Assembly: GCF_010211765.1 (NCBI RefSeq) | Contig: NZ_PDWO01000004.1 | Span: 186,001-250,000 of the forward strand | Length of the DNA: 64,000 nucleotides | Source: Pseudoxanthomonas kaohsiungensis | Lineage (GTDB): Bacteria > Pseudomonadota > Gammaproteobacteria > Xanthomonadales > Xanthomonadaceae | Reading direction: 5' to 3' | Shown here: in pieces, positions 1-64,000 of the stretch | Numbering within the stretch: position 1 is the first letter of the stretch | Layout: each line of letters begins with the position of its first letter | Notes under the pieces: generated by a model | Database searches by the model: none | Told to the model about the DNA's origin: nothing | Seen by the model: only the letters and a program-made list of their open reading frames with translations | Made by a program: the position numbers and the translations under genes

Positions 1-803
1 CGGCGCCTGCGACCACCGCGGCCGAACCGGCGTCGCCCGCCGGTCCCGCCGCATCGCCCGATCCGGCCATCGCCGCCGGCCAGTGGGCGGTGAGCTTCGG
101 CGCCTATGCCAGCGCCCGCGACGCCGATGCCGTGCTGCAGCGCCTGCGCCAGGCCGGCCTGGAGGGTTTCCGCGAGGAGGCCAGCATCAACGGCCGCCAG
201 GCCTGGCGCGTACGCGTGGGCCCCTATGCGGACCGGGCGCTGGCCGAAGCCGGCCGCCTGCAGGCGGTCCGGATCCGTAGCGACGTGAACGCCCAGGTCA
301 TCGCGCTCGATGCGGGCAAGGACGCCGCTGCCAGCGCGCCTGCTCCCGCCGCCAGCCCCGCGCCTGCCGCCGCCGCGCCGGCTGCCAGCCAGGCGACCGC
401 GGCCGCATCGCCCGCGGCCACGCGTACCGAGAGCCTGCCGGCCGAGGCGCCGACGCCGCGGCCCGCCGTCGCCACGCCCGCCACGCCGGCGCCGAAGCCG
501 GCGGCACCGGCCGCCGCTGCGCCCGCCGCCGCCAAGGCCGAGCCCGCCGCGCCGGCGCCGGCCGCATCGGGTGTCGGCTTCGCGGTGCAGATGGGTGCGT
601 TCGCCAGCACGGCCGAGGCCAATGCGTTGCGCGACCGGCTGCGCGCGGCCGGGTTCAGCGCCATCGTCCAGCCGGTGCGGACCGACAAGGGCACGCTCAA
701 CCGGGTCCGCGTCGGGCCGGTGTCCACCCGTGCCGAGGCCGACCAGCTGAAGGCGCGGCTGGCCTCGGGATTCGGTGCCGGCATGGTGGTCCCGCACCCG
801 TGA
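1..803 (+). CDS. SPOR-domain (DedD-like) protein, 5' end outside window
   Basis: The reading frame is open from base 3, so the start lies upstream; about 266 residues are visible. Two SPOR (peptidoglycan-binding) repeats can be seen: one around visible residues 28–95 (begins QWAVSFGAYAS, ends near RVRVGPYADRA) and one at the C-terminus (begins FAVQMGAFAS, contains RVRVGP). Between them lies a long Ala/Pro-rich linker typical of a periplasm-spanning segment. SPOR proteins bind denuded glycan at the division septum. The position directly before cvpA and purF matches the folC–dedD–cvpA–purF order of many gammaproteobacteria, so DedD is the likely identity. The N-terminal membrane anchor expected of DedD cannot be checked here. 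Confidence 0.85.
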   Translation, partial: APATTAAEPASPAGPAASPDPAIAAGQWAVSFGAYASARDADAVLQRLRQAGLEGFREEASINGRQAWRVRVGPYADRALAEAGRLQAVRIRSDVNAQVIALDAGKDAAASAPAPAASPAPAAAAPAASQATAAASPAATRTESLPAEAPTPRPAVATPATPAPKPAAPAAAAPAAAKAEPAAPAPAASGVGFAVQMGAFASTAEANALRDRLRAAGFSAIVQPVRTDKGTLNRVRVGPVSTRAEADQLKARLASGFGAGMVVPHP

Positions 804-837
804 CCGTGGACGCCGCCGCACGCGGAAGCTGCGACGC

Positions 838-1473
838 ATGAACACGATCGACCTGGTCCTGCTGTGCGTCCTGCTCGCCTCGGCATTGCTGGGGCTGTTT
901 CGTGGCTTCGTCGGCACCATCGCTTCGCTGGTGGCCTGGATCGGCGCAGGCTGGTGCGCGTTCCATTACGGCGCCGAACTGGCGTTCTGGTTCGCCGACG
1001 ATGGCCAGCCCGGCGCCACCGAGCTGCTGGCGGGCTACGCGATGGCCTTCATCGGCGTGCTGTTGCTGGTCGGCATGGTCGGCTGGGTGGCGCGCAAGCT
1101 GTTGCAATCGATCGGGTTGACCGGCGTGGACCGCGTCCTGGGCCTGGGCCTGGGCCTGGCCCGCGGCCTGCTGGTCGCCTGCATGCTGGTGCTGCTGATG
1201 GCCTTCAGCAGCCTGCCGCAGGAGCCGGCCTGGCCGCAGTCGCGGGCGGTGGCCGTGCTGACGCCGGGCGCGCAGTGGATGGCGCGCTGGCTGCCTGACT
1301 GGGCCGTTCAGGAGCTGGATTTTGGCAATGGCCGGGCGAGCGGCGATAATGCGCTCCTCGAACACGCAGGTGCCGTGGTCGAAACGATCACCGGGGCGCT
1401 GCCCGTCCCGGTCGAAGAGAACGGAACCCCATCCGGCGCGGAGCCGCCACCCCCGTCCACCCCCGGTCAGTAG
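838..1473 (+). CDS. cvpA: CvpA family inner-membrane protein
   Basis: A 211-residue protein. The start chosen is the ATG giving MNTIDLVLL, where CvpA homology begins; a longer in-frame reading from 775 would add 21 basic residues unlike the family. Several hydrophobic segments (roughly residues 3–20, 27–45, 62–82, 100–122) and a Gly-rich VDRVLGLGLGLARG stretch fit CvpA, a membrane protein linked to colicin V production, envelope stress tolerance and purF operons. The C-terminus is a polar Pro-rich tail. It lies 34 nt after the SPOR gene and 24 nt before purF, so co-transcription is likely. Confidence 0.9.
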   Translation: MNTIDLVLLCVLLASALLGLFRGFVGTIASLVAWIGAGWCAFHYGAELAFWFADDGQPGATELLAGYAMAFIGVLLLVGMVGWVARKLLQSIGLTGVDRVLGLGLGLARGLLVACMLVLLMAFSSLPQEPAWPQSRAVAVLTPGAQWMARWLPDWAVQELDFGNGRASGDNALLEHAGAVVETITGALPVPVEENGTPSGAEPPPPSTPGQ

Positions 1474-1497
1474 GACCGTTGCGGAGACCCCCGGAAC

Positions 1498-2970
1498 ATG
1501 TGCGGCATCGTCGGAATCGTCGGCAACCAGAATGTTGCCGGTCAGCTCTATGACGGGTTGACCGTCCTCCAGCATCGCGGCCAGGACGCGGCGGGTATCG
1601 CGACCGCCGACGGCACCCGCCTGCGCGTGCACAAGGACAACGGCCTGGTGCGCGACGTGTTCAACGCCAAGGCGATGAGCGTGCTGGAAGGGCGGGTGGG
1701 CATCGCCCACTGCCGCTACCCGACCGCCGGTTCGGAGGGCATGGACGAGGCGCAGCCGTTCTACGTCAATTCCCCCTACGGCATCGCCCTGGCCCACAAC
1801 GGCAACCTGATCAACACCGACCACCTGCGCCAGCAGGTGTTCGCCCAGGATCGGCGCAACATCAACACCGATTCGGACAGCGAGGTGCTGCTGAACGTGT
1901 TCGCCCACGAGCTGGATACCCAGCGCACGCTGTCGCCGGAAGCGGCGATCCGCGCCGTGGCCGGGGTCAACAAGCGGGTGAAGGGCGGCTACGCGGTGGT
2001 CAGCGTGGTGCTGGGCCTGGGCCTGGTGGCGTTCCGCGACCCGCACGGCATCCGCCCGCTGGTGCTGGGCAAGCGCGAGCACAACGAGGGCACGGAGTAC
2101 GTCGTTGCGTCCGAGTCCGCGGTCCTGGACATCCTCGGCTTCGTCCGCGTGCGCGACGTGCAGCCGGGGGAAGCCCTGGTGATCACCGCGCGCGGCGAGC
2201 TGTTCAGCGAGGTGGTGGCCGAGCCCGCCCCGCAGGCGCCGTGCATCTTCGAGTACGTGTATTTTGCCCGCCCGGACTCGATGATCGACAACGTCTCGGT
2301 GCACAAGGCGCGCATGCGCATGGGCGTCAAGCTGGGCGAGAAGATCCTGCGCCTGCGCCCGGACCACGACATCGACACCATCATCCCGATCCCGGACACC
2401 TCGCGCGACGCGGCGCTGGAGATCTCCAACGTGCTCGGCGTGAAGTACCGCGAGGGGTTCATCAAGAACCGCTACGTGGGCCGCACCTTCATCATGCCGG
2501 GGCAGGGCGAGCGGGTGAAGTCGGTGCGGCGCAAGCTCAACCCGATCAACCTGGAATTCCGCAACCGCGTGGTGCTGCTGGTCGACGACTCGATCGTGCG
2601 CGGCACCACCAGCCAGCAGATCGTGCAGATGGCGCGCGACGCCGGCGCGCGCAAGGTGTACCTGGCCAGCGCTGCGCCGCCGGTGCGCCATCCCAACATC
2701 TACGGCATCGACATGCCTTCGCCGGACGAGCTGATCGCCCACGGGCGCAGCATCGAGGAGATCGAGAAGCTGCTCGGCTGCGACTGGCTGATCTACCAGG
2801 ACCTGGAAGACCTGGAGGCGGCCGTGCGCGAGGGCAATCCGGAGCTGGAGCGCTTCGATTCCTCGTGCTTCGACGGCGATTACGTGACCGGCATCGAGCC
2901 GGGCTACTTCGAGCGCATCCAGCAGCTGCGCTCGGACGAGGCCAAGAAGAAGCGCCGCGTCGCGTCCTGA
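1498..2970 (+). CDS. purF: Amidophosphoribosyltransferase
   Basis: A 490-residue enzyme catalysing the first committed step of purine synthesis: PRPP plus glutamine to 5-phosphoribosylamine. The N-terminal Ntn glutaminase domain begins MCGIVGIVG, where Cys2 is the nucleophile exposed after Met removal. The C-terminal phosphoribosyltransferase domain carries the PRPP loop [15 protein letters not shown] near residue 360. Length is normal for the family. A GGAG lies about 12 nt before the ATG. Placement after cvpA is the classical arrangement. In many gammaproteobacteria purF is under PurR; no operator was recognised here. Confidence 0.97.
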
Positions 2971-3092
2971 TGGGGCGCTGCGGCATCGCATGGTTCGCCC
3001 GGGGGCGGCATGCGTGCCGCATCCGCAAGCAGCCGGGGGTGGCCGTGCTCGCCCGAGTCGCCGGGAAGGGATCCCGGTAGCGTGCCGATTCC

Positions 3093-3911
3093 ATGACTTC
3101 ACTGTTCGAAGCCGCCGCCCAGTGCCTGGCCGCCGCCGATCCGGCGGAGAAAGTCGCGTTGACCCACCTGCACGCGGCGGCGTTCGCGCGTGGCGAACGC
3201 CACGTGCCTGCCGATGCGCCGCCGCCCGGTCCGATCCGCATGCCGGGCCGGCCGGCGCGGCCGCGACTGGTGCATCCGCGCGAGCTGCCGCGGCGCGGAC
3301 TGGGCAGCGACGAAGGACGCGCCGCGTTCCTGCACGCCATCGCCCACATCGAGCTCAACGCCATCGACCTGGCCTGGGACGCGGTCTACCGCTTCCGCGG
3401 GCTGCCCGGCGATTTCTATCGCGACGGGGTGCGGGTGGCCGGCGACGAAGCCCGCCACTTCGTGATGCTGCGCCAGCGGTTGCGCGAATTCGGTCGCGAC
3501 TACGGCGACTTCGATGCGCACAACGGCTTGTGGGAAATGACCGAGAAGACCGCGCACGACGGCCTGGCGCGGATGGCGCTGGTGCCGCGCGTGCTGGAGG
3601 CGCGCGGGCTGGACGTGACCCCGGGCATGATCGAGCGCCTGCGCACGCTGGGCGATACGCGCACGGTGGAGATCCTGCAGGTGATCCTGCGCGAGGAAGT
3701 GGCGCACGTGGCCGCCGGTTCGCGCTGGTTCCGCTGGTACTGCGAGCGCGCCGGCGTCGAGCCGCGTGCGCGCTTCCGCGAGCTGCTGCAGGAGTATGCG
3801 GGCGGCTACCTGCACGGTCCGTTCAATGTCGAAGCCAGGTTGCTGGCCGGGTTCGACGAGGACGAGCTTGCGGCGCTGGAATACGCCGAGGCCGCGCAGT
3901 CGAAGGCGTGA
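3093..3911 (+). CDS. DUF455 family ferritin-like protein
   Basis: A 272-residue protein of the DUF455 family, which has a ferritin-like four-helix fold related to the tRNA hydroxylase MiaE. Candidate di-iron ligands are visible: an E in AHIELNAIDLAWDA (residues about 89–102), D-E-A-R-H in VAGDEARHFVMLRQR (about 115–129) and EEVAHVAAG (about 201–209), giving the ExxH-type pairs of the fold. Substrate and role are unknown. It lies alone between purF and the convergent lpxH. A partial GTAGAGC palindrome begins a few bases after the stop (3916). The start codon was chosen by homology; the sequence before it has TAGCGT about 9 nt upstream and no clear Shine-Dalgarno. Confidence 0.85.
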   Translation: MTSLFEAAAQCLAAADPAEKVALTHLHAAAFARGERHVPADAPPPGPIRMPGRPARPRLVHPRELPRRGLGSDEGRAAFLHAIAHIELNAIDLAWDAVYRFRGLPGDFYRDGVRVAGDEARHFVMLRQRLREFGRDYGDFDAHNGLWEMTEKTAHDGLARMALVPRVLEARGLDVTPGMIERLRTLGDTRTVEILQVILREEVAHVAAGSRWFRWYCERAGVEPRARFRELLQEYAGGYLHGPFNVEARLLAGFDEDELAALEYAEAAQSKA

Positions 3912-3936
3912 ATTGTAGAGCGGGTAGTGCGGTCGC

Positions 3937-4674
3937 TCAGAGCGCGTCCAGGCGCAGTCCGTCGGCATCCACCCGCAGCACCGAGCCCTGCTCGTACCAG
4001 TCGCCCAGCACGATCCGCCGGCACGCCCGGCCTGCCGCCTGCAGCGGGTGGATCGCCGGGCGATGGGTGTGCCCGTGGATCAGGGTCGATACGCCGAAAC
4101 GGACGAGGGTGGCCTCGACCGTGGCCGGTGCGACGTCGGTGACGGTCTCGAACGTGCCGCGGTCGCCGGCGATCATCTCGCGCTGGCGGGCCATGCTCGC
4201 CTCGCGCGCCTGTGCCGCGAACGCCTGCCGCGCGGCCAGCGGCTGCGCGAGGAAGCGCTGTCGCCAGGCGGGGTCGCGGGTCTGCGCGCGGAAGGCCTGG
4301 TAGGCGGTGTCGTCGGTGCAAAGCAGGTCGCCGTGCATCAGCAGGACCGGTTCGCCGTACAGCGCCACCGCCGCCGGATCGGGCAGCAGGCGCATCCCGG
4401 CCCGCCGCGCATAGTCGGCCCCGACCAGGAAGTCGCGGTTGCCGTGGATGAAATACACCGGCACGCCGGCATCGGCGACCGCGCGCACGCCGGCGGCGAC
4501 GGCCTCGCCGGCGTCGGAGGGATCGTCGTCGCCGATCCAGGCCTCGAACAGGTCGCCCAGGATGTAGAGCGCGTCGGCCCGTCGTCCTTCGTCCCGGAGG
4601 AAGCGCAGGAACAGTTCGGTGACCTGCGGGCGCGCCGGGTCCAGGTGCAGGTCGGAGACGAACAAGGTGGTCAT
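3937..4674 (-). CDS. lpxH: UDP-2,3-diacylglucosamine diphosphatase
   Basis: A 245-residue calcineurin-type phosphoesterase that hydrolyses UDP-2,3-diacylglucosamine to lipid X in lipid A synthesis, at the cytoplasmic face of the inner membrane. All metal-binding blocks are present in order: FVSDLHLD (residues 5–12), [20 protein letters not shown] and HGHTHRP near the C-terminus. The ATG beginning [11 protein letters not shown] fits the family; the frame runs open for 90 codons further upstream, but that sequence has no family similarity. It is a single gene, convergent with the DUF455 gene and divergent from gltX. The TACAAT hexamer 6 nt before the ATG suggests a leaderless transcript. Confidence 0.95.
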
Positions 4675-4680
4675 GGACCG

Positions 4681-4686
4681 ATTGTA
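4681..4686 (-). promoter_or_regulatory. Putative –10 box for leaderless lpxH
   Basis: On the minus strand this reads TACAAT, five of six matches to TATAAT, and ends exactly 6 nt before the lpxH ATG. Transcription would start at or within a base or two of the start codon. No Shine-Dalgarno is present between them. A convincing –35 was not seen. Confidence 0.45.
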
Positions 4687-4915
4687 GTGCCGCCAGACCG
4701 CGGAAAAACCTGCCGTGCCGGGCACCGTGCCACGCCCGTCCGCGGCTCCTGCCCTGCGGTCCTTGCGTCTGCCGGGACCGTCCTGCCTTCCCGTGGGCAC
4801 GCATCGCCCCCTGGAAGACGTTCGTTTACCCGTGCCCGCCGTTCCACTGCAGGCCCGGCCCGGCCCGGGCCGCGGGCCCGGGAGGACTGGCGCGGAGCCG
4901 CCTGGCCCGTGCGGG

Positions 4916-4921
4916 TAAAAT
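4916..4921 (+). promoter_or_regulatory. Putative –10 box upstream of gltX
   Basis: TAAAAT, five of six consensus matches, in an otherwise extremely GC-rich stretch, 28 nt before the chosen gltX start. It would give a short leader carrying the AGGAA ribosome-binding site at about 4934. The –35 region is not recognisable. A perfect GC palindrome (CCCGGGCC/GGCCCGGG-like, around 4863–4882) lies just upstream. Confidence 0.35.
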
Positions 4922-4949
4922 GGCCGCACTTCCAGGAACACCACCCACC

Positions 4950-6353
4950 ATGACCTGCCGCACCCGCTTCGCCCCCAGTCCCACCGGCTACCTGCACATC
5001 GGCGGTGCCCGCACCGCGCTGTACTGCTGGCTGGAGGCGCGCCACCGCGGCGGCGACTTCATCCTGCGCATCGAGGACACCGACCGCGAGCGCAGCACCC
5101 AGGCCGCGATCGACGCGATCCTGGAGGCGATGGACTGGCTCGGCCTGGATTACGACGAGGGCCCGGTGTACCAGACCGCGCGCATCGACCGTTACCGCGA
5201 AGTGGCCGAGCAGCTGGTCGCGCAGGGCAAGGCGTACTACGCCTACGAGACCCGCGAGGAACTGGACGCCATGCGCGAGGCGGCGATGGCGAGGCAGGAG
5301 AAGCCGCGCTACAACGGCGCCGCGCGCGAGGCCGGCCTGCCGCATCGCGACGATCCCAACCGCGTCATCCGCTTCAAGAACCCGCTGGACGGCGTGGTCG
5401 CGTTCGACGACCTGATCAAGGGCCGCATCGAGATCGCCAACAGCGAGCTGGACGACATTGTGATCTTCCGCCCGGACGGCTACCCGACCTACAACTTCGC
5501 GGTGGTGGTCGACGACTGGGACATGGGCATCACCGAAGTCATCCGCGGCGACGACCACATCAACAACACCCCGCGCCAGATCAACATCTACGAAGCGCTG
5601 GGTGCGCCGGTGCCGAAGTTCGCGCACATGCCGATGATCCTGGACGAGCAGGGCGCCAAGCTGTCCAAGCGCACCGGCGCGGCCGACGTGATGCAATACA
5701 AGGACGCCGGCTACCTGCCGCACGCGCTGGTGAACTACCTGGCGCGGCTGGGCTGGTCGCACGGCGACCAGGAGATATTCAGCCGCCAGGAACTGGTCGA
5801 GCTGTTCGACGTCACCAACGTCAACTCCAAGGCCGCGCGCCTGGACATGGCCAAGCTTGGCTGGGTCAACCAGCATTACCTCAAGACCGACGACCCGGCG
5901 ACGATCGCCCCGCAGCTGGTCTACCAGCTGGAGAAGCTGGGCCTGGACGTGGCCGCCGGCCCGGCGCCGGTGGACGTGGTGGTGGCATTGCGCGAACGCG
6001 TGCAGACGTTGAAGGAAATGGCCGAGAAGGCGGTGGTCTGGTACGTGCCGCTCGAGAGCTACGACGAGGCCGCGGTGGCCAAGCATCTCAAGGCCGGCGC
6101 CGACGCACCGCTGGCCAAGGCGCGCGAGCTGCTGGCCGCGCTGCCGGAATGGAACGTCGATGGTGTCGGCCAGGCCCTGCACGACGCGGCCGCGGCGCTG
6201 GAGCTGGGCATGGGCAAGGTCGCGCAGCCGCTGCGCGTGGCCATCACCGGCACCCAGGTCAGCCCGGACATTTCCCATACGGTCTACCTGGCCGGCCGCG
6301 AGCAAGCCTTGAAACGAATCGACGCAGCGCTTATCAAGGTGGGCAAGGCCTGA
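4950..6353 (+). CDS. gltX: Glutamyl-tRNA synthetase
   Basis: A 467-residue class I aminoacyl-tRNA synthetase that charges tRNA-Glu. The HIGH-type signature is in [19 protein letters not shown] (residues 5–23) and the KMSKS-type loop is KLSKRTG near residue 240. The ATG preceded by AGGAA and giving [13 protein letters not shown] was chosen over an in-frame ATG 30 nt upstream, which overlaps the probable –10 box. The zur gene follows after 25 nt and may be read through. Divergent from lpxH. Confidence 0.97.
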
Positions 6354-6378
6354 GTCCGCCCCGCAACCGGAGTTACCG

Positions 6379-6867
6379 ATGCCCGCCCGGCATGCCTGCA
6401 CCGATCCGCACCACCACGTCGACAGCGCCGATGCGTTCGTCCATGCGGTGGAACGCGCGTGCAACGAGCGCGGCCTGCGGCTGACGCCGATCCGCGCCAA
6501 CGTGCTGCGCCTGATCGCCGACGCCGGCAAGCCGGTCAAGGCCTACGAGCTGCTGGAGAAGGTGCGCGAGGGCAAGGGCGCCGGCGCCGACGCGCCGCCG
6601 ACCGTGTACCGCGCGCTGGACTTCCTGATGGCCAACGGTTTCGTGCACAAGCTCGAGTCGGTCAATGCCTTCGTCGCCTGCCACCACCCCAACAGCGCCC
6701 AGCACTCGGTCCCGTTCCTGATCTGCGACCGCTGCCACAGCGCAGTGGAGCTGGAGGACAGCGAGGTCGTGGCCCAGCTGGACGCGCGGGCCAAAGCGCT
6801 GGGTTTCCAGCCGCAGGCGCAGACCCTGGAAGTGCACGGCCTGTGCGCGCGTTGCGCGGCGAGCTGA
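6379..6867 (+). CDS. zur: Fur-family zinc uptake regulator
   Basis: A 162-residue Fur-superfamily repressor. A winged-helix DNA-binding domain spans about residues 18–95 (LTPIRANVLRLIADAG; PPTVYRALDFLMANGFVHKL). Potential metal ligands include H102, H103, H109, two structural CxxC pairs (C116/C119 and C156/C159), H120 and H153, plus an N-terminal HHH. The pattern and the adjoining zinc-receptor-like gene with a Zur-box-like operator favour Zur over Fur. It would repress zinc acquisition when zinc is sufficient. A GGAG precedes the ATG. No znuABC genes lie nearby. Confidence 0.92.
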   Translation: MPARHACTDPHHHVDSADAFVHAVERACNERGLRLTPIRANVLRLIADAGKPVKAYELLEKVREGKGAGADAPPTVYRALDFLMANGFVHKLESVNAFVACHHPNSAQHSVPFLICDRCHSAVELEDSEVVAQLDARAKALGFQPQAQTLEVHGLCARCAAS

Positions 6868-6919
6868 AGCCACGCTGCAAGCGTGGCCTGGTCCGCCCGT
6901 CGTTGCCCTGAAGGCGCGC

Positions 6920-6954
6920 CCCCGTCGCGACCGGACGACCGGATCGCGACGGGG
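6920..6954. terminator. Hairpin between convergent zur and TonB receptor
   Basis: An 11-bp perfect stem (CCCCGTCGCGA with its complement) enclosing a further CCGG/CCGG step and an ACGA loop. It lies between two convergent genes and could terminate both, although neither side has a clear T-run. A second small hairpin (CCACGC/GCGTGG) lies at about 6871–6887. Confidence 0.5.
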
Positions 6955-6970
6955 TGAACGTACTGCCGGC

Positions 6971-9145
6971 TCAGAACCAGGCGCGGATGCCGAAGCCCAC
7001 CGCGCGACCCGGCAGTGGCGCGTAGTCGCGCAGCAGCGAGGTGTGCGGACGTACCTCCTCGTTGCCAAGGTTGCTGCCGTTGAGGAAGACCTCCCAGCTG
7101 TTGCCGGCCGAACGGTCCCAGCGGTACGCCAGGTGCGCATCGACCAGGGTGTAGGCCGGGCTGGCCTCCTCGTTCTGCGCGACGCGGTCCTGTTCCAGGT
7201 AGCGCACCGCGCCCAGCGACGCGCGCCATCCGCCCAGTGCCCACGACAGGTCCGCGCCGAAGCGGCCCGGTGCGATCCGGGGCAGGTAGCCGCCGTTGGC
7301 CAGCTGCGTGGTGTAGTGGTGGGCATGGTCGCCATGCGGCACGTCGAACGCGACGGTCCGCGACCCGCTTCCGTCCAGTTCACCGCGGACCATGTCGCCG
7401 AACACGCGCAGGTCCCAGGCGCCGTGCGCACTGTCGGCCAGGTGCAGCACCGCCTCGGCCTCGGCGCCGGTGAACGTCGCGTCGGCCTGGGTCCACAGGC
7501 GAACCGGGGTGCCGTGCTCCTCGATTCCGGTGTCGGCCAGGTAGATGAAGTCCTCGAACGCGCTGCGATAGACCGAGACCTTGAAGTCGACGCGCTCGTT
7601 GTGGGCGTGCAGGCCGATCTCGCCGCGCAGGGCGCGCTCGGTGTCCATCGCGTTGTCGCCGATCTCGATCGACGCGGTGGCCACGTGCAGGCCACCGGCG
7701 TACAGCTCCTCCTGGGTCGGCGCGCGCTCGGAGCGGTCGACGCCTACCCGCAGGTCGAAGGCCTCGTTCAGGCGCCAGATCGCCGCGGCGGACAGGTTGC
7801 CGGCATCGAAGCTTCGACGGGGCTGCGCGTCGTCGGGCGCGATGTCCACGCGGTCGTAGCGCGCACCGAGCTCGAGCTTGAACGGATCGAAATTCTTCTC
7901 CTGGACCACGAACAGGCCCCAGCTGTCGGTCAGCGTCGCCGGCACGAACGCCTCCTCGCCGACCGCGGCGAAATCGACCCGTCCCAGCTGCAGGCCGAAC
8001 GCGCCGCGCCAGCCGGCGACTTCGTGCTGCACCGCCTGCAGGCGGGCGTCGTATCCCTCGCTGGTGAAGCGGGTGCCGACCTGGCCGCCTTCGAGTTCCA
8101 CATGCTCGTAGTCGTTGTAGGCGCCGTGCAGTTCGACGCTTTCCAGGAACGACAGCGGCTCGTAGACCCCGGCCTTCAGCTCGATCCGGTTCTGGGTCAG
8201 GTCGATGCGCACGTCGCCCTCTTCCTCCTCGTGCGCGTGGTCGTCGTCGGCATCGTCGTGGTCGTGGTCGTCGTCGGCATGCACGTGCGCGCCGGTCGGG
8301 ATGCCGTAATTGGTGCGGTAGGTGCTCGCCGACAGGCCGAAATAGCCGGCCTCGCCCAGCCAGGTCGCGCCGAGCGCGCCGGCCCGGGTGCGGATCGAAC
8401 TGTTGGGAAGCACGCCGCGCGCCTGCCCGTCCTCGCCCTCATGGTCGTCGTCGTCGTGGCCGTCGTGGTCGTCATGCTCGACGGCGGCCACGCCCGGGAT
8501 CTCGTAGTCGCCGGTGTTGCGGACCAGGCCATCGACATGGATGACCCAGTTCCCGTTGACGCCGTCCAGCCGGAACATGCCGGCGCGCTCGTCGTTGACG
8601 GTATTGCCGCGGACTTCCGCGCGCCCGCTCAGTGGCTCCTCCGGCAGGTCGCGGGCGATGCGGCCGTCGGCGACGTTGACCGCGCCGCCGATCGCGCCGC
8701 TGCCGAACAGCAGGGTGGCCGGCCCTTTCAGCACTTCGACCTGGTCGGCCAGGAACGGCTCCACGCTGGTCGCGTGGTCGGCGCTGACGGTGGAGGCATC
8801 CATGGTGCCCAGGCCGCTGGACAGGACCTGCACGCGCGGGCCGTCGAGGCCGCGCAGGATCGGCCGGCCGACGCCGGGGCCGAAATAGGTGCTCTGCACG
8901 CCAGGGAGCTTCGAGACGGTTTCACCCAGGGTCGCGGCCTTGGCCCGGTCCAGCGCATCGCCCTGCAACACCTCGACCGGACGGGCGAGCGATTCGGCAT
9001 CGCCGGCCAGCGGCGACGCGGTCACCTCGACGGTGGGCAGGTCCGAGGGTTCGTGGGCGGCGGCGGCGAAAACGGCGGTGGTGCAGGCCAGCGCCAGGGC
9101 GGCGGACAGGGCGTGGCGGCGGAGCGGACGAGTCGTGGCAGGCAT
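6971..9145 (-). CDS. TonB-dependent receptor, ZnuD-like (zinc uptake)
   Basis: A 724-residue outer-membrane receptor with an N-terminal signal peptide (hydrophobic SAALALACTTAVFAAA). The plug domain follows (PTVEVTASPLAGD; GETVSKLPGV; GGAVNVADGRI), then a 22-strand-type barrel ending in the aromatic residue typical of outer-membrane proteins (IRAWF). Two extracellular-loop-like segments are extraordinarily rich in His, Asp and Glu (EHDDHDGHDDDDHEGEDG; HADDDHDHDDADDDHAHEEEE), as in the ZnuD zinc receptor. With zur next door and a Zur-box-like site upstream, zinc import is the best hypothesis. The ATG with a signal peptide was taken as start, although the frame stays open upstream. It is transcribed divergently from the MerC-like gene. 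Confidence 0.9.
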   Translation of the reverse strand: MPATTRPLRRHALSAALALACTTAVFAAAAHEPSDLPTVEVTASPLAGDAESLARPVEVLQGDALDRAKAATLGETVSKLPGVQSTYFGPGVGRPILRGLDGPRVQVLSSGLGTMDASTVSADHATSVEPFLADQVEVLKGPATLLFGSGAIGGAVNVADGRIARDLPEEPLSGRAEVRGNTVNDERAGMFRLDGVNGNWVIHVDGLVRNTGDYEIPGVAAVEHDDHDGHDDDDHEGEDGQARGVLPNSSIRTRAGALGATWLGEAGYFGLSASTYRTNYGIPTGAHVHADDDHDHDDADDDHAHEEEEGDVRIDLTQNRIELKAGVYEPLSFLESVELHGAYNDYEHVELEGGQVGTRFTSEGYDARLQAVQHEVAGWRGAFGLQLGRVDFAAVGEEAFVPATLTDSWGLFVVQEKNFDPFKLELGARYDRVDIAPDDAQPRRSFDAGNLSAAAIWRLNEAFDLRVGVDRSERAPTQEELYAGGLHVATASIEIGDNAMDTERALRGEIGLHAHNERVDFKVSVYRSAFEDFIYLADTGIEEHGTPVRLWTQADATFTGAEAEAVLHLADSAHGAWDLRVFGDMVRGELDGSGSRTVAFDVPHGDHAHHYTTQLANGGYLPRIAPGRFGADLSWALGGWRASLGAVRYLEQDRVAQNEEASPAYTLVDAHLAYRWDRSAGNSWEVFLNGSNLGNEEVRPHTSLLRDYAPLPGRAVGFGIRAWF

Positions 9146-9185
9146 GAGGGGACCGGTTGGGAGGGGAGGGTGACAGTCGAACGAG

Positions 9186-9207
9186 AATGTTATAATGTAT
9201 CCACATT
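9186..9207. promoter_or_regulatory. Zur-box-like operator overlapping a –10 (TATAAT)
   Basis: A 22-bp AT-rich imperfect palindrome with outer arms AATGT/ACATT and left half AATGTTATAAT. It resembles the gammaproteobacterial Zur consensus (AATGTTATA-N-TATAACATT). It includes a perfect TATAAT at 9191–9196 on the plus strand, so a bound repressor would cover the promoter of the MerC-like gene and lie 41 nt before the receptor ATG. It is the most AT-rich stretch in this part of the window. Confidence 0.7.
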
Positions 9208-9241
9208 GGACGACACCCTTCCCAAACGTCATGCCTCCCCG

Positions 9242-9658
9242 ATGAGCCCCCACCACCCACACCGGCATTCGTTGTTCGACCGCTTCGGCGCCACCGGTTC
9301 GCTGCTGTGCGCGCTGCACTGCGCGCTTACGCCGCTGCTGCTGGCGGCGCTGCCCTCGCTGGGGCTGTCGCTCTGGTTCGATGGCAGCCTCGAGGCCGCG
9401 CTGGTGTCGTTCGTCACCCTGCTGGGCCTGCTCAGCCTGGGCTGGAGCTACCGGCGGCATCGCGCGCTGCGCGCCCTGGGGCTGCTGGTACCGGGCCTGG
9501 CCGCGCTCTGGGCGGGGTTGCTGTACGCGCCCCTGCACGAATCGGTGGTGCCGCACGCCGTGGTGATGACCTTCGGCGGCACCCTGGTGGGGCTGGCGCA
9601 CCTGCTCAACCTGCGGCTCAACCACGGCCACGTGCATGACGCCAGCTGCGCCCACTGA
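9242..9658 (+). CDS. MerC-domain membrane protein, probably Zur-controlled
   Basis: A 138-residue inner-membrane protein with about four hydrophobic segments. It matches the MerC family: the signature Cys pair is C23 and C27 (LLCALHCALTP) in the first segment. N-terminal (HHPHRH) and C-terminal (NHGHVHDASCAH) His-rich tails could bind metal. MerC proteins move mercury in mer operons, but no mer genes are present. The shared Zur-box-like region with a zinc-type TonB receptor suggests it handles zinc or another divalent cation. The ATG at 9242 is in frame; a nearby ATG at 9231 is not. Confidence 0.75.
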   Translation: MSPHHPHRHSLFDRFGATGSLLCALHCALTPLLLAALPSLGLSLWFDGSLEAALVSFVTLLGLLSLGWSYRRHRALRALGLLVPGLAALWAGLLYAPLHESVVPHAVVMTFGGTLVGLAHLLNLRLNHGHVHDASCAH

Positions 9659-9731
9659 TGGCCCGTGCTAGGCTTTCCGGTCTCTCGCGCGGGGCGCGGG
9701 CGCTATTTCATGCAGATCAAGGAGTCGAAAG

Positions 9732-9914
9732 ATGGGCAAGGGTGACCGCAAGACCGCCAAGGGCAAGCGCTACAACGCCAGCTACGGCAACGCGCGCCGC
9801 CATGGGGGTACCCGGGCCGCCGCGGGCGCCGCTGCGCCGGTGGCGAAGAAGACCGCCGTCGCCAAGCCGGTGGTGAAGAAGGCCGTGGCCAAGAAGGCCG
9901 TCGCCAAGGGCTGA
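9732..9914 (+). CDS. 30S ribosomal protein THX family
   Basis: A 60-residue very basic protein. It begins MGKGDRKTAKGKRYNAS, which is the bTHX signature, followed by an Ala/Lys/Val-rich tail with AVAKK-type repeats. In Thermus, THX sits at the top of the 30S head; relatives with extended Lys/Ala tails are common in proteobacteria. A good AAGGAG ribosome-binding site lies 7 nt before the ATG and a strong terminator follows, so it is a monocistronic gene. Confidence 0.88.
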   Translation: MGKGDRKTAKGKRYNASYGNARRHGGTRAAAGAAAPVAKKTAVAKPVVKKAVAKKAVAKG

Positions 9915-9950
9915 CCCGGCCACGTCCGGGCGCATGCCCGGCCTGGAAGG

Positions 9951-9978
9951 AAAACGCGGCGCCTGGCGCCGCGTTTTT
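9951..9978. terminator. Rho-independent terminator, THX/hutI convergence
   Basis: AAAA, then a CGCGGCG/CGCCGCG stem with CCTGG loop, then TTTTT. The A-run and T-run make it work in both directions, for the THX gene on the plus strand and hutI on the minus strand. Confidence 0.88.
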
Positions 9979-9989
9979 GTTTGCGCCGC

Positions 9990-11219
9990 TCAATCGCCGG
10001 CGCGACGGCCGCCGATCCAGCTCGCGGCCCGAAGTCCGCCTCCCAGCCAGTAGGCAAGCTCGGCCGGCTGCTCCGCGTTCCAGAGCACCAGGTCCGCCCG
10101 CAGCCCGGGCTGCAGTCGGCCGCGGTCGGCCAGTCCTAGGGCGCGGGCGCCATTGACCGTGGTCCCGCGCAGGGCCTCCTCCGGCGTGAGCCGGAAATGG
10201 GTGCAGGCCAGCGACATCGCCAGCCGCAGCGACTGCAGCGGCGAGGTCCCGGGATTGCAGTCGGTGGCCACGGCCATCGCCACGCCCTGCGCGCGGAACG
10301 CTTCCAGCGGTGGCAGCGTCGTTTCACGGAGCACGTGGAAGGCGCCGGGCAGAAGCACCGCCACGGTGCCGGCATCGGCCATCGCGCGCACGCCGGCGGC
10401 GGAGGTGTGCTCGACATGGTCGGCGGACAGGCCGCCGAAGCCGGCGACCAGCGCCGCGCCGCCGCCATCGCTGAGCTGGTCGGCATGCAACTTCACCGGC
10501 AGGCCAAGGGTCCGCGCAGCTTCGAACACCCGCCGGGTCTGCGCAGCGTCGAAACCGATGCGTTCGCAGAACGCGTCGACCGCATCGACCAGTCCTTCGC
10601 CGTGCAATCGCGGCAACCAGTCGCAGACCGCGTCGATGTAGGCGTCCGCGCTTCGTGCGAATTCCGGCGGCAATGCGTGCGCGCCGAGGAAGGTAGTGCG
10701 CACCTGCAGGCCGAGCACCTCGCCAAGGCGCCGCGCCACGCGCAGCATGCGGCGCTCCCCTTCAAGGTCCAGGCCGTAGCCGGACTTGATCTCCACCGTG
10801 GTCACGCCATCGGCCAGCAGCGCACGGGCGCGCGGCAACGACTGCGCGAGCAGGGTTTCCTCGTCGGCGGCGCGGGTGGCGCGCACGGTGGAGACGATGC
10901 CACCTCCGGCGCGGGCGATCTGCTCGTAGCTGGCCCCCTGCAGGCGCTGTTCGAACTCGCCGGCGCGGTCGCCGCCGAACACCAGGTGCGTGTGGCAGTC
11001 GACCAGGCCCGGCGTGAGCAGCCGCCCGTCCGCATCGACCACCTCGGCCGCCCGCGCCGCTCCTGGCAGGCGCGAGCGCGGGCCGGCGTAGGTGATGCGG
11101 CCGTCCTTCCAGCCGAGCGCGCCGTCTTCGACCAGGCCGTAGCCGGCATCGCCCGCCAGGGTGGCCAGGCGGGCGTTGACGACCAGGCCGTCCCAAACGG
11201 CGGCGTGTGTGTTTTCCAT
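9990..11219 (-). CDS. hutI: Imidazolonepropionase
   Basis: A 409-residue amidohydrolase that opens imidazolone-5-propionate to N-formimino-L-glutamate in histidine degradation. Metal and substrate motifs are visible: [17 protein letters not shown] (HxH pair near residue 75), [21 protein letters not shown] and [13 protein letters not shown]. Length is typical. It is divergent from hutF with 84 nt between the starts. A TACAAT 7 nt before the ATG and the absence of a Shine-Dalgarno suggest a leaderless mRNA. hutU and hutH are not in the window. Confidence 0.96.
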
Positions 11220-11226
11220 GGCGGGG

Positions 11227-11232
11227 ATTGTA
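11227..11232 (-). promoter_or_regulatory. Putative –10 box for leaderless hutI
   Basis: Reads TACAAT on the minus strand and ends 7 nt before the hutI ATG. No Shine-Dalgarno is present. An inverted repeat TTGCCGGC–7 nt–GCCGGCAA (11246–11268) lies in the hutI/hutF gap and could be an operator. Confidence 0.4.
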
Positions 11233-11291
11233 AGCGGGGGCGCCGTTGCCGGCCGGGTCAGCCGGCAATCGCCAGCCGTTGCCGTTCGCGC

Positions 11292-11297
11292 GAGAAT
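11292..11297 (+). promoter_or_regulatory. Putative –10 box for leaderless hutF
   Basis: GAGAAT, four of six matches, ends 6 nt before the hutF ATG; no Shine-Dalgarno is present. It has the same geometry as the other leaderless candidates in this window. Alone it would be weak evidence. Confidence 0.3.
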
Positions 11298-11303
11298 GGG
11301 CGC

Positions 11304-12653
11304 ATGGACGAACTGCGCGATGCCTCGTTGCTGTGGACCCCGGCCGGCTGGCGCGGGGATGCGGGACTGGAAGCCGAGGGCGGCCGGATCACGCGGGTGC
11401 TCGATGCCGAACCGAGCTGGGACGGCGGCTGGGTGCTGCCAGGGATCCCCAACCTGCACTCGCATGCGTTCCAGCGCGTGATGGCCGGCCTGGCCGAGCG
11501 CCAGACCCATGCGCAGGACTCGTTCTGGACCTGGCGCGAGACCATGTATCGCATCGCCGCGCGCTTCGATCCGGACAGCCTGCAGGCGGTGGCCGCGCAG
11601 CTTTATGTCGAGATGCTCGAGGCCGGTTACACGACCGTGTGCGAGTTCCACTACCTGCACCATGCACCCGACGGGCGTCCGTATGCTGATCCGGCGGCGA
11701 TGTCCAAGGCGCTGGTGGCGGCGGCCAGGGAGACCGGCATCCGGCTGACCCTGCTGCCGGTGCTGTACATGGCCGGCGGCTTCGACCGGCGCGCGCTGTC
11801 GGATCGACAGCGCCGCTTCGGCCACGACCTGGACGCCTTCCTGCGGCTGGTTGAATCGCTGCGTGCACTGGAAGACGAGGCCCTGCGGGTCGGCGTGGCC
11901 TTCCACAGCCTGCGCGCGGTGCCGCCGGAAGCGATGGACGCGGCACTGGCGGCGCTGCCGCCGGACATCCCGCTGCACATCCACATCGCCGAGCAGATCG
12001 GCGAGGTGCAGGACTGCCTGGCCGTGCGCAACGCCCGTCCGGTGGAGTGGCTGCTCGACCACGCCCCGGTCGACGCGCGCTGGACGCTGGTACATGCCAC
12101 CCACCTGACCGGGCCGGAAACCGCGGCCGTCGCCGCCAGCGGCGCCACCGTGGCGATCTGCCCGACCACCGAGGCGAACCTCGGCGACGGCCTGTTCCCG
12201 CTGCGCGAGTACCTCGATGCCGGCGGCGCCTGGGGCGTCGGCTCGGACTCGCACGTGTCGGTGTCGCCGGTGGAGGAGCTGCGCTGGCTCGAGTACGGCC
12301 AGCGCCTGCAGACGCGCCACCGCAACATCGCCGTGCGCGCCGACAACGGCAGCGTCGGCGAGACCCTGCTGCACGGAACCCTGGCCAGCGGCGCTGCGGC
12401 GACCGGCCAGGCGGTCGGCCTGCTGGCGCCGGGCCAGGCCGCCGACTGGATCGTGCTGGACGCGCAGGCGCCGGTATTCGCCGGCGCGCGTCCGGCGGAC
12501 GTGGCCGATCGCTGGCTGTTCGCCGGCAACCGCCCGCTGGTGCGCGAGGTGCGCGTGGCCGGGGAGGCCGTGGTCAGGGGCGGTCGCCACCGCGACCGCG
12601 AGGCGATCGCGGCCCGCTACCGCAGCACGGTCGCGGCGCTGCTGGCCGACTGA
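11304..12653 (+). CDS. hutF: Formimidoylglutamate deiminase
   Basis: A 449-residue amidohydrolase that deiminates N-formimino-L-glutamate to N-formyl-L-glutamate, the first step of the two-step HutF/HutG branch of histidine degradation. Zinc-site motifs are in place: [11 protein letters not shown] (HxH, near residue 53), HIHIAEQ, VHATHLT and [12 protein letters not shown]. Length is typical. hutG, which performs the next reaction, lies at 55872. It is divergent from hutI. Confidence 0.95.
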
Positions 12654-12779
12654 GCCGTCCGGTCGCCCGGTCGCCGTCGGCGCCGCGTCCGTCGCCGAAG
12701 GGGGGGCGTTCGTCGCAAACACCGACGGGCGTACGCCAGTCGCCGGAGCATGGCCGCATCCCGACCCAGGAGTGCCCAC

Positions 12780-14426
12780 ATGACCATCCGGCTCGCCTCA
12801 CTCGCCGTCGCCGTCGCGGCGACCCTCTCCACCCTGCCAATGCCAGCCCGGGCGATGAGCGACGCGCAACTGGCCGACGTGGTCCGGCAGCGCCTGCAGG
12901 GCGACCGCACCGGCGCCTGCATGGCGGTGGCGGTGGTCGAAGCGGAGCGGGTCGCGCGGACGTACCAGTGCGCGCGCGACGCGGACGCCTCGCGTATCGG
13001 CGCCGATACCGCGTTCGAGATCGGTTCGGTCAGCAAGACCATGACCGCTGCGCTGCTGGCGCAACTGGTCGCCCAGGGCAAGGGTTCGCTGGACGACACC
13101 CTGGCCTCCTGGTTGCCCGCCGGCACCAAGGTGCCCGACTACCAGGGCCAGCCGATCCTGCTGCGGCACGTCGTCACCCACACCTCGGGCCTGCCGGCGC
13201 TGCCGTCGCGGCTGGGCGCCACGAGCATGGACGATCCCTACGCCAACCTCGACGAAGCCGCGCTGCTGGCATCGCTCGGGGATGCGAAGCTCGACGCCGC
13301 GCCCGGCACGCAGTTCGAGTACTCCAACTTCGCCTCGATGCTGCTTTCCTACGCGGTCGCGCGACGGGCGGGCACCGATTTCGATAGCCTGGCCCGGCGC
13401 GAGCTGTTCACGCCGCTGGGCATGGACCACGCCTACATCAACGAGCGCCCGGCGGGTGTGCGCGCCGCGGTCGGCCACACGCCCAACGGAAAGCCCGCCT
13501 CCGCCTGGAATTTCTCGACCGACCTGGCCGGCGTCGGCGGCGTGCGCGCCACGCTCGACGACATGGTCCGCTACGTGCAGGGCGGCCTGGGCCAGGTCGA
13601 TGCGCCGATCCGCACCGCGCTGGAAGCCACCCATGCGGCGGTGTCGGAACAGCCGCCGATGGGCATGAACTGGATGCGTGTACCGGTGAAGGACCGCACC
13701 GTGCTGATGCACGAGGGCGGGACCGGCGGCTTCTCCGCGTTCGTCTCGCTCGACCCGAAGCAGCAGCGCGGGGTGGTGATCCTCTCCGATACCGCCTGGC
13801 ACTCGATCGGCAGCCTGGGCAGCCTGGGCATGCACCTGGTCGATGACTCGCTGCCGCTCGGCAAGCCGCGCAAGGCGGTCGCCGCCGACCCGGCGCTGCT
13901 GCAGGCGCTGGCCGGCGAGTACCAGCTGCAGGGCGCGATGAAGATGACCCTGCGCGAGCGCGACGGCCGGCTCTTCGTGCAGGCCGAGGGCCAGGGCGAA
14001 TACGAGATGGGCCATGACGATGCGGGCGACTTCTACCCGCTGGCGCTCGACGCGGTGTTGCGTCCGCAGCGGAAGGCCGACGGCAACTACGGCTTCACCT
14101 GGACGCAGCTGGGCGCGGTGTTCCCGGCGGTCCGCGTCGATCGCGACGCACCGCCGGTGCCGCAGCTGTCGCCCGCGGACCTGGCCGCGTACGCGGGCGA
14201 CTACCCGCTGATGCCGGGGTTTTCGCTGGCGGTGCGCGAGCAGGACGGCGTGCTGCAGGCTCAGGCGACCGGGCAGGGCGCATTCCCGCTCGCGGCGACG
14301 GCGGCCGACACCTTCGAGGCGCCGGCCTACGGCATCGAGATCCGCTTCCAGCGCGATGGCGCCGGCAAGGTGCAGTCGCTGGAACTGCACCAGGGCGGCC
14401 GGGTGATGCGCGGTGCGCGCCAGTAA
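12780..14426 (+). CDS. Serine hydrolase, class C beta-lactamase/PBP4 family
   Basis: A 548-residue secreted or periplasmic protein with a signal peptide ([21 protein letters not shown]). The beta-lactamase fold covers about residues 27–360: catalytic S83-V-S-K86, Y181-S-N183 and a HEGGTGG block that replaces KTG. The remaining C-terminal residues (about 370–548) form two related repeats starting ALAGEY and AAYAGDY, as seen in many Pab87- or D-aminopeptidase-like hydrolases. A true lactamase, an esterase and a D-peptidase are all possible; the HxG variation argues against a classical AmpC. CAGGAG precedes the ATG. It is probably transcribed with the downstream two-component genes (29 nt to the next ORF). 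Confidence 0.88.
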
Positions 14427-14455
14427 GCACGCCGCCGGCATTGAAGGAGGGTCGG

Positions 14456-14545
14456 ATGGACACGATCATGGACTTGTTGGCGCCGCTGGCGGTGCTGCTC
14501 CTGCTGGTGCCCACGGTCGGGCAGCGCAGGTCGACGGACGACTAG
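14456..14545 (+). CDS. 29-residue single-span membrane microprotein
   Basis: An ATG with a very strong ribosome-binding site (GAAGGAGG about 5 nt upstream) opens a 29-codon frame: MDTIMDLLAPLAVLLLLVPT, then a basic and polar tail ending STDD. One hydrophobic segment fills residues 4–20. It ends 10 nt before the histidine kinase ATG, between the beta-lactamase-like gene and the kinase. Its function is unknown; a small membrane regulator of the kinase or a translational coupler is plausible. The unusually good ribosome-binding site is the main support. Confidence 0.6.
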   Translation: MDTIMDLLAPLAVLLLLVPTVGQRRSTDD

Positions 14546-14555
14546 GGAGTCGGGT

Positions 14556-15791
14556 ATGAGTGACGGACCGGGCTATCCGCTGCGACAGGTGCTGCCGGCC
14601 GAGGTGCTGGTCGGCGGCAACGCGGTGTGGAGCCGCTATCGCCAGTACCCGGTGTTCAGCGCACGCTGGCTGGCGGGGCGCAGCCTTCTGTTCTGCAGCG
14701 TCCTGGCCGTGGTCACGGCCTTCACCGGCGCGGGCGTCGGGCTGGCGACCCGGGATCCGCTGATCGGCGCGAAGGCGGGGTTGGCCCAGCTTGTCGCTTT
14801 CAGCCTGATGGCGATGCTCGGTCCGGCGCTGGCGACCGTGGTCCGCCATCGGCGCTGGCCCGAATCGCGCGAGCGCAAGGCGGTGGTGCTGGCGGTGCTC
14901 GCGGGTATGGTGCTGAGCTATGGGATCGACAAGGTCGCCTCGGGCTATGTGATGTCGCTGGTCAACCCGCAGCTGACTGCGCTGGGCATGGTGCCGCCCA
15001 AGGCCGCCGAGGCGGGGATGGTGCTCAAGGCATTCGGACTTGCACTGAACATCGCCGCACTCATCGTGGTCTACGGCCTGTTCGGCGGTGGCCTGGCGCT
15101 GCGCGCCTACTTCAGCGAGCGGCGTCGCTGGGACGAGCACCGCCATGCGCGCAGGCTCGACGAGATGACCGGGCGGGTGCGCGAGGCCGACCTGCGCCTG
15201 GGCGTGCTGCAGGCGCAGGTGGAGCCCCACTTCCTGTTCAACACCCTGGCCTCGGTGCGCGCGCTGGTGCGGCAGGACCCGGCCCAGGCAGAAGCCACGC
15301 TCGATGCGCTGGTGGCGTTCCTGCGCGCGACCATCCCCAAGCTGCGCGACGACAGCGGCCTGCACTCCACGCTCGGCCAGCAGCTGGACATCTGCGCCAG
15401 CTACCTGGCGTTGATGCAGGTGCGCATGGGAGGGCGCCTGTCCTACTCGGTGGACGCCGATGCGGCGCTGCGCACGCTGCCGTTCCCCCCGTCGCTGTTG
15501 ATCACCCTGGTGGAGAACGCGATCAAGCATGGCATCGAGCCGCGGCCGGGACCGGGGCGGATCGAGGTGGCCGCGGTGTGCCAGGGCGATCGGCTGCGCG
15601 TGCGCGTCGTCGACGACGGCGCGGGCCTGCAGCCGGGCATCGGCGGTGGCATGGGACTGGCCAACGTGCGCGAGCAGCTGGCCCATCGCTTCGGCGCACG
15701 GGCCCGCCTGAGCCTGGAGCCGGCGAACGGCCACGGAGCCGTTGCGCAGATCGAGCTGCCGCTGGATGCGTTGGCCGGAGCGGCGGCATGA
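14556..15791 (+). CDS. LytS/YehU-type sensor histidine kinase
   Basis: A 411-residue membrane kinase. Four hydrophobic segments lie in the first half (roughly residues 42–65, 72–95, 108–130, 150–178), then a coiled coil, the His_kinase domain with phospho-acceptor H225 in EPHFLFNTLASV, and an HATPase domain (LVENAIKHG; VDDGAG; GMGLANVREQL). The sensory part has no recognised ligand domain. The stop overlaps the ATG of the response regulator (ATGA), so the pair is translationally coupled. Signal unknown; relatives control cell-wall, virulence or carbon-source responses. Confidence 0.92.
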   Translation: MSDGPGYPLRQVLPAEVLVGGNAVWSRYRQYPVFSARWLAGRSLLFCSVLAVVTAFTGAGVGLATRDPLIGAKAGLAQLVAFSLMAMLGPALATVVRHRRWPESRERKAVVLAVLAGMVLSYGIDKVASGYVMSLVNPQLTALGMVPPKAAEAGMVLKAFGLALNIAALIVVYGLFGGGLALRAYFSERRRWDEHRHARRLDEMTGRVREADLRLGVLQAQVEPHFLFNTLASVRALVRQDPAQAEATLDALVAFLRATIPKLRDDSGLHSTLGQQLDICASYLALMQVRMGGRLSYSVDADAALRTLPFPPSLLITLVENAIKHGIEPRPGPGRIEVAAVCQGDRLRVRVVDDGAGLQPGIGGGMGLANVREQLAHRFGARARLSLEPANGHGAVAQIELPLDALAGAAA

Positions 15792-16576
15792 GCGCCCGTT
15801 CCCCCCAGCCGGCGACCGCGCTGATCGCCGAGGACGAGGCGCCGCAGCGGCGCGCATTGCACGAGCAGTTGCTGCAGGCTTGGCCCGGACTGGAAATCGT
15901 GGCGGTCTGCGAGGACGGCGTTTCGGCGCTGGAAGCGGCGACGACCCATCGTCCCACCGTGGCCTTCCTCGACATCCGCATGCCCGGGGTGAGCGGCCTG
16001 GACGTGGCGCGGGCGGTGGTGGAGCAGGGCGGGCTGGTGGTGTTCACCACCGCGTACGACGACTACGCGGTACGCGCATTCGATGCCGGCGCGGTCGACT
16101 ACCTGCTCAAGCCGGTGCAGCCGGCGCGCCTGGAGCAGGCGGTGGCGCGGCTGCGCGAGCGCCTCCAGGAACGTCGTGCCGGCGCCGATGGCCCGGACCT
16201 GCATGCGCTGATCGATGGCCTGGAGTCGCGGCTGCGCCCGCAGGGCGAGCGGTTGATCCGCTGGATCAGCGCCAGCGCCGGCGACAGCGTGCGCATGTTC
16301 GGCATCGACGAGGTGCTGTTCTTCCAGGCGCAGGAGAAGTACGTGCGCGTGGTCGCCGGCAGCGGCGAAGGCGTGATCCGCACGCCGCTGAAGGACCTGC
16401 TGGCCGGGCTGGACCCGGACGCCTTCTGGCAGGTGCATCGCGGCACGGTGGTGCGCGTGCAGGCGATCGACCGGGTATCGAAGAACGAACTGGGCCGGCA
16501 TAGCCTGAGCCTGAAAGGCCATGCCGAACGTTTGCCGGTCAGTGGCGCGTTCCTGCACCGCTTCCGCGGGATGTAG
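15788..16576 (+). CDS. LytR/AlgR-family response regulator (LytTR)
   Basis: A 262-residue regulator. The receiver domain spans residues about 13–128 with acidic pocket E17-D18-E19, phospho-acceptor D62 (AFLDIRMPG), Thr in FTTAYDD and Lys in YLLKPVQP. A LytTR DNA-binding domain covers about residues 155–262 (EVLFFQAQEKYVRVV; FWQVHRGTVVRV). LytTR proteins bind direct repeats of about 9 bp; none was identified confidently here. Coupled to the kinase by a 4-nt overlap. Confidence 0.94.
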   Translation: MSARSPQPATALIAEDEAPQRRALHEQLLQAWPGLEIVAVCEDGVSALEAATTHRPTVAFLDIRMPGVSGLDVARAVVEQGGLVVFTTAYDDYAVRAFDAGAVDYLLKPVQPARLEQAVARLRERLQERRAGADGPDLHALIDGLESRLRPQGERLIRWISASAGDSVRMFGIDEVLFFQAQEKYVRVVAGSGEGVIRTPLKDLLAGLDPDAFWQVHRGTVVRVQAIDRVSKNELGRHSLSLKGHAERLPVSGAFLHRFRGM

Positions 16577-16619
16577 GCTTGCGCGGAAAACCTGTTGCCA
16601 GAGGATCCCGGGGGCTGCG

Positions 16620-16775
16620 ATGGAACACTTGCGCGCGCTCTACAACGTCCCGGCCGGCCTGCGCATCCTGGTCGCCTTGCAGGCGGCCTTCGTTGCCGCA
16701 TGCCTGCCCGCGCTTGCGCGCGCCACCGGTATCGGCCCGGGCTTCGTGGCGGTGGCGCTGGCCGGTGCGTTCTGA
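16620..16775 (+). CDS. 51-residue hypothetical membrane protein
   Basis: Frame MEHLRALYNVPAGLRILVAL… to …ALAGAF, 51 residues with two hydrophobic stretches (about 15–29 and 36–51). It starts 43 nt after the LytTR regulator. The upstream AGAGGAT could serve as a ribosome-binding site, although it is some 15 nt away. No family is recognised. Codon use looks like the neighbours, so a small real gene is likely but not certain. Confidence 0.45.
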   Translation: MEHLRALYNVPAGLRILVALQAAFVAACLPALARATGIGPGFVAVALAGAF

Positions 16776-16861
16776 GCGTCGATCGCGATCTTCGGCCGCG
16801 ATCGCCGGGCCATTCCGCGCTGAGGTCACCGGGGCGGGCCATGTCGCCCCGGCGCCGTGGT

Positions 16862-17719
16862 TCAGAACAGCAGCGACGCCATCCTGCGCCGGTACTGGCC
16901 GACCAGGTCCTCGTCCTCGACGATGCGGAAGGCGTCGATGAGCGCTTTCTTCGGCAAGCCATCCTCGTAGCCGCGGTCGCGGCGCAGCATCTCGATCAGC
17001 TGCTCCAGCCCGGCGGCCGGATCGCCGCCGACCAGGTGGTGCACGGCCAGCAGGTGGCGCGCCTTGAGGTCGCCCTCGTTGGCGGCGATGGCCTGCTCGA
17101 GCACCGGCACCGGCGGGGCATCCTTGAGCAGGGCGGCGAAGCCCAGGCGCGCGCGGGCGCGGACCGCGCGGTCGTCGGTGGACAGGTTGGCGGGCAGCGC
17201 GTCGAGCAGCTGCTCGGCTTCGCCGGCCGCGCCCGTTCTCAGCAGCGCCAGCGCCAGGTCGAGCTTCAGCTCGGCCTTGTCCGGCTCGGCCTCCACCGCG
17301 TGGCGCAGGCGGACCACCTCGGCGTGCGGATCCAGCGGTGCCAGTTCGGCCGGCCCGGCATCGGCAGCCGCCAGCGGCTCGACGCCGTGCTGCTGCAGGA
17401 ACTGGCGCAGCTGGCCTTCCGGCAGCGCGCCCTGGAAGGCATCGACCGGCTGCCCGCCGATCAGCAGGAACACGGTCGGCACCGAACGGATCTGGAACGC
17501 CGCGGCGATCTGCTGTTCCTTGTCGACGTCGACCTTGGCCAGCACGAACGCACCGCCGTACTCGCCGGCCAGCTTCTCCAGGATCGGAGTTAGCGACTTG
17601 CACGGCCCGCACCAGGTCGCCCAGAAGTCGACCAGCACCGGCGTCTGCATCGATTTCTGCAGGACTTCGGTCTCGAAGGTATCGGTGGTGATGTCGACGA
17701 CGTGGGGCAGGTCGGCCAT
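16862..17719 (-). CDS. cnoX: Thioredoxin–TPR co-chaperone (CnoX/YbbN)
   Basis: A 285-residue protein. The N-terminal thioredoxin domain (residues 1–110) has an intact W36-C37-G38-P39-C40 active site. The rest is made of helical TPR-like repeats (VRLRHAVEAEPDKAELKLDLALALL; AVRARARLGFAALLKD). This is the CnoX/YbbN arrangement, a holdase that protects proteins from oxidation and hands them to GroEL/DnaK. Unlike E. coli CnoX, whose motif is SxxC-type, this one keeps both active-site cysteines, so redox activity is possible. It is divergent from the XRE gene across a 24-bp palindrome. Confidence 0.92.
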   Translation of the reverse strand: MADLPHVVDITTDTFETEVLQKSMQTPVLVDFWATWCGPCKSLTPILEKLAGEYGGAFVLAKVDVDKEQQIAAAFQIRSVPTVFLLIGGQPVDAFQGALPEGQLRQFLQQHGVEPLAAADAGPAELAPLDPHAEVVRLRHAVEAEPDKAELKLDLALALLRTGAAGEAEQLLDALPANLSTDDRAVRARARLGFAALLKDAPPVPVLEQAIAANEGDLKARHLLAVHHLVGGDPAAGLEQLIEMLRRDRGYEDGLPKKALIDAFRIVEDEDLVGQYRRRMASLLF

Positions 17720-17783
17720 GGGGCTTCCGGTGTGGGGACTGTGGATGGCGCCGAGATGGTGCCGGGCGGGCCAGCTTACAAGT

Positions 17784-17807
17784 CGATGTCAACTCGAGTT
17801 GACATCG
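17784..17807. promoter_or_regulatory. 24-bp perfect palindrome, candidate operator
   Basis: A perfect inverted repeat with half-site CGATGTCAACTC and its exact complement. It carries a consensus –35 (TTGACA) on both strands: at 17799–17804 on the plus strand (16 nt before TAACGT at 17821) and mirrored on the minus strand. It lies 65 nt before the cnoX start and 160 nt before the XRE start. A repressor bound here would cover both –35 elements. Autoregulation by the XRE protein is the obvious candidate. Confidence 0.6.
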
Positions 17808-17967
17808 GCCGGCCGGAATGTAACGTATGGCTTACCTCCTGTCCGGCAAGGGCGGCTTCGATGGAAGTGACGTTCCGCTCCAGGTTCTGCTGCCTGCGGG
17901 CCCGGCGAGGGCGCCTCGCCGGCGCCTCGCCCGGCGGGCGCCGGACGCATCACCGCGAGGTACACGC

Positions 17968-18183
17968 GTGACCGGCACGCCGATCGGCAACGACATCCGC
18001 CGCTGGCGCTCCGAGCGCGGCGAGATGACCCAGAAGGCGCTGGCCGACGCCTGCGGGGTGACCCGCCAGGCCATCATCGCGCTGGAGGCGGGGCGCTATG
18101 CTCCGTCGCTGGAGCTGGCGTTCCGCATCGCCCGCGCGTTCGGCGTCGGCGTGGAAGACGTCTTCCATTGGAGGAATGCATGA
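17968..18183 (+). CDS. Small XRE-family (HTH_3) transcriptional regulator
   Basis: A 71-residue protein that is almost entirely a Cro/C1-type helix-turn-helix: [20 protein letters not shown], then [20 protein letters not shown], ending VGVEDVFHW. This matches the short YgzD/YvaO-like regulators often paired with DUF998 or DUF2178 membrane genes. The GTG with GAGG 7 nt upstream was chosen as start. An ATG at 17827 would add 47 residues unlike any regulator and would sit at the predicted transcription start. Its stop overlaps the ATG of the membrane protein gene. Confidence 0.85.
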
Positions 18184-18794
18184 GCCTGTCGGCGAGACTC
18201 CGGCTGCCGGTCGCGCTGGCGGCGATCGCCAGCGTCGTCATCGCCGCGCTGCTGGCGGGCATGGCCACCGAGGGCTACTCGCAGCTGCGCCATCCGCTGG
18301 GCTGGCTGGGCGCCCGGCAGCTGGGCGTGCCCGGCACGCTGTTCGGGCTGTTCGCGTTCGTGCTGCCTGGCTTGGGCGGCGCCTGGCTGGCGCTGGAGCT
18401 CCGGGGACGCCTGCCCGCCGCGGCCGGCTGGGCGGCACGGATCGGCACGCAGCTCGCCTTGCTGGCGGCATTGGGTTTCGCCGCGCAGGGGGTGCTGCCG
18501 CTGGACCTGGAGGCGGTCGACGAAGGCGCCAGCCGCCTGCATGCCACCGCCTGGCTCCTTTGGGCGCTGGCGTTCCCGCTGGGCGCGCTGTTGCTGGCCG
18601 GCGGCCTGTGGCGGATGGGTGGATGGCGCCGCTTCGCCGCGCTCACCGCGCTGGCCGGCATGCTGGTGGTGGCCGGCGGGTTCCTCGGCAGCGGCTGGAT
18701 CGGCGCCGCCGGCGCGCAGCGCGTGGCGTTCGCCGCATGGCTGGGCTGGGGCGTGCTGGCGGCACTGGCGCCGCTCAACCGTGGCGCAGCTTGA
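18180..18794 (+). CDS. DUF998 family membrane protein
   Basis: A 204-residue protein with about six hydrophobic segments ([18 protein letters not shown] follows the first). It fits DUF998, a family of multi-spanning membrane proteins of unknown function. The ATGA overlap with the XRE gene and the GGAGG at 18169 indicate translational coupling, so the regulator probably controls it. The 3' end overlaps the convergent SemiSWEET gene by 20 nt. Confidence 0.75.
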
Positions 18795-19026
18795 GTCCCA
18801 GGATCAGCAGCGCCAGCACCAGGGTGACGACGTTGGAGAAGATCATCGGCCAGGACCCGAGCACGATGCCGTAGGCCAGCCAGAAGCACAGGCCGGCGGT
18901 GAACACCACGTACATGCCCAGCGAGATCCCCTTGGTGTCGCGCGTGCGCAGGGTCTTGAGCGCCTGCGGTACGAACGCGACCGTGGTCAGCGTCGCGGCG
19001 ACATAGCCGACCCATTCACCGCTCAT
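18775..19026 (-). CDS. SemiSWEET-type (MtN3/PQ-loop) sugar transporter
   Basis: An 83-residue, three-helix membrane protein. The PQ motif is P20-Q21 in [18 protein letters not shown], and the hydrophobic segments lie around residues 5–22, 37–55 and 60–79. SemiSWEETs dimerise to make a sugar uniporter. The ATG overlaps the stop of the upstream amidohydrolase gene (4-nt overlap), so the two are translated from one message. Confidence 0.85.
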
Positions 19027-20345
19027 GGCGCACCCGCGGCACCGTTGTCGTCCGGCCGCCGGTAGACGGTGCCGTCCTTCATCACGAAGTCCACCTTCAT
19101 CACCTGCGCGATGTCGGCCAGCGGATCGCCGGGCACGGCGACGATGTCGGCGCGCTTGCCGGCCTCGATCACGCCCTGGTCGTCCACGCCCAGCACCTCG
19201 GCGGCGCGGATCGTCGCGGCCTGCAGCGCGACCGCCGCCGGCATGCCGGCCTCGACCATGTAGATGAACTCGCGCGCGTTGTCGCCGTGCGGGCCGACGC
19301 CCATGTCGGTGCCGAAGCCGATCTTGACCCCGGCCTTGTACGCCCGGGCGAACGTGTCCTGGATCTGCGCGCCGATCCGCGCCGCCTTCGGTCGCACGAC
19401 GTCGGGGAAGTAGCCGTCGATCCTGGCCTTGTCGGCGACGAAACGGCCGGCGTAGATGGTCGGCACGTACCAGGTGCCGCGCTGCTTCATCAGCCGCACC
19501 ACCTCGTCGTCCATGTAGGTGCCGTGCTCGATGCTGGTCACGCCCGCCAGCACCGCGCGCTTCATGCCCTCGGTGCCGTGCGCGTGGGCGGCCACCCGGT
19601 AGCCGTAGTCGCGGGCGGTGTCGACCACCGCCTTGACCTCGTCGACGGTGAACTGCGGCGCGTCGCCGGACTTCGCGTACGAGAGCACGCCACCGGTGGC
19701 GGTGATCTTGATCACGTCGCTGCCTTCCTTGTAGCGCTGGCGCACCGCCTGGCGGGCGTCGTCGATCGAATTGATCACGCCTTCGGTCGGGCCGGGCGGG
19801 CCGAGCAGGTGGGACAGGGTGGAGTTGTAGCCGTTGGTGGGGTCGGCATGGCCGCCAGTGGTGGCGATCGACTTGCCGGCAGCGAAGATGCGTGGGCCGC
19901 GCACCCGGCCCTGGTTCACCGCGTCGCGCAGGTGCGGGGCGACTTCGCCGCCCAGGTCGCGCACGCTGGTGAAGCCGGCCAGCAGGGTCTTCTCGGCGTA
20001 GCCGACGCTGCGCAAGGCGTAGTCGACCGGGTCCAGGCGGAACCCCTCCGAATAGCTCTGCGGGCTGGACTGGTCCTCCAGGTGCACGTGCAGGTCGGTC
20101 CAGCCGGGCATGCAGGTGTGGCCGCGCAGGTCGACCGCGCCACGGCTGGACGTGGCGGGGATGCCGGCGGCGAGCGCCGCGATCCGGCCGTCGCGCACGC
20201 TCACCGTGTGCGGACCCGCCAGCCGCCCGCTGCGCGCGTCGAACAGCTGGCCGCAATGCAGTTCAGTGCTGGCCGGCGGCGGCGTGGACTGGGCGAGGGC
20301 GGAGCAGGGGGCAAGCAGGGCGAGCGGCAGCAGCAGGGCGCGCAT
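19023..20345 (-). CDS. Secreted metal-dependent amidohydrolase (prolidase-like)
   Basis: A 440-residue protein with a signal peptide ([16 protein letters not shown]). It belongs to the amidohydrolase superfamily, imidazolonepropionase/Xaa-Pro dipeptidase-like branch: WTDLHVHLE (HxH), [13 protein letters not shown] with the likely carboxylated lysine, AAHAHG, SIEHGTY and GFGTDMGVG. Related secreted enzymes hydrolyse dipeptides with C-terminal Pro or basic residues. The substrate cannot be fixed from sequence. GGAG lies about 10 nt before the ATG. Coupled to the SemiSWEET gene. Confidence 0.88.
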
Positions 20346-20378
20346 TCGATGGGTCTCCGGAAGATGAATCGATGGTAG

Positions 20379-23633
<3,255 letters not shown>

Positions 23634-23688
23634 TACGGCAGGCTGGGGCCTGTTGCCGCTCCCTGCCGGCTCGTCCAGACTTGCGCCC

Positions 23689-24405
23689 ATGATCCGACCC
23701 GCCTTGTCCGTCTTCCTCGTTGTGGCCTTGGCCGGCTGCGGCTTCCACCTGCGCGACAAGTTGGCGCTGCCGGAGGACACGCCACCGGTGCAGGTGGTTT
23801 CGACCACGCCGTACAGCGAACTCGTGACCATCCTCGAGCGCAACCTGCGCAATGCCGGCGCCACCGTCGCGCCGCGCGAGCCGGCCAGACCGACCGGCGC
23901 CGTGCCGGCCTCGACCACGCCTGCGCCGAAGATGGCGCGGCTGGACGTGCTGTCCGAACGCTGGGGTGACCTGCCGATCGCTATCGACGAGCAGGGCCGC
24001 GCCCAGGAGTTCAGCCTGCGCTACGCCACCATCTTCACCTTCCGCCTGGCCGATGGCACGGTCCTGGTGCCGCAGCAGGTGGTGGAGCTGTCGCGCGACT
24101 ACGTGTCGCCGCCGGAGGATGCCACCGGCACCAGCACCGAGCGCGAGATCCTGGCCGACGAGCTGCGTCGCGAGATGGCCGCGTCGATCATGCGCCGCAT
24201 CGACAGCGTGGTCCGCGCCAACCTGGCCCGCGAGGCCGCCGCGGCGGCCGAGCCCGGCGATGACGCATCGCCCGTGGTGGAGCCCGCATCTGCGCCGGGC
24301 GCATCCCCGGCCATGCCGTCGCTGCCGGAGGCACCGCCGGCAGATGCGGACGTGGATGCGGATGCGGAGCCGGCGCCCGCGGCCGCGCCGACGTCCACGC
24401 CGTGA
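23689..24405 (+). CDS. lptE: LPS-assembly lipoprotein LptE
   Basis: A 238-residue outer-membrane lipoprotein. The lipobox is LAGC with lipidated C17, followed by GFHLRDK, the classic LptE/RlpB start. The core (VSTTPYSELVTILERNLRNAG; AQEFSLRYATIFTFRLADG) ends in RREMAASIMRRIDSV. An added C-terminal tail of about 60 residues is rich in Ala, Pro, Glu and Asp, longer than the E. coli protein. LptE plugs LptD to insert LPS in the outer membrane. Downstream order with holA and nadD is conserved. A CAGACT 7 nt before the ATG gives a possible leaderless start. Confidence 0.93.
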   Translation: MIRPALSVFLVVALAGCGFHLRDKLALPEDTPPVQVVSTTPYSELVTILERNLRNAGATVAPREPARPTGAVPASTTPAPKMARLDVLSERWGDLPIAIDEQGRAQEFSLRYATIFTFRLADGTVLVPQQVVELSRDYVSPPEDATGTSTEREILADELRREMAASIMRRIDSVVRANLAREAAAAAEPGDDASPVVEPASAPGASPAMPSLPEAPPADADVDADAEPAPAAAPTSTP

Positions 24406-24418
24406 GGGGCGTGCGCTG

Positions 24419-25462
24419 ATGGAACTGCGGCCCGACCAGCTGGCCGCCCAGGCCGCCGGCCAGCCGCTGCGGCCGGTCTACCTGGTCGCCGGATCGGAAA
24501 CGCTGCTCGTCCTGGAGGCGGCCGATGCGATCCGCGCGCGCGCGCGCAGCGAAGGCATCGAGCGCGAAGTCTTCGACGCCGACGGCCGCGAGCCGGACTG
24601 GGACGCGCTGTCGGCCAGTTTCAACGCCCCGAGCCTGTTCAGCAGCCGCCGCCTGATCGAACTGCGCCTGCCATCGGGCAAGCCGGGCAAGGCCGGCGCC
24701 GAGGTGATCGGCGAGTTCTGCGCCGATCCGCCCGGCGATGTCACGCTCCTGATCGTCGCCGGCGACTGGAGCAAGGCCCACCACGGCAAGTGGGTCGACG
24801 CGGTGTCGCGCGTGGGCGTGGTCTCGGTCGCCTGGCCGGTCAAGCCGCACGAACTGCCGGGCTGGATCGACCGGCGCCTGCGCGAGCGCGGCCTGCGTGC
24901 AGCGCCCGACGCGGTGCAGGGACTGGCCGAACGCGTGGAGGGCAACCTGCTTGCCGCCGCGCAGGAAATCGACAAGCTGGCGCTGCTGGCGCCGGAAGGC
25001 ATCCTGGACCTGGAGCGGATGCAGTCGCTGGTGGCCGACGCGGCGCGCTACGACGTGTTCCGCCTGCTCGAATCCGCCCTGTCCGGGCAGCCGGCGCAGG
25101 TGCGGCGCATGCTCGCCGGCCTGCGTGCCGAAGGCGAGCAGGTCGCCGGCCTGATGCCGATGGTGATCCGCGAGCTGCTGCGCGCCGCCACGCTGGCACG
25201 GGCGCAGGCGCGCGGCGCCAACCTGGCCGCGGAAATGAAGTCGCAAGGCCTGTGGGAGTCCCGCCAGGCGCCGTTCAAGCGCGCCTTGCAGCGCCACGCC
25301 ACGCCGCTGCGCTGGAACCGCTTCGCCGCCTACGCCTCGCGCATCGATCGCGCCGCCAAGGGGCGCGGCGCCGGCGAGCCCTGGCAGTTGCTGGAACGGC
25401 TGTTGCTGGCCATCGCCGAGCAGGCGCCGGCCACGCGGCTGCTGGCCGGCGCCGGTCGCTGA
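24419..25462 (+). CDS. holA: DNA polymerase III subunit delta
   Basis: A 347-residue clamp-loader subunit that opens the beta clamp. Typical features: RPVYLVAGSETLLVLEAADAIR at the N-terminus, SLFSSRRLIELRLPSGK, the TLLIVAGDWSK strand and a C-terminal helical collar domain (DAARYDVFRLLESALSGQ). The start ATG lies 13 nt after the lptE stop. The homologous open frame extends upstream within lptE but without similarity, so the start is secure. Confidence 0.95.
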   Translation: MELRPDQLAAQAAGQPLRPVYLVAGSETLLVLEAADAIRARARSEGIEREVFDADGREPDWDALSASFNAPSLFSSRRLIELRLPSGKPGKAGAEVIGEFCADPPGDVTLLIVAGDWSKAHHGKWVDAVSRVGVVSVAWPVKPHELPGWIDRRLRERGLRAAPDAVQGLAERVEGNLLAAAQEIDKLALLAPEGILDLERMQSLVADAARYDVFRLLESALSGQPAQVRRMLAGLRAEGEQVAGLMPMVIRELLRAATLARAQARGANLAAEMKSQGLWESRQAPFKRALQRHATPLRWNRFAAYASRIDRAAKGRGAGEPWQLLERLLLAIAEQAPATRLLAGAGR

Positions 25463-25479
25463 GCGGGCGCTGTCCTGTC

Positions 25480-26121
25480 GTGCTGGCGATCTGGTACGGC
25501 GGCACCTTCGATCCGGTGCACAACGGCCACCTGGCCATCGCCCGCGCCGCGGCCGATACCTTCGGCGTGCCGGTGACGCTGGTGCCGGCCGCCGATCCGC
25601 CGCACCGGACCGCGCCCGGTGCCGATGCCGCGCAGCGGGCGCACATGCTCGACCTGGCCGTGGCGGGCGACCGTCGCCTGCGCGTGGACCGGCGCGAACT
25701 CCAACGCCCCGGCCCTTCGTGGACGGTGGACACCCTGCGCGAACTGCGTGCGGAGCGCGGCGCGGCGGCGCCGCTGGCCTTGCTGGTGGGCGCCGACAGT
25801 TTCCGCTCGCTGCCGACCTGGAAGCACTGGCGGCAGTTGCCCGAACTGGCCCATTTCATCGTGGCCGGCCGCGACTCGGACGGGGACGCGCCGCTGTCGA
25901 GCGACCTGGCGGGCGAAGTCGAGGGCCGCTGGACCGACGATCCGGCCGAGCTGGCCACCCGCCCCGCCGGTCGCGTGTATGCCCTGCGGCAGCCGTTGCG
26001 CGCCGAATCGGCCACCGCGGTGCGCCGGGCCATCGCCGAAGGCGACCCGGCCTGGCCGGACCAGGTGCCGCCGGAGGTGGAGGCCTGGATCCGGACCGAG
26101 GGCCTGTATCGGCGCCCATGA
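25480..26121 (+). CDS. nadD: Nicotinate-nucleotide adenylyltransferase
   Basis: A 213-residue enzyme that adenylates nicotinate mononucleotide to deamido-NAD. The nucleotidyltransferase signature is YGGTFDPVHNGHLAIAR (residues 6–22), and PSWTVDTLRELR and the ESATAVRRAIAEG block (SxTxxR) are present. A GTG start 18 nt after holA gives VLAIWYGGTFDP, aligning with family starts; there is no nearer ATG. Confidence 0.95.
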   Translation: MLAIWYGGTFDPVHNGHLAIARAAADTFGVPVTLVPAADPPHRTAPGADAAQRAHMLDLAVAGDRRLRVDRRELQRPGPSWTVDTLRELRAERGAAAPLALLVGADSFRSLPTWKHWRQLPELAHFIVAGRDSDGDAPLSSDLAGEVEGRWTDDPAELATRPAGRVYALRQPLRAESATAVRRAIAEGDPAWPDQVPPEVEAWIRTEGLYRRP

Positions 26122-26145
26122 ACACGGCCCGCTCACCCGGGCCGG

Positions 26146-26151
26146 TATAAT
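26146..26151 (+). promoter_or_regulatory. Perfect –10 box (TATAAT) for rsfS
   Basis: A consensus TATAAT in GC-rich DNA, ending 6 nt before the GTG at 26158. The predicted transcription start coincides with that GTG. It lies inside the nadD–rsfS gap, so rsfS has its own promoter despite following nadD closely. Confidence 0.55.
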
Positions 26152-26157
26152 CGCCGC

Positions 26158-26589
26158 GTGTCCCGCCCCCGCCGTTCCGCAGAGTCCTCCTTGAGCAACC
26201 AAGCCCACGTCATCAAGACCCGCCTTCCCGAACCGCCGCCGCCCGTCGATGTCCTGCTGGCGAACGTGCGCGCCGCGGTGGAGGAGATCAAGGCCAAGGA
26301 TGTCGTCGAGATCGACGTGCGCGGCAAGACCAGCGTCGCCGACCACCTGGTGATCGTCTCGGGCACCTCCACCCGGCACGTGAAGTCGATCGCCGACGAG
26401 GTGATCAAGTTCGCCAAGAAGCTCGGCGCGATGCCGCTGGGCGTGGAAGGCGAGCGCGAGGCCGAATGGGTGCTGGTCGACCTGGGCGACGTGATCGTCC
26501 ACGTGATGCTGCCGCGCGTGCGCGAGTTCTACGCGCTGGAGCGGCTGTGGACGGTGGGCGACGAGCCGGAAGAAGCTGGCCCGGCCTGA
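26158..26589 (+). CDS. rsfS: Ribosomal silencing factor RsfS
   Basis: A 143-residue member of the RsfS/YbeB/Iojap family, which binds ribosomal protein L14 and blocks subunit joining in starvation. The core runs VRAAVEEIKAKDVVEIDVRGKTSVADHLVIVSGTS through GEREAEWVLVDLGDVIVHVM. The GTG at 26158 is taken as start because it coincides with the predicted transcription start; an in-frame TTG at 26191 (LSNQAHVIKTR) is the alternative, and neither has a Shine-Dalgarno. In related genomes rlmH normally follows directly; here a GH43 gene on the other strand intervenes. Confidence 0.92.
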   Translation: MSRPRRSAESSLSNQAHVIKTRLPEPPPPVDVLLANVRAAVEEIKAKDVVEIDVRGKTSVADHLVIVSGTSTRHVKSIADEVIKFAKKLGAMPLGVEGEREAEWVLVDLGDVIVHVMLPRVREFYALERLWTVGDEPEEAGPA

Positions 26590-26598
26590 CGCTCTTCG

Positions 26599-26617
26599 GT
26601 AGGAGCCCGGCGCCTAC
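26599..26617. repeat. Short GTAGG/CCTAC palindrome ending two genes
   Basis: GTAGGAGCCCGGCGCCTAC, with REP-like GTAGGAGC head and inverted CCTAC end. On the minus strand its GTAGG supplies the TAG stop codon of the GH43 gene (26614–26616). Only ten bases separate it from the rsfS stop. Confidence 0.55.
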
Positions 26618-28377
26618 AACGGCGATTCCCGCCGCGCGGCATGCAGGCCGAACACCGCGCCGGTGAAGCCGCCGGCCACCGCCGTGCTGAGCAGGGTGCC
26701 ATCCAGGCGGCCTGCGAGCGACTGCCATTGCCCCTGCCGGGTGGCGTACTCGAAGTCGTACTCCGCTCCGCGCGCACGGATGCGCAGGTACAGCGGCTGA
26801 CCGGCGGCGGCCGCCGGCAACGGCACCGAGGCCAGCCGCGTGCCCGTCCGCGCTTCGTCATTGCGGCGGCCGTCGCGGCGGTCCAGCACCACCCTCGGCG
26901 CGCCGTTCTCGCGGGTCACGGCCAGCAGGTACCAGAAGTCCTCGTTCTGGAACGCGGCCAGGCCGGCGATGTCGCCGTCGCGCCGTGGCGCGAAGCGGAC
27001 CACGGTGGAGGCGAGCGCGTCCTGGTGCTGCTGCCGGCGCGCGAGGAACGAGGGATTGTCGCGCTTGCCCAGGCCCACCGCGCGGGCCTGCAGGTGCAGG
27101 GCCTGGCCGTCGAGCCGGTACCACCGCTGCCGCGGGTTGCGCACCGTGATCCACTCCAGCGGCAGCTGCCGGCCTTCGAAGCCGACGCGGACCGCGAAGC
27201 TGCCGCTGGTGGGCACCGGCGCGCTGCCCGCCGGCAGCGCCGGCGCGTCCAGCACCCAGGGAATCCGTTCACCGGGCGCGGTGATCCGCGGCCAGCCGTC
27301 CTCCCATCGCACCGGCATCAGGAAGGTTTCGCGTCCGGTGTTGACGAAGTGACCGGTGTTCGGCGGATACGGGCGGTTGCCGAGGAACACCGCCCACCAG
27401 TCGCCGTCCTGGGTCTGCACGAAGTCGGCATGCCCGGCCGAAGTGACCGGCAGCGGGCGATCGCGCGGCAGGTCGCGCTGGGTCAGGACCGGGTTGTCGG
27501 ACCACGCCTCGTAGGGTCCGGTCACCTCGCGGCTGCGCAGGACCACCTGCTGGTGCATCTCGCCGGTGCCGCCCTCGGCGGCGGTCAGGTAATACCAGCC
27601 GTCCTTCTTGAACAGGTGCGGGCCTTCGACGTACTCCGGCTTCTGCGCGGGCACCACGCCGCCGTCGAGCAACACCCGGCGCGGGCCGATCGTGCGCAGC
27701 GCCTTGGCGTCGAACTCCTGCAGCCAGATCGCGCGGTGGCCGGGATAGCGTTCCTGGCCGCCCTCGGGCAGGTCGTTGTTGACGATCCACGCGCGGCCGT
27801 CGTCGTCGAAGAACAGCGACGGGTCGATGCCGCCGGCCAGGTCCGGCAGCCAGGCCGGGTCCGACCACGGCCCTGCCGGATCGCGCGCGGTCAGCACGAA
27901 GTTGCCGCCGCACGCCGGGAAGCAGGTGTTGGTGATGTAGAAGAGGCCGTCGTGGTACTCGATCGCGGGTGCGAACACGCCGTTGACCAGGTCGTGCCTG
28001 CCGAAGTCGAGCTGGTCGGCGCGGTCGATGGCATTGCCGATCTGGGTCCAGTTCACCAGGTCGCGGCTGTGGAACACGGGGATCCCCGGGAACCAGCCGA
28101 AGGTGGAGTTCACGAGGTAGTAGTCGGCGCCGACGCGGACCACGCTCGGATCGGGATAGAAGCCCTTCAGCACCGGATTGCGGAACTGGCCCGGGCCCGG
28201 TGCGTAACGGGCGTCGGCCGGGTCGCTGCCTTCGTACTCGAACCAGTCGAACGAGGCCTCCAGCGGCGCGTCGTGCCCGTCGCCGGCGGAAGCGTGCGCC
28301 GGCGCGGCCGCGGCCGTCGTGGAAGCCAGCAGCAGCGCGGCGATGCCGGCCTGCAAGGCGTGACCGATCCGGCCCAT
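26614..28377 (-). CDS. Secreted GH43 beta-xylosidase/arabinofuranosidase-like
   Basis: A 587-residue glycoside hydrolase with signal peptide (ALQAGIAALLLASTTAAAAPAHA). The five-bladed propeller carries the GH43 acids: D in FYPDPSVVRVG, D in GGIDPSLFFDDDG and E in YVEGPHLFKKDGWYYLT. A C-terminal beta-sandwich (about residues 400–587) follows, as in two-domain GH43 xylosidases. Likely substrates are xylo- or arabino-oligosaccharides. A strong GGAGGGAG ribosome-binding site decides the ATG at 28377. No other xylan genes are adjacent. It splits the usual rsfS–rlmH pair on the opposite strand, which suggests insertion. Confidence 0.9.
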   Translation of the reverse strand: MGRIGHALQAGIAALLLASTTAAAAPAHASAGDGHDAPLEASFDWFEYEGSDPADARYAPGPGQFRNPVLKGFYPDPSVVRVGADYYLVNSTFGWFPGIPVFHSRDLVNWTQIGNAIDRADQLDFGRHDLVNGVFAPAIEYHDGLFYITNTCFPACGGNFVLTARDPAGPWSDPAWLPDLAGGIDPSLFFDDDGRAWIVNNDLPEGGQERYPGHRAIWLQEFDAKALRTIGPRRVLLDGGVVPAQKPEYVEGPHLFKKDGWYYLTAAEGGTGEMHQQVVLRSREVTGPYEAWSDNPVLTQRDLPRDRPLPVTSAGHADFVQTQDGDWWAVFLGNRPYPPNTGHFVNTGRETFLMPVRWEDGWPRITAPGERIPWVLDAPALPAGSAPVPTSGSFAVRVGFEGRQLPLEWITVRNPRQRWYRLDGQALHLQARAVGLGKRDNPSFLARRQQHQDALASTVVRFAPRRDGDIAGLAAFQNEDFWYLLAVTRENGAPRVVLDRRDGRRNDEARTGTRLASVPLPAAAAGQPLYLRIRARGAEYDFEYATRQGQWQSLAGRLDGTLLSTAVAGGFTGAVFGLHAARRESPL

Positions 28378-28481
28378 GCGTACTCCCTCCATGACGCCCG
28401 CACGATGCGGGGCGCGGCGGAACGTAGCACGCGCATGCCGCGGCATATCAGCGCTCACGCCGCGGAATAACTCGCCGGCGA

Positions 28482-28487
28482 TATCAT
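28482..28487 (+). promoter_or_regulatory. Putative –10 box for leaderless rlmH
   Basis: TATCAT, five of six consensus matches, ending 7 nt before the ATG at 28495. There is no Shine-Dalgarno. An in-frame ATG at 28486 overlaps the hexamer and is therefore not favoured. Confidence 0.45.
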
Positions 28488-28494
28488 GGCGGCC

Positions 28495-28965
28495 ATGAAG
28501 GCACGACTGATCGCCACCGGCGAACGCGCTCCGTCCTGGGTGGCCGAAGGCTTCGGCGAATACCGCAAGCGGCTCTCGCACTGGCTGCCGCTGGAACTGG
28601 TCGAGGTCGAGCCGGGCCTGCGCGGCAAGGGACGCGACCCCCAGCGCGCGATCGAGGACGAGGGCAGGCGCGTGCTCGCCGCCTTGCCGAAGAACGCGCA
28701 CGTGGTCGCGCTCGACGTGCCCGGCCGCGCCTGGTCCTCGGAGCAGCTGGCCCAGCGCATGGAACACTGGCGCCAGCAGGGCCGCGACCTGGCGTTCCTG
28801 GTCGGCGGCCCCGAAGGCCACGCGCCGGATGTGCTCGCCGCCGCTTCCGAATCCTGGTCGCTCGGCCCGCTGACGCTGCCGCACATGCTGGTGCGCCTGC
28901 TGGTGGCCGAGCAGCTGTACCGCGCCGCCGCGCTGCTGGCCAACCATCCCTACCACCGCGCCTGA
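28495..28965 (+). CDS. rlmH: 23S rRNA pseudouridine-1915 N3-methyltransferase
   Basis: A 156-residue SPOUT methyltransferase acting on helix 69 of assembled 70S ribosomes. The hallmark SAM-knot motifs are LAFLVGGPEGHAPDV and SLGPLTLPHMLVRLLVAEQLYRA, ending NHPYHRA. The start gives MKARLIATGERAPSWV, aligning with E. coli RlmH. Confidence 0.96.
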   Translation: MKARLIATGERAPSWVAEGFGEYRKRLSHWLPLELVEVEPGLRGKGRDPQRAIEDEGRRVLAALPKNAHVVALDVPGRAWSSEQLAQRMEHWRQQGRDLAFLVGGPEGHAPDVLAAASESWSLGPLTLPHMLVRLLVAEQLYRAAALLANHPYHRA

Positions 28966-28980
28966 CGGCGCTGGCTCGAT

Positions 28981-29001
28981 GCCCGGGCGACGCGCCCGGG
29001 C
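28981..29001. terminator. Hairpin between convergent rlmH and tonB-like gene
   Basis: A 9-bp perfect stem GCCCGGGCG/CGCCCGGGC with ACG loop in the 42-nt gap between convergent stops. No clear T-run follows on either strand, so it is a weak or bidirectional terminator at best. Confidence 0.45.
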
Positions 29002-29007
29002 GCGACT

Positions 29008-29664
29008 TCATTGCAGGCTGAAGTCGATCGGCACCAGCCCCCAGGCCTGCACCGGCCGGCCGTCGTGCATCGCCGGCTCGAAGCGCCAGCGCTGCTGCAC
29101 GTGCCGCACCGCCTCGCGGTCCAGCGAGCGATGCCCGCTGCTGCGGTCGACCACTACCTGCAGCGGCCGGCCGTCGACATCGACCAGCACGCGCAGCAGC
29201 ACCGTGCCTTCGGCGCCGCTGGCGATCGCATCGCGCGGATAGCGCGGCGGCGGGGCGACCGCATAGCGCAGCTGCGTGCCCTGCAGCGGGCCGCCGATGT
29301 CGGGCGCCACGACGTCGGCCGGACCGGCGAGGTCGGCGGGCGGGTCGGCCTGCAACGTGCCCTGGTCGACCACCGCCGGTGTCGTCACCGCTGCGGTGCG
29401 CTGCACGGGCGTCGTTGTGCGCGGAGGGACGACGTCGGGTTTCGGCGCGACGGGCTGCGGCGGCAACGGGGTGACCGGAACGACCTGCCGCACTTCCCAG
29501 CGGGTAGGCGCAGGTTCCGGGTCCTTGCCCAGCGGAGGTGTCTGGCTCAACGGCAACAGCAGTACCAGCAGCGCCAGGACATGCACGGCCATCGCGAAGC
29601 TGATGGCGAGGATGCGCGAGGGGTCCAGGCGGGGGGAGACATCGGACGGCAGCGTGCGAACCAT
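29008..29664 (-). CDS. Energy-transducing TonB-family protein
   Basis: A 218-residue protein. A short basic N-terminus is followed by one membrane segment (about residues 19–41), a Pro-rich periplasmic stretch with PPQPVAPKPDVVPP-type sequence, and a TonB C-terminal domain (PPPRYPRDAIASGAEGTVLL; QQRWRFEPAMHDGRPV). It would couple the proton-motive force to TonB receptors, although no exbB/exbD genes are adjacent. GGAGG precedes the ATG. It might serve the ZnuD-like receptor, but the separation gives no direct evidence. Confidence 0.88.
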   Translation of the reverse strand: MVRTLPSDVSPRLDPSRILAISFAMAVHVLALLVLLLPLSQTPPLGKDPEPAPTRWEVRQVVPVTPLPPQPVAPKPDVVPPRTTTPVQRTAAVTTPAVVDQGTLQADPPADLAGPADVVAPDIGGPLQGTQLRYAVAPPPRYPRDAIASGAEGTVLLRVLVDVDGRPLQVVVDRSSGHRSLDREAVRHVQQRWRFEPAMHDGRPVQAWGLVPIDFSLQ

Positions 29665-29884
29665 GATCCACCTCCATTGCGGGAATGACGGGAGGAACAA
29701 CGCACGGACAGGGCGGCCGGGGTTGGCCGCGATGGCCGGTTCCAGACTGCGCCCGCCCCCGCGGTGATGGCAATCCCCTGCCAGGCGGCCTGGACGAAAG
29801 GCGTACAGGTTGGCCAGCCGGCCGCGCCGGCATGCCGGCGCAGCGTTGGCGAAGCCAGCGGAATCGGACCCGAACCGTTCCGCC

Positions 29885-29918
29885 AAAAAGCGAAGCCCGG
29901 CCGGAGCCGGGCTTCGCC
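29885..29918 (-). terminator. Rho-independent terminator of the SIMPL gene
   Basis: On the minus strand a 12-bp stem (GCGAAGCCCGGC and its complement) with a 4-nt loop, followed by TTTTT. It lies 19 nt after the SIMPL-domain gene stop, separating it from the tonB-like gene. The rest of the 272-nt gap to the tonB-like gene shows no other feature. Confidence 0.85.
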
Positions 29919-29936
29919 TGCCGCGTGCCGGTGGCC

Positions 29937-30653
29937 TCAGCGGCCCAGTTCGAACACCACGTCCAGTTGCACCGAGACGCTGCTTTCGCCGGCCGCGACC
30001 GGGGTGCTGCCGTCGAAGGCTTCGGCCTTCATCGCCATGCGCGGCATCGGCACCGGCATGCCTGCGCCACCCTCGCTGATGCTGACGATGCGACGCACGC
30101 GCAGACCCAGGGTGTCGGCGTAGGTGGCCGCGCGCGCCTGTGCCTGCTTGAGCGCGTCCGCGCGCGCCTGGTCGAACAGCGGCTCCGGATCGTCGATGCC
30201 GAAGCTCGGGCCGTTGATCTGGTTGGCGCCGCTGGCCACCAGCGCATCGAGCACCTGGCCCATCTTCGCCACGTCGCGCAGCTTCACCGTCACGGTGTTG
30301 CTGGCCTGGTAGCCGGTGATCCGCGGCGGCTGGTTCTCCTCGTAGCGGTACTGCGGATTGAGGTTGATGCCGCTGGTCTGCACGTCCTTGGCGGCCACCC
30401 CGGCGGCCTTGACCGCGGCCAGCACGCGGCTCATCTGTTCGGCGTTCTGGCGCATGGCGGTGTTGCCGTCGGCAGCCTGGGTGACGACGCCGGCCGAGAC
30501 GGTGGCGATGTCGGGGGCGCGCCGGGCCTCGGCCTGGGACGAGACCGAGAGCAGGGTGGCGTCGGCGGGCACGGTCGGGGTGGCCTGTGCGCCGGCGACC
30601 GCCGGGGCGGACAGGGCCATGGCGGCGAGCAGGGCGACGAACGGGTGGCGCAT
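29937..30653 (-). CDS. SIMPL-domain (DUF541) periplasmic protein
   Basis: A 238-residue exported protein with a signal peptide (FVALLAAMALSAPAVAGAQA). The SIMPL/DUF541 domain covers almost the whole mature chain (LLSVSSQAEARRAPDIATVS; VQTSGINLNPQYRYEENQPP; DALKQAQARAATYADTLGL). Relatives are BP26 of Brucella and YggE of E. coli, associated with oxidative stress and forming channel-like oligomers. AAGGAG precedes the ATG. Confidence 0.9.
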   Translation of the reverse strand: MRHPFVALLAAMALSAPAVAGAQATPTVPADATLLSVSSQAEARRAPDIATVSAGVVTQAADGNTAMRQNAEQMSRVLAAVKAAGVAAKDVQTSGINLNPQYRYEENQPPRITGYQASNTVTVKLRDVAKMGQVLDALVASGANQINGPSFGIDDPEPLFDQARADALKQAQARAATYADTLGLRVRRIVSISEGGAGMPVPMPRMAMKAEAFDGSTPVAAGESSVSVQLDVVFELGR

Positions 30654-30795
30654 CGGATTCTCCTTGTCGGGTTTTCAGGGTCCGCACGGGACTGCGCGGC
30701 AGGGTCGGGTCGGGGGGATGAACGCGCCGTGAGCCCGGATGGGGTCGGACCCCCGGGACGGGCATGGGCCCACGGTTCAGCCAGCCGCCGCGGGT

Positions 30796-30801
30796 TATCC
30801 T
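30796..30801 (+). promoter_or_regulatory. Putative –10 box for leaderless maf
   Basis: TATCCT, four of six matches, ending 6 nt before the maf ATG; no Shine-Dalgarno lies between them. Confidence 0.38.
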
Positions 30802-30807
30802 TGCACC

Positions 30808-31413
30808 ATGCTGTATCTGGCCTCGAAATCCCCCCGCCGGGCCGAATTGCTGCAACGGCTCGGCCTGTCCCACCGCCTCCTCGATGTCGACGTCCCGGAA
30901 GTCCGGGCGCCGGGCGAGGGTGCGGCCGACTACGTGCGCCGCGTGGCCCGCGACAAGGCCCGCGCCGGCTGGTCGCTGGTCGCCGGCGAGCCCGGCGCGC
31001 GCGTGCTCGGCGCGGACACCGAGGTGGTCCTGGACGAGGAGGTGTTCGGCAAGCCGGCCGACGCCGCCGATGCGGCGGCCATGCTGCGGCGGCTGTCCGG
31101 GCGCACCCACACGGTACTGTCGGCGGTGGTGGTGGTCGACGCGGCCGGCGAGCGCGAAACCCTGTCCCGCACCGCGGTCCGCTTCGCGCCGCTGGACGAA
31201 GCCGCCATCGCCGCCTATGTCGCCACCGGCGAGGCGATGGGCAAGGCCGGCGCCTACGCCATCCAGGGCCGTGCCGAAGCCTTCGTAGAACACCTGTCCG
31301 GCAGCTACTCCGGGGTCATGGGCCTGCCGGTGCACGAGACCGCGCGCCTGCTCGACGCCACGACCGCCGCCGCGCAGCACGATACCGGCGCCCGCGCCGC
31401 CATGGCCGGGTGA
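30808..31413 (+). CDS. maf: Maf-family nucleoside triphosphate pyrophosphatase
   Basis: A 201-residue Maf/YhdE-type house-cleaning enzyme, probably acting on dTTP/UTP and modified pyrimidine nucleotides. It begins [20 protein letters not shown], with the SxSPRR loop, the catalytic Asp in [16 protein letters not shown] and [17 protein letters not shown]. The stop overlaps the possible upstream GTG of rng. The maf–rng order is conserved. Confidence 0.95.
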
Positions 31414-31421
31414 GGGGCGCC

Positions 31422-32909
31422 GTGTCCGAGGAGATCCTGGTCAACGTCACCCCGCGCGAGACCCGCGTGGCGGTGGTCGAGAACGGCATGCTGCAGGAGC
31501 TGCACATCGAGCGCGGCTGGCGGCGCGGGGTGGTCGGCAACATCTACAAGGGGCGCGTGCAGCGGGTGATGCCCGGCATGCAGGCGGCCTTCGTCGAACT
31601 GGGGCTGGAGCGGGCCGCGTTCCTGCACGCCAACGACGTGGTGCGGCCGGCGCCGGTGGATGCCGGCCAGACCGAGGACGCGCCGCCGCAGCCGATCTCC
31701 ACCCCGTCCATCGTCGAGCTGCTGCGCGACGGGCAGGAGATCGTGGTCCAGGTGGTCAAGGATCCGATCGGCACCAAGGGCGCGCGCCTGACCACGCAGA
31801 TCTCCATCCCTTCGCGCTACCTGGTGCTGCTGCCGCAGTCGCGCACGGTCGGGGTGTCGGCGCGGATCGAGGACGAGGCCGAGCGCCTGCGCCTGAAGAC
31901 GCTGGTCTCCGACCTGTCGGCCAGCCACGGCGGCCACGGCTACATCGTGCGCACCAACGCCGAAGGCCAGCCGGCCGAGGCGCTGGCCGAAGACATCGCC
32001 TACCTGTCGCGGGTGTGGAACGTGGTCGAGCGCCGCGGCCGCGAGGCCGCCGCCGGAACGATCATCTACGAGGACCTGAGCCTGCCGCTGCGCGCGGTGC
32101 GCGACCTGATCCGCCGCGACGTGGAGAAGGTGCGGGTGGATTCGCGCGACACCTACGACCGGCTGCAGGCGTTCGTCGCCAAGTACATGCCGGTGCTGGC
32201 CGAGAAGATCGAGCTGTACGCCGGCGACCGCCCGATCTTCGACCTGTACGGGGTGGAGGACGAGATCGGCCGCGCGCTGGACAAGCAGGTGCCGCTGAAG
32301 TCCGGCGGCTACCTGGTCATCGATCAGACCGAGGCGATGACCACCATCGACGTCAACACCGGTTCGTTCCTGGGCCAGCGCAACCTCGAGGAGACGGTGT
32401 ACCGCACCAACCTCGAGGCCGCCCAGGCGGTGGCCCGCCAGCTGCGCCTGCGCAACCTGGGCGGGATCATCATCATCGACTTCATCGACATGACCGATCC
32501 GGAGCACCGCCGCCAGGTGCTGCGCACGCTGGAGAAGTCGCTCTCGCGCGACCATGCCAAGACCACGGTCTACGACTTCTCGCCGCTGGGGCTGGTCGAG
32601 ATGACCCGCAAGCGCACGGTCGAGAGCCTGGAGCGGCAGCTGTCGGAGACCTGCCCGCAGTGCAGCGGGCGCGGCTCGGTGAAGACCGCCGAGACGGTGA
32701 CCTACGAGGTGTTCCGCGAGATCACCCGCGCGGTGCGCCAGTTCGACGCCGCGCGCCTGCTGGTGATCGCCTCGCCCAAGGTGGTGGCGCGGATCACCGA
32801 GGAGGAGTCGGCCGCGGTGGCCGAGCTGGAGGAGTTCCTCGGCAAGACCATCCGCTTCCAGGCGGACGAGCAGTACCTGCAGGAGCAGTTCGATGTGGTC
32901 CTGCTCTAG
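31422..32909 (+). CDS. rng: Ribonuclease G
   Basis: A 495-residue endoribonuclease of the RNase E/G family that matures the 16S rRNA 5' end. An S1 domain lies near residues 35–130 (GNIYKGRVQRVMPGMQAAFVE), the catalytic acids are in IDVNTGSFLGQRNLEETV and IIIIDFIDM, and the Zn-link CPQCSGRG is near residue 410. It lacks the long C-terminal scaffold of RNase E. The GTG giving VSEEILVNVTPRE was chosen; GAGGGG lies about 6 nt upstream. An in-frame GTG at 31410 is an alternative. Confidence 0.96.
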   Translation: MSEEILVNVTPRETRVAVVENGMLQELHIERGWRRGVVGNIYKGRVQRVMPGMQAAFVELGLERAAFLHANDVVRPAPVDAGQTEDAPPQPISTPSIVELLRDGQEIVVQVVKDPIGTKGARLTTQISIPSRYLVLLPQSRTVGVSARIEDEAERLRLKTLVSDLSASHGGHGYIVRTNAEGQPAEALAEDIAYLSRVWNVVERRGREAAAGTIIYEDLSLPLRAVRDLIRRDVEKVRVDSRDTYDRLQAFVAKYMPVLAEKIELYAGDRPIFDLYGVEDEIGRALDKQVPLKSGGYLVIDQTEAMTTIDVNTGSFLGQRNLEETVYRTNLEAAQAVARQLRLRNLGGIIIIDFIDMTDPEHRRQVLRTLEKSLSRDHAKTTVYDFSPLGLVEMTRKRTVESLERQLSETCPQCSGRGSVKTAETVTYEVFREITRAVRQFDAARLLVIASPKVVARITEEESAAVAELEEFLGKTIRFQADEQYLQEQFDVVLL

Positions 32910-33026
32910 GCCCGGCTACCGCAACCAGGGATTGGACACACGCAGGGAAACGATCGCGCCGCCGCACGCACGGTGCGACGCGGCGTGCCCGGCGCACGCG
33001 TGGCCGCGCGCCCGGGCGGCACGCTG

Positions 33027-36000
33027 ATGCCCACCCCCGTCCGCCGCCGCCTGCGCCTGGCCCGCCGCTGGGCCGCCTACCTGCTGGCCGTGGTGCTGGT
33101 GCTGATGGCGCTGGTGCTGGGCGCGGCCAGCCAGGTGCTGCCACTGGCCGAGCGTCATCCCGAGCGCATCGCCGCCTGGCTCAGCGAGAAGGCCGGGCGG
33201 CCGGTCAGCTTCGATCGCGTCGACACGCAATGGACCCGCCGCGGACCGTTGTTGCAGCTTGAAGGGCTGCATATCGGCGAGCCCGACGGAGGCGTGCGCA
33301 TCGGCCAGGCCGAGGTGCTGGTGTCGATGTACGCCGGCCTGCTGCCGGGGCGCTCGTTCACCGAGCTGAGGCTGCGCGGGCCCGCGCTCACCCTGGAGCG
33401 CGCCGACGACGGACGCTGGTCGGTGCGCGGCCTGCCGATGACCGGTACCGCCGATCCGCTCGACTACCTCGAGGGCCTGGGCGAGTTGCAGGTGATCGGC
33501 GGCCAGCTCGACGTGCGCGCGCCGGCACTGGGCCTGCGCACGCGCATCCCGAAGATCGACCTGCGCCTGCGCGTGGACGGGCGCCGGGTCAGCGCCGGCG
33601 CGCGTGCCTGGATCCGTCCCGATGCGGCGCCGGCGGCACTGGCGTTCGAGTTCGATCGCGACAGCGGCCATGGCCGCGGCTCCTTCGACCTGGAGACCGG
33701 GGCGCTGGGCGGCTGGGCGCCCTTGCTGCACCACGCCGGGATCGCGCCCGTCGACGGACGCGGACAGGTCCAGGCCTGGGCCGAGGTGCGGAACCATCGC
33801 GTGGTGCTGGTGACCACGCAGTTCCAGCTGCGGCACCTGCTGCTGTCCGGCGCGCCGCTGGCCGACGGGCTGCTGCCGCAAGTGCGCCTGGACGAGCTGC
33901 GCGGGTTGGCGCGCTGGCGGGTCACCGCGGATGGCTGGCGCCTGGACGCACCGCTGCTGCGCGTGGCCGACGCGCGCGGGACGCAGTCGCTGGACGGGCT
34001 GCTCGTCGCCGGTGGACGCCGCCTGGCCCTGCAGGCCGACCGGGTCGACGCGACGCCCCTGCTGGCCGTTGCCGCCCTGAGCGACCGGCTGTCGCCATCG
34101 TTGCGTGCGTGGATGTTGGACGCGGCGCCGCAGGCCACGCTGTCGCAGGTCGAAGTGGCCGCGCTGCGCGGAGGGCCGTTGCGCATGCAGGGGCGGATCG
34201 AGCGGATCGCGTTCGCACCGGTCGGCAACGCGCCGGGCATCGATGGCCTGGCCGGCCGCTTCGAAGGCGACGCCGACGGCATGAAGCTGGCGCTGGACAC
34301 GCGCAGCGCGCTGCGCTTCGACTGGCCCAGCGGCTTCGGCGTGGTCCACGAGCTGCGGCTCGACGGCGACCTGCAGGCCTGGCGCGAGGGAGAGGGCTGG
34401 GAGGTAGGCACCTCGGCGCTGCGGGTGGATGGCGGCGACTATGCCGTCGATGCGCGCGGCAGCCTGTGGTTCCAGGGCGACGGCACCCGGCCCTGGATCG
34501 GGATCGCCGCCGACATCGCCGATACCGAGGTGCCGGTGGCGAAGAAGTTCTGGATCCACCACAAGATGTCCAAGGCCGCGGTGGACTGGCTGGACATGGC
34601 GCTGGAAGGCGGCACCGTCGCCGGCGGCCGCGGCCTGGTCGCCGGCGACCTGGACGACTGGCCGTTCGTGGAGGGCAACGGCCGCTTCGAAGCCACCGCC
34701 ACGATCCGCGACGGGCGCATCCGCTTCCAGGAAGACTGGCCGGCCATGGAGGCGATGCTGGGCGAGGTCGCCTTCGTCGGCAACGGTTTCACCGTGGAGG
34801 GACAGGGCAACCTCGATGGCGTTCCCGTGCAACGGTTGCAGGCCGGCATCGCCGACTTCAGGCGTGCGCCGCTGAAGGTGCGCGCCGACAGCCGCGGCGA
34901 TGCCGCCGCGCTGCTAGAACTGCTGCGGCACAGTCCCCTGCATGCCGAGAACGCCGAAACCCTCGACCACCTGCAGGCGTCCGGGCCGGCCGCCACCGCC
35001 TTCGCCCTGGACCTGCCGCTGGGCAGCGGGCGCGGCCCGGCGCTCGTCGATGGCTCGGTCGACCTGCAGGGGGCACGGCTGGCGGAAAAACGCTGGAACC
35101 TGGTGTTCGACCAGGTGCGAGGGCGCGCCCGCTACGACCGCGACGGCTTCGAAGCGGAGCAGTTGTCGGTGCGCTATGCCGGCCAGGACGGCACGCTCGG
35201 GCTGCGCTCCGGCGGCCACGTGCAGGATGCGGCGAACGTGTTCGAGGCCAGCCTCGACGCACCGCTGGACGCGGCCGACCTGTTCGCGCGTGCGCCGGAA
35301 CTGGACTGGCTGGCGCCGCGCGTGCGCGGCCGCTCCCCGTGGACGCTGGCGGTGGCGCTGCCGAAGCAGCCGGTCGCCGGCAGCGCCGGGACGCTGTGGC
35401 TGGACTCGTCACTGGTGGGGACCGCGCTCGACCTGCCGTCGCCGCTGGCGAAGCCGGCGGCGGAAACGCTGCCAACCCGGGTGCAGGTCGGGCTGCCGCT
35501 GGGCAGCGGCGCGATCGACGTGGCCTTCGGCGAGCGCATGGCGCTGCGCGCGCGGCAGCAGAACGGGCAGACCGGCGTGCGGGTCAGCCTCGGCCGGGCC
35601 ACGGTCGACGCCGAGCCGCCGGCATCGGGCATTGTCGTAGGCGGGCATACGCCCTCGCTGGACGCGCTGGAATGGATCGCCCTGGCCAAGGGCGGCGGCA
35701 AGGACGGCGTGCCGCTGCGCCAGATCGACGTGCTGGCCGACGAGCTGCGCCTGCTGGGCGGTGCCTTCCCGGCCACGCGCCTGAGATTGCAGCCCGGTGC
35801 GCAGGCGCTGGCGGTGCAGGTGGACGGCCCCGCGCTGGCCGGGACGGTGACCGTGCCCGACGCCGCCGATGCGCCGGTGCAGGGGCATTTCACGCGCCTG
35901 CACTGGCAGCCGGTCGCCAAGCCGGTCGATACGACCGCGAGCGGCGAGGAGCGGCTGGCCGATGCGCTTGCCGCCGGCGTCGCGCCGCCGGCGGAGGCAA

Positions 36001-36959
36001 CGCCCGCCGCAGCCCCGCGGGCCGATGCGGCGACGCCGGTCGGCGATGCCACCGCCGATGGCGCGGCGGCGCCGGCCGACGACGGGTTCGACCCGGCCGG
36101 CATTCCGCCGCTGGCCCTGGACGTGGACGACCTGCGCTTCCGCCAGGCCCAACTGGGCAAGGCCTCGCTGCGCACCCGGCCGGTCCCCGGCGGCCTGCGC
36201 CTGGACCGGCTGCAGATCCGCGCCGGGGAACAGACCGTCGATGCCACCGGCGAATGGCTCGGTCGCGGCGATGCCGCGCGCACCCACCTGACGGTGCAGG
36301 TCGACAGCCAGGACATGGGCGGCCTGATGGACGGCCTGGGCTACCGCAACTGGCTGGCCCGCGGCGAAGGCCAGGTCCACTTCGATGCCAGCTGGCCGGG
36401 CCCGCCCGCCGGCTTCCGCCTGGCCGGCCTGCAGGGCAGCCTGCGCATCGCCGCCAGGGACGGCCAACTGCTGGAAGTGGAGCCGGGCGCCGGCCGCGTG
36501 CTCGGCCTGTTCAGCCTGGCCCAGCTGCCGCGCCGGCTGATGCTCGATTTCCGCGACTTCTTCTCCAAGGGCTTCGCCTTCGACCAGCTGGAAGGCGAGC
36601 TGCGCTTCGCCGACGGCCAGGCGCACACCGACGGGATCGTGATCGACGGCCCGGCCGCCGACATCCGCATCCGCGGCGATACCGACCTGCGCGCCCAGCG
36701 CTTCGACCAGACCATCGACGTGCTGCCCAAGTCCGGCAACCTGCTCACCGTGGTCGGCGCGGTGGCGGGCGGCCCGGTCGGCGCGGCGGTCGGCGCGGCG
36801 GCCAACGCGGTGCTGGCCAAGCCGCTGGGCGAGATCGGCGCCAAGACCTACCGGGTCAGCGGACCGTGGAAGGAGCCGAAGGTCGAGGTGATCAGCCGCG
36901 AGCAGTCGCGCCGCGAAGAGGACGCCGCCGCAGCGGGTCACGACGCCGGGATGCATTGA
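33027..36959 (+). CDS. yhdP: YhdP family AsmA-like phospholipid transporter
   Basis: A 1310-residue protein of the TIGR02099/YhdP family. One N-terminal membrane helix (AAYLLAVVLVLMALVLGAA) precedes a very long periplasmic beta-rich part that bridges the inner and outer membranes in relatives of the AsmA/VPS13 class, which move phospholipids outward. The C-terminal conserved block contains LPRRLMLDFRDFFSKGFAFDQ, the YhdP hallmark, and a hydrophobic VVGAVAGGPVGAAVGAAAN stretch. The ATG of MPTPVRRRLRLARR was chosen; an ATG 54 nt upstream is possible. It follows rng as usual. Confidence 0.92.
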   Translation: MPTPVRRRLRLARRWAAYLLAVVLVLMALVLGAASQVLPLAERHPERIAAWLSEKAGRPVSFDRVDTQWTRRGPLLQLEGLHIGEPDGGVRIGQAEVLVSMYAGLLPGRSFTELRLRGPALTLERADDGRWSVRGLPMTGTADPLDYLEGLGELQVIGGQLDVRAPALGLRTRIPKIDLRLRVDGRRVSAGARAWIRPDAAPAALAFEFDRDSGHGRGSFDLETGALGGWAPLLHHAGIAPVDGRGQVQAWAEVRNHRVVLVTTQFQLRHLLLSGAPLADGLLPQVRLDELRGLARWRVTADGWRLDAPLLRVADARGTQSLDGLLVAGGRRLALQADRVDATPLLAVAALSDRLSPSLRAWMLDAAPQATLSQVEVAALRGGPLRMQGRIERIAFAPVGNAPGIDGLAGRFEGDADGMKLALDTRSALRFDWPSGFGVVHELRLDGDLQAWREGEGWEVGTSALRVDGGDYAVDARGSLWFQGDGTRPWIGIAADIADTEVPVAKKFWIHHKMSKAAVDWLDMALEGGTVAGGRGLVAGDLDDWPFVEGNGRFEATATIRDGRIRFQEDWPAMEAMLGEVAFVGNGFTVEGQGNLDGVPVQRLQAGIADFRRAPLKVRADSRGDAAALLELLRHSPLHAENAETLDHLQASGPAATAFALDLPLGSGRGPALVDGSVDLQGARLAEKRWNLVFDQVRGRARYDRDGFEAEQLSVRYAGQDGTLGLRSGGHVQDAANVFEASLDAPLDAADLFARAPELDWLAPRVRGRSPWTLAVALPKQPVAGSAGTLWLDSSLVGTALDLPSPLAKPAAETLPTRVQVGLPLGSGAIDVAFGERMALRARQQNGQTGVRVSLGRATVDAEPPASGIVVGGHTPSLDALEWIALAKGGGKDGVPLRQIDVLADELRLLGGAFPATRLRLQPGAQALAVQVDGPALAGTVTVPDAADAPVQGHFTRLHWQPVAKPVDTTASGEERLADALAAGVAPPAEATPAAAPRADAATPVGDATADGAAAPADDGFDPAGIPPLALDVDDLRFRQAQLGKASLRTRPVPGGLRLDRLQIRAGEQTVDATGEWLGRGDAARTHLTVQVDSQDMGGLMDGLGYRNWLARGEGQVHFDASWPGPPAGFRLAGLQGSLRIAARDGQLLEVEPGAGRVLGLFSLAQLPRRLMLDFRDFFSKGFAFDQLEGELRFADGQAHTDGIVIDGPAADIRIRGDTDLRAQRFDQTIDVLPKSGNLLTVVGAVAGGPVGAAVGAAANAVLAKPLGEIGAKTYRVSGPWKEPKVEVISREQSRREEDAAAAGHDAGMH

Positions 36960-37011
36960 GTTCCGGCATCGTTTGCGAGCGCCAGCGGGCCTGGAACCCT
37001 CGCCGTCCTTC

Positions 37012-37105
37012 GTAGAGCGGGGCCTGCCCCGCTGCCGTTGCGTCGCTCGCCGTGACCGGGCGGCCCGGCATACGGTGATGCGCAGCCGGGCAAGCCCGGC
37101 TCTAC
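37012..37105. repeat. Inverted pair of GTAGAGC-type REP palindromes
   Basis: The left element GTAGAGCGGGGCCTGCCCCGCTGC and the right element, the complement of GTAGAGCCGGGCTTGCCCGGCTGC, face each other about 45 nt apart. The right copy's GTAG provides the TAG stop (37102–37104) of the DUF6065-like gene. Same general design as the GTAGGAGC elements but a different head base and stem. Confidence 0.85.
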
Positions 37106-37854
37106 GGAGATGAGGCGTCGTCGGTGGCCGATGCGCGGGTGAAGCCGGGCAGGCGCAGCTTCACCCGGTGCTCCTTCGCCGGGCAGCCATGCAGGTCCAC
37201 GCCGCGGAAGTAGCCGCGCTGCCACTGCTCGCGTGCGGCCGCCGAATCCGGATCGGGCAGTTCGGCCAGGAAATGCCCGCGGCTGGCGGTCCAGCGCTGG
37301 TGCTGCTCGGCCAGGTCCGGCGTCTCGGAAATCGGCCGCCACCGGGCCTGCACCTGTTCCAGCAGCGCACGCTGCAGTGGCAGCAGGTGGCAGAACGGCT
37401 CGCCGGCCTCGAAGCGCACGCGCCCGGGCCGGGTGAACTTCCAGTTCATGGTGAAGGTGTACGGGCTCCAGTCGGTCTCCACCAGGCCGGTCAGCGCGGC
37501 GATGCCGTCCTTGGGCCGGTTGATCGGTGCCATCGCCATCAACTCGATCCCGGCCTCGGTGCGGAACAGGCAGGGCACGTGGAAGGTCAGCACGCCGTAG
37601 CCGAAGTGGCTCATCGCCGGCGCGTGCGTGCCCGGATCGGGGATCACGCGGATCGCCTCGAGCGCGTCGGTGCCGTCCCATTCGGCCTGGAACCCGCTTT
37701 GGCACAGCAGTTCCCAGCCATGGGCGTTGGCCATGTCCAGCGGCAGGCAGCGGTAGGCGTAGCGCTGGTCGGTGCGGTCCATCCATTCGCGCTCGCGCGG
37801 GGCGGGGCGGATGTCCAGGGTGTGGCCGTCGAGGACGTGGGCGGTGACTTTCAT
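37102..37854 (-). CDS. DUF6065-like cytoplasmic protein
   Basis: A 250-residue protein without signal or membrane segments. It contains [70 protein letters not shown] and ends in an [11 protein letters not shown]-containing region. The combination resembles proteins annotated as DUF6065, of unknown function; I am fairly but not fully sure of that assignment. It lies on the opposite strand inside the yhdP–tldD pair, and its stop codon is part of a REP palindrome. Confidence 0.75.
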
Positions 37855-37993
37855 GCAGCGCTTTCCGGGGCGTGTGCGGGCGGGCAGCGGCGGACGGGTG
37901 AAGGTCCGGGGCGGCCGGGCTGTCATCATAGGCGGCCGCGTCGCCCAGGCGACCGTGGTTGCCTTCCCTGACCGGCGCCCCCATCCCAAGACG

Positions 37994-39439
37994 ATGACCG
38001 ATTCCGCCCTGACCCTCGCGCAAACCCGCCTGCTGCTGCCCGGCGGCCTCGATCCCGCCGGCCTGGACCGGGCCTTCGGCACCCTGCTCGGCCCCGGCAT
38101 CGACTTCGGCGACCTGTATTTCCAGCATTCGCGCCGCGAGAGCTGGACGGTGGAGGACGGCATCGTCAAGGACGGCGCGCACTCGATCGAACAGGGCGTG
38201 GGCGTGCGTGCGATCAGCGGCGAGAAGACCGGCTTCGCCTATTCCGACGACATCAACGCCGACGCGCTGCGGCTGGCCGCCGGCTCGGCGCGCGCGATCG
38301 CGCGCGAGGGCGCCGCGCACGCGCCGCGCTCGCTGGTGCGCGCAGGCGGGCATGCGCTGTACGCGGCGGTCGATCCGATCGACGGCATGGGCAATGAGGA
38401 CAAGGTCGGCCAGCTGCGCGCGCTCGACCGGTTGCTGCGCGCGGCCGACCCGCGCGTGGTGCAGGTGTCGGTGAGCCTGTCCGGCGGCGTGGACACGGTG
38501 CTGGTGGCGCGCAGCGACGGCGTGCTGGCCGCCGACGTGCGCCCGCTGGTGCGGCTGAACGTGCAGGTGATCGTCGAGCAGGCTGGACGCCGCGAATCCG
38601 GCTACGCCGGCGGTGGCGGCCGTTACTCCTACGAAGAACTGTTCTCCGGCGGGCGCCCGGAGAAGCTGGCGCGCGAAGCGCTGCGCCAGGCGCTGGTCAA
38701 CCTGGAGGCGATCGATGCGCCGGCCGGGACGATGCCGGTGGTGCTCGGCGCCGGCTGGCCGGGCGTGCTGCTGCACGAGGCGGTCGGCCACGGCCTGGAA
38801 GGGGACTTCAACCGCAAGGGCACCTCGACCTACGCCGGGCGCATGGGCCAGCGCGTGGCCGCGCCGGGCGTCACCATCGTCGACGACGGCACGCTGGCGG
38901 GCCGCCGCGGTTCGCTCAACATCGACGACGAGGGCGAGCCGACGCGCTGCACCACCCTGATCGAGGACGGCGTGCTGGTCGGCTACATGCAGGATTCGCT
39001 CAATGCGCGGCTGATGGGCATGGCCCCGACCGGCAACGGCCGCCGCGAATCGTTCGCGCACCTGGTGATGCCGCGCATGACCAACACCTACATGCTGGCC
39101 GGCTCGCACGATCCGCAGGAGATGATCCGCTCGGTGAAGAAGGGCCTGTACGCGGTCAACTTCGGCGGCGGCCAGGTCGACATCACCAGCGGCAAGTACG
39201 TGTTCTCGGCCACCGAGGCCTACCTGATCGAGGACGGCAAGGTCACCGCGCCGGTGAAGGGCGCGACGCTGATCGGCAACGGCCCGGAGACGATGCAGAA
39301 GGTGCGCATGGTCGGCCACGACCTGGCCCTGGACGAGGGCGTGGGCGTGTGCGGCAAGGACGGGCAGAGCGTGCCGGTGGGCGTGGGCCAGCCCTCGCTG
39401 CTGATCGACGGGCTGACCGTGGGCGGCACGCGCGCGTGA
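37994..39439 (+). CDS. tldD: TldD metalloprotease subunit
   Basis: A 481-residue subunit of the TldD–TldE metalloprotease, which matures microcin B17 and degrades small unfolded peptides such as CcdA. The zinc motif [11 protein letters not shown] is near residue 260, followed by the C-terminal beta domain ([28 protein letters not shown]-like region with a conserved Cys near the end). Its partner pmbA/tldE lies 1.2 kb downstream, separated by darP on the other strand and two palindromic elements. Confidence 0.96.
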
Positions 39440-39510
39440 GTCGCGCGCGGGCTGCGGGCCGGGCGGCAGTGCCGGACGAGCCGCGCGCAGGCGGCGCAGC
39501 GTCCGCCGGT

Positions 39511-40101
39511 TCAGTCCTGGCGGCCGTCGCTGTCGCCGTCGTCGTCCGGATCGACCGGACTGTCATCCTGCTGGCCGTTGCTGCCGCCGAGCAGCAGCAT
39601 ACGCAGTTCGCGGAACAGCTCGCGGAAGGCCCGCGGCGGCTTGTTGCGCAGCTTTTCCTCGTTGGCGTTGCGGACCAGCTGGCGCAGGTGCTGGCGGTCG
39701 GCGGCCGGATGCTCCTCCAGCAGTTCGGCCAGCGCGGCGTCGCCGTCGGCCAGCAGGCGCTCGCGCCAGGCTTCGACCCGGTGCATCGCGGCCACTTCCC
39801 GGCGGGCGGCCACGCCATCCTCGTCCAGCGCATCGCGGATCGCTTCGAGCGCCTCGTCGTCCTCGCGCCGCATCTGCTTGGCGAGGAAGGCCAGCTGGCG
39901 CTTGCGGGCGATATGGGCGGTGATCTTCCGGGTGTGCTCCAGGTGCGGCAGCAGGTCTTCGGGGATCGGCAGCTTGGCCAGCTGGGTGGGCGTGAGCGAG
40001 GCCAGCTTCTCCGCCAGCTCCAGCACTTCCAGCGCGTCGCGGCGCTGCTGGCTGCGGCTGGGGGAAAGGAATTCGCCGGTGTCTTCGTCGCGTCCGCGCA
40101 T
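39511..40101 (-). CDS. darP: Ribosome biogenesis factor DarP (YjgA)
   Basis: A 196-residue acidic, helical protein of the DUF615 family: [20 protein letters not shown]-like N-terminus (here [19 protein letters not shown]), [43 protein letters not shown] and a strongly acidic C-terminal tail. DarP aids late 50S assembly. It lies between tldD and pmbA, as in other Xanthomonadaceae and many gammaproteobacteria. Confidence 0.93.
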
Positions 40102-40292
40102 GGGGCTGGGGCTCTGTCGGTTGCCGGGGATTCTACCCGCGACGGCCTGAATTCCGGGTTGGCGGCCCTGGCAGGAGTCCGGCTTGCTGGCGACCGCGAC
40201 CTGTCATGTCCGGCAGGCGCGTCGGGCTACGGCCACGGCAACGACAACGGCAACATCAACGGCGTTGCACGGCAGCGACTCCGGAGGGGGCC

Positions 40293-40395
40293 GCGCCACG
40301 CCAGGGGTGCCGCTTTTCCCGCGGCGGGACGTCCTGTCCCGACGCCGGCGCGGGACATCCATGTCCCGCTTGTCGCGGCACCCCTGGCATGGCGC
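40293..40395 (-). repeat. Palindromic GGA-hairpin element P1
   Basis: Outer arms of 21 nt (GCGCCACGCCAGGGGTGCCGC-type, 20/21 complementary; 40293–40313 and 40375–40395) enclose two hairpins. Read on the minus strand: CGGGAC-ATGGAT-GTCCCG (40351–40368), then CGGGAC-AGGAC-GTCCCG (40325–40341). The hexaloop AUGGAU fits the CsrA/RsmA site ACANGGANGU. Downstream on that strand follow GGCCCCCTCCGGAG and a GTTGC-rich tract (40231–40268). P1 and P2 occupy most of the 537-nt darP–pmbA gap, which has no supported gene. Confidence 0.8.
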
Positions 40396-40460
40396 GTCCT
40401 TCGCGATCGTGCCGGCCGTGGTTTTCGTTTTGCCGCTTGGAACAGCCTGCTGCCTGGGGT

Positions 40461-40568
40461 GGCGGACGGCTTGCCCGTTGCGCGGAACCGTCGGCGCCAT
40501 GGATGGCGCCGTCGAGCCTCCATGGATGGATTCACGGCGTGTTCCGCGCAATGGGCAAGCTGTCCGCC
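40461..40568 (+). repeat. Palindromic GGA-hairpin element P2
   Basis: Outer arms of 28 nt (40461–40488 and 40541–40568; 26/28 complementary) enclose CGGCGCC-ATGGAT-GGCGCCG (40492–40511) and a smaller TCCATGGATGGA (40519–40530). The arms are unrelated in sequence to those of P1, P3 and P4, but the ATGGAT hexaloop is the same. Divergent from P1 with 65 nt between. A T-rich stretch (TTGTTGCTTTCTGATC) follows before pmbA. Confidence 0.75.
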
Positions 40569-40638
40569 CACATCGCATCGATCCGGCGCGGCGCTTGTTG
40601 CTTTCTGATCAAAGACCGAATCTTCCGAGGTGGAACAC

Positions 40639-41994
40639 GTGAACGACATCGTGCATGACGACGACAGCCATGCCCGGCTGGACCGGCTGGCGGAGATCTC
40701 GCAGCGGCTGCTGGCGCGCGCCCGCGCGCTGGGCGCGAGCCAGGCCGAGGTGAGCTGCAGCGAAGAACACGGGCTCAACGTGTCGGTGCGCATGGGCGAG
40801 GTGGAAACGGTGGAATCCACGCGCGACCGCGGCGTGGCGGTGACCGTGTACTTCGGCCAGCGCAAGGGCAGTGCCAGTACCGCCGACCTGCACGAGTCCA
40901 GCCTGGAAGCCACCGTCGAGCAGGCCTGCGCGATCGCGCGCCACACCGAGGACGATCCGGCCGCCGGCCTGGCCGACGCGGCGCTGATGGCGCGCGAGTT
41001 CCCGGACCTGGAGACCTGGCATCCGTGGCGGCTGGACGCGGACGAGGCGATCGACCTGGCGCTGGCCTGCGAGGCGGCCGGCCGCGAGGCCGACGCGCGC
41101 GTGGAGAACTCCGATGGCGCCTCCTTCGGCAGCGGCGGCAGCCTGTCGGTGTACGCGAACAGCCACGGCTTCGTCGGCCGCGAGCGCGAAACCCAGCATT
41201 CGCTCGGGGTGGCCCTGATCGCCGGCCGCGGCGACGGCATGCAGCGTGATGGCTGGTACAGCATCGGCCTGGCACGCGAGGACCTGGAGGCGCCGGTGGC
41301 CATCGGTCGCCGCGCGGCCGAGCGCGCGGTCGCGCGGCTGCAGCCGCGCAGCGCGCCCACCGGCGAGTTCCCGGTGCTGTTCTCGGCCGAGATCGCACGT
41401 TCCCTGGTCGGCCACCTGCTCAACGCCGTTTCCGGCGGTGCGCTGTACCGCCGCGCCAGCTTCCTGCTCGACAGCGTCGGCACCCGGCTGTTCCCGGAGT
41501 GGTTCGACATCGACGAGCGGCCGCTGCTGCGCCGCGGACTGCGCTCGACCGCGTTCGACGCCGACGGCGTCGCCACCCGCGACAGTGCGCTGGTGGCCGG
41601 GGGCGTGCTCCAGCGCTACGTGCTCGGCGCCTACTCGGCGCGCAAGCTGGGCCTGCAGACCACCGGCAATGCCGGCGGCGTGCACAACCTGCAGGTGGGG
41701 GCCAACGCCGGCACCCAGGACGAGCTGCTGCGCGGCATGGGTCGCGGCCTGCTGGTGACCGAGCTGATGGGGCAGGGCGTCAACGGCGTGACCGGCGACT
41801 ACTCGCGCGGCGCGGCCGGCTTCTGGGTCGAGGACGGCGCGCTGGCGTATCCGGTCGACGAACTGACCATCGCCGGCAACCTGCGCGACATGTTCGCCCG
41901 GATCGAAGCGGTCGGCAGCGAGGTCGACCCACGCTCGCACATCCGCACCGGGCCCATCCTGGTGGGGCGCATGACCGTTGCCGGCGGCGAATGA
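40639..41994 (+). CDS. pmbA: TldE/PmbA metalloprotease subunit
   Basis: A 451-residue partner of TldD without the HExxxH motif, as expected. Conserved segments include GASQAEVSCSEEHGLNVSVRMGEVETVE, DSVGTRLFPEWFDIDERPLL and TGNAGGVHNLQV near the C-terminus. The GTG at 40639 is chosen because GAGG lies 8 nt upstream; a GTG at 40630 overlaps that site. Confidence 0.95.
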   Translation: MNDIVHDDDSHARLDRLAEISQRLLARARALGASQAEVSCSEEHGLNVSVRMGEVETVESTRDRGVAVTVYFGQRKGSASTADLHESSLEATVEQACAIARHTEDDPAAGLADAALMAREFPDLETWHPWRLDADEAIDLALACEAAGREADARVENSDGASFGSGGSLSVYANSHGFVGRERETQHSLGVALIAGRGDGMQRDGWYSIGLAREDLEAPVAIGRRAAERAVARLQPRSAPTGEFPVLFSAEIARSLVGHLLNAVSGGALYRRASFLLDSVGTRLFPEWFDIDERPLLRRGLRSTAFDADGVATRDSALVAGGVLQRYVLGAYSARKLGLQTTGNAGGVHNLQVGANAGTQDELLRGMGRGLLVTELMGQGVNGVTGDYSRGAAGFWVEDGALAYPVDELTIAGNLRDMFARIEAVGSEVDPRSHIRTGPILVGRMTVAGGE

Positions 41995-42075
41995 CGTATG
42001 CTCGGGCGTGAGGCGTCGAGGGAGTCGGCGCCGATTCCGTCACCAAGAGAACGCCACCGCAAAGGGGATCAGGCA

Positions 42076-42486
42076 ATGAGCGAATTCGAGACGTACACCG
42101 CGCCACCGCCGGCGCCGCAGGAAGAATCCAGCCGCGAGGAACGGCAATGGGCGCTGTTCGGCCACCTGTCGGCCTTGACCGGGTTGTTCACCGGCGGCGT
42201 CGGCAACATCGTCGGCCCGCTGGTCATATGGCTGGTTAAGAAGGACTCCATGCCCTTCGCCAGCGACCAGGCCAAGGAAGCGCTGAACTTCAACATCACC
42301 CTGCTGATCGTGGGCGTGATCCTGTTCCTCATCACCCTGGTGACCTTCGGCATCGGCGTGATCGTGACCGCGCCGCTGGGCCTGCTGGTGTTCATCGCCT
42401 GGCTGGTGCTGACGATCATCGCCGCGGTCAAGGCCAACGACGGCATCGCCTACCGGTATCCGTTCGCGCTGAGGCTGGTCAAGTAG
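42076..42486 (+). CDS. DUF4870 family small membrane protein
   Basis: A 136-residue protein. A polar Pro-rich N-terminus (APPPAPQEESSREERQWALFGHLSAL) is followed by three hydrophobic segments (about residues 35–55, 72–96, 98–120). The DUF4870 signature FASDQAKEALNFNITLLI is present. Function unknown. GGATCAGG precedes the ATG. A strong terminator follows. Confidence 0.85.
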   Translation: MSEFETYTAPPPAPQEESSREERQWALFGHLSALTGLFTGGVGNIVGPLVIWLVKKDSMPFASDQAKEALNFNITLLIVGVILFLITLVTFGIGVIVTAPLGLLVFIAWLVLTIIAAVKANDGIAYRYPFALRLVK

Positions 42487-42515
42487 TTCCAGGCGACTGG
42501 CGGCAAGCGATACGC

Positions 42516-42552
42516 GCGGGGCCCGGAGCGATCCGGGCCCCGCTTCGTTCTG
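42516..42552 (+). terminator. Terminator of the DUF4870 gene
   Basis: A 12-bp perfect stem (GCGGGGCCCGGA and its complement) with a GCGA loop, followed by TTCGTTCTGT. It lies before the convergent ispA stop. Confidence 0.75.
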
Positions 42553-42572
42553 TCCGTGGATGTCGCGGCGGA

Positions 42573-43448
42573 TCAGTGCGAGCGGCGGACCGCCAGTTCG
42601 CCCAGCGCGGCCAGCGCGGCGGCGCGCGCGCCGAATGGGGCCAGCGCGTCGCGCATGGACGTGGCCAGTTCCCCGAGCCGGGCGCGCGCGCCGTCCATGC
42701 CCAGCAGCGCCGGATAGGTGGACTTGGCCTGGGCCACGTCCTTGCCGGCGGTCTTGCCCAGCTGTTCGGAGCTGGCTTCGATGTCGAGCAGGTCGTCGCG
42801 GACCTGGAAGGCCAGGCCGAATGCGGCGGCGAACGTGTCCAGGCGGGCGAGGGTGTCTTGATCGGCGTCCGCCGCCAGCGCGCCCATCCGCACCGCGGCG
42901 CGGACCAGCGCGCCGGTCTTGAGCGAGTGCATGCGCTGCAGTTGCGCCAGTGCCTGGGTGTGGCCGGTGGCATCGATGTCCAGCGCCTGGCCGCCGCACA
43001 TGCCGGTCGCGCCGGAAGCGGTGGCCAGCGCGTCGACCCAGTCGATCCTCAGCTGCGCCGGTGCCTCGGCGCGCGCCAGCGCCGAGAACGCCAGGGTCTG
43101 CAGCGCGTCGCCGGCCAGGATCGCGGTGGCCTCGTCGAAGGCCACGTGCACGGTGGGCTGGCCGCGGCGCAGGTCGTCGTCGTCCATCGCCGGCAGGTCG
43201 TCGTGGACCAGCGAATAGGCGTGGACCAGTTCCACTGCCGCCGCCGGCGCGTCGAGCAGCGCTTCGGCGGCGCCCAACGCGGTGCCCGCCGCGTAGACGA
43301 GCAGCGGGCGCATGCGCTTGCCGCCGCCCAGCGTGGCATGGCGCATCGCCGCGTGCAGGCGGCGCGGCTCCAGCGAGGGATCGGGCAGCAAGCGGTCCAG
43401 CGTGGCTTCGGTGCGCGCCGCCCAGCGCGCGAAGGCCTCACTGCCCAT
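42573..43448 (-). CDS. ispA: Farnesyl/geranyl diphosphate synthase
   Basis: A 291-residue trans-prenyltransferase making C10/C15 prenyl diphosphates from IPP and DMAPP. First Asp-rich motif [14 protein letters not shown] (near residue 83), second [23 protein letters not shown] and the product-size region [11 protein letters not shown] fit short-chain synthases. Overlaps xseB by 11 nt, the usual xseB–ispA arrangement. dxs does not follow here. Confidence 0.95.
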
Positions 43449-43695
43449 CGGGACCGGCGAAGGGCTGGGCGCTGTCGGGCTGTTCGGGGTCGGTGAGCAG
43501 GCGCACGCGCAGTTCGGCCTGTTCCAGCGCGGACTGGCAGCGGCGGTAGAGGCCGACGCCGCGCTCGTAGGCGGCCAGCGAATCCTCCAGGCTCATCTCG
43601 CCCTGTTCCATCTTCTCGACCAGCTGTTCCAGCTCGTCCAGCGAGTGCTCGAACTGGGCGACCGGCGAGGCGTCTTGGGGGGCTTTCTTCGGCAT
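43438..43695 (-). CDS. xseB: Exodeoxyribonuclease VII small subunit
   Basis: An 85-residue helical protein: [40 protein letters not shown], the standard XseB core. It pairs with XseA (not in the window) in exonuclease VII. It overlaps ispA. A CACACT lies 6 nt before the ATG on the coding strand, a weak leaderless-type signal. Confidence 0.95.
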
Positions 43696-43743
43696 GCGCG
43701 AAGTGTGCGCGGTGCGACCGGGAGGGTCAACGCGCGGCGCGGT

Positions 43744-45069
43744 TCACGCCGGCGGTTGCCAGGCCAGGTGCCAGCCGCGGGCATGCAGCCAGCGGGCCAT
43801 GTCGTCGGCCCAGGCGATGTCGCCGGCCGCCAGCAGGCGGCCGTCGGCCGCGGACAGCAGCGGCAGGTGCGCGCGCCGCCACGGGGCCACGCCGCGCTCC
43901 TGCAGCACGTGCTTGAGCAGGTGCGAGTGGCTGCGGCCGGGCAGGACGATGCGCTCGCCGCCGCGCCGGGCATGGACGCGCAGCGGCGCGTCGAAGCCGC
44001 CGGTCGCCGTGCCGTGGTCGTCGCGCAAGAGCAGCCGTCCACCGTCGGGCAGGGCCAGCGGGGTGCGGCCGTCCCACTCGGTCTCCCAGCCTGGCGACAG
44101 CGGGGCGCGGAGGGTGTCGGCATGCAGGAAGTCGCGCCAGCGCAGCACCCGCGCGCCGGCCCAGGCGAAGCGGGCGTCGGCGTCGGCGCGGGCATGCAGC
44201 AGCTCGCCCTCGATCCGCTCCACGCCGTGCGCCGGCAGTGGCGGCAGTTCGAGCGTGCGGATCCAGTGGCGCAGCAGCCGCGCGCGCCGCGCGGCAGGCA
44301 GCGCCATCAGGGCCGGCACGCGCAAGGTGCGCGGGTCGTCGCCGGCATGCATCCGCAACAGCGCCGCGTCCTCGTCGGCCAGCAGCGCGTCGGCCTGGGC
44401 GCACAGCGCCGCGCTGCGCGCCAGCGACGCGGCCGCGTGCGGCCAGCGCTCCTGCAGCAGCGGCAGCACCTGCAGGCGCAGAAAGTTGCGGTCGGCGTCG
44501 GCGACCGCGTTGCTGGGATCGTCGATCCAGGCCAGGCCGTGGTCCTGGGCATAGGCCTGCAGGGCGCCGCGCGGCAGCGCCAGCAGCGGCCGCCAGTGCC
44601 AGCCGGGGCCGAGCTGCCGCAACGGGCGCATCGCGCCCAGGCCCTCGGGCCCGGAGGCGCGCAGGGCGCGCAGCAGGAATGTCTCGGCCTGGTCGTCCCG
44701 GTGATGCGCGGTCGCCAGCACCTCGCCGGGGGCCATGGTCGAGGTCAGCGCGGCGTATCGGGCCTCGCGCGCGGCCGCCTCCGGCCCGCTGCCGCCGTCG
44801 CGTGGTACCGCCACGCGCAGCACCTGCAGCGGCACGCCCAGTGCACCGGCCTGTTGTTCGCAGTGGTTCGCCCAGGCGTCCGCGGCGGCCTGCAAGCCGT
44901 GGTGGACGTGCACCGCGCGCAGGCCGCGCGCGCGCATCGCCGGCTCGGCGGCTAGCCGGTGCAGCAACACGGTCGAGTCGAGGCCGCCGCTGTAGCCGAC
45001 CACCAGCGCGCCGGCCGTTTCCACCGGAAGCGCGGGCAGGGCGAGGGGGCGGGCGTCTGCGGTGTTCAT
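43744..45069 (-). CDS. tilS: tRNA(Ile)-lysidine synthase
   Basis: A 441-residue enzyme converting C34 of tRNA-Ile(CAU) to lysidine. PP-loop SGGLDS at residues 27–32, then VHVHHGLQAAADAWANHC, ATAHHRDDQAETFLLR and, at the C-terminus, the TilS anticodon-binding domains (LRVHARRGGERIVLPGRSHS). Two more in-frame ATGs lie at 45075 and 45102; none has a clear ribosome-binding site, so the start is uncertain by up to 11 codons. Confidence 0.94.
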   Translation of the reverse strand: MNTADARPLALPALPVETAGALVVGYSGGLDSTVLLHRLAAEPAMRARGLRAVHVHHGLQAAADAWANHCEQQAGALGVPLQVLRVAVPRDGGSGPEAAAREARYAALTSTMAPGEVLATAHHRDDQAETFLLRALRASGPEGLGAMRPLRQLGPGWHWRPLLALPRGALQAYAQDHGLAWIDDPSNAVADADRNFLRLQVLPLLQERWPHAAASLARSAALCAQADALLADEDAALLRMHAGDDPRTLRVPALMALPAARRARLLRHWIRTLELPPLPAHGVERIEGELLHARADADARFAWAGARVLRWRDFLHADTLRAPLSPGWETEWDGRTPLALPDGGRLLLRDDHGTATGGFDAPLRVHARRGGERIVLPGRSHSHLLKHVLQERGVAPWRRAHLPLLSAADGRLLAAGDIAWADDMARWLHARGWHLAWQPPA

Positions 45070-45121
45070 CACCATGGAGCCAGGTGCGCAGGGATCGGCC
45101 ATGCGGCCGCCGCCGGCGCGT

Positions 45122-45301
45122 TCAACGCACCTGGCGCCAGATCACCACCAGCGCCGAGATCCAGCACACGGCGACGAACCAGGCCAGCACGTAGTTGGGA
45201 TTGGTCGGACGGTGCCGGAACAGGCGGTTCACGATCACCGCCACCAGCAACGGCACCAGGAACAGCGCCAGCGGCAGGGCCCAGCCGGGCAGTGCGCTCA
45301 T
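45122..45301 (-). CDS. 59-residue two-span membrane protein
   Basis: A frame starting MSALPGWALPLALFLVPLLV and ending VVIWRQVR. Two hydrophobic segments (residues 7–25 and 39–54) flank a basic loop (NRLFRHRPTNPNYV). A strong GGAGG lies 7 nt before the ATG and the gene fits snugly between accA (82 nt) and tilS (53 nt). No family recognised. Too short for many gene callers; the ribosome-binding site and clean membrane topology support it. Confidence 0.7.
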   Translation of the reverse strand: MSALPGWALPLALFLVPLLVAVIVNRLFRHRPTNPNYVLAWFVAVCWISALVVIWRQVR

Positions 45302-45382
45302 GAGCGGTCCTCCGGGTCACGGGCGGGGCGGGACGGCGCGCGGGCGCGGCCCTTGCCGGGCCACGCCACCCCGAACGGCGTA

Positions 45383-46342
45383 CTAGGCCGCCTCGTACGC
45401 GCCATAGCCGTGCAGGCGCGCATAGCGGCGCTGGACGAGCTCGGCGGCCGGGATCTGCGCCAGCGCGTCGAGTTCGTTGAGCAGCACGGCCTTGAGCCGG
45501 CGCGCCATCTGCCGCGGGTTGCGGTGCGCGCCGCCGGTCGGCTCGCGCACGACCTTGTCGACCAGGCCCAGCCCGTGCAGGCGCTTGGCGGTCAGGCCCA
45601 GCTGCTCGGCCGCGTCCTTGGCCTTGCCGGCATCCTTCCACAGGATCGAGGCGCAGCCTTCGGGCGAGATCACCGAATAGGTGCTGTACTCGAGCATCAG
45701 CGTGCAGTCGCCCACGCCAATGGCCAGGGCGCCGCCGGAGCCGCCTTCGCCGATCACGGTGCAGATGATCGGCACCTTCAGCTCGGCCATCTCCAGCAGG
45801 TTGCGGGCGATGGCTTCGGATTGGCCGCGTTCCTCGGCGTCGATGCCCGGCCAGGCGCCGGGGGTGTCGATGAAGGTCAGGATCGGCAGGCGGAAGCGCT
45901 CGGCCAGCTTCATCAGGCGCAGGGCCTTGCGGTAGCCCTCGGGCTTGGGCATGCCGAAGTTGCGGCGGATCTTCTCCTTGGTATCCCGGCCCTTCTGGTG
46001 GCCGATCACCACGACCGGGCGGCCGTCGATGCGGGCCAGGCCCCCGACGATCGCCTTGTCGTCGGCGAAGGCGCGGTCGCCGGCCAGTTCCTGGAACTCG
46101 TCGCAGATCACCCGGACGTAATCCAGGGTGTACGGACGGGCCGGATGGCGGGCGAGCTGGGAGACCTGCCAGGAGGACAGGTCGCGGAAGATCTGGGCGG
46201 TGCGCTTGCGCAGCTTGTCCTGCAGCGCGTGCACTTCGGCGTCCACGTTGACGGCCGGGCCGGTGCTGGCGTTGCGCAGTTCCTGGATCTTGGCTTCCAG
46301 GTCGGCGATGGGCTGCTCGAAATCGAGGTAGTTCGGGTTCAT
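45383..46342 (-). CDS. accA: Acetyl-CoA carboxylase carboxyltransferase alpha subunit
   Basis: A 319-residue subunit that, with AccD, transfers CO2 from biotin to acetyl-CoA in fatty acid synthesis. Starts [20 protein letters not shown]; contains [39 protein letters not shown] and the oxyanion-hole region [16 protein letters not shown]. Length and ends match the family. The next gene downstream is the small membrane protein, then tilS. Confidence 0.97.
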
Positions 46343-46463
46343 CCGTTGGCCGGCGATGCCGGGGAGTGCAGTGGCCCGGAAGTGTAGCCGAACGCCCCCG
46401 GCGGGACCGGACCGTACGGTATGGAGGAGGGGTCGGTGCGCCGCATCGGGGTTGGCGGCCTGA

Positions 46464-46529
46464 GCCAAGGCAAGGCGAAAGCCGAAGCCAAAGCCGAAGC
46501 GTGGGCCAAGGCCAAAGCCAACGCCGAAG
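46464..46529. repeat. GCC(A/G)AA hexamer-type tract beside P3
   Basis: A stretch of imperfect 6-nt periodicity (GCCAAG, GCGAAA, GCCGAA, GCCAAA, GCCAAC). On the minus strand it lies just 3' of element P3. Comparable GTTGC-rich tracts lie 3' of P1 (40231–40268) and P4 (47020–47055). Confidence 0.5.
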
Positions 46530-46557
46530 ACGGGGCACGGCTCCGGACGGGGCCGCC

Positions 46558-46655
46558 GTCCCATGGGGGCATGGCTTACCCCTCGGGCGGACGTCCTGTC
46601 CGTACGAGGGGCCGTGGCACATCCCTGTGCCACTTGCGCCATGCCCCCATGGGAC
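46558..46655 (-). repeat. Palindromic GGA-hairpin element P3
   Basis: Perfect 18-nt outer arms (GTCCCATGGGGGCATGGC and its complement; 46558–46575, 46638–46655). An inner stem CCCCTCG/CGAGGGG (46579–46585, 46605–46611) encloses hairpin II. Read on the minus strand: GTGGCAC-AGGGAT-GTGCCAC (46614–46633), then CGGAC-AGGAC-GTCCG (46588–46602). CACAGGGATGTG matches the in-vitro CsrA consensus ACARGGAUGU. The 3' flank GGCCCCGTCCGGAG is nearly that of P1. Confidence 0.82.
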
Positions 46656-46740
46656 GACGTCCTCGGGTGTCGGCGGGGTCGTGGCTTCGATCGAAGCGCG
46701 AGAGCTCAGGCAGCGCGTGGGTTGAATGCGCAGCGCTCTC

Positions 46741-46819
46741 GTAGAGCGGGGCTTGCCCCGCTGCTCTCTGATGGGCCGGGACCATGGCGGGGAAAGCAGC
46801 GGGGCAAGCCCCGCTCTAC
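46741..46819. repeat. Inverted pair of GTAGAGC-type REP palindromes
   Basis: GTAGAGCGGGGCTTGCCCCGCTGC at the left and its complement (GCAGCGGGGCAAGCCCCGCTCTAC) at the right. Each is itself a hairpin; together they form a 79-bp nested palindrome. It lies between P3 and P4 in the 737-nt accA–dnaE gap, which holds no supported gene. Confidence 0.88.
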
Positions 46820-46889
46820 GGGAAAGCCATCGCGGGTACGGGAAGCGCGGAAGAACGAAGCATCGACCCTGAAGGGTCGCCGAAGACGT

Positions 46890-46989
46890 GGCAGGCATGG
46901 GGTGTCGCGGCAGTGGGCCATGGATGGCCCACGTCACCGCGTCCGGACAGGACGTCCGGCCGCGGGGACCGCGACACCCCATGCCTGCC
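46890..46989 (+). repeat. Palindromic GGA-hairpin element P4
   Basis: Perfect 21-nt outer arms (46890–46910 and 46969–46989; left arm starts GGCAGGCATGGGGTG). Inside, on the plus strand: GTGGGCC-ATGGAT-GGCCCAC (46913–46932) and CCGGAC-AGGAC-GTCCGG (46943–46959). After the right arm comes GGCTCCCGCCGGAGCC, a short hairpin, then a T-rich GTTGCTGTTGCTGTCTT, which could end a transcript. Divergent from P3. Confidence 0.82.
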
Positions 46990-47079
46990 GCGGCTCCCGC
47001 CGGAGCCGGGGCCCCTGACGCCGTTGCTGTTGCTGTCTTGGCCGAAGCTGTAGCAGGCAGTGCCCGGCGGATCCGTCGC

Positions 47080-50000
47080 TCAGTTCGCCCAGGGACGGCC
47101 GATGGCCACCTTCACCGCGCGCACGCCGGGCTGGGCGCGCAGGGCGTCGAGCAGCGGCGGGGCGATGCGCACCGAGTTGCTGCCGTTGAGGTCGAGCACG
47201 CCGGTCGCGCCGTCTTGGCCGGGCCGGCCCACCTGCAGGTGCAGGCGCAGTGGCGTGGGGCCGGGGCGATGGCGGGCCAGCACCGCGTCCACGCGCTGCC
47301 AGGCGCCCGGGTCGCGCAGGTCCAGGCGCAGCGACAGCCGCTGCGCGTGCTGCGCGCACAACTGTTCGTAGTCCCAGGCCGCCTTCAGGCGCAGGCTCCA
47401 GCCGCCGTTGAACTCGTCCTCGCGCAGGCCGCCCTGCACCACCAGCACGCGGTCGCGCACCAGCAGGCTGGACAGGTCGGCGGCCGCCTCGGCGAACACG
47501 CCGCATTCCAGCCGGCCGCGGCCGTCCTCCAGCTGCACGAATACCTGGCTGTCGCCCTTGCGGCGGATGCCGACCACCAGTCCGGCCACCACCACCTGCA
47601 CTTCCGGCCGCCAGCCGCGCTTCTCGCCTTGCGGCGCGGCGCCCCACAGGCGGTCCAGCTCGCCCAGGTCCGAGCCGACCAGCTGCCGCACTTCCTCGCG
47701 GTAAGGGTCGAACGGGTGCCCGCTGAGGTAGTGGCCGAGCGTGTCGCGCTCGCCGTCCAGCAGCTGCCGCAGCGGCCATTCGTCGGCTTCGGGCAGGTCC
47801 AGTTTCAGCGCCGGGCCGCCGCTGTCGCCGGACGGCATGCCGAACAGCGAGACCTGGCCGGCGGCCGCCTCCTTGGCCATCTGGTCGGTAGCCTTGACCA
47901 CCTCGGGCAGCTGCAGCATCAGCGTGGCGCGGTTGCGGCCCAGCGCATCCAGTGCACCGGCGTTGATCATCGCTTCAAGCGCCCGGCGGTTGAGCTTGGT
48001 CGAGTCCACGCGGCGGCAGAAATCGAGCAGGTCGGCGTAGTCGCCACCCTTGTCGCGCTCGGCCACGATCGCTTCGCACAGGCCGCGGCCCACGCCCTTG
48101 ATCGCGCCCAGCCCATAACGGATGGTGTCGGCGGCCACGGCCTCGAACATGAAAGGCGAATCGTTGACCGTCGGCGGCAGGATGGTCAGGCCCAGCCCGC
48201 GGGCTTCGTTGAGGAAGCCGACCACCTTGTCGGTGTTGTCCATGTCCGAGGACAGCGTGGCGGCCATGAATTCGGCCGGGTAGTGCTTCTTCAGCCACGC
48301 GGTCTGGTAGGCAACCAGCGAGTAGGCGGCGGCGTGCGACTTGTTGAAGCCGTAGCCGGCGAACTTCTCCATCAGGTCGAAGATCTCGTCGGCCTTCTTC
48401 TCGCCGACCCCGCCCCTGGCCGCGCCCTCGCGGAAGATCTCGCGGTGCTTGGCCATTTCCGCCGGCACCTTCTTGCCCATCGCCCGGCGCAGCAGGTCGG
48501 CGCCGCCCAGCGAGTAGCCGCCGACGATCTGCGCCATCTGCATGACCTGCTCCTGGTAGACCATGATGCCGTAGGTCTCCTCGAGCATCGGCTGCGTGCG
48601 CGGGTCCGGATAGGAGAAGTCCTCCTGGCCGTGCTTGCGCGCGACGAACGACGGGATCATCTCCATCGGGCCGGGGCGGTACAGCGCGTTCAGCGCGATC
48701 AGGTCCTCGAAGCGGTCGGGCTTGGCGTCCTTCAGCGCGCGGCGCATGCCGGAGGATTCGAACTGGAACACCGAGCCGGTGTTGCCGTTGGCGAAGATGT
48801 CGCGGTACACGCTGGCGTCGTCCAGCGGCAGCGTGGCGATGTCCAGCGGCGGGATGCCGGCGCGGGCGTGGCGTTCGTTGATCGCCTTCACCGCCCAGTC
48901 GATGATCGTCAGCGTGCGCAGGCCGAGGAAGTCGAACTTGACCAGGCCGATCGCCTCGACGTCGTCCTTGTCGAACTGGGTGACCGGGTTGCGGCCCAGG
49001 CCGTCCTGGTCGTGTTCGGCGAACAGCGGGCAGAAGGTGTGGAGTGGTTCTGGCGCGATCACCACGCCGCCGGCGTGCTTGCCGGCGTTGCGGGTCAGGT
49101 CCTCGAGCTCGCGCGCCAGGTCGATCAGGTCGCGCACGTCCTCCTCGGCGCCGTAGCGCTGGATCAGCTCGGCCGAGGCCATCTCGCTGTCCTTGCCTTC
49201 GCCCATCGCGTCCTTGAGCGTGATGCCCAGGATGTTGGGGATCAGCTTGGCCACGCCGTCGACGAAGCCGTACGGGAAGCCGAGCACGCGGCCGGTGTCG
49301 CGCACCACCGCCTTGGCCGCCATGGTGCCGTAGGTGATGATCTGGCTGACCCGCTCGCGCCCGTACTTGCGCGCGACGTAGTCGATCACCTCGTCGCGCC
49401 GGTCCATGCAGAAGTCGATGTCGAAGTCGGGCATCGACACGCGCTCGGGGTTCAGGAAGCGCTCGAACAGCAGGTTGTACGGGATCGGGTCCAGGTCCGT
49501 GATCTGCAGCGCCCAGGCCACCAGCGAGCCGGCGCCCGAGCCGCGGCCCGGGCCGATCGGGATGCCGTGGTTCTTACCCCACTGGATGAAGTCGGCCACG
49601 ATCAGGAAGTAGCCCGGGAAGCCCATCTTGCAGATGGTGTCCAGCTCGAAGTCCAGGCGCTCGACGTAGTCCTGGCGGGTCTTGCCCTCGGCCAGCGGAT
49701 TCTTCGCCAGCCGCGCCTCCAGGCCGTCGTGGGCCTGCTTGCGGATCCAGCTGTCCAGGGTCTCGTCCGACGGCACCGGGTAGGCCGGCAGCGCGTACTT
49801 GCCCAGGGTCAGTTCCAGGTTGCAGCGCCGCGCCAGCTCGACCGTGTTGGCGATCGCGTCGGGCACGTCGGCGAACAGCGCGGCCATCTCGCCGGCCGAC
49901 TTCAGGTACTGCTCGTCGCTGTAGTCGCGCGGGCGCTTGGGGTCGTCGAGCACCCGGCCGGAAGCGATGCACACGCGCGCCTCGTGCGCGTCGAAGCCGG

Positions 50001-50655
50001 ACTTGTCCAGGAAGCGCACGTCGTTGGACGCCACCACCGGAATGCCGCGCGCGCCCGAGGCGTGCAGGGCGAACGCGTTGAACGCCTCCTCGCCGTCGCG
50101 GCCGGTGCGCACCAGTTCCAGGCACAGGTTGCCGTCGAAGGCGCGCTGCCAGTCGGCCAGCTGCTGCTCGGCCAGGTCATGGCGGTGTTCGGCGGCCAGC
50201 CGGCCGGCCAGGCTCTCGCGCCCGGCCAGCAGGACCAGCCCTTCGCCGCAGTCCTTGATCCACGCCGGCGTCACCACCACCCCGCCTTCGGCGCGATGGC
50301 CTTCCATCCAGGCCCGAGTCAGCAGCCGCGACAGGTTGAGGTAGCCGCGGTGGTCGCGGCACAGCGCGGTCAGGCGCCAGGGCGCCTCGCCCGGTCCCGC
50401 GGCCACCGCCAGGTCGGCGCCGGCGATGGGCTTGATGCCCACGGCCTCGGCCGCCTTGTAGAACTTGATCAGGGCGAACAGGTTGTTGAGGTCGGTGACC
50501 GCCAGCGCCGGCAGCCCCAGTTCCACCGCGCGGCTGAGCAGGTTGGGCTGCTTGGCCTTGGCCGGATCGGCCTGCTCGGGTTTTTCGGGCACGCGGATGG
50601 TCGAGTCCGCAAGCGAAAACTCGGTATGGACGTGGAGGTGGACGAAGCCGGACAT
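47080..50655 (-). CDS. dnaE: DNA polymerase III alpha subunit
   Basis: A 1191-residue replicative polymerase. The PHP domain starts at FVHLHVHTEFSLADS (H6, H8, H10 of the metal site). The palm has PDFDIDFCMDRRDEVI with two catalytic Asp; the third is in KFDFLGLRTLT. GPGRGSGAGSLVAW and FGFNKSHAAAYSLVAYQT-type (here YGFNKSHAAAYSLVAYQT) blocks follow, then the OB-fold (VVVAGLVVGIRRKG). Length is normal. ATG chosen by family alignment; TACCCT lies 9 nt before it. It is divergent from the DUF418 gene. Confidence 0.98.
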   Translation of the reverse strand: MSGFVHLHVHTEFSLADSTIRVPEKPEQADPAKAKQPNLLSRAVELGLPALAVTDLNNLFALIKFYKAAEAVGIKPIAGADLAVAAGPGEAPWRLTALCRDHRGYLNLSRLLTRAWMEGHRAEGGVVVTPAWIKDCGEGLVLLAGRESLAGRLAAEHRHDLAEQQLADWQRAFDGNLCLELVRTGRDGEEAFNAFALHASGARGIPVVASNDVRFLDKSGFDAHEARVCIASGRVLDDPKRPRDYSDEQYLKSAGEMAALFADVPDAIANTVELARRCNLELTLGKYALPAYPVPSDETLDSWIRKQAHDGLEARLAKNPLAEGKTRQDYVERLDFELDTICKMGFPGYFLIVADFIQWGKNHGIPIGPGRGSGAGSLVAWALQITDLDPIPYNLLFERFLNPERVSMPDFDIDFCMDRRDEVIDYVARKYGRERVSQIITYGTMAAKAVVRDTGRVLGFPYGFVDGVAKLIPNILGITLKDAMGEGKDSEMASAELIQRYGAEEDVRDLIDLARELEDLTRNAGKHAGGVVIAPEPLHTFCPLFAEHDQDGLGRNPVTQFDKDDVEAIGLVKFDFLGLRTLTIIDWAVKAINERHARAGIPPLDIATLPLDDASVYRDIFANGNTGSVFQFESSGMRRALKDAKPDRFEDLIALNALYRPGPMEMIPSFVARKHGQEDFSYPDPRTQPMLEETYGIMVYQEQVMQMAQIVGGYSLGGADLLRRAMGKKVPAEMAKHREIFREGAARGGVGEKKADEIFDLMEKFAGYGFNKSHAAAYSLVAYQTAWLKKHYPAEFMAATLSSDMDNTDKVVGFLNEARGLGLTILPPTVNDSPFMFEAVAADTIRYGLGAIKGVGRGLCEAIVAERDKGGDYADLLDFCRRVDSTKLNRRALEAMINAGALDALGRNRATLMLQLPEVVKATDQMAKEAAAGQVSLFGMPSGDSGGPALKLDLPEADEWPLRQLLDGERDTLGHYLSGHPFDPYREEVRQLVGSDLGELDRLWGAAPQGEKRGWRPEVQVVVAGLVVGIRRKGDSQVFVQLEDGRGRLECGVFAEAAADLSSLLVRDRVLVVQGGLREDEFNGGWSLRLKAAWDYEQLCAQHAQRLSLRLDLRDPGAWQRVDAVLARHRPGPTPLRLHLQVGRPGQDGATGVLDLNGSNSVRIAPPLLDALRAQPGVRAVKVAIGRPWAN

Positions 50656-50705
50656 GCCCCGGGGAGGGTACCGGCGGGGGGGAGGGGGGACAAGGCTTGA
50701 CGTCA

Positions 50706-50730
50706 GGCGTGCCGGCGCCACGCCTTTTCC
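50706..50730 (+). terminator. Hairpin plus T-run upstream of DUF418 gene (1)
   Basis: GGCGTG–7 nt–CACGCC followed by TTTTCC. No plus-strand gene ends here: dnaE upstream is on the other strand. It may stop antisense transcription or act as an attenuator in the DUF418 leader. Confidence 0.4.
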
Positions 50731-50743
50731 TACAAACAACCGG

Positions 50744-50767
50744 ACCCCCGCCGGCTGGGGTTTTCGT
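50744..50767 (+). terminator. Hairpin plus T-run upstream of DUF418 gene (2)
   Basis: ACCCC–8 nt–GGGGT followed by TTTCGTT, 14 nt after the first such structure and some 25 nt before the DUF418 ATG. The second of two tandem terminator-like hairpins in a promoter region. Confidence 0.4.
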
Positions 50768-50791
50768 TCATCATCGCCCGACTCCCCCGGA

Positions 50792-52042
50792 ATGGAGACC
50801 GTGGTGAACCCGACGCAACTGGATCCCATCGCCCCCGGCGAGCGCATCGCCACCCTGGACGTGCTGCGCGGTTTCGCCCTCGGCGGCATCCTGCTGATGA
50901 ACATGGAGTCCTTCGTCGGGCCCGTGTTCCAGGCCAATACCGGGCTGGACCCGGCGCTCACCGGCGCCGACCGGATCGCCGATGGCCTGGTCTACTTCCT
51001 GGTGCAGGGCAAGTTCTTCACCCTGTTCTCGCTGCTGTTCGGGATGGGCTTCGCGATGATGGTGCAGCGCGCCGAAGCGGCCGGGCGCCCGTTCGCCGGT
51101 CTGTACTGGCGGCGCAGCCTGGCCCTGCTCGGCATCGGCCTGGTCCATTCGCTGCTCATCTGGTCCGGCGACATCCTGGTGCCGTACGCACTGCTGGCGA
51201 TCCCGCTGCTGGCGTTCCGCGACGTGCCGGCGCGCTGGCTGGCCTGGCTGGGCGTGGCCTGCTACCTGGCCGCGCCGGCGATGCTGCTCGGGCTGGGCCT
51301 GCTGTCGCAGTGGGTCCCCGGCTGGGATGCGTTCATGGCCCAGGCCGGCAAGGAGATGACCGAAGTGGCCGAGGCGCAGCGGCAGGCCTACGCCTCCGGC
51401 GGTTACGCCGAGGCCGTGGCCCAGCGCGTGCGCGACTTCGGGTTGATGCTGTCCAACCTGATGGTGTTCGGGGTGATGATCTTCGGCATGTTCCTGCTTG
51501 GCGCCGCGTTCACCCGCAGCCGCGCGATCCAGCGGCCGGAGCTGTACCCGCGCCTGTATCCGTGGCTGCGCTGGGCGGTGCTGCCGCTGGGCCTGCTGCT
51601 GATGCTGGCCTCGTTCGTGGTCGCGTCGGGCTTCTCGCTGACCGTGTTCGACCTGCGCACCGGCCTGGCCCAGGCGCTGGGCGCGGTCGCCGCGGCGATG
51701 ATGTGCCTGGGTTACCTGGCCTGGGTGATGCGCGGCCTCGAGCTGCCCGCGGTCGCGCGATGGCTGCAGCTGCTGGCGCCGGCCGGGCGCATGGCGCTCA
51801 CCAACTACCTGGTGCAGTCGATCGTGTGCACCCTGGTGTTCTACGGCTACGGGCTGGGTTTCTTCGAGCACCTGCCGCGCTTCTGGCAGGTGCCGTTCGC
51901 GCTGGGATTGTTCGCGGTGCAGGTGATGTACAGCCAATGGTGGATGGCGCGCTTCCGCTTCGGCCCGGTCGAATGGCTGTGGCGGTCGCTGACCTACTGG
52001 AAGCTGCAGCCGGTGCGCCATCCGGTGACGTTCCTGGGGTAG
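50792..52042 (+). CDS. DUF418 family membrane protein
   Basis: A 416-residue multi-spanning protein. N-terminal ERIATLDVLRGFALGGILLMNM and C-terminal DUF418 region (LAPAGRMALTNYLVQSIVCT; FGPVEWLWRSLTYWK) match the YeiB/DUF418 family of inner-membrane proteins, suggested to be transporters or acyltransferase-like. About ten hydrophobic segments. Start uncertain between ATG 50792 and GTG 50804, the latter with GGAG at 50794. Confidence 0.88.
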   Translation: METVVNPTQLDPIAPGERIATLDVLRGFALGGILLMNMESFVGPVFQANTGLDPALTGADRIADGLVYFLVQGKFFTLFSLLFGMGFAMMVQRAEAAGRPFAGLYWRRSLALLGIGLVHSLLIWSGDILVPYALLAIPLLAFRDVPARWLAWLGVACYLAAPAMLLGLGLLSQWVPGWDAFMAQAGKEMTEVAEAQRQAYASGGYAEAVAQRVRDFGLMLSNLMVFGVMIFGMFLLGAAFTRSRAIQRPELYPRLYPWLRWAVLPLGLLLMLASFVVASGFSLTVFDLRTGLAQALGAVAAAMMCLGYLAWVMRGLELPAVARWLQLLAPAGRMALTNYLVQSIVCTLVFYGYGLGFFEHLPRFWQVPFALGLFAVQVMYSQWWMARFRFGPVEWLWRSLTYWKLQPVRHPVTFLG

Positions 52043-52189
52043 GCGTCCGGGCAGGGTTCTTGGCCGACGGTGCCCTTCGGGCCAATGTCGCCGCCGCCGG
52101 ATGTGCGGCAGCATGGGGCAGCAACCCCGTCCGCGGTGCGCGCCGGAAGGCCGCGGACGCCACCTGCCGGCCCTGACAGGAGATATCCG

Positions 52190-52597
52190 ATGCGCACTCC
52201 CTCCCACTCCCCGCGGCGGGCGGCGCGGACGCTGGCGTCCCTGCTGCTGCTCGTGCTGCTGGCCGCATCGACGGCGTGGGCCTCGCCCTCGAACAAGTGG
52301 CGGCTGCAGATGAGCGGCCACGCCAAGGTCGACGGCGAGATCGAGCTGTCATTCACGCCCAAGGGCGGCACCGCCAGCAGCGTGGTCGTCCCGGTCGCCA
52401 AGGGCACGGGCGAGAACGCCGCCGCGCGCCTGGTCCGCGACACGCTCAAGGCCACCTTCGGCAAGGACGTCTACAAGGTCGAGACCGACGACGGCGAGGA
52501 CGTGCTGGTCAAGAAGCGCGGCAGCACGCCGGACTTCGAGATCATCGTCGTGCGCAACACCGCCGACGGACTGCGGATCAGCCTGGACCGCGAATAG
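52190..52597 (+). CDS. Small secreted protein of unknown function
   Basis: A 135-residue protein with a clear signal peptide (ARTLASLLLLVLLAASTAWA) and a mature part of about 100 residues (KWRLQMSGHAKVDGEIELSF; FGKDVYKVETDDGEDVLVKK) with alternating charged and hydrophobic residues, suggesting beta strands. No family recognised. A good CAGGAGAT ribosome-binding site precedes the ATG. Confidence 0.8.
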   Translation: MRTPSHSPRRAARTLASLLLLVLLAASTAWASPSNKWRLQMSGHAKVDGEIELSFTPKGGTASSVVVPVAKGTGENAAARLVRDTLKATFGKDVYKVETDDGEDVLVKKRGSTPDFEIIVVRNTADGLRISLDRE

Positions 52598-52735
52598 CGG
52601 GCAGGCACGGCCGGCGCCCGACCGCGCATCGCGCCGGCTGCTACCCCGGCGTGCGGCCCGTGCGGCCACCGCGCGCAGCCCCGCTGCGCCGGATGGATAC
52701 GCCGGCAACGGATGCGGCGCTTCCGCCGCGGCGGG

Positions 52736-52741
52736 TAGACT
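52736..52741 (+). promoter_or_regulatory. Putative –10 box for leaderless dadA-like gene
   Basis: TAGACT, four of six matches, ending 6 nt before the GTG start; no Shine-Dalgarno. Confidence 0.38.
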
Positions 52742-52747
52742 TGCGCG

Positions 52748-54016
52748 GTGAATCCCCCCCACGACGACGTCCTCATCCTCGGTGGCGGCGCCATCGGCCT
52801 GGCCACCGCGCTGGCCCTGCTCGAATCCGGGCGCGGCGTGCGCATCCTCGAAGCCGCCACGGTCGGCGGCGCCACCTCGCACGGCAACTGCGGCACGATC
52901 ACGCCCAGCCACGCGCCGCCGCTGGCCGCGCCGGGCGTGCCGATGCGCGCGCTGCGCTGGATGTTCACCCCCGACGCGCCGCTGTACCTGAAGCCGCGGA
53001 TCGATCCGGCGCTGTGGTACTGGCTGGGCCGCTTCACCGCCCGCTGCAACGCCAGCGCGTGGATGGCCAGCGCCCGCGGCCGCGCCGCGCTGCTGGACGA
53101 TTCGCGCGCGCGCCTGGTCGAGTGGATCGGCCGTCATGGCCTGGACTGCGAGTTCGGCGAGACCGGACTGGACTACGTGTTCCGCGACCCGCGCAACTTC
53201 GAGCACTACGTCGCCGAGTGCGCGCCGCTCAACGCGATGGGCATCCGCACCGAGGTGATCGACGGGGCGGACTACCTGCGCCAGGAGCCGTCGCTGAAGG
53301 ACGGGATCGTCGGCGCCATCCGCTTCCCCGACGACGCCCACCTGCGCCCGGACCGCTACGTGGCCGAGCTGGCCCGCGCCGTGCGCGAACGCGGCGGGGT
53401 GATCGAGGAGGGCTGCCGGGTCGAGGCGATCGAACCGGGCGCCGATGGCGTGCGCGTGCACGTCGCCGGGCGGGACGGGGAACGTGGCGAGCGGCGCGGC
53501 CGCGACGCGGTGGTGGCGATGGCGTCGTGGACGCCCGAGCTGATCCGCCCGCTGGGCCTGCGCCTGCCGATCCAGCCGGGCAAGGGCTACTCGATCACCT
53601 ACGCGCGTCCTGCCCTGGCGCCGCAGCGGCCGATCGTGCTCAAGGACCGCTCGGTCTGCGTCACCGCCTGGGGCAGCGGCTTCCGCCTGGGCAGCACGAT
53701 GGAGTTCTCCGGCCGCGACAGCACGCTCAACGCGCTGCGCCTGTCGGCGCTGGAGCGTGCCGCACGCGAATACCTGCGCGAGCCGCCCGATCCGGCCACG
53801 ATCCAGGAGAAGTGGTACGGCTGGCGGCCGATGACCTGGGACGACCTGCCGGCGCTGGGCCGTTCGCCGCGCCATCCTCACGTCTGGTTGGCGGCCGGGC
53901 ACGGCATGCTGGGCATCAGCATGAGCACCGCCAGCGGCCAGCTGATGGCCGACCTGATGACCGGCCGCGCCCCGGCGATCGACCCGGCACCCTACCGGGT
54001 CGAGCGGTTCCAGTAA
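52748..54016 (+). CDS. FAD-dependent D-amino-acid dehydrogenase-like oxidase
   Basis: A 422-residue DAO-superfamily flavoprotein. The N-terminal Rossmann motif is DVLILGGGAIGLATALALLESG. The mid and C-terminal parts (LPIQPGKGYSITYARP; YGWRPMTWDDLPALGRSP; LAAGHGMLGISMSTASGQL) match the DadA branch, which oxidises D-amino acids into the quinone pool. Substrate not assignable; opine or hydroxyproline oxidase activity is an alternative. GTG start. Confidence 0.85.
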   Translation: MNPPHDDVLILGGGAIGLATALALLESGRGVRILEAATVGGATSHGNCGTITPSHAPPLAAPGVPMRALRWMFTPDAPLYLKPRIDPALWYWLGRFTARCNASAWMASARGRAALLDDSRARLVEWIGRHGLDCEFGETGLDYVFRDPRNFEHYVAECAPLNAMGIRTEVIDGADYLRQEPSLKDGIVGAIRFPDDAHLRPDRYVAELARAVRERGGVIEEGCRVEAIEPGADGVRVHVAGRDGERGERRGRDAVVAMASWTPELIRPLGLRLPIQPGKGYSITYARPALAPQRPIVLKDRSVCVTAWGSGFRLGSTMEFSGRDSTLNALRLSALERAAREYLREPPDPATIQEKWYGWRPMTWDDLPALGRSPRHPHVWLAAGHGMLGISMSTASGQLMADLMTGRAPAIDPAPYRVERFQ

Positions 54017-54068
54017 GCCATCCGCGCCGCGCGTGCCCGCGCCGCGGCACGACGCAAAGGAGCAGTGC

Positions 54069-55490
54069 ATGAAACCGTCGCGTGATTCCGATCCATCGCG
54101 GATGGACTTCGACCTGGTGGTGCTCGGCGGCGGCTCGGCCGGCCTGGCCGGTGCCTTCCGCGCCGCCGCCCATGGCGCGCGCGTGGCCCTGCTGGAACCG
54201 GCCGAGTTCGGCGGCACCTGCGTCAACCACGGCTGCGTGCCGAAGAAGGCGATGTGGCTGGCCGCCGACCTCGCCTCGAAGATCGCCCTGGCCGCCGACC
54301 TGGGTTTCGCGGTACCGGCGCAGGCCGCGGACGGGAGTTTCCTGGACTGGAAGGAACTGGTGGCCCAACGCCAGCGTTACATCGCCAGCATCCACGCCAT
54401 CTACCAGCGCATGCTCGACGAGGCCGGCATCGTCTGGATGCCCTGCCGCGGCCGCCTGCGCGATGCGCGCACGGTGGAGACCGACACCGGCGTGCACCTG
54501 CACGCCGGGCACGTGCTGGTGGCCACCGGCGGCTCGCCGGTGCGCCCGGACATGCCGGGCGCCGAGCTGGCCGGCGTGTCCGACGACTTCTTCAAGCTCT
54601 GCGGCGCGCCGGCGCGCGTGGCGATCATCGGCGGCGGCTACGTCGCGGTGGAGCTGGCCGGGGTGCTGCAGGCGCTGGGCAGCCGGGTCGAGCTGTTCGT
54701 GCGCGGCCCGCGCCTGCTGGCGCACATGGACGCCGAGGTGGCGACCCAGCTGCAGGACGACATGGCCCAGCACGGCGTGCGCCTGCACCTGGACACGCCG
54801 GTGCAGGCGCTGGAGCGCGCCGGGCCGGGCCAGGACGGCGACGGCGGGCGCGTGCGCGTGCGCGTGCTGCACAAGGGCCCGGCCCATCCGTCCGATGCCT
54901 TCGACTGCGTGCTGCTGGCCACCGGACGCCGCCCGAACAGCGCCGGCATCGGCCTGGAGGCGCTGGGCGTGCAGCTCGACGACGATGGCGCGATCGTGGT
55001 CGACGAGTTCGAGGACACCGCGGTGCCCGGCATCCATGCGGTGGGCGATGTCACCGGCAAGCTGGAACTGACCCCGGTCGCGATCGCCGCCGCGCGGCGG
55101 CTGATGGACCGCCTGTTCGGCGGCCGCGCCGGGGCGAAGCTGGACTACGCGAACGTGCCGACGGTGGTGTTCTCGCACCCGCCGCTGGGCACGGTCGGCC
55201 TGACCGAGGAGCAGGCGCGCGAGCGCCACGGCGAGGCGGTCAAGGTCTACACCAGCCGCTTCCGGCCGATGCTCACCGCGCTGGTCGATTCACCGCAACG
55301 CAGTTTCTTCAAGCTGGTGTGCGTGGGCGAGGAGGAGCGCGTGGTCGGCATCCACCTGCTCGGCGAGTCGGCCGACGAGATCCTGCAGGGCTTCGCCGTG
55401 GCGCTGAAGCTGGGCGTGACCAAGGCCCAGCTCGACGACACCGTCGCCATCCACCCGACCAGCGCCGAGGAAGTGGTGCTGATGCGGTAA
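54069..55490 (+). CDS. gor: Glutathione-disulfide reductase
   Basis: A 473-residue class I flavoprotein disulfide reductase. FAD motif VVLGGGSAGLAGAF, redox pair C51/C56 in GGTCVNHGCVPKK (the VPKK ending points to glutathione reductase rather than lipoamide dehydrogenase), NADPH domain VAIIGGGYVAVELAGVL with Arg in FVRGPRLL, and the C-terminal HPTSAEE with the catalytic His. A His replaces the usual Val in CVNVGC. AAAGGAG precedes the ATG. It follows the DadA-like gene by 52 nt. Confidence 0.92.
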   Translation: MKPSRDSDPSRMDFDLVVLGGGSAGLAGAFRAAAHGARVALLEPAEFGGTCVNHGCVPKKAMWLAADLASKIALAADLGFAVPAQAADGSFLDWKELVAQRQRYIASIHAIYQRMLDEAGIVWMPCRGRLRDARTVETDTGVHLHAGHVLVATGGSPVRPDMPGAELAGVSDDFFKLCGAPARVAIIGGGYVAVELAGVLQALGSRVELFVRGPRLLAHMDAEVATQLQDDMAQHGVRLHLDTPVQALERAGPGQDGDGGRVRVRVLHKGPAHPSDAFDCVLLATGRRPNSAGIGLEALGVQLDDDGAIVVDEFEDTAVPGIHAVGDVTGKLELTPVAIAAARRLMDRLFGGRAGAKLDYANVPTVVFSHPPLGTVGLTEEQARERHGEAVKVYTSRFRPMLTALVDSPQRSFFKLVCVGEEERVVGIHLLGESADEILQGFAVALKLGVTKAQLDDTVAIHPTSAEEVVLMR

Positions 55491-55507
55491 GCGTCGCGCG
55501 CCTTCTT

Positions 55508-55808
55508 GTAGGAGCCGATTCATCGGCGACCCGATGGCGCGGGACGGGCGATGGCGCCGTTGGTCCGGCCACCTCGGGTCGCCCATGAGGATGGGCTCCT
55601 ACACGAGGGGCGGTGCCGTCTGGAGACGGGGGCTTGGCCTTTGTAGGAGCCGATTCATCGGCGACCCGATGGCGCGGGACGGGCGATGGCGCCGTTGGTC
55701 CGGCCGCCTCGGGTCGCCCATGAGGATGGGCTCCTACACGAGGCCGGGCAGACGCGACGAGGCCGGGTGCGCGCGCTTTTGTAGGAGCCGATTCATCGGC
55801 GACCCGAG
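55508..55808. repeat. REP array A: two inverted pairs plus one single
   Basis: Two 95-bp units (55508–55602, 55643–55737) each join a forward GTAGGAGC-CGAT-TC-ATCG-GCGACC element to an inverted GTAGGAGC-CCAT-CCTC-ATGG-GCGACC element; a third single forward copy lies at 55781–55808. The intervening 40–45 bases are nearly identical between units. The array fills most of the 381-nt gor–hutG gap. Confidence 0.92.
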
Positions 55809-55859
55809 GCGGTCGACCGGGCGACGTTGCGCCTGCCGGGCCACACCGAGGGGGCGGCG

Positions 55860-55865
55860 TACAAT
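55860..55865 (+). promoter_or_regulatory. Putative –10 box for leaderless hutG
   Basis: TACAAT, five of six matches, ending 6 nt before the hutG ATG; no Shine-Dalgarno in the gap. Confidence 0.45.
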
Positions 55866-55871
55866 CGCGGC

Positions 55872-56648
55872 ATGGACATCTACGAACTCCACCAGGGCAC
55901 CGCGCCGCTGCTGGTCAGCCTGCCGCACGACGGCACCGCGGTGCCCGAGGCCATCGCCGCGCGCCTGACCGACAGCGCCCGCCGCGTGCCCGATACCGAC
56001 TGGCACGTCAGCCGCCTGTATGCCTTCGCCCGCGAGCTGGGCGCCTCGATCCTGGTGCCGCGCCATTCGCGTTATGTCGTCGACCTCAATCGTCCGCCGG
56101 ACGACACCTCGCTGTATCCCGGACAGAACACCACCGGCCTGTGCCCGGTGGTGCAGTTCAGCGGCGAGCCGGTCTATCGGGACGGCATGCAGCCGGACCC
56201 CGCCGAAATCGCCGCGCGCGTCGAAACCTACTGGCGCCCCTATCACGACAACCTCGACGCCGAACTGCAGCGCATCCGCGGCGAGCATGGCCGCGCGGTG
56301 CTGTGGGAGGGCCATTCGATCCGCGGCACGTTGCCGTTCCTGTTCGAAGGCGCCTTGCCCGAGCTCAACCTGGGTACCGCCGCCGGCGCCAGCTGCACGC
56401 CGGCGCTGCAGCAGCGCCTGGCCGAGGTGCTGGCCGCGCAGGGCGAGTACACCCACGTGGTCAACGGCCGCTTCAAGGGCGGCTACATCACCCGCCACTA
56501 CGGCGATCCGGAGATCGGCGTGGAAGCGGTGCAGCTGGAGATCGCCCAGCACGCCTACATGGACGAGGACAGTTTCGAGTACCTGCCCGACAGGGCGGAG
56601 AAGCTGCAGCGCGTGATCCGCCGGCTGCTGGAAGCCGCACTGGCGTGA
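55872..56648 (+). CDS. hutG: N-formylglutamate deformylase
   Basis: A 258-residue N-formylglutamate amidohydrolase, completing the HutF/HutG branch of histidine degradation to glutamate plus formate. Family motifs: LLVSLPHDGTAVPEAI, DTDWHVSRLYAF, RYVVDLNRPPDD, LWEGHSIRG, NGRFKGGYITRHYG. The ATG gives MDIYELHQGTAPLLVS, the typical start. Away from hutI and hutF by 43 kb. The stop overlaps the GTG of the exporter gene. Confidence 0.94.
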   Translation: MDIYELHQGTAPLLVSLPHDGTAVPEAIAARLTDSARRVPDTDWHVSRLYAFARELGASILVPRHSRYVVDLNRPPDDTSLYPGQNTTGLCPVVQFSGEPVYRDGMQPDPAEIAARVETYWRPYHDNLDAELQRIRGEHGRAVLWEGHSIRGTLPFLFEGALPELNLGTAAGASCTPALQQRLAEVLAAQGEYTHVVNGRFKGGYITRHYGDPEIGVEAVQLEIAQHAYMDEDSFEYLPDRAEKLQRVIRRLLEAALA

Positions 56649-57553
56649 GCACCGCGCAGGGCCGGCGCCTGGCCGGCATCGCGCTGGCCGCCGGCGGCGC
56701 GATCCTGTTCTCGGGCAAGGCGATCATCGTCAAGCTCGGCTTCCGCTTCGGTGCCGATGCGGTCACCCTGCTGGCGCTGCGCATGCTGGTCGCGCTGCCG
56801 CTGTTCGCGCTGATGGCCTGGTGGGCGGCGTGGCGTGCGCCGCGGCCGCTGGCGAAAGGCGAGCGCTGGCGCATCCTCGGCCTGGGCTTCTTCGGCTATT
56901 ACCTGGCCAGCTTCCTGGACTTCGCCGGGCTGGCCTACATCAGCGCCACCCTGGAACGGCTGATCCTGTACCTCACTCCGACCCTGGTGCTGCTGATCGG
57001 CTGGTTCGCGTTCGGGCGCCGGCCCAGTCGCACGCAGTGGCTCGCGCTGCTGGTCAGCTACTTCGGCGTGGCGCTGGCCTTCGGCCACGACCTGCAGGGC
57101 GGCGACAAGGGCATCGTGCTCGGCGGGGCACTGGTGTTCGGCAGCGCACTGGCCTACGCGCTGTACCTGGTCGGCAGCGGCGAGATGGTGGCGAAGGTGG
57201 GCGCGGTGCGGCTCACCGCCTACGCCAGCAGCGTGGCCAGCGTGCTGTGCATCGGCCAGTTCCTGCTGCTGCGGCCGGTGGCGACGCTGGCACTGCTGCC
57301 GCGCGAGGTGTACTGGCTGTCGCTGCTCAACGGCACCTTGTGCACGGTGGCGCCGGTGCTGATGGTGATGCTGGGCATCGCCCGGATCGGTTCCGGGCTG
57401 GCCGCGCAGATCGGCATGCTCGGCCCGGTATCGACGATCGTGCTGAGCATGCTGGTTTTGGGCGAACCGATGGGCCCGTGGCAGGTCGCCGGCACGCTGC
57501 TGGTGCTGGGCGGCGTGCTGCTGGTGAGCCGCGCGCCATCGGCGGGGCGTTGA
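56645..57553 (+). CDS. EamA/DMT-family transporter
   Basis: A 302-residue protein with about ten hydrophobic segments in two EamA halves (LAAGGAILFSGKAIIVKLGF; GALVFGSALAYALYLVGSGE; VLSMLVLGEPMGPWQVAGTLL). The drug/metabolite transporter superfamily exports amino acids and other metabolites. GTGA overlap with hutG indicates translational coupling and suggests a substrate connected with histidine or glutamate, though this is inference. Confidence 0.88.
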   Translation: MSTAQGRRLAGIALAAGGAILFSGKAIIVKLGFRFGADAVTLLALRMLVALPLFALMAWWAAWRAPRPLAKGERWRILGLGFFGYYLASFLDFAGLAYISATLERLILYLTPTLVLLIGWFAFGRRPSRTQWLALLVSYFGVALAFGHDLQGGDKGIVLGGALVFGSALAYALYLVGSGEMVAKVGAVRLTAYASSVASVLCIGQFLLLRPVATLALLPREVYWLSLLNGTLCTVAPVLMVMLGIARIGSGLAAQIGMLGPVSTIVLSMLVLGEPMGPWQVAGTLLVLGGVLLVSRAPSAGR

Positions 57554-57612
57554 CGGGGCGGGGCCGGGCAGGGGCGTCGGGTTGCAGACACCGTCGCCCG
57601 TCCCACGCCCTC

Positions 57613-58515
57613 GGGTCGCCGATGAATCGGCTCCTACAAGGGGAAGGCCCTCGTTCTCCAGATCGACGCGGCCCTCGTCTGTAGGAGCCCATCCTCATGG
57701 GCGACCCGAGGCGGCCGGATCGCCGACACCATTGCCCGTCCCACGCCCTCGGGTCGCCGATGAATCGGCTCCTACAAGGGAAGGTCCCAGATCGGCGCCG
57801 ACCCGCTCTTGTAGGAGCCCATCCTCATGGGCGACCCGAGGCGGCCGGATCGCCGACGCCATCGCCCTTCCCACACCCTCGGGTCGCCGATGAATCGGCT
57901 CCTACAAGGGAAAGGCCCCTGGTCTCCAGATCGGCGCCGACCCGCTCTTGTAGGAGCCCATCCTCATGGGCGACCCGAGGTGGCCGGATCGCAGACACCG
58001 TCGCCCGTCCCACGCCCTCGGGTCGCCGATGAATCGGCTCCTACAAGGGAAGGTCCCAGATCGGCGCCGACCCGCTCTTGTAGGAGCCCATCCTCATGGG
58101 CGACCCGAGGCGGCCGGATCGCCGACACCATCGCACGTCCCACGTCCTCGGGTCGCCGATGAATCGGCTCCTACAAGGGGAAGGTCCCAGATCGGCGCCG
58201 ACCCGCTCTTGTAGGAGCCCATCCTCATGGGCGACCCGAGGCGGCCGGATCGCCGACACCATTGCCCTTCCCACGCCCTCGGGTCGCCGATGAATCGGCT
58301 CCTACAAGGGAAGGTCCCAGATCGGCGCCGACCCGCTCTTGTAGGAGCCCATCCTCATGGGCGACCCGAGGCGGCCGGGTCGCCGACACCGTCGCCCTTC
58401 CCACGTCCCCGGGTCGCCGATGAATCGGCTCCTACAAGGGGAAGGCCCTGGTCTCCAGATCGGCGCCACCATCGCCCTTCCCACGCCCTCGGGTCGCCGA
58501 TGAATCGGCTCCTAC
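57613..58515. repeat. REP array B: six tandem inverted-pair units
   Basis: Six 95-bp units start at 57681, 57811, 57950, 58080, 58211 and 58341 (period 130–139 bp). Each is a forward GTAGGAGC-CCAT-CCTC-ATGG-GCGACC and an inverted copy of GTAGGAGC-CGAT-TC-ATCG-GCGACC. Lone inverted copies flank the array at 57613–57637 and 58490–58515, making 14 elements. Spacers repeat CAGATCGGCGCCGACCCGC. The 1-kb gap between the EamA and EF-G-like genes holds no supported gene; repetitive frames through it are by-products. Confidence 0.95.
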
Positions 58516-58566
58516 AAGGGGAGGCCGTGGCGCCTTCCTGCACCTGCACCCGCGCGGCACGGCGTC

Positions 58567-60627
58567 TCACTCCTCCTCGTGCTTCGGCTTGTACGCCTCC
58601 ACCAGCTTCTGCTGCACCGGCGGCGGCACCGGTTCGTAGTGGCTGAAGTCCAGCGCGTAGCGGCCCTTGCCGGCGGTGAGCGACTTGAGCTCGGCGGCGA
58701 AGCCGTCCAGCTCCGACATCGGTACCTGCGCCTTGACCACGACCTCGCCGTGCACCGAATCGGTGCCGGTGATCCGCGCCCGCCGCGACGCCAGGCTGCC
58801 GGTCACGTCGCCGAGCTGCGCCTCCGGCGCGCCCACCTCCAGGTCCACGATCGGCTCAAGCACCTGCGGCCGCGCCTTGGCGATCGCATCGAGGAAGGCC
58901 TTGCGCCCGGCGGTGACGAACGCGATCTCCTTGCTGTCCACCGGGTGGTGCTTGCCGTCGTAGACGACCACGCGCACGTCCTGCAGCGGATGGCCGGAGA
59001 TCGCGCCGCCCTGCAGCACCTGGCGCACGCCTTTCTCCACCGCCGGCAGGAACTGGCCGGGAATCGTCCCGCCCTTGACCTCGTCGACGAACTCGAACCC
59101 GCTCCCGCGCGGCAGCGGCTCCACCCGCAGGAACACCTCGCCGAATTGCCCGGCGCCGCCGGTCTGCTTCTTGTGCCGGTGGTGGCCCTCGGCCCGGGTC
59201 GACACCGTCTCGCGGTAGGCGATGCGCGGCGGCCGGGTGGCCACGTCCACGCCGAAGCGGTCCTTGAGCCGGTCCAGCATCACCCGCAGGTGCAGGTCGG
59301 ACAGGCCGCGGATCACGGTCTCGTTGAGCTCGACGTTGTGGTCGACCAGGAATGCCGGGTCCTCCTCGGTGAGCTTCTGCAACGCCTGCGACAGCTTCTG
59401 CTCCTGGCCGCGGCTGGCCGCCTGCACCGCCAGCCCGAACATCGGCCGCGGGAACTCGGTGGGCGCCAGGTGCACGCCGTCCTCGTCGTGGCTGTCGTGC
59501 AGCACCGCGTCGAAGTGCAGGTCCTCGATCTTGGCCACTGCGGCGATGTCGCCGGGGATGGCCTCCTCAATCTCCGCATGCTCCTTGCCGCGCAGCTTGA
59601 ACAGGTGCCCGACCTTGAACGACTTGCGCCCGTCGTCGACGAACAGCTGCGAGTCGCGCCGCACCGTGCCCTGGTAGACGCGGAACACGCCCAGCTTGCC
59701 GACGAAGGGATCGTTGACGATCTTGAACACGTCGGCGATCACATGGCCGCCGGCATCGGCGCGGGTGGCCAGCGGCTCGTCGCCGTGGCCGTTGCGCTTG
59801 AGCAGCGGCGGCGGATTGGCCTCGGTCGGATCCGGGAACAGGCGCTCGGTGATCTCCAGCAGCTCCTGCACGCCGACGCCGCTGCGCGCCGAGACGAAAC
59901 ACACCGGCACCAGGTGGCCCTCGCGCAGGCACTGCTCGAACGCGTCGTGCAGCTCCTGCGGCGGGATGCCGGCCTCGCCGCTTTCCAGGTAGTGCTCCAT
60001 CGCCGCCTCGTCCACTTCCACCACCTGGTCGAGGATGCGCTGGTGCCAGTCGGCCACCGGCCCCAGGTCGGACTCGCCGGTGCCGCTGCCGAAGCAGTCG
60101 ACCACGCGGCGGCCGCCGTCGGCCGGCAGGTTCAGCGGCAGCACCTCCGGGCCGAAGATCTCGCGCAGCTGCGCCAGCACGCGCGCGCAGTCGGCCTGCT
60201 CGTGGTCGATCTTGTTGACCACGATCGCCCGGCACAGGCCGCGCTCCTTCGCCCGTTCCATCAGCCGCACCGTGCCGTGCTCCACGCCGGTGTCGGCGTC
60301 GACCACGATCACCGCCGTTTCCACCGCGGCCAGCGCCGACAGGGCAGGGCCGCGGAATTCCGGATACCCGGGGGTGTCGATCAGGTTGAGGTGGAAAGCG
60401 CGGTCGCTGGTGGGCGCGTGGTCGATGCTGGCGATGGCGATGTCCATCGAATGCCCGCGGGCTTTTTCCATCGGATCGAAGTCCGACACCGTGGTGCCGC
60501 GTTCGATCGTGCCTGCCGATGTCAGGGCGCCGCCGGCATGCAGCAGGGCTTCGAACAGCGTTGTTTTGCCGGCGCCGGGGTGGCCTGCGAGGGCCACGTT
60601 GCGGATGTCATGGGTTGCGTACGACAT
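58567..60627 (-). CDS. Elongation factor G-like GTPase (FusA2 type)
   Basis: A 686-residue translational GTPase. P-loop GHPGAGKTT at residues 15–23, switch II DTPGYPEF, NKID, then EF-G domains II–V (FEFVDEVKGGTIPGQFLPAVEKGV; RRARITGTDS). It is shorter and divergent from canonical EF-G, belonging to the EF-G-like paralogue group found in many bacteria; the C-terminus is DFSHYEPVPPPVQQKLVEAY. Its role is unclear (ribosome recycling or stress translation). GGAGGAAC precedes the ATG. REP arrays lie on both sides. Confidence 0.92.
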   Translation of the reverse strand: MSYATHDIRNVALAGHPGAGKTTLFEALLHAGGALTSAGTIERGTTVSDFDPMEKARGHSMDIAIASIDHAPTSDRAFHLNLIDTPGYPEFRGPALSALAAVETAVIVVDADTGVEHGTVRLMERAKERGLCRAIVVNKIDHEQADCARVLAQLREIFGPEVLPLNLPADGGRRVVDCFGSGTGESDLGPVADWHQRILDQVVEVDEAAMEHYLESGEAGIPPQELHDAFEQCLREGHLVPVCFVSARSGVGVQELLEITERLFPDPTEANPPPLLKRNGHGDEPLATRADAGGHVIADVFKIVNDPFVGKLGVFRVYQGTVRRDSQLFVDDGRKSFKVGHLFKLRGKEHAEIEEAIPGDIAAVAKIEDLHFDAVLHDSHDEDGVHLAPTEFPRPMFGLAVQAASRGQEQKLSQALQKLTEEDPAFLVDHNVELNETVIRGLSDLHLRVMLDRLKDRFGVDVATRPPRIAYRETVSTRAEGHHRHKKQTGGAGQFGEVFLRVEPLPRGSGFEFVDEVKGGTIPGQFLPAVEKGVRQVLQGGAISGHPLQDVRVVVYDGKHHPVDSKEIAFVTAGRKAFLDAIAKARPQVLEPIVDLEVGAPEAQLGDVTGSLASRRARITGTDSVHGEVVVKAQVPMSELDGFAAELKSLTAGKGRYALDFSHYEPVPPPVQQKLVEAYKPKHEEE

Positions 60628-60819
60628 GAGGCCGTTCCTCCCGTGGATGGGTCTGAAGGGCCGTCATGGCTGTCCGGGCCGGGAGCGCGTGCCAGGAGGT
60701 GCCGATTGCGTGCAGCCCGGGGTGCGGACCCGGCGGGCGGTCATGGCGGACGGGTACCTTAGCGCGTCCTTCGTTCGCCCGGCGTTGCGGCGCACAACGG
60801 GCGGCGGTGCGTTGTTGTT

Positions 60820-60958
60820 GTAGGAGCCCATCCTCATGGGCGACCCGAGGCGGCCACTCCATGCGACGGATATTCGACGACCTCGGGTCGCCCATGAGGA
60901 TGGGCTCCTACAAGAGGTGGCGCGGTCCCTTCGCAGGAGCCGATTCATCGGCGACCCG
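60820..60958. repeat. REP array C: one symmetric pair plus a single
   Basis: A 92-bp inverted pair (60820–60911) in which both copies have the CCCAT-CCTC-ATGGG stem, so the whole unit is palindromic, followed by a single GCAGGAGC-CGAT-TC-ATCG copy (60933–60958) whose head has a T-to-C change. It lies in the 416-nt gap between the EF-G-like and osmC genes; nothing else was seen there. Confidence 0.9.
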
Positions 60959-61043
60959 AGGCTCTGGGACGGCGCCCGGCAACAGGCCGCTAACATCCGC
61001 GCCGCTAGGCTGGCCGTCCCCTCCACCCACCAAGGAACGAACC

Positions 61044-61478
61044 ATGGGCATTTCCCGCAACGCGACCGCGCATTGGGAAGGCGACCTGAAGACCGGCAAG
61101 GGCAAGCTCAACACTCCGCAGAGCGGGCTGCTGGCCGACACCCGCTACGGCTTCAACAGCCGCTTCGGCGACGAGAAGGGCACCAACCCGGAAGAACTGA
61201 TCGCCGCCGCGCATGCCGGCTGCTTCACCATGGCGTTCTCGGCCAAGCTCGGCGAGGCCGGCTTCACCCCGACCTCGATCGACACCCGCGCCGAAGTGGA
61301 CCTGTCGATGGAAGGCGGCCCGACCCTGTCGCACATCCGCCTGAAGATGAAGGCGGTGATCCCGGGGATCGACGAATCGAAGTTCCGCGCCATCGCCGAC
61401 GACGCCAAGCAGAACTGCCCGGTGTCCAAGGCCCTGTCGGCGGTGCCGATCAGCCTGGAAGCCGAACTGGCCGGCTGA
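61044..61478 (+). CDS. osmC: OsmC-family hydroperoxide reductase
   Basis: A 144-residue OsmC/Ohr-superfamily protein with the two redox cysteines C60 (AAAHAGCFTMAFS) and C125 (AKQNCPVSKALS). The start MGISRNATAHWEGDLKTGKG and length match OsmC, an organic hydroperoxide reductase induced by osmotic and envelope stress. AAGGAA precedes the ATG. An 11-bp hairpin follows. Confidence 0.95.
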   Translation: MGISRNATAHWEGDLKTGKGKLNTPQSGLLADTRYGFNSRFGDEKGTNPEELIAAAHAGCFTMAFSAKLGEAGFTPTSIDTRAEVDLSMEGGPTLSHIRLKMKAVIPGIDESKFRAIADDAKQNCPVSKALSAVPISLEAELAG

Positions 61479-61497
61479 GCGGCCGCTCCCTGCAGGC

Positions 61498-61530
61498 GGG
61501 AAGGCGCCTACGCCATGTCGGCGCCTTCCC
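61498..61530 (+). terminator. Hairpin after osmC
   Basis: An 11-bp stem GGGAAGGCGCC/GGCGCCTTCCC with an 11-nt loop, 19 nt after the osmC stop. No T-run follows; the first REP element of array D begins 5 nt later. Confidence 0.55.
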
Positions 61531-61534
61531 GTAT

Positions 61535-61993
61535 GTAGGAGCCCATCCTCATGGGCGACCCGAGGCGGCCGATCACCGGCGCCATCGCCCGTCCCACGCC
61601 CTCGGGTCGCCGATAAATCGGCTCCTACAAAGGCAACCGGCGCCGCCGCTTTCTGTAGGAGCCCATCCTCATGGGCGACCCGAGGCGGCCGGATTACCGA
61701 CGCCATCGCCCGTCCCACGCCCTCGGGTCGCCGATAAATCGGCTCCTACAAGAGGCAACCCGCGCCGCCGCTTTCTGTAGGAGCCCATCCTCATGGGCGA
61801 CCCGAGGCGGCCGGATTACCGACGCCATCGCCCGTACCACGCCCTCGGGTCGCCGATGAATCGGCTCCTACAAAAGGCTACCCGCGCCGCCGCTTTCTGT
61901 AGGAGCCCATCTTCATGGGCGACCCGAGGCGGCCGGATCCTCGGCGCCATCGCCCGTCCCGCGCCCCCGGGTCGCCGATGAATCGGCTCCTAC
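61535..61993. repeat. REP array D: four tandem inverted-pair units
   Basis: Units at 61535–61628, 61655–61749, 61777–61871 and 61899–61993 (period about 121 bp), built as in array B. The second-arm loop reads GATAAATC in the first two and GATGAATC in the last two; the fourth unit has CATCTTCATG in place of CATCCTCATG. Spacers repeat GCGCCGCCGCTTTCT. The 605-nt osmC–amidohydrolase gap has no supported gene. Confidence 0.95.
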
Positions 61994-62083
61994 AAGAGGA
62001 GAGAGGGCGGTGACGCAGGCCCCCGTTTGCCCCCGGATGCCCGGCGCCGGCATAGTCGGCGCCTGTCCTTTCCGGAGAAACCG

Positions 62084-63850
62084 ATGCGCCTGCGTGCCCA
62101 CGTCCTCCCGTTCGCGCTGCTGCTGGCCTGTGCCGGGGCCGGCGCCCACGCCGCCCAGGACACCGCGCCTGCATCGACGCCCGCCGCCACGCCCGCGGAT
62201 GCCGACGACACCCCGCCGCCCACGCCCCCCGGCGCCGACCAGATCACCGTCCTCACTGCCGCGCGCATCCACACCGAAGACCTCGCGCAGCCGCAGGTCA
62301 CCGCGATCGCCTGGAACGGGCAGGGCCGCATCGTCGCCACCGGTACCGCGCAGGAGCTGCGCAAGCGCTATCCCAAGGCCAGGCGCATCGACGCCGGCAA
62401 GGCCACCGTCGTCCCCGGCCTGATCGACGCCCACGCCCATGTGATGGAGCTGGGCTACGCGCTGCTGCGCGCCGACCTGTCCGGCGCGGCGAGCAAGGAC
62501 GAGGTCATCGAGCGCCTGCGCGCGTTCGCCGCCACCGCGCCGGCCGACACCTGGATCCAGGGCTGGGGCTGGGACCAGAACCGCTGGCCCGGCCAGCAGT
62601 TCCCGACCGCCGCCGACCTCGACGCCGCCTTCCCCGACCGCCCGGTCTGGCTGGTGCGGATCGACGGCCATGCCGGCTGGGGCAACCGCGCCGCCCTGCG
62701 CGCGGCCGAGGCGGCCGCCGACGCGCGCGCGCTGGCCGGCGACTGGCAGCCCGACGGCGGCCGCATCGTCCGCGAAGGCGGGCAGGCCAGCGGCGTATTC
62801 GTCGACGCGGCCATGCGCCTGGTCGAGAAGGCCATCCCCGCGCCCACCGAGGCCTACCGCGAACTGGCCCTGCAACGCGCGCTGGAGGCGGCCGTGCGCA
62901 ACGGCCTCACCGGCGTGCACGACATGGGCGTCTCGCGCGCCGACCTGGCGCTGATGCGCCGCTTCGCCGACGACGGTCGCCTGCCGCTGCGCATCGACGC
63001 CTACGCCGACGGCAACAGCGACGCCCTGGCCGACCTGTGCGCGCACGGTCGCTACCGCCACCCCGGCGGACGCCTGCAGATGGAGGGCGTGAAGCTGTAC
63101 ATCGACGGCGCGCTCGGCAGCCGCGGCGCCGCGCTGCTGGCCGACTACAGCGACGACCCCGGCAACCGCGGCCTGCTGGTCACCGACCCGGCCGCCTACG
63201 CCATCGCCGTGTACAAGGCGCGCGACTGCGGCGTGCAGGTGGCCAGCCACGCCATCGGCGACCGCGGCAACCGCCTGGTGCTGGACACCTACGCGCAGGC
63301 GCTGGCCGGCAGCACCGCCCAGCCCGACAGCCGCTGGCGGGTGGAGCACGCGCAGGTGGTGGCGGCCGAGGACATCCCGCGCTTCGCCCAGCTCAAGCTG
63401 GTCGCCTCGATGCAGCCCACCCACGCCACCTCGGACATGCCCTGGGCCGGCGACCGCCTAGGCCCCGACCGGCTGGAAGGCGCCTACGCCTGGCGCCGGT
63501 TCCTGGACCTGGGCGTGCCGCTGGCGCTGGGCTCGGACTTCCCGGTCGAACAGGTCGACCCGCGCCTGGGCCTGTTCGCCGCGGTCAACCGCACCGACCG
63601 CGACGGCCACCCGCCCGGCGGCTGGCTGCCCGGGCAGAAGCTGACCGCCGCCGAAGCCCTGCGCGGCTTCACCGCCACCGCCGCCTGGGCCGGCCACGAC
63701 GAGGGCGAGGTCGGCCGTCTGGCCCCCGGCCTGCGCGCCGACTTCGTGGTCCTGGACCGCGACCCGCTGGCGGTCCCCGCCGCCGAGCTGGACGACCTGA
63801 AGATCCAGGCCACCTGGGTCGACGGCCAGCCGGTATACGAGGCGGAGTAG
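62084..63850 (+). CDS. Exported amidohydrolase, YtcJ/AmidoHydro_3 type
   Basis: A 588-residue protein with a signal peptide (HVLPFALLLACAGAGAHA) and a Thr/Pro-rich linker before the catalytic part. Motifs of the amidohydrolase_3 family: VVPGLIDAHAHVMELGYALL, WIQGWGWDQNRWPG, VKLYIDGALGSRGAALL, ASHAIGDRGN, RVEHAQVV and LALGSDFPVEQVDPRLG. Substrate unknown; relatives are annotated as N-substituted formamide deformylases. GGAG lies about 9 nt before the ATG. Confidence 0.9.
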   Translation: MRLRAHVLPFALLLACAGAGAHAAQDTAPASTPAATPADADDTPPPTPPGADQITVLTAARIHTEDLAQPQVTAIAWNGQGRIVATGTAQELRKRYPKARRIDAGKATVVPGLIDAHAHVMELGYALLRADLSGAASKDEVIERLRAFAATAPADTWIQGWGWDQNRWPGQQFPTAADLDAAFPDRPVWLVRIDGHAGWGNRAALRAAEAAADARALAGDWQPDGGRIVREGGQASGVFVDAAMRLVEKAIPAPTEAYRELALQRALEAAVRNGLTGVHDMGVSRADLALMRRFADDGRLPLRIDAYADGNSDALADLCAHGRYRHPGGRLQMEGVKLYIDGALGSRGAALLADYSDDPGNRGLLVTDPAAYAIAVYKARDCGVQVASHAIGDRGNRLVLDTYAQALAGSTAQPDSRWRVEHAQVVAAEDIPRFAQLKLVASMQPTHATSDMPWAGDRLGPDRLEGAYAWRRFLDLGVPLALGSDFPVEQVDPRLGLFAAVNRTDRDGHPPGGWLPGQKLTAAEALRGFTATAAWAGHDEGEVGRLAPGLRADFVVLDRDPLAVPAAELDDLKIQATWVDGQPVYEAE

Positions 63851-63875
63851 CCCCAGCCGGCGGCGCACCGCCTTT

Positions 63876-63971
63876 GTAGGAGCCCAGCTTGCTGGCGACC
63901 CGAGGGCGGCCAGATTACCGACGCCATCGCCCCTTCCACGCCCTCGGGTCGCGGGCAAGCCCGGCTCCTAC
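63876..63971. repeat. REP inverted pair E with divergent stems
   Basis: A 96-bp pair. The forward stem is CCAGC-TT-GCTGG and the inverted one GCCGGGC-TT-GCCCGC, while the heads GTAGGAGC and tails GCGACC match those of the other arrays. It lies just after the amidohydrolase stop at the window end. Confidence 0.88.
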
Positions 63972-64000
63972 AACCGCGCCGCCGGTCGCCGCGATCCCGC

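Follow-up and report, generated by a model that had tools for sequence, protein, structure and literature searches.

Head-to-head pairs of GGA-hairpin palindromes form a TwoAYGGAY-like intergenic repeat in one bacterial genus

The four palindromes found in the window, the 64,000-nucleotide stretch of Pseudoxanthomonas kaohsiungensis DNA analysed here, are copies of an intergenic repeat that is scattered through one bacterial genus, and the pattern of change among the copies indicates that the repeat evolved in the manner of a working RNA. The closest known family is TwoAYGGAY of Rfam (RF01731, clan CL00106). We lean modestly toward reading the elements as TwoAYGGAY-like dispersed repeats that would place RsmA/CsrA-type sites into read-through transcripts, with arms that likely bind RsmA.

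The elements are arranged as two head-to-head units. Unit 1 (40288–40568) comprises e1 on the minus strand and e2 on the plus strand and lies between a DarP/YjgA gene (39511–40101, minus) and a PmbA gene (40630–41994, plus). Unit 2 (46550–46996) comprises e3 on the minus strand and e4 on the plus strand and lies between accA (45383–46342, minus) and the gene for DNA polymerase III alpha (47080–50655, minus). All four palindromes fall where the first-pass annotation had placed them: e1 at 40293–40395 (minus), e2 at 40461–40568 (plus), e3 at 46558–46655 (minus), and e4 at 46890–46989 (plus). The loops also read as described there, with ATGGAT in hairpin I of three elements, AGGGAT in the fourth, and AGGAC in hairpin II of three of the four. 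In e1, a type-A element (R1 model match 40288–40402, 100.9 bits), the outer stem encloses hairpin I at 40350–40369 (ATGGAT) and hairpin II at 40325–40341 (AGGAC). The same plan is seen in e3 (type A, CGAGGACG foot; match 46550–46665, 123.0 bits), with hairpin I at 46614–46633 (minus, AGGGAT) and hairpin II at 46588–46602 (AGGAC), and in e4 (type A, CGAAGACG foot; match 46881–46996, 111.5 bits), with hairpin I at 46913–46932 (ATGGAT) and hairpin II at 46943–46959 (AGGAC). By inspection, a short motif lies on the inner side of each type-A element: GAACGAAGCATCGACCC at 46853–46869 (plus) for e4, its inverted counterpart at 46676–46692 (minus; GGGTCGTGGCTTCGATC on the plus strand) for e3, and a degenerate version at 40414–40429 (minus; GGCCGTGGTTTTCGTT on the plus strand, family form GGTCGTGGCTTCGATC) for e1. 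Element e2 is of type B, with complementary, locus-specific arms of 28 nt around a conserved core that carries ATGGAT in both loops (hairpin I, 40492–40511; hairpin II, 40519–40530, on a short stem). The minimum-energy fold of its GGA strand differs from the two-hairpin fold.

Chance palindromes were rejected on the basis of shuffle z-scores, an excess of A(N)GGAN hairpins, and covariation across copies. The GGA strands of e1 to e4 fold with z-scores of −8.5, −9.3, −10.0, and −9.0 (200 dinucleotide shuffles each, none equalling the native fold). Folding is also strong on the opposite strands (−7.6, −7.7, −9.5, and −9.2, dinucleotide shuffles), so fold energy alone cannot pick the strand. Across both strands of the window, all seven hairpins with a perfect stem of at least 5 pairs and an A(N)GGAN loop lie inside the four elements; the same scan on 30 shuffles of the window gave a mean of 1.5 and a maximum of 4.

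Conservation of structure over sequence, which the first-pass annotation had proposed from four copies, holds in 79 distinct copies of the genome, and the covariance-model check run on homologues found strong covariation. The own-genome alignment (A5) was reduced from 84 rows to these 79 by dropping repeats (two of the five were one place fetched twice). In it, 96.9% of stem cells are paired, compared with 69.7% after shuffling and 35–50% after sliding, and 762 cells are changed on both sides, compared with 200 in shuffles; alignments A4 to A7 were fitted to model R1 and are therefore biased toward its structure, and because the copies are related, the cells are not independent. At one orthologous site in four species, 14 of 41 pairs are changed on both sides (0–2 when slid), and between type-B orthologues of two species 11 of 28 outer pairs differ on both sides, with 26 of 28 Watson-Crick in each. 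The outer arms average 27 nt, and their feet are mostly of the CGARGACG type (84 rows inspected). GGA is kept in both loops in 78 of the 79 copies. In loop I, C, A, G, and G are invariant in all 79 while the adjacent N varies, giving AYGGAY in 45 and AGGGAY in 30; loop II is often 5 nt. Copies and homologue covariation thus support a palindrome family carrying paired GGA hairpins on a TwoAYGGAY-like plan. As a family of four copies, the original description is revised: the paired-GGA-hairpin palindromes stand, e2 (40461–40568) represents a second, sequence-unrelated subfamily, and the high copy number and fixed head-to-head pairing had been missed.

The mismatches in the outer stem distinguish the two strands. 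On the GGA strand, the 79 own copies contain 109 G.U and one A.C, the remainder being 86 A.G/G.A, four G.G, three C.C, and one T.T. The 70 distinct copies from other genomes, none shared with the own set, contain 96 G.U and four A.C (alignment A6, 78 rows less five repeats and three incomplete rows). The count pairs arms without R1, though its rows are R1 matches. Hairpins I and II have no G.U excess (0 and 2 G.U cells, 3 and 2 A.C cells), and it is the outer stem that carries the asymmetry. Similar counts were obtained for 41 RF01731 elements (38 G.U, 7 A.C) and for 47 type-B rows of genome G288 (63 G.U, 15 A.C), the latter with noisy arms, two places counted twice, and 30 loci that were picked by plus-strand matches and include one overlap. 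The preponderance of G.U over A.C means that selection acts on one strand, most simply as RNA. Passages of PMC3733652 make a similar argument for REPs from G.T pairs, which is extended here to G.U versus A.C, and in other repeat families the count offers a simple way to tell one-strand selection from palindromy of the DNA alone.

The head-to-head arrangement of the window's units recurs in other close pairs. Close opposite-strand neighbours are in the (−,+) order in 31 of 31 cases in the own genome and 26 of 26 in other genomes. By inspection, the arms of a unit are often of different subtypes, in either orientation, and units of G125 have inverted outer ends. Another 17 type-A copies have no recognisable partner; a simple arm scan for one yielded no further element carrying both GGA loops. 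Copies are intergenic and, with genes placed in part by a simple purpose-made caller, mostly adjoin gene 3′ ends. Of 50 gene intervals with elements, 22 are convergent and 3 divergent, compared with 8 and 30 of 85 intervals without elements.

Covariance model searches gave 79 matches of the main (A) type in the own genome and 0–89 per genome in 16 congeners, including 14 in G005 and none in G010. The type-B core occurs in hundreds of copies in one genome, mostly single. A CsrA-domain gene is present in all 17 genomes of the genus, including G009 and G010, in which no element was found, so the elements are dispensable. Orthologous gaps contain an element in some species and none in others. The unit 1 gap between the DarP/YjgA and PmbA genes spans ∼528 nt here; in 13 of the 17 genomes the model finds no match at this place, and the gap spans ∼84–251 nt. 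Apparent deletion remnants are seen by inspection in G005 and G012, so absence can also reflect loss. Insertion junctions and target duplications at orthologous gaps were not recoverable because the flanks are too diverged.

The link to RsmA/CsrA is suggested by the loops, which have the A(N)GGA hairpin form of a CsrA site (loop alignment and window hairpin scan). They resemble both the SELEX consensus for CsrA, RUACARGGAUGU, and the CsrB repeat, CAGGA(U/A/C)G, as given in passages of PMC7652899. The same passages describe SELEX hairpins of mostly ≤4 base pairs and very stable structure as possibly disadvantageous; the stems of the elements are longer and G+C-rich. The elements form the paired arms of a dispersed intergenic unit, and each can fold as a TwoAYGGAY-like structured RNA with a long covarying stem, an A.G mismatch near its foot, and two enclosed hairpins whose loops take the form C-A-(N)GGA-(U/C)-G. 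In the mechanism that we infer, read-through from the neighbouring genes would probably transcribe the units. Since the two arms face outward, RNA crossing the unit from either side would carry one arm in its sense, GGA-bearing form. That arm would most likely bind one RsmA/CsrA dimer through its two loops, and the bound arm could mark or protect the 3′ region of the mRNA, tens of copies together forming a distributed sink for RsmA. Since the number and location of the copies vary from species to species, the units would also be DNA that is mobile or once was. A free sRNA is unlikely in the spacers of the even-GC genome G125, where outward σ70 promoters in 11 spacers did not exceed mononucleotide shuffles (mean z −0.5 and −0.4). 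Further observations also count against the proposal: a transcript reading through a unit has its sense arm in the distal position, the two-hairpin fold of e2 is not the one of lowest energy, 17 type-A copies are unpaired, and RF01731 gave a single match at a relaxed threshold.

The main rival, which we consider unlikely, gives the DNA folds a role in transposition: as has been suggested for REPs, a transposase (HUH/RAYT-like or of another type) would recognise them as single-stranded DNA, with the GGA loops as contact points and the head-to-head arms as ends of a non-autonomous mobile unit. Copy numbers of 0 to 89 within one genus, presence and absence at orthologous gaps, fixed (−,+) pairing, and units whose arms are often of different subtypes, in either orientation, or that have inverted outer ends (G125) all accord with mobility. 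Single-stranded DNA, too, favours G.T over A.C pairing. Against this stand a stem foot with neither the GTAG nor the CGTC tag of REPs (84 rows, by inspection), the finding of no unit with its own gene, and a likeness to the CsrA site that would have to be coincidence. PF01797 (Y1 transposase/RAYT) matches occur in 15 of the 17 genomes, and a RAYT as mover gained no clear support, these genes showing no simple link to element number (G005 has no such gene and 14 elements, G010 two genes and no elements). An autonomous transposon between wide arms was rejected, the one wide pair read (L209) holding genes for an ADP-ribosylglycohydrolase and an MscS-type channel and no transposase.

Ordinary 3′-end structures, in which the hairpins alone would stabilise or terminate transcripts of flanking genes without RsmA, would account for the very stable folds on both strands and for the placement by gene 3′ ends, as described for REPs in passages of PMC3733652; this seems improbable, since any hairpin sequence would serve, yet the GGA loops are near-invariant while the stems change, and one strand is favoured. 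Very improbable is an absence of selection on the fold, with template switching or gene conversion between arms maintaining complementarity and the loops reflecting common origin: locus-specific, highly complementary arms and the 11 of 28 changed type-B pairs would fit, but such a process would treat the strands alike, which the ratios of 109:1 and 96:4 contradict for its simplest form, and GGA persists while the adjacent N and the stems vary.

In the open-licence literature, preprints excluded, no recognised description of these elements, of TwoAYGGAY pairing, or of CsrA-binding dispersed repeats was found. Similar to the CsrA-sequestering sRNAs CsrB, RsmZ, and RsmW and to RsmU of Xanthomonas, the elements present GGA loops in site pairs suited to a dimeric protein; unlike those RNAs, they are dispersed in tens of copies with two putative sites per arm. 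According to passages of PMC7694677, processing of a 3′ UTR yields RsmU, which binds RsmA; mutation of four GGA sites did not abolish this binding in vitro, although the complex ran lower in the gel. With REP, BIME, and REPIN sequences the elements share dispersal as intergenic palindromes, often in inverted pairs, which passages of PMC3733652 place mostly by convergent or co-directional genes; they differ in their nested structure of ∼115 nt, compared with 20–40 bp, and in their two GGA hairpins. YPAL/RU-2 and Ysr224 (RF02770) of Yersinia are likewise large intergenic palindromes. YPAL, compared here by its description, measures 168 bp and has target duplications of 3–26 bp (passages of PMC2229807). 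In a search of 451 nt, the type-B strand opposite the GGA loops showed a resemblance to Ysr224 (34.3 bits, E 3.4e-6); the scores of 34.3 and 29.4 bits, both on the strand lacking GGA loops, lie far below the family cut-off of 70.

Similar to TwoAYGGAY, for which passages of PMC4333381 already propose CsrA binding, the elements enclose two GGA-loop hairpins in a long outer stem, with loops that are in part of the A-Y-GGA-Y type. They differ from it in the often 5-nt AGGAY loop of hairpin II, the frequent G at the N of loop I, and the sequences of stems and flanks. RF01731 had no match in the whole window at the gathering threshold, none listed up to E 10 in 40200–40650, and, under strict filters, none at E 0.001 in G000; its one match at the relaxed threshold, among 12 loci with 26 type-A copies, scored 42.1 bits (cut-off 43). 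RF01731 itself has 6–30 matches in each of ten genomes, and its close pairs are head-to-head in 20 of 21 cases in four of the ten, both among the matches listed. Where both neighbours of an RF01731 unit could be called, ten of 17 units are flanked by convergent ORFs (crude calls, longest ORFs). We hold a wider, speculative claim to be rather doubtful: TwoAYGGAY-type elements may be a class-wide mobile repeat with RsmA/CsrA-binding RNAs as two outward arms, seeded in tens of copies beside gene 3′ ends as a distributed sponge that ties many mRNAs to the regulator, the head-to-head order providing one binding arm per crossing transcript. Should the favoured reading of the elements hold, how strongly a global regulator acts would vary with the repeat copy number of the genome, new targets of the regulator would arise from repeats, and TwoAYGGAY, which Rfam files as cis-regulatory, would often be a paired, multi-copy intergenic repeat.

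The four palindromes described in the first-pass annotation were re-examined and match that description. The elements at 40293-40395 (minus strand; e1), 40461-40568 (plus; e2), 46558-46655 (minus; e3), and 46890-46989 (plus; e4) share a plan in which an outer stem encloses two hairpins, I and II, with GGA loops. Of the four, e1, e3, and e4 constitute one family (type A) and e2 a separate family (type B), alike in plan and unrelated in sequence. Within the window, an A(N)GGAN loop on a perfect stem of at least 5 occurs in seven hairpins, every one of them inside the four elements; 30 dinucleotide shuffles average 1.5 such hairpins. Read on the sense strand, on which the loops are GGA, the type-A arm comprises an inner motif (GATCGAAGCCACGACCC or similar), the foot CGARGACG, the outer stem, hairpin I, hairpin II, the returning outer stem, CGGCGGCCC or GCCGCGGCTC, and TCCGRAGCCGACGC, which is followed in several copies by hexamer runs such as GGTTGC. 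Hexamer-type runs (CAACGG, GCCAAA, GTTGCT) directly flank the window elements at 40240-40275, 46460-46540, and 47020-47050, and are also observed beyond the outer foot in several copies elsewhere. The e3-e4 spacer contains an inverted pair of GTAGAGCGGGGCTTGCCCCGCTGCTC (46737-46823), resembling a GTAG-type REP pair.

R1, a covariance model built from seven type-A copies, finds 79 matches under strict filters in the source genome, a 3.76-Mb draft. Another listing, of 94, includes complementary-strand echoes, and a closer search of fetched stretches gives 84 rows at 82 places, or 79 distinct sequences. The earlier claim that structure is kept over sequence is borne out by these 79 copies: 96.9% of cells are paired (shuffled, 69.7%; slid, 35-50%), and 762 are changed on both sides, versus 200 after shuffling. 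Loop I is CATGGATG in 44 copies, CAGGGATG in 28, and another form in 7, and GGA is present in both loops of 78. At the YjgA(DarP)-PmbA site, four species share one type-A arm, in which both partners have changed in 14 of 41 pairs (0-2 in the slid control); the type-B arm common to the source genome and its congener G004 has 11 of 28 outer pairs double-changed, with 26 of 28 Watson-Crick in each.

If DNA palindromy alone were kept, G.T and A.C mismatches would be equally frequent on the GGA strand. With the outer arms paired and both G.U and A.C scored as mismatches, the 79 own copies give 109 G.U versus 1 A.C, and 70 copies taken from other genomes give 96 versus 4; the two sets have no sequence in common. 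The G.U count is inflated by inheritance, with 60 of the 109 concentrated at the three most frequent positions; without them, the remainder (49 versus 1) is equally one-sided. The excess recurs in elements of the Rfam family TwoAYGGAY (RF01731; 38 versus 7) and in type-B rows of G288, a genome rich in type-B cores (63 versus 15). Hairpins I and II add nothing to this argument, as wobble is nearly absent there (G.U 0 and 2, A.C 3 and 2, respectively). Of the two strands, it is thus the GGA strand whose fold is maintained, in the form of RNA or perhaps of single-stranded DNA. The main doubt concerns the partner of the fold, a protein acting on RNA or a transposase acting on single-stranded DNA.

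Paired arms lie head to head, their inner motifs inverted around a 58-497-nt spacer. Adjacent type-A copies <700 nt apart in the source genome are 31 (-,+), 2 (-,-), both in one tandem array, and 0 (+,-), and all 26 close neighbors in stretches fetched from other genomes are (-,+). Seventeen type-A copies have no recognizable partner (18 rows minus L084, a type-B pair). Type-B copies of G288 are mostly single, with close neighbors 6 (+,+), one of them counted twice, 1 (+,-), and 1 (-,+). By inspection, whole units in genome G125 (L195-L205) span ~450 nt, with an extra terminal hairpin, inverted outer ends of AAAAAGTCACCAAAAAATACTC type, and two arms of different subtypes.

R1 matches occur in 15 of 17 genomes of the genus (3-89 each; zero in G009 and G010), in three of eight other genera of the family, and in none of 16 genomes from the remainder of the order. 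The pattern of one subtype was found in 55 stretches of named genomes; 52 carry a Pseudoxanthomonas title, and the remaining 3 are other metagenome bins. Across 369 genomes of the class, 34 contain the type-B core pattern, and the matches listed include no control; G288 (5.1 Mb) holds 141 + 133 copies, and a slightly altered pattern with at most one mismatch gives 209 + 203 = 412 matches, mostly single copies.

With a simple gene caller, no element cluster overlaps a gene. Intervals with elements (50: 22 convergent, 25 co-directional, 3 divergent) differ from 85 element-free intervals of at least 60 nt (8, 47, and 30, respectively; Fisher p = 8e-6 for convergent and 7e-5 for divergent). The unit formed by e1 and e2 occupies one of the three divergent intervals, and the genes flanking that of e3 and e4, dnaE and accA, are co-directional; flanking genes are named from Pfam matches. 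Orthologous gaps are filled or empty depending on species: 4 of the 17 genomes have a strong R1 match in the YjgA-PmbA gap, and the gap between dnaE and accA measures ~740 nt in the source genome versus ~92 nt in G004. In G002 (L134) and G011 (L133), the latter gap contains tandem arrays of GTAGGAGC...GCTCCTAC repeats, which in G011 lie in the spacer between the two arms of a head-to-head unit.

For a protein acting on RNA, the GGA loops resemble the CsrA site RUACARGGAUGU and the CsrB repeat CAGGA(U/A/C)G (PMC7652899), and CsrA is present in every genome of the genus searched. CsrA-domain matches number one in 15 of 16 congeners and are split in G014; the source genome has two extra loci (G000:C77:5027-5185 and 40009-40161). 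Outward promoters were looked for in G125, where they would be best visible, and not found, which suggests that the units are transcribed by read-through. Owing to the head-to-head layout, any transcript crossing a unit would acquire one sense arm. In Xanthomonas, the RsmA-binding RNA RsmU derives from a 3'-UTR (PMC7694677).

In the window, all Rfam families stay below their cut-offs. With the threshold relaxed, a single copy among 12 loci is matched by TwoAYGGAY, at 42.1 against a cut-off of 43 and across the outer stem and both hairpins; no match is listed for e1 or e2. The window elements are therefore termed TwoAYGGAY-like rather than members. TwoAYGGAY has been proposed to sequester CsrA (PMC4333381); a 2010 survey listed it as a probable RNA, and one that is probably not cis-regulatory (PMC2864571), whereas its Rfam type is cis-regulatory. 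It occurs in 17 of 274 genomes of the class (13 over cut-off), with 6-30 matches in ten of these. Among the matches listed, 20 of 21 close TwoAYGGAY pairs are head to head (the exception is in G197), and 10 of the 17 units with both neighbors called lie between convergent ORFs.
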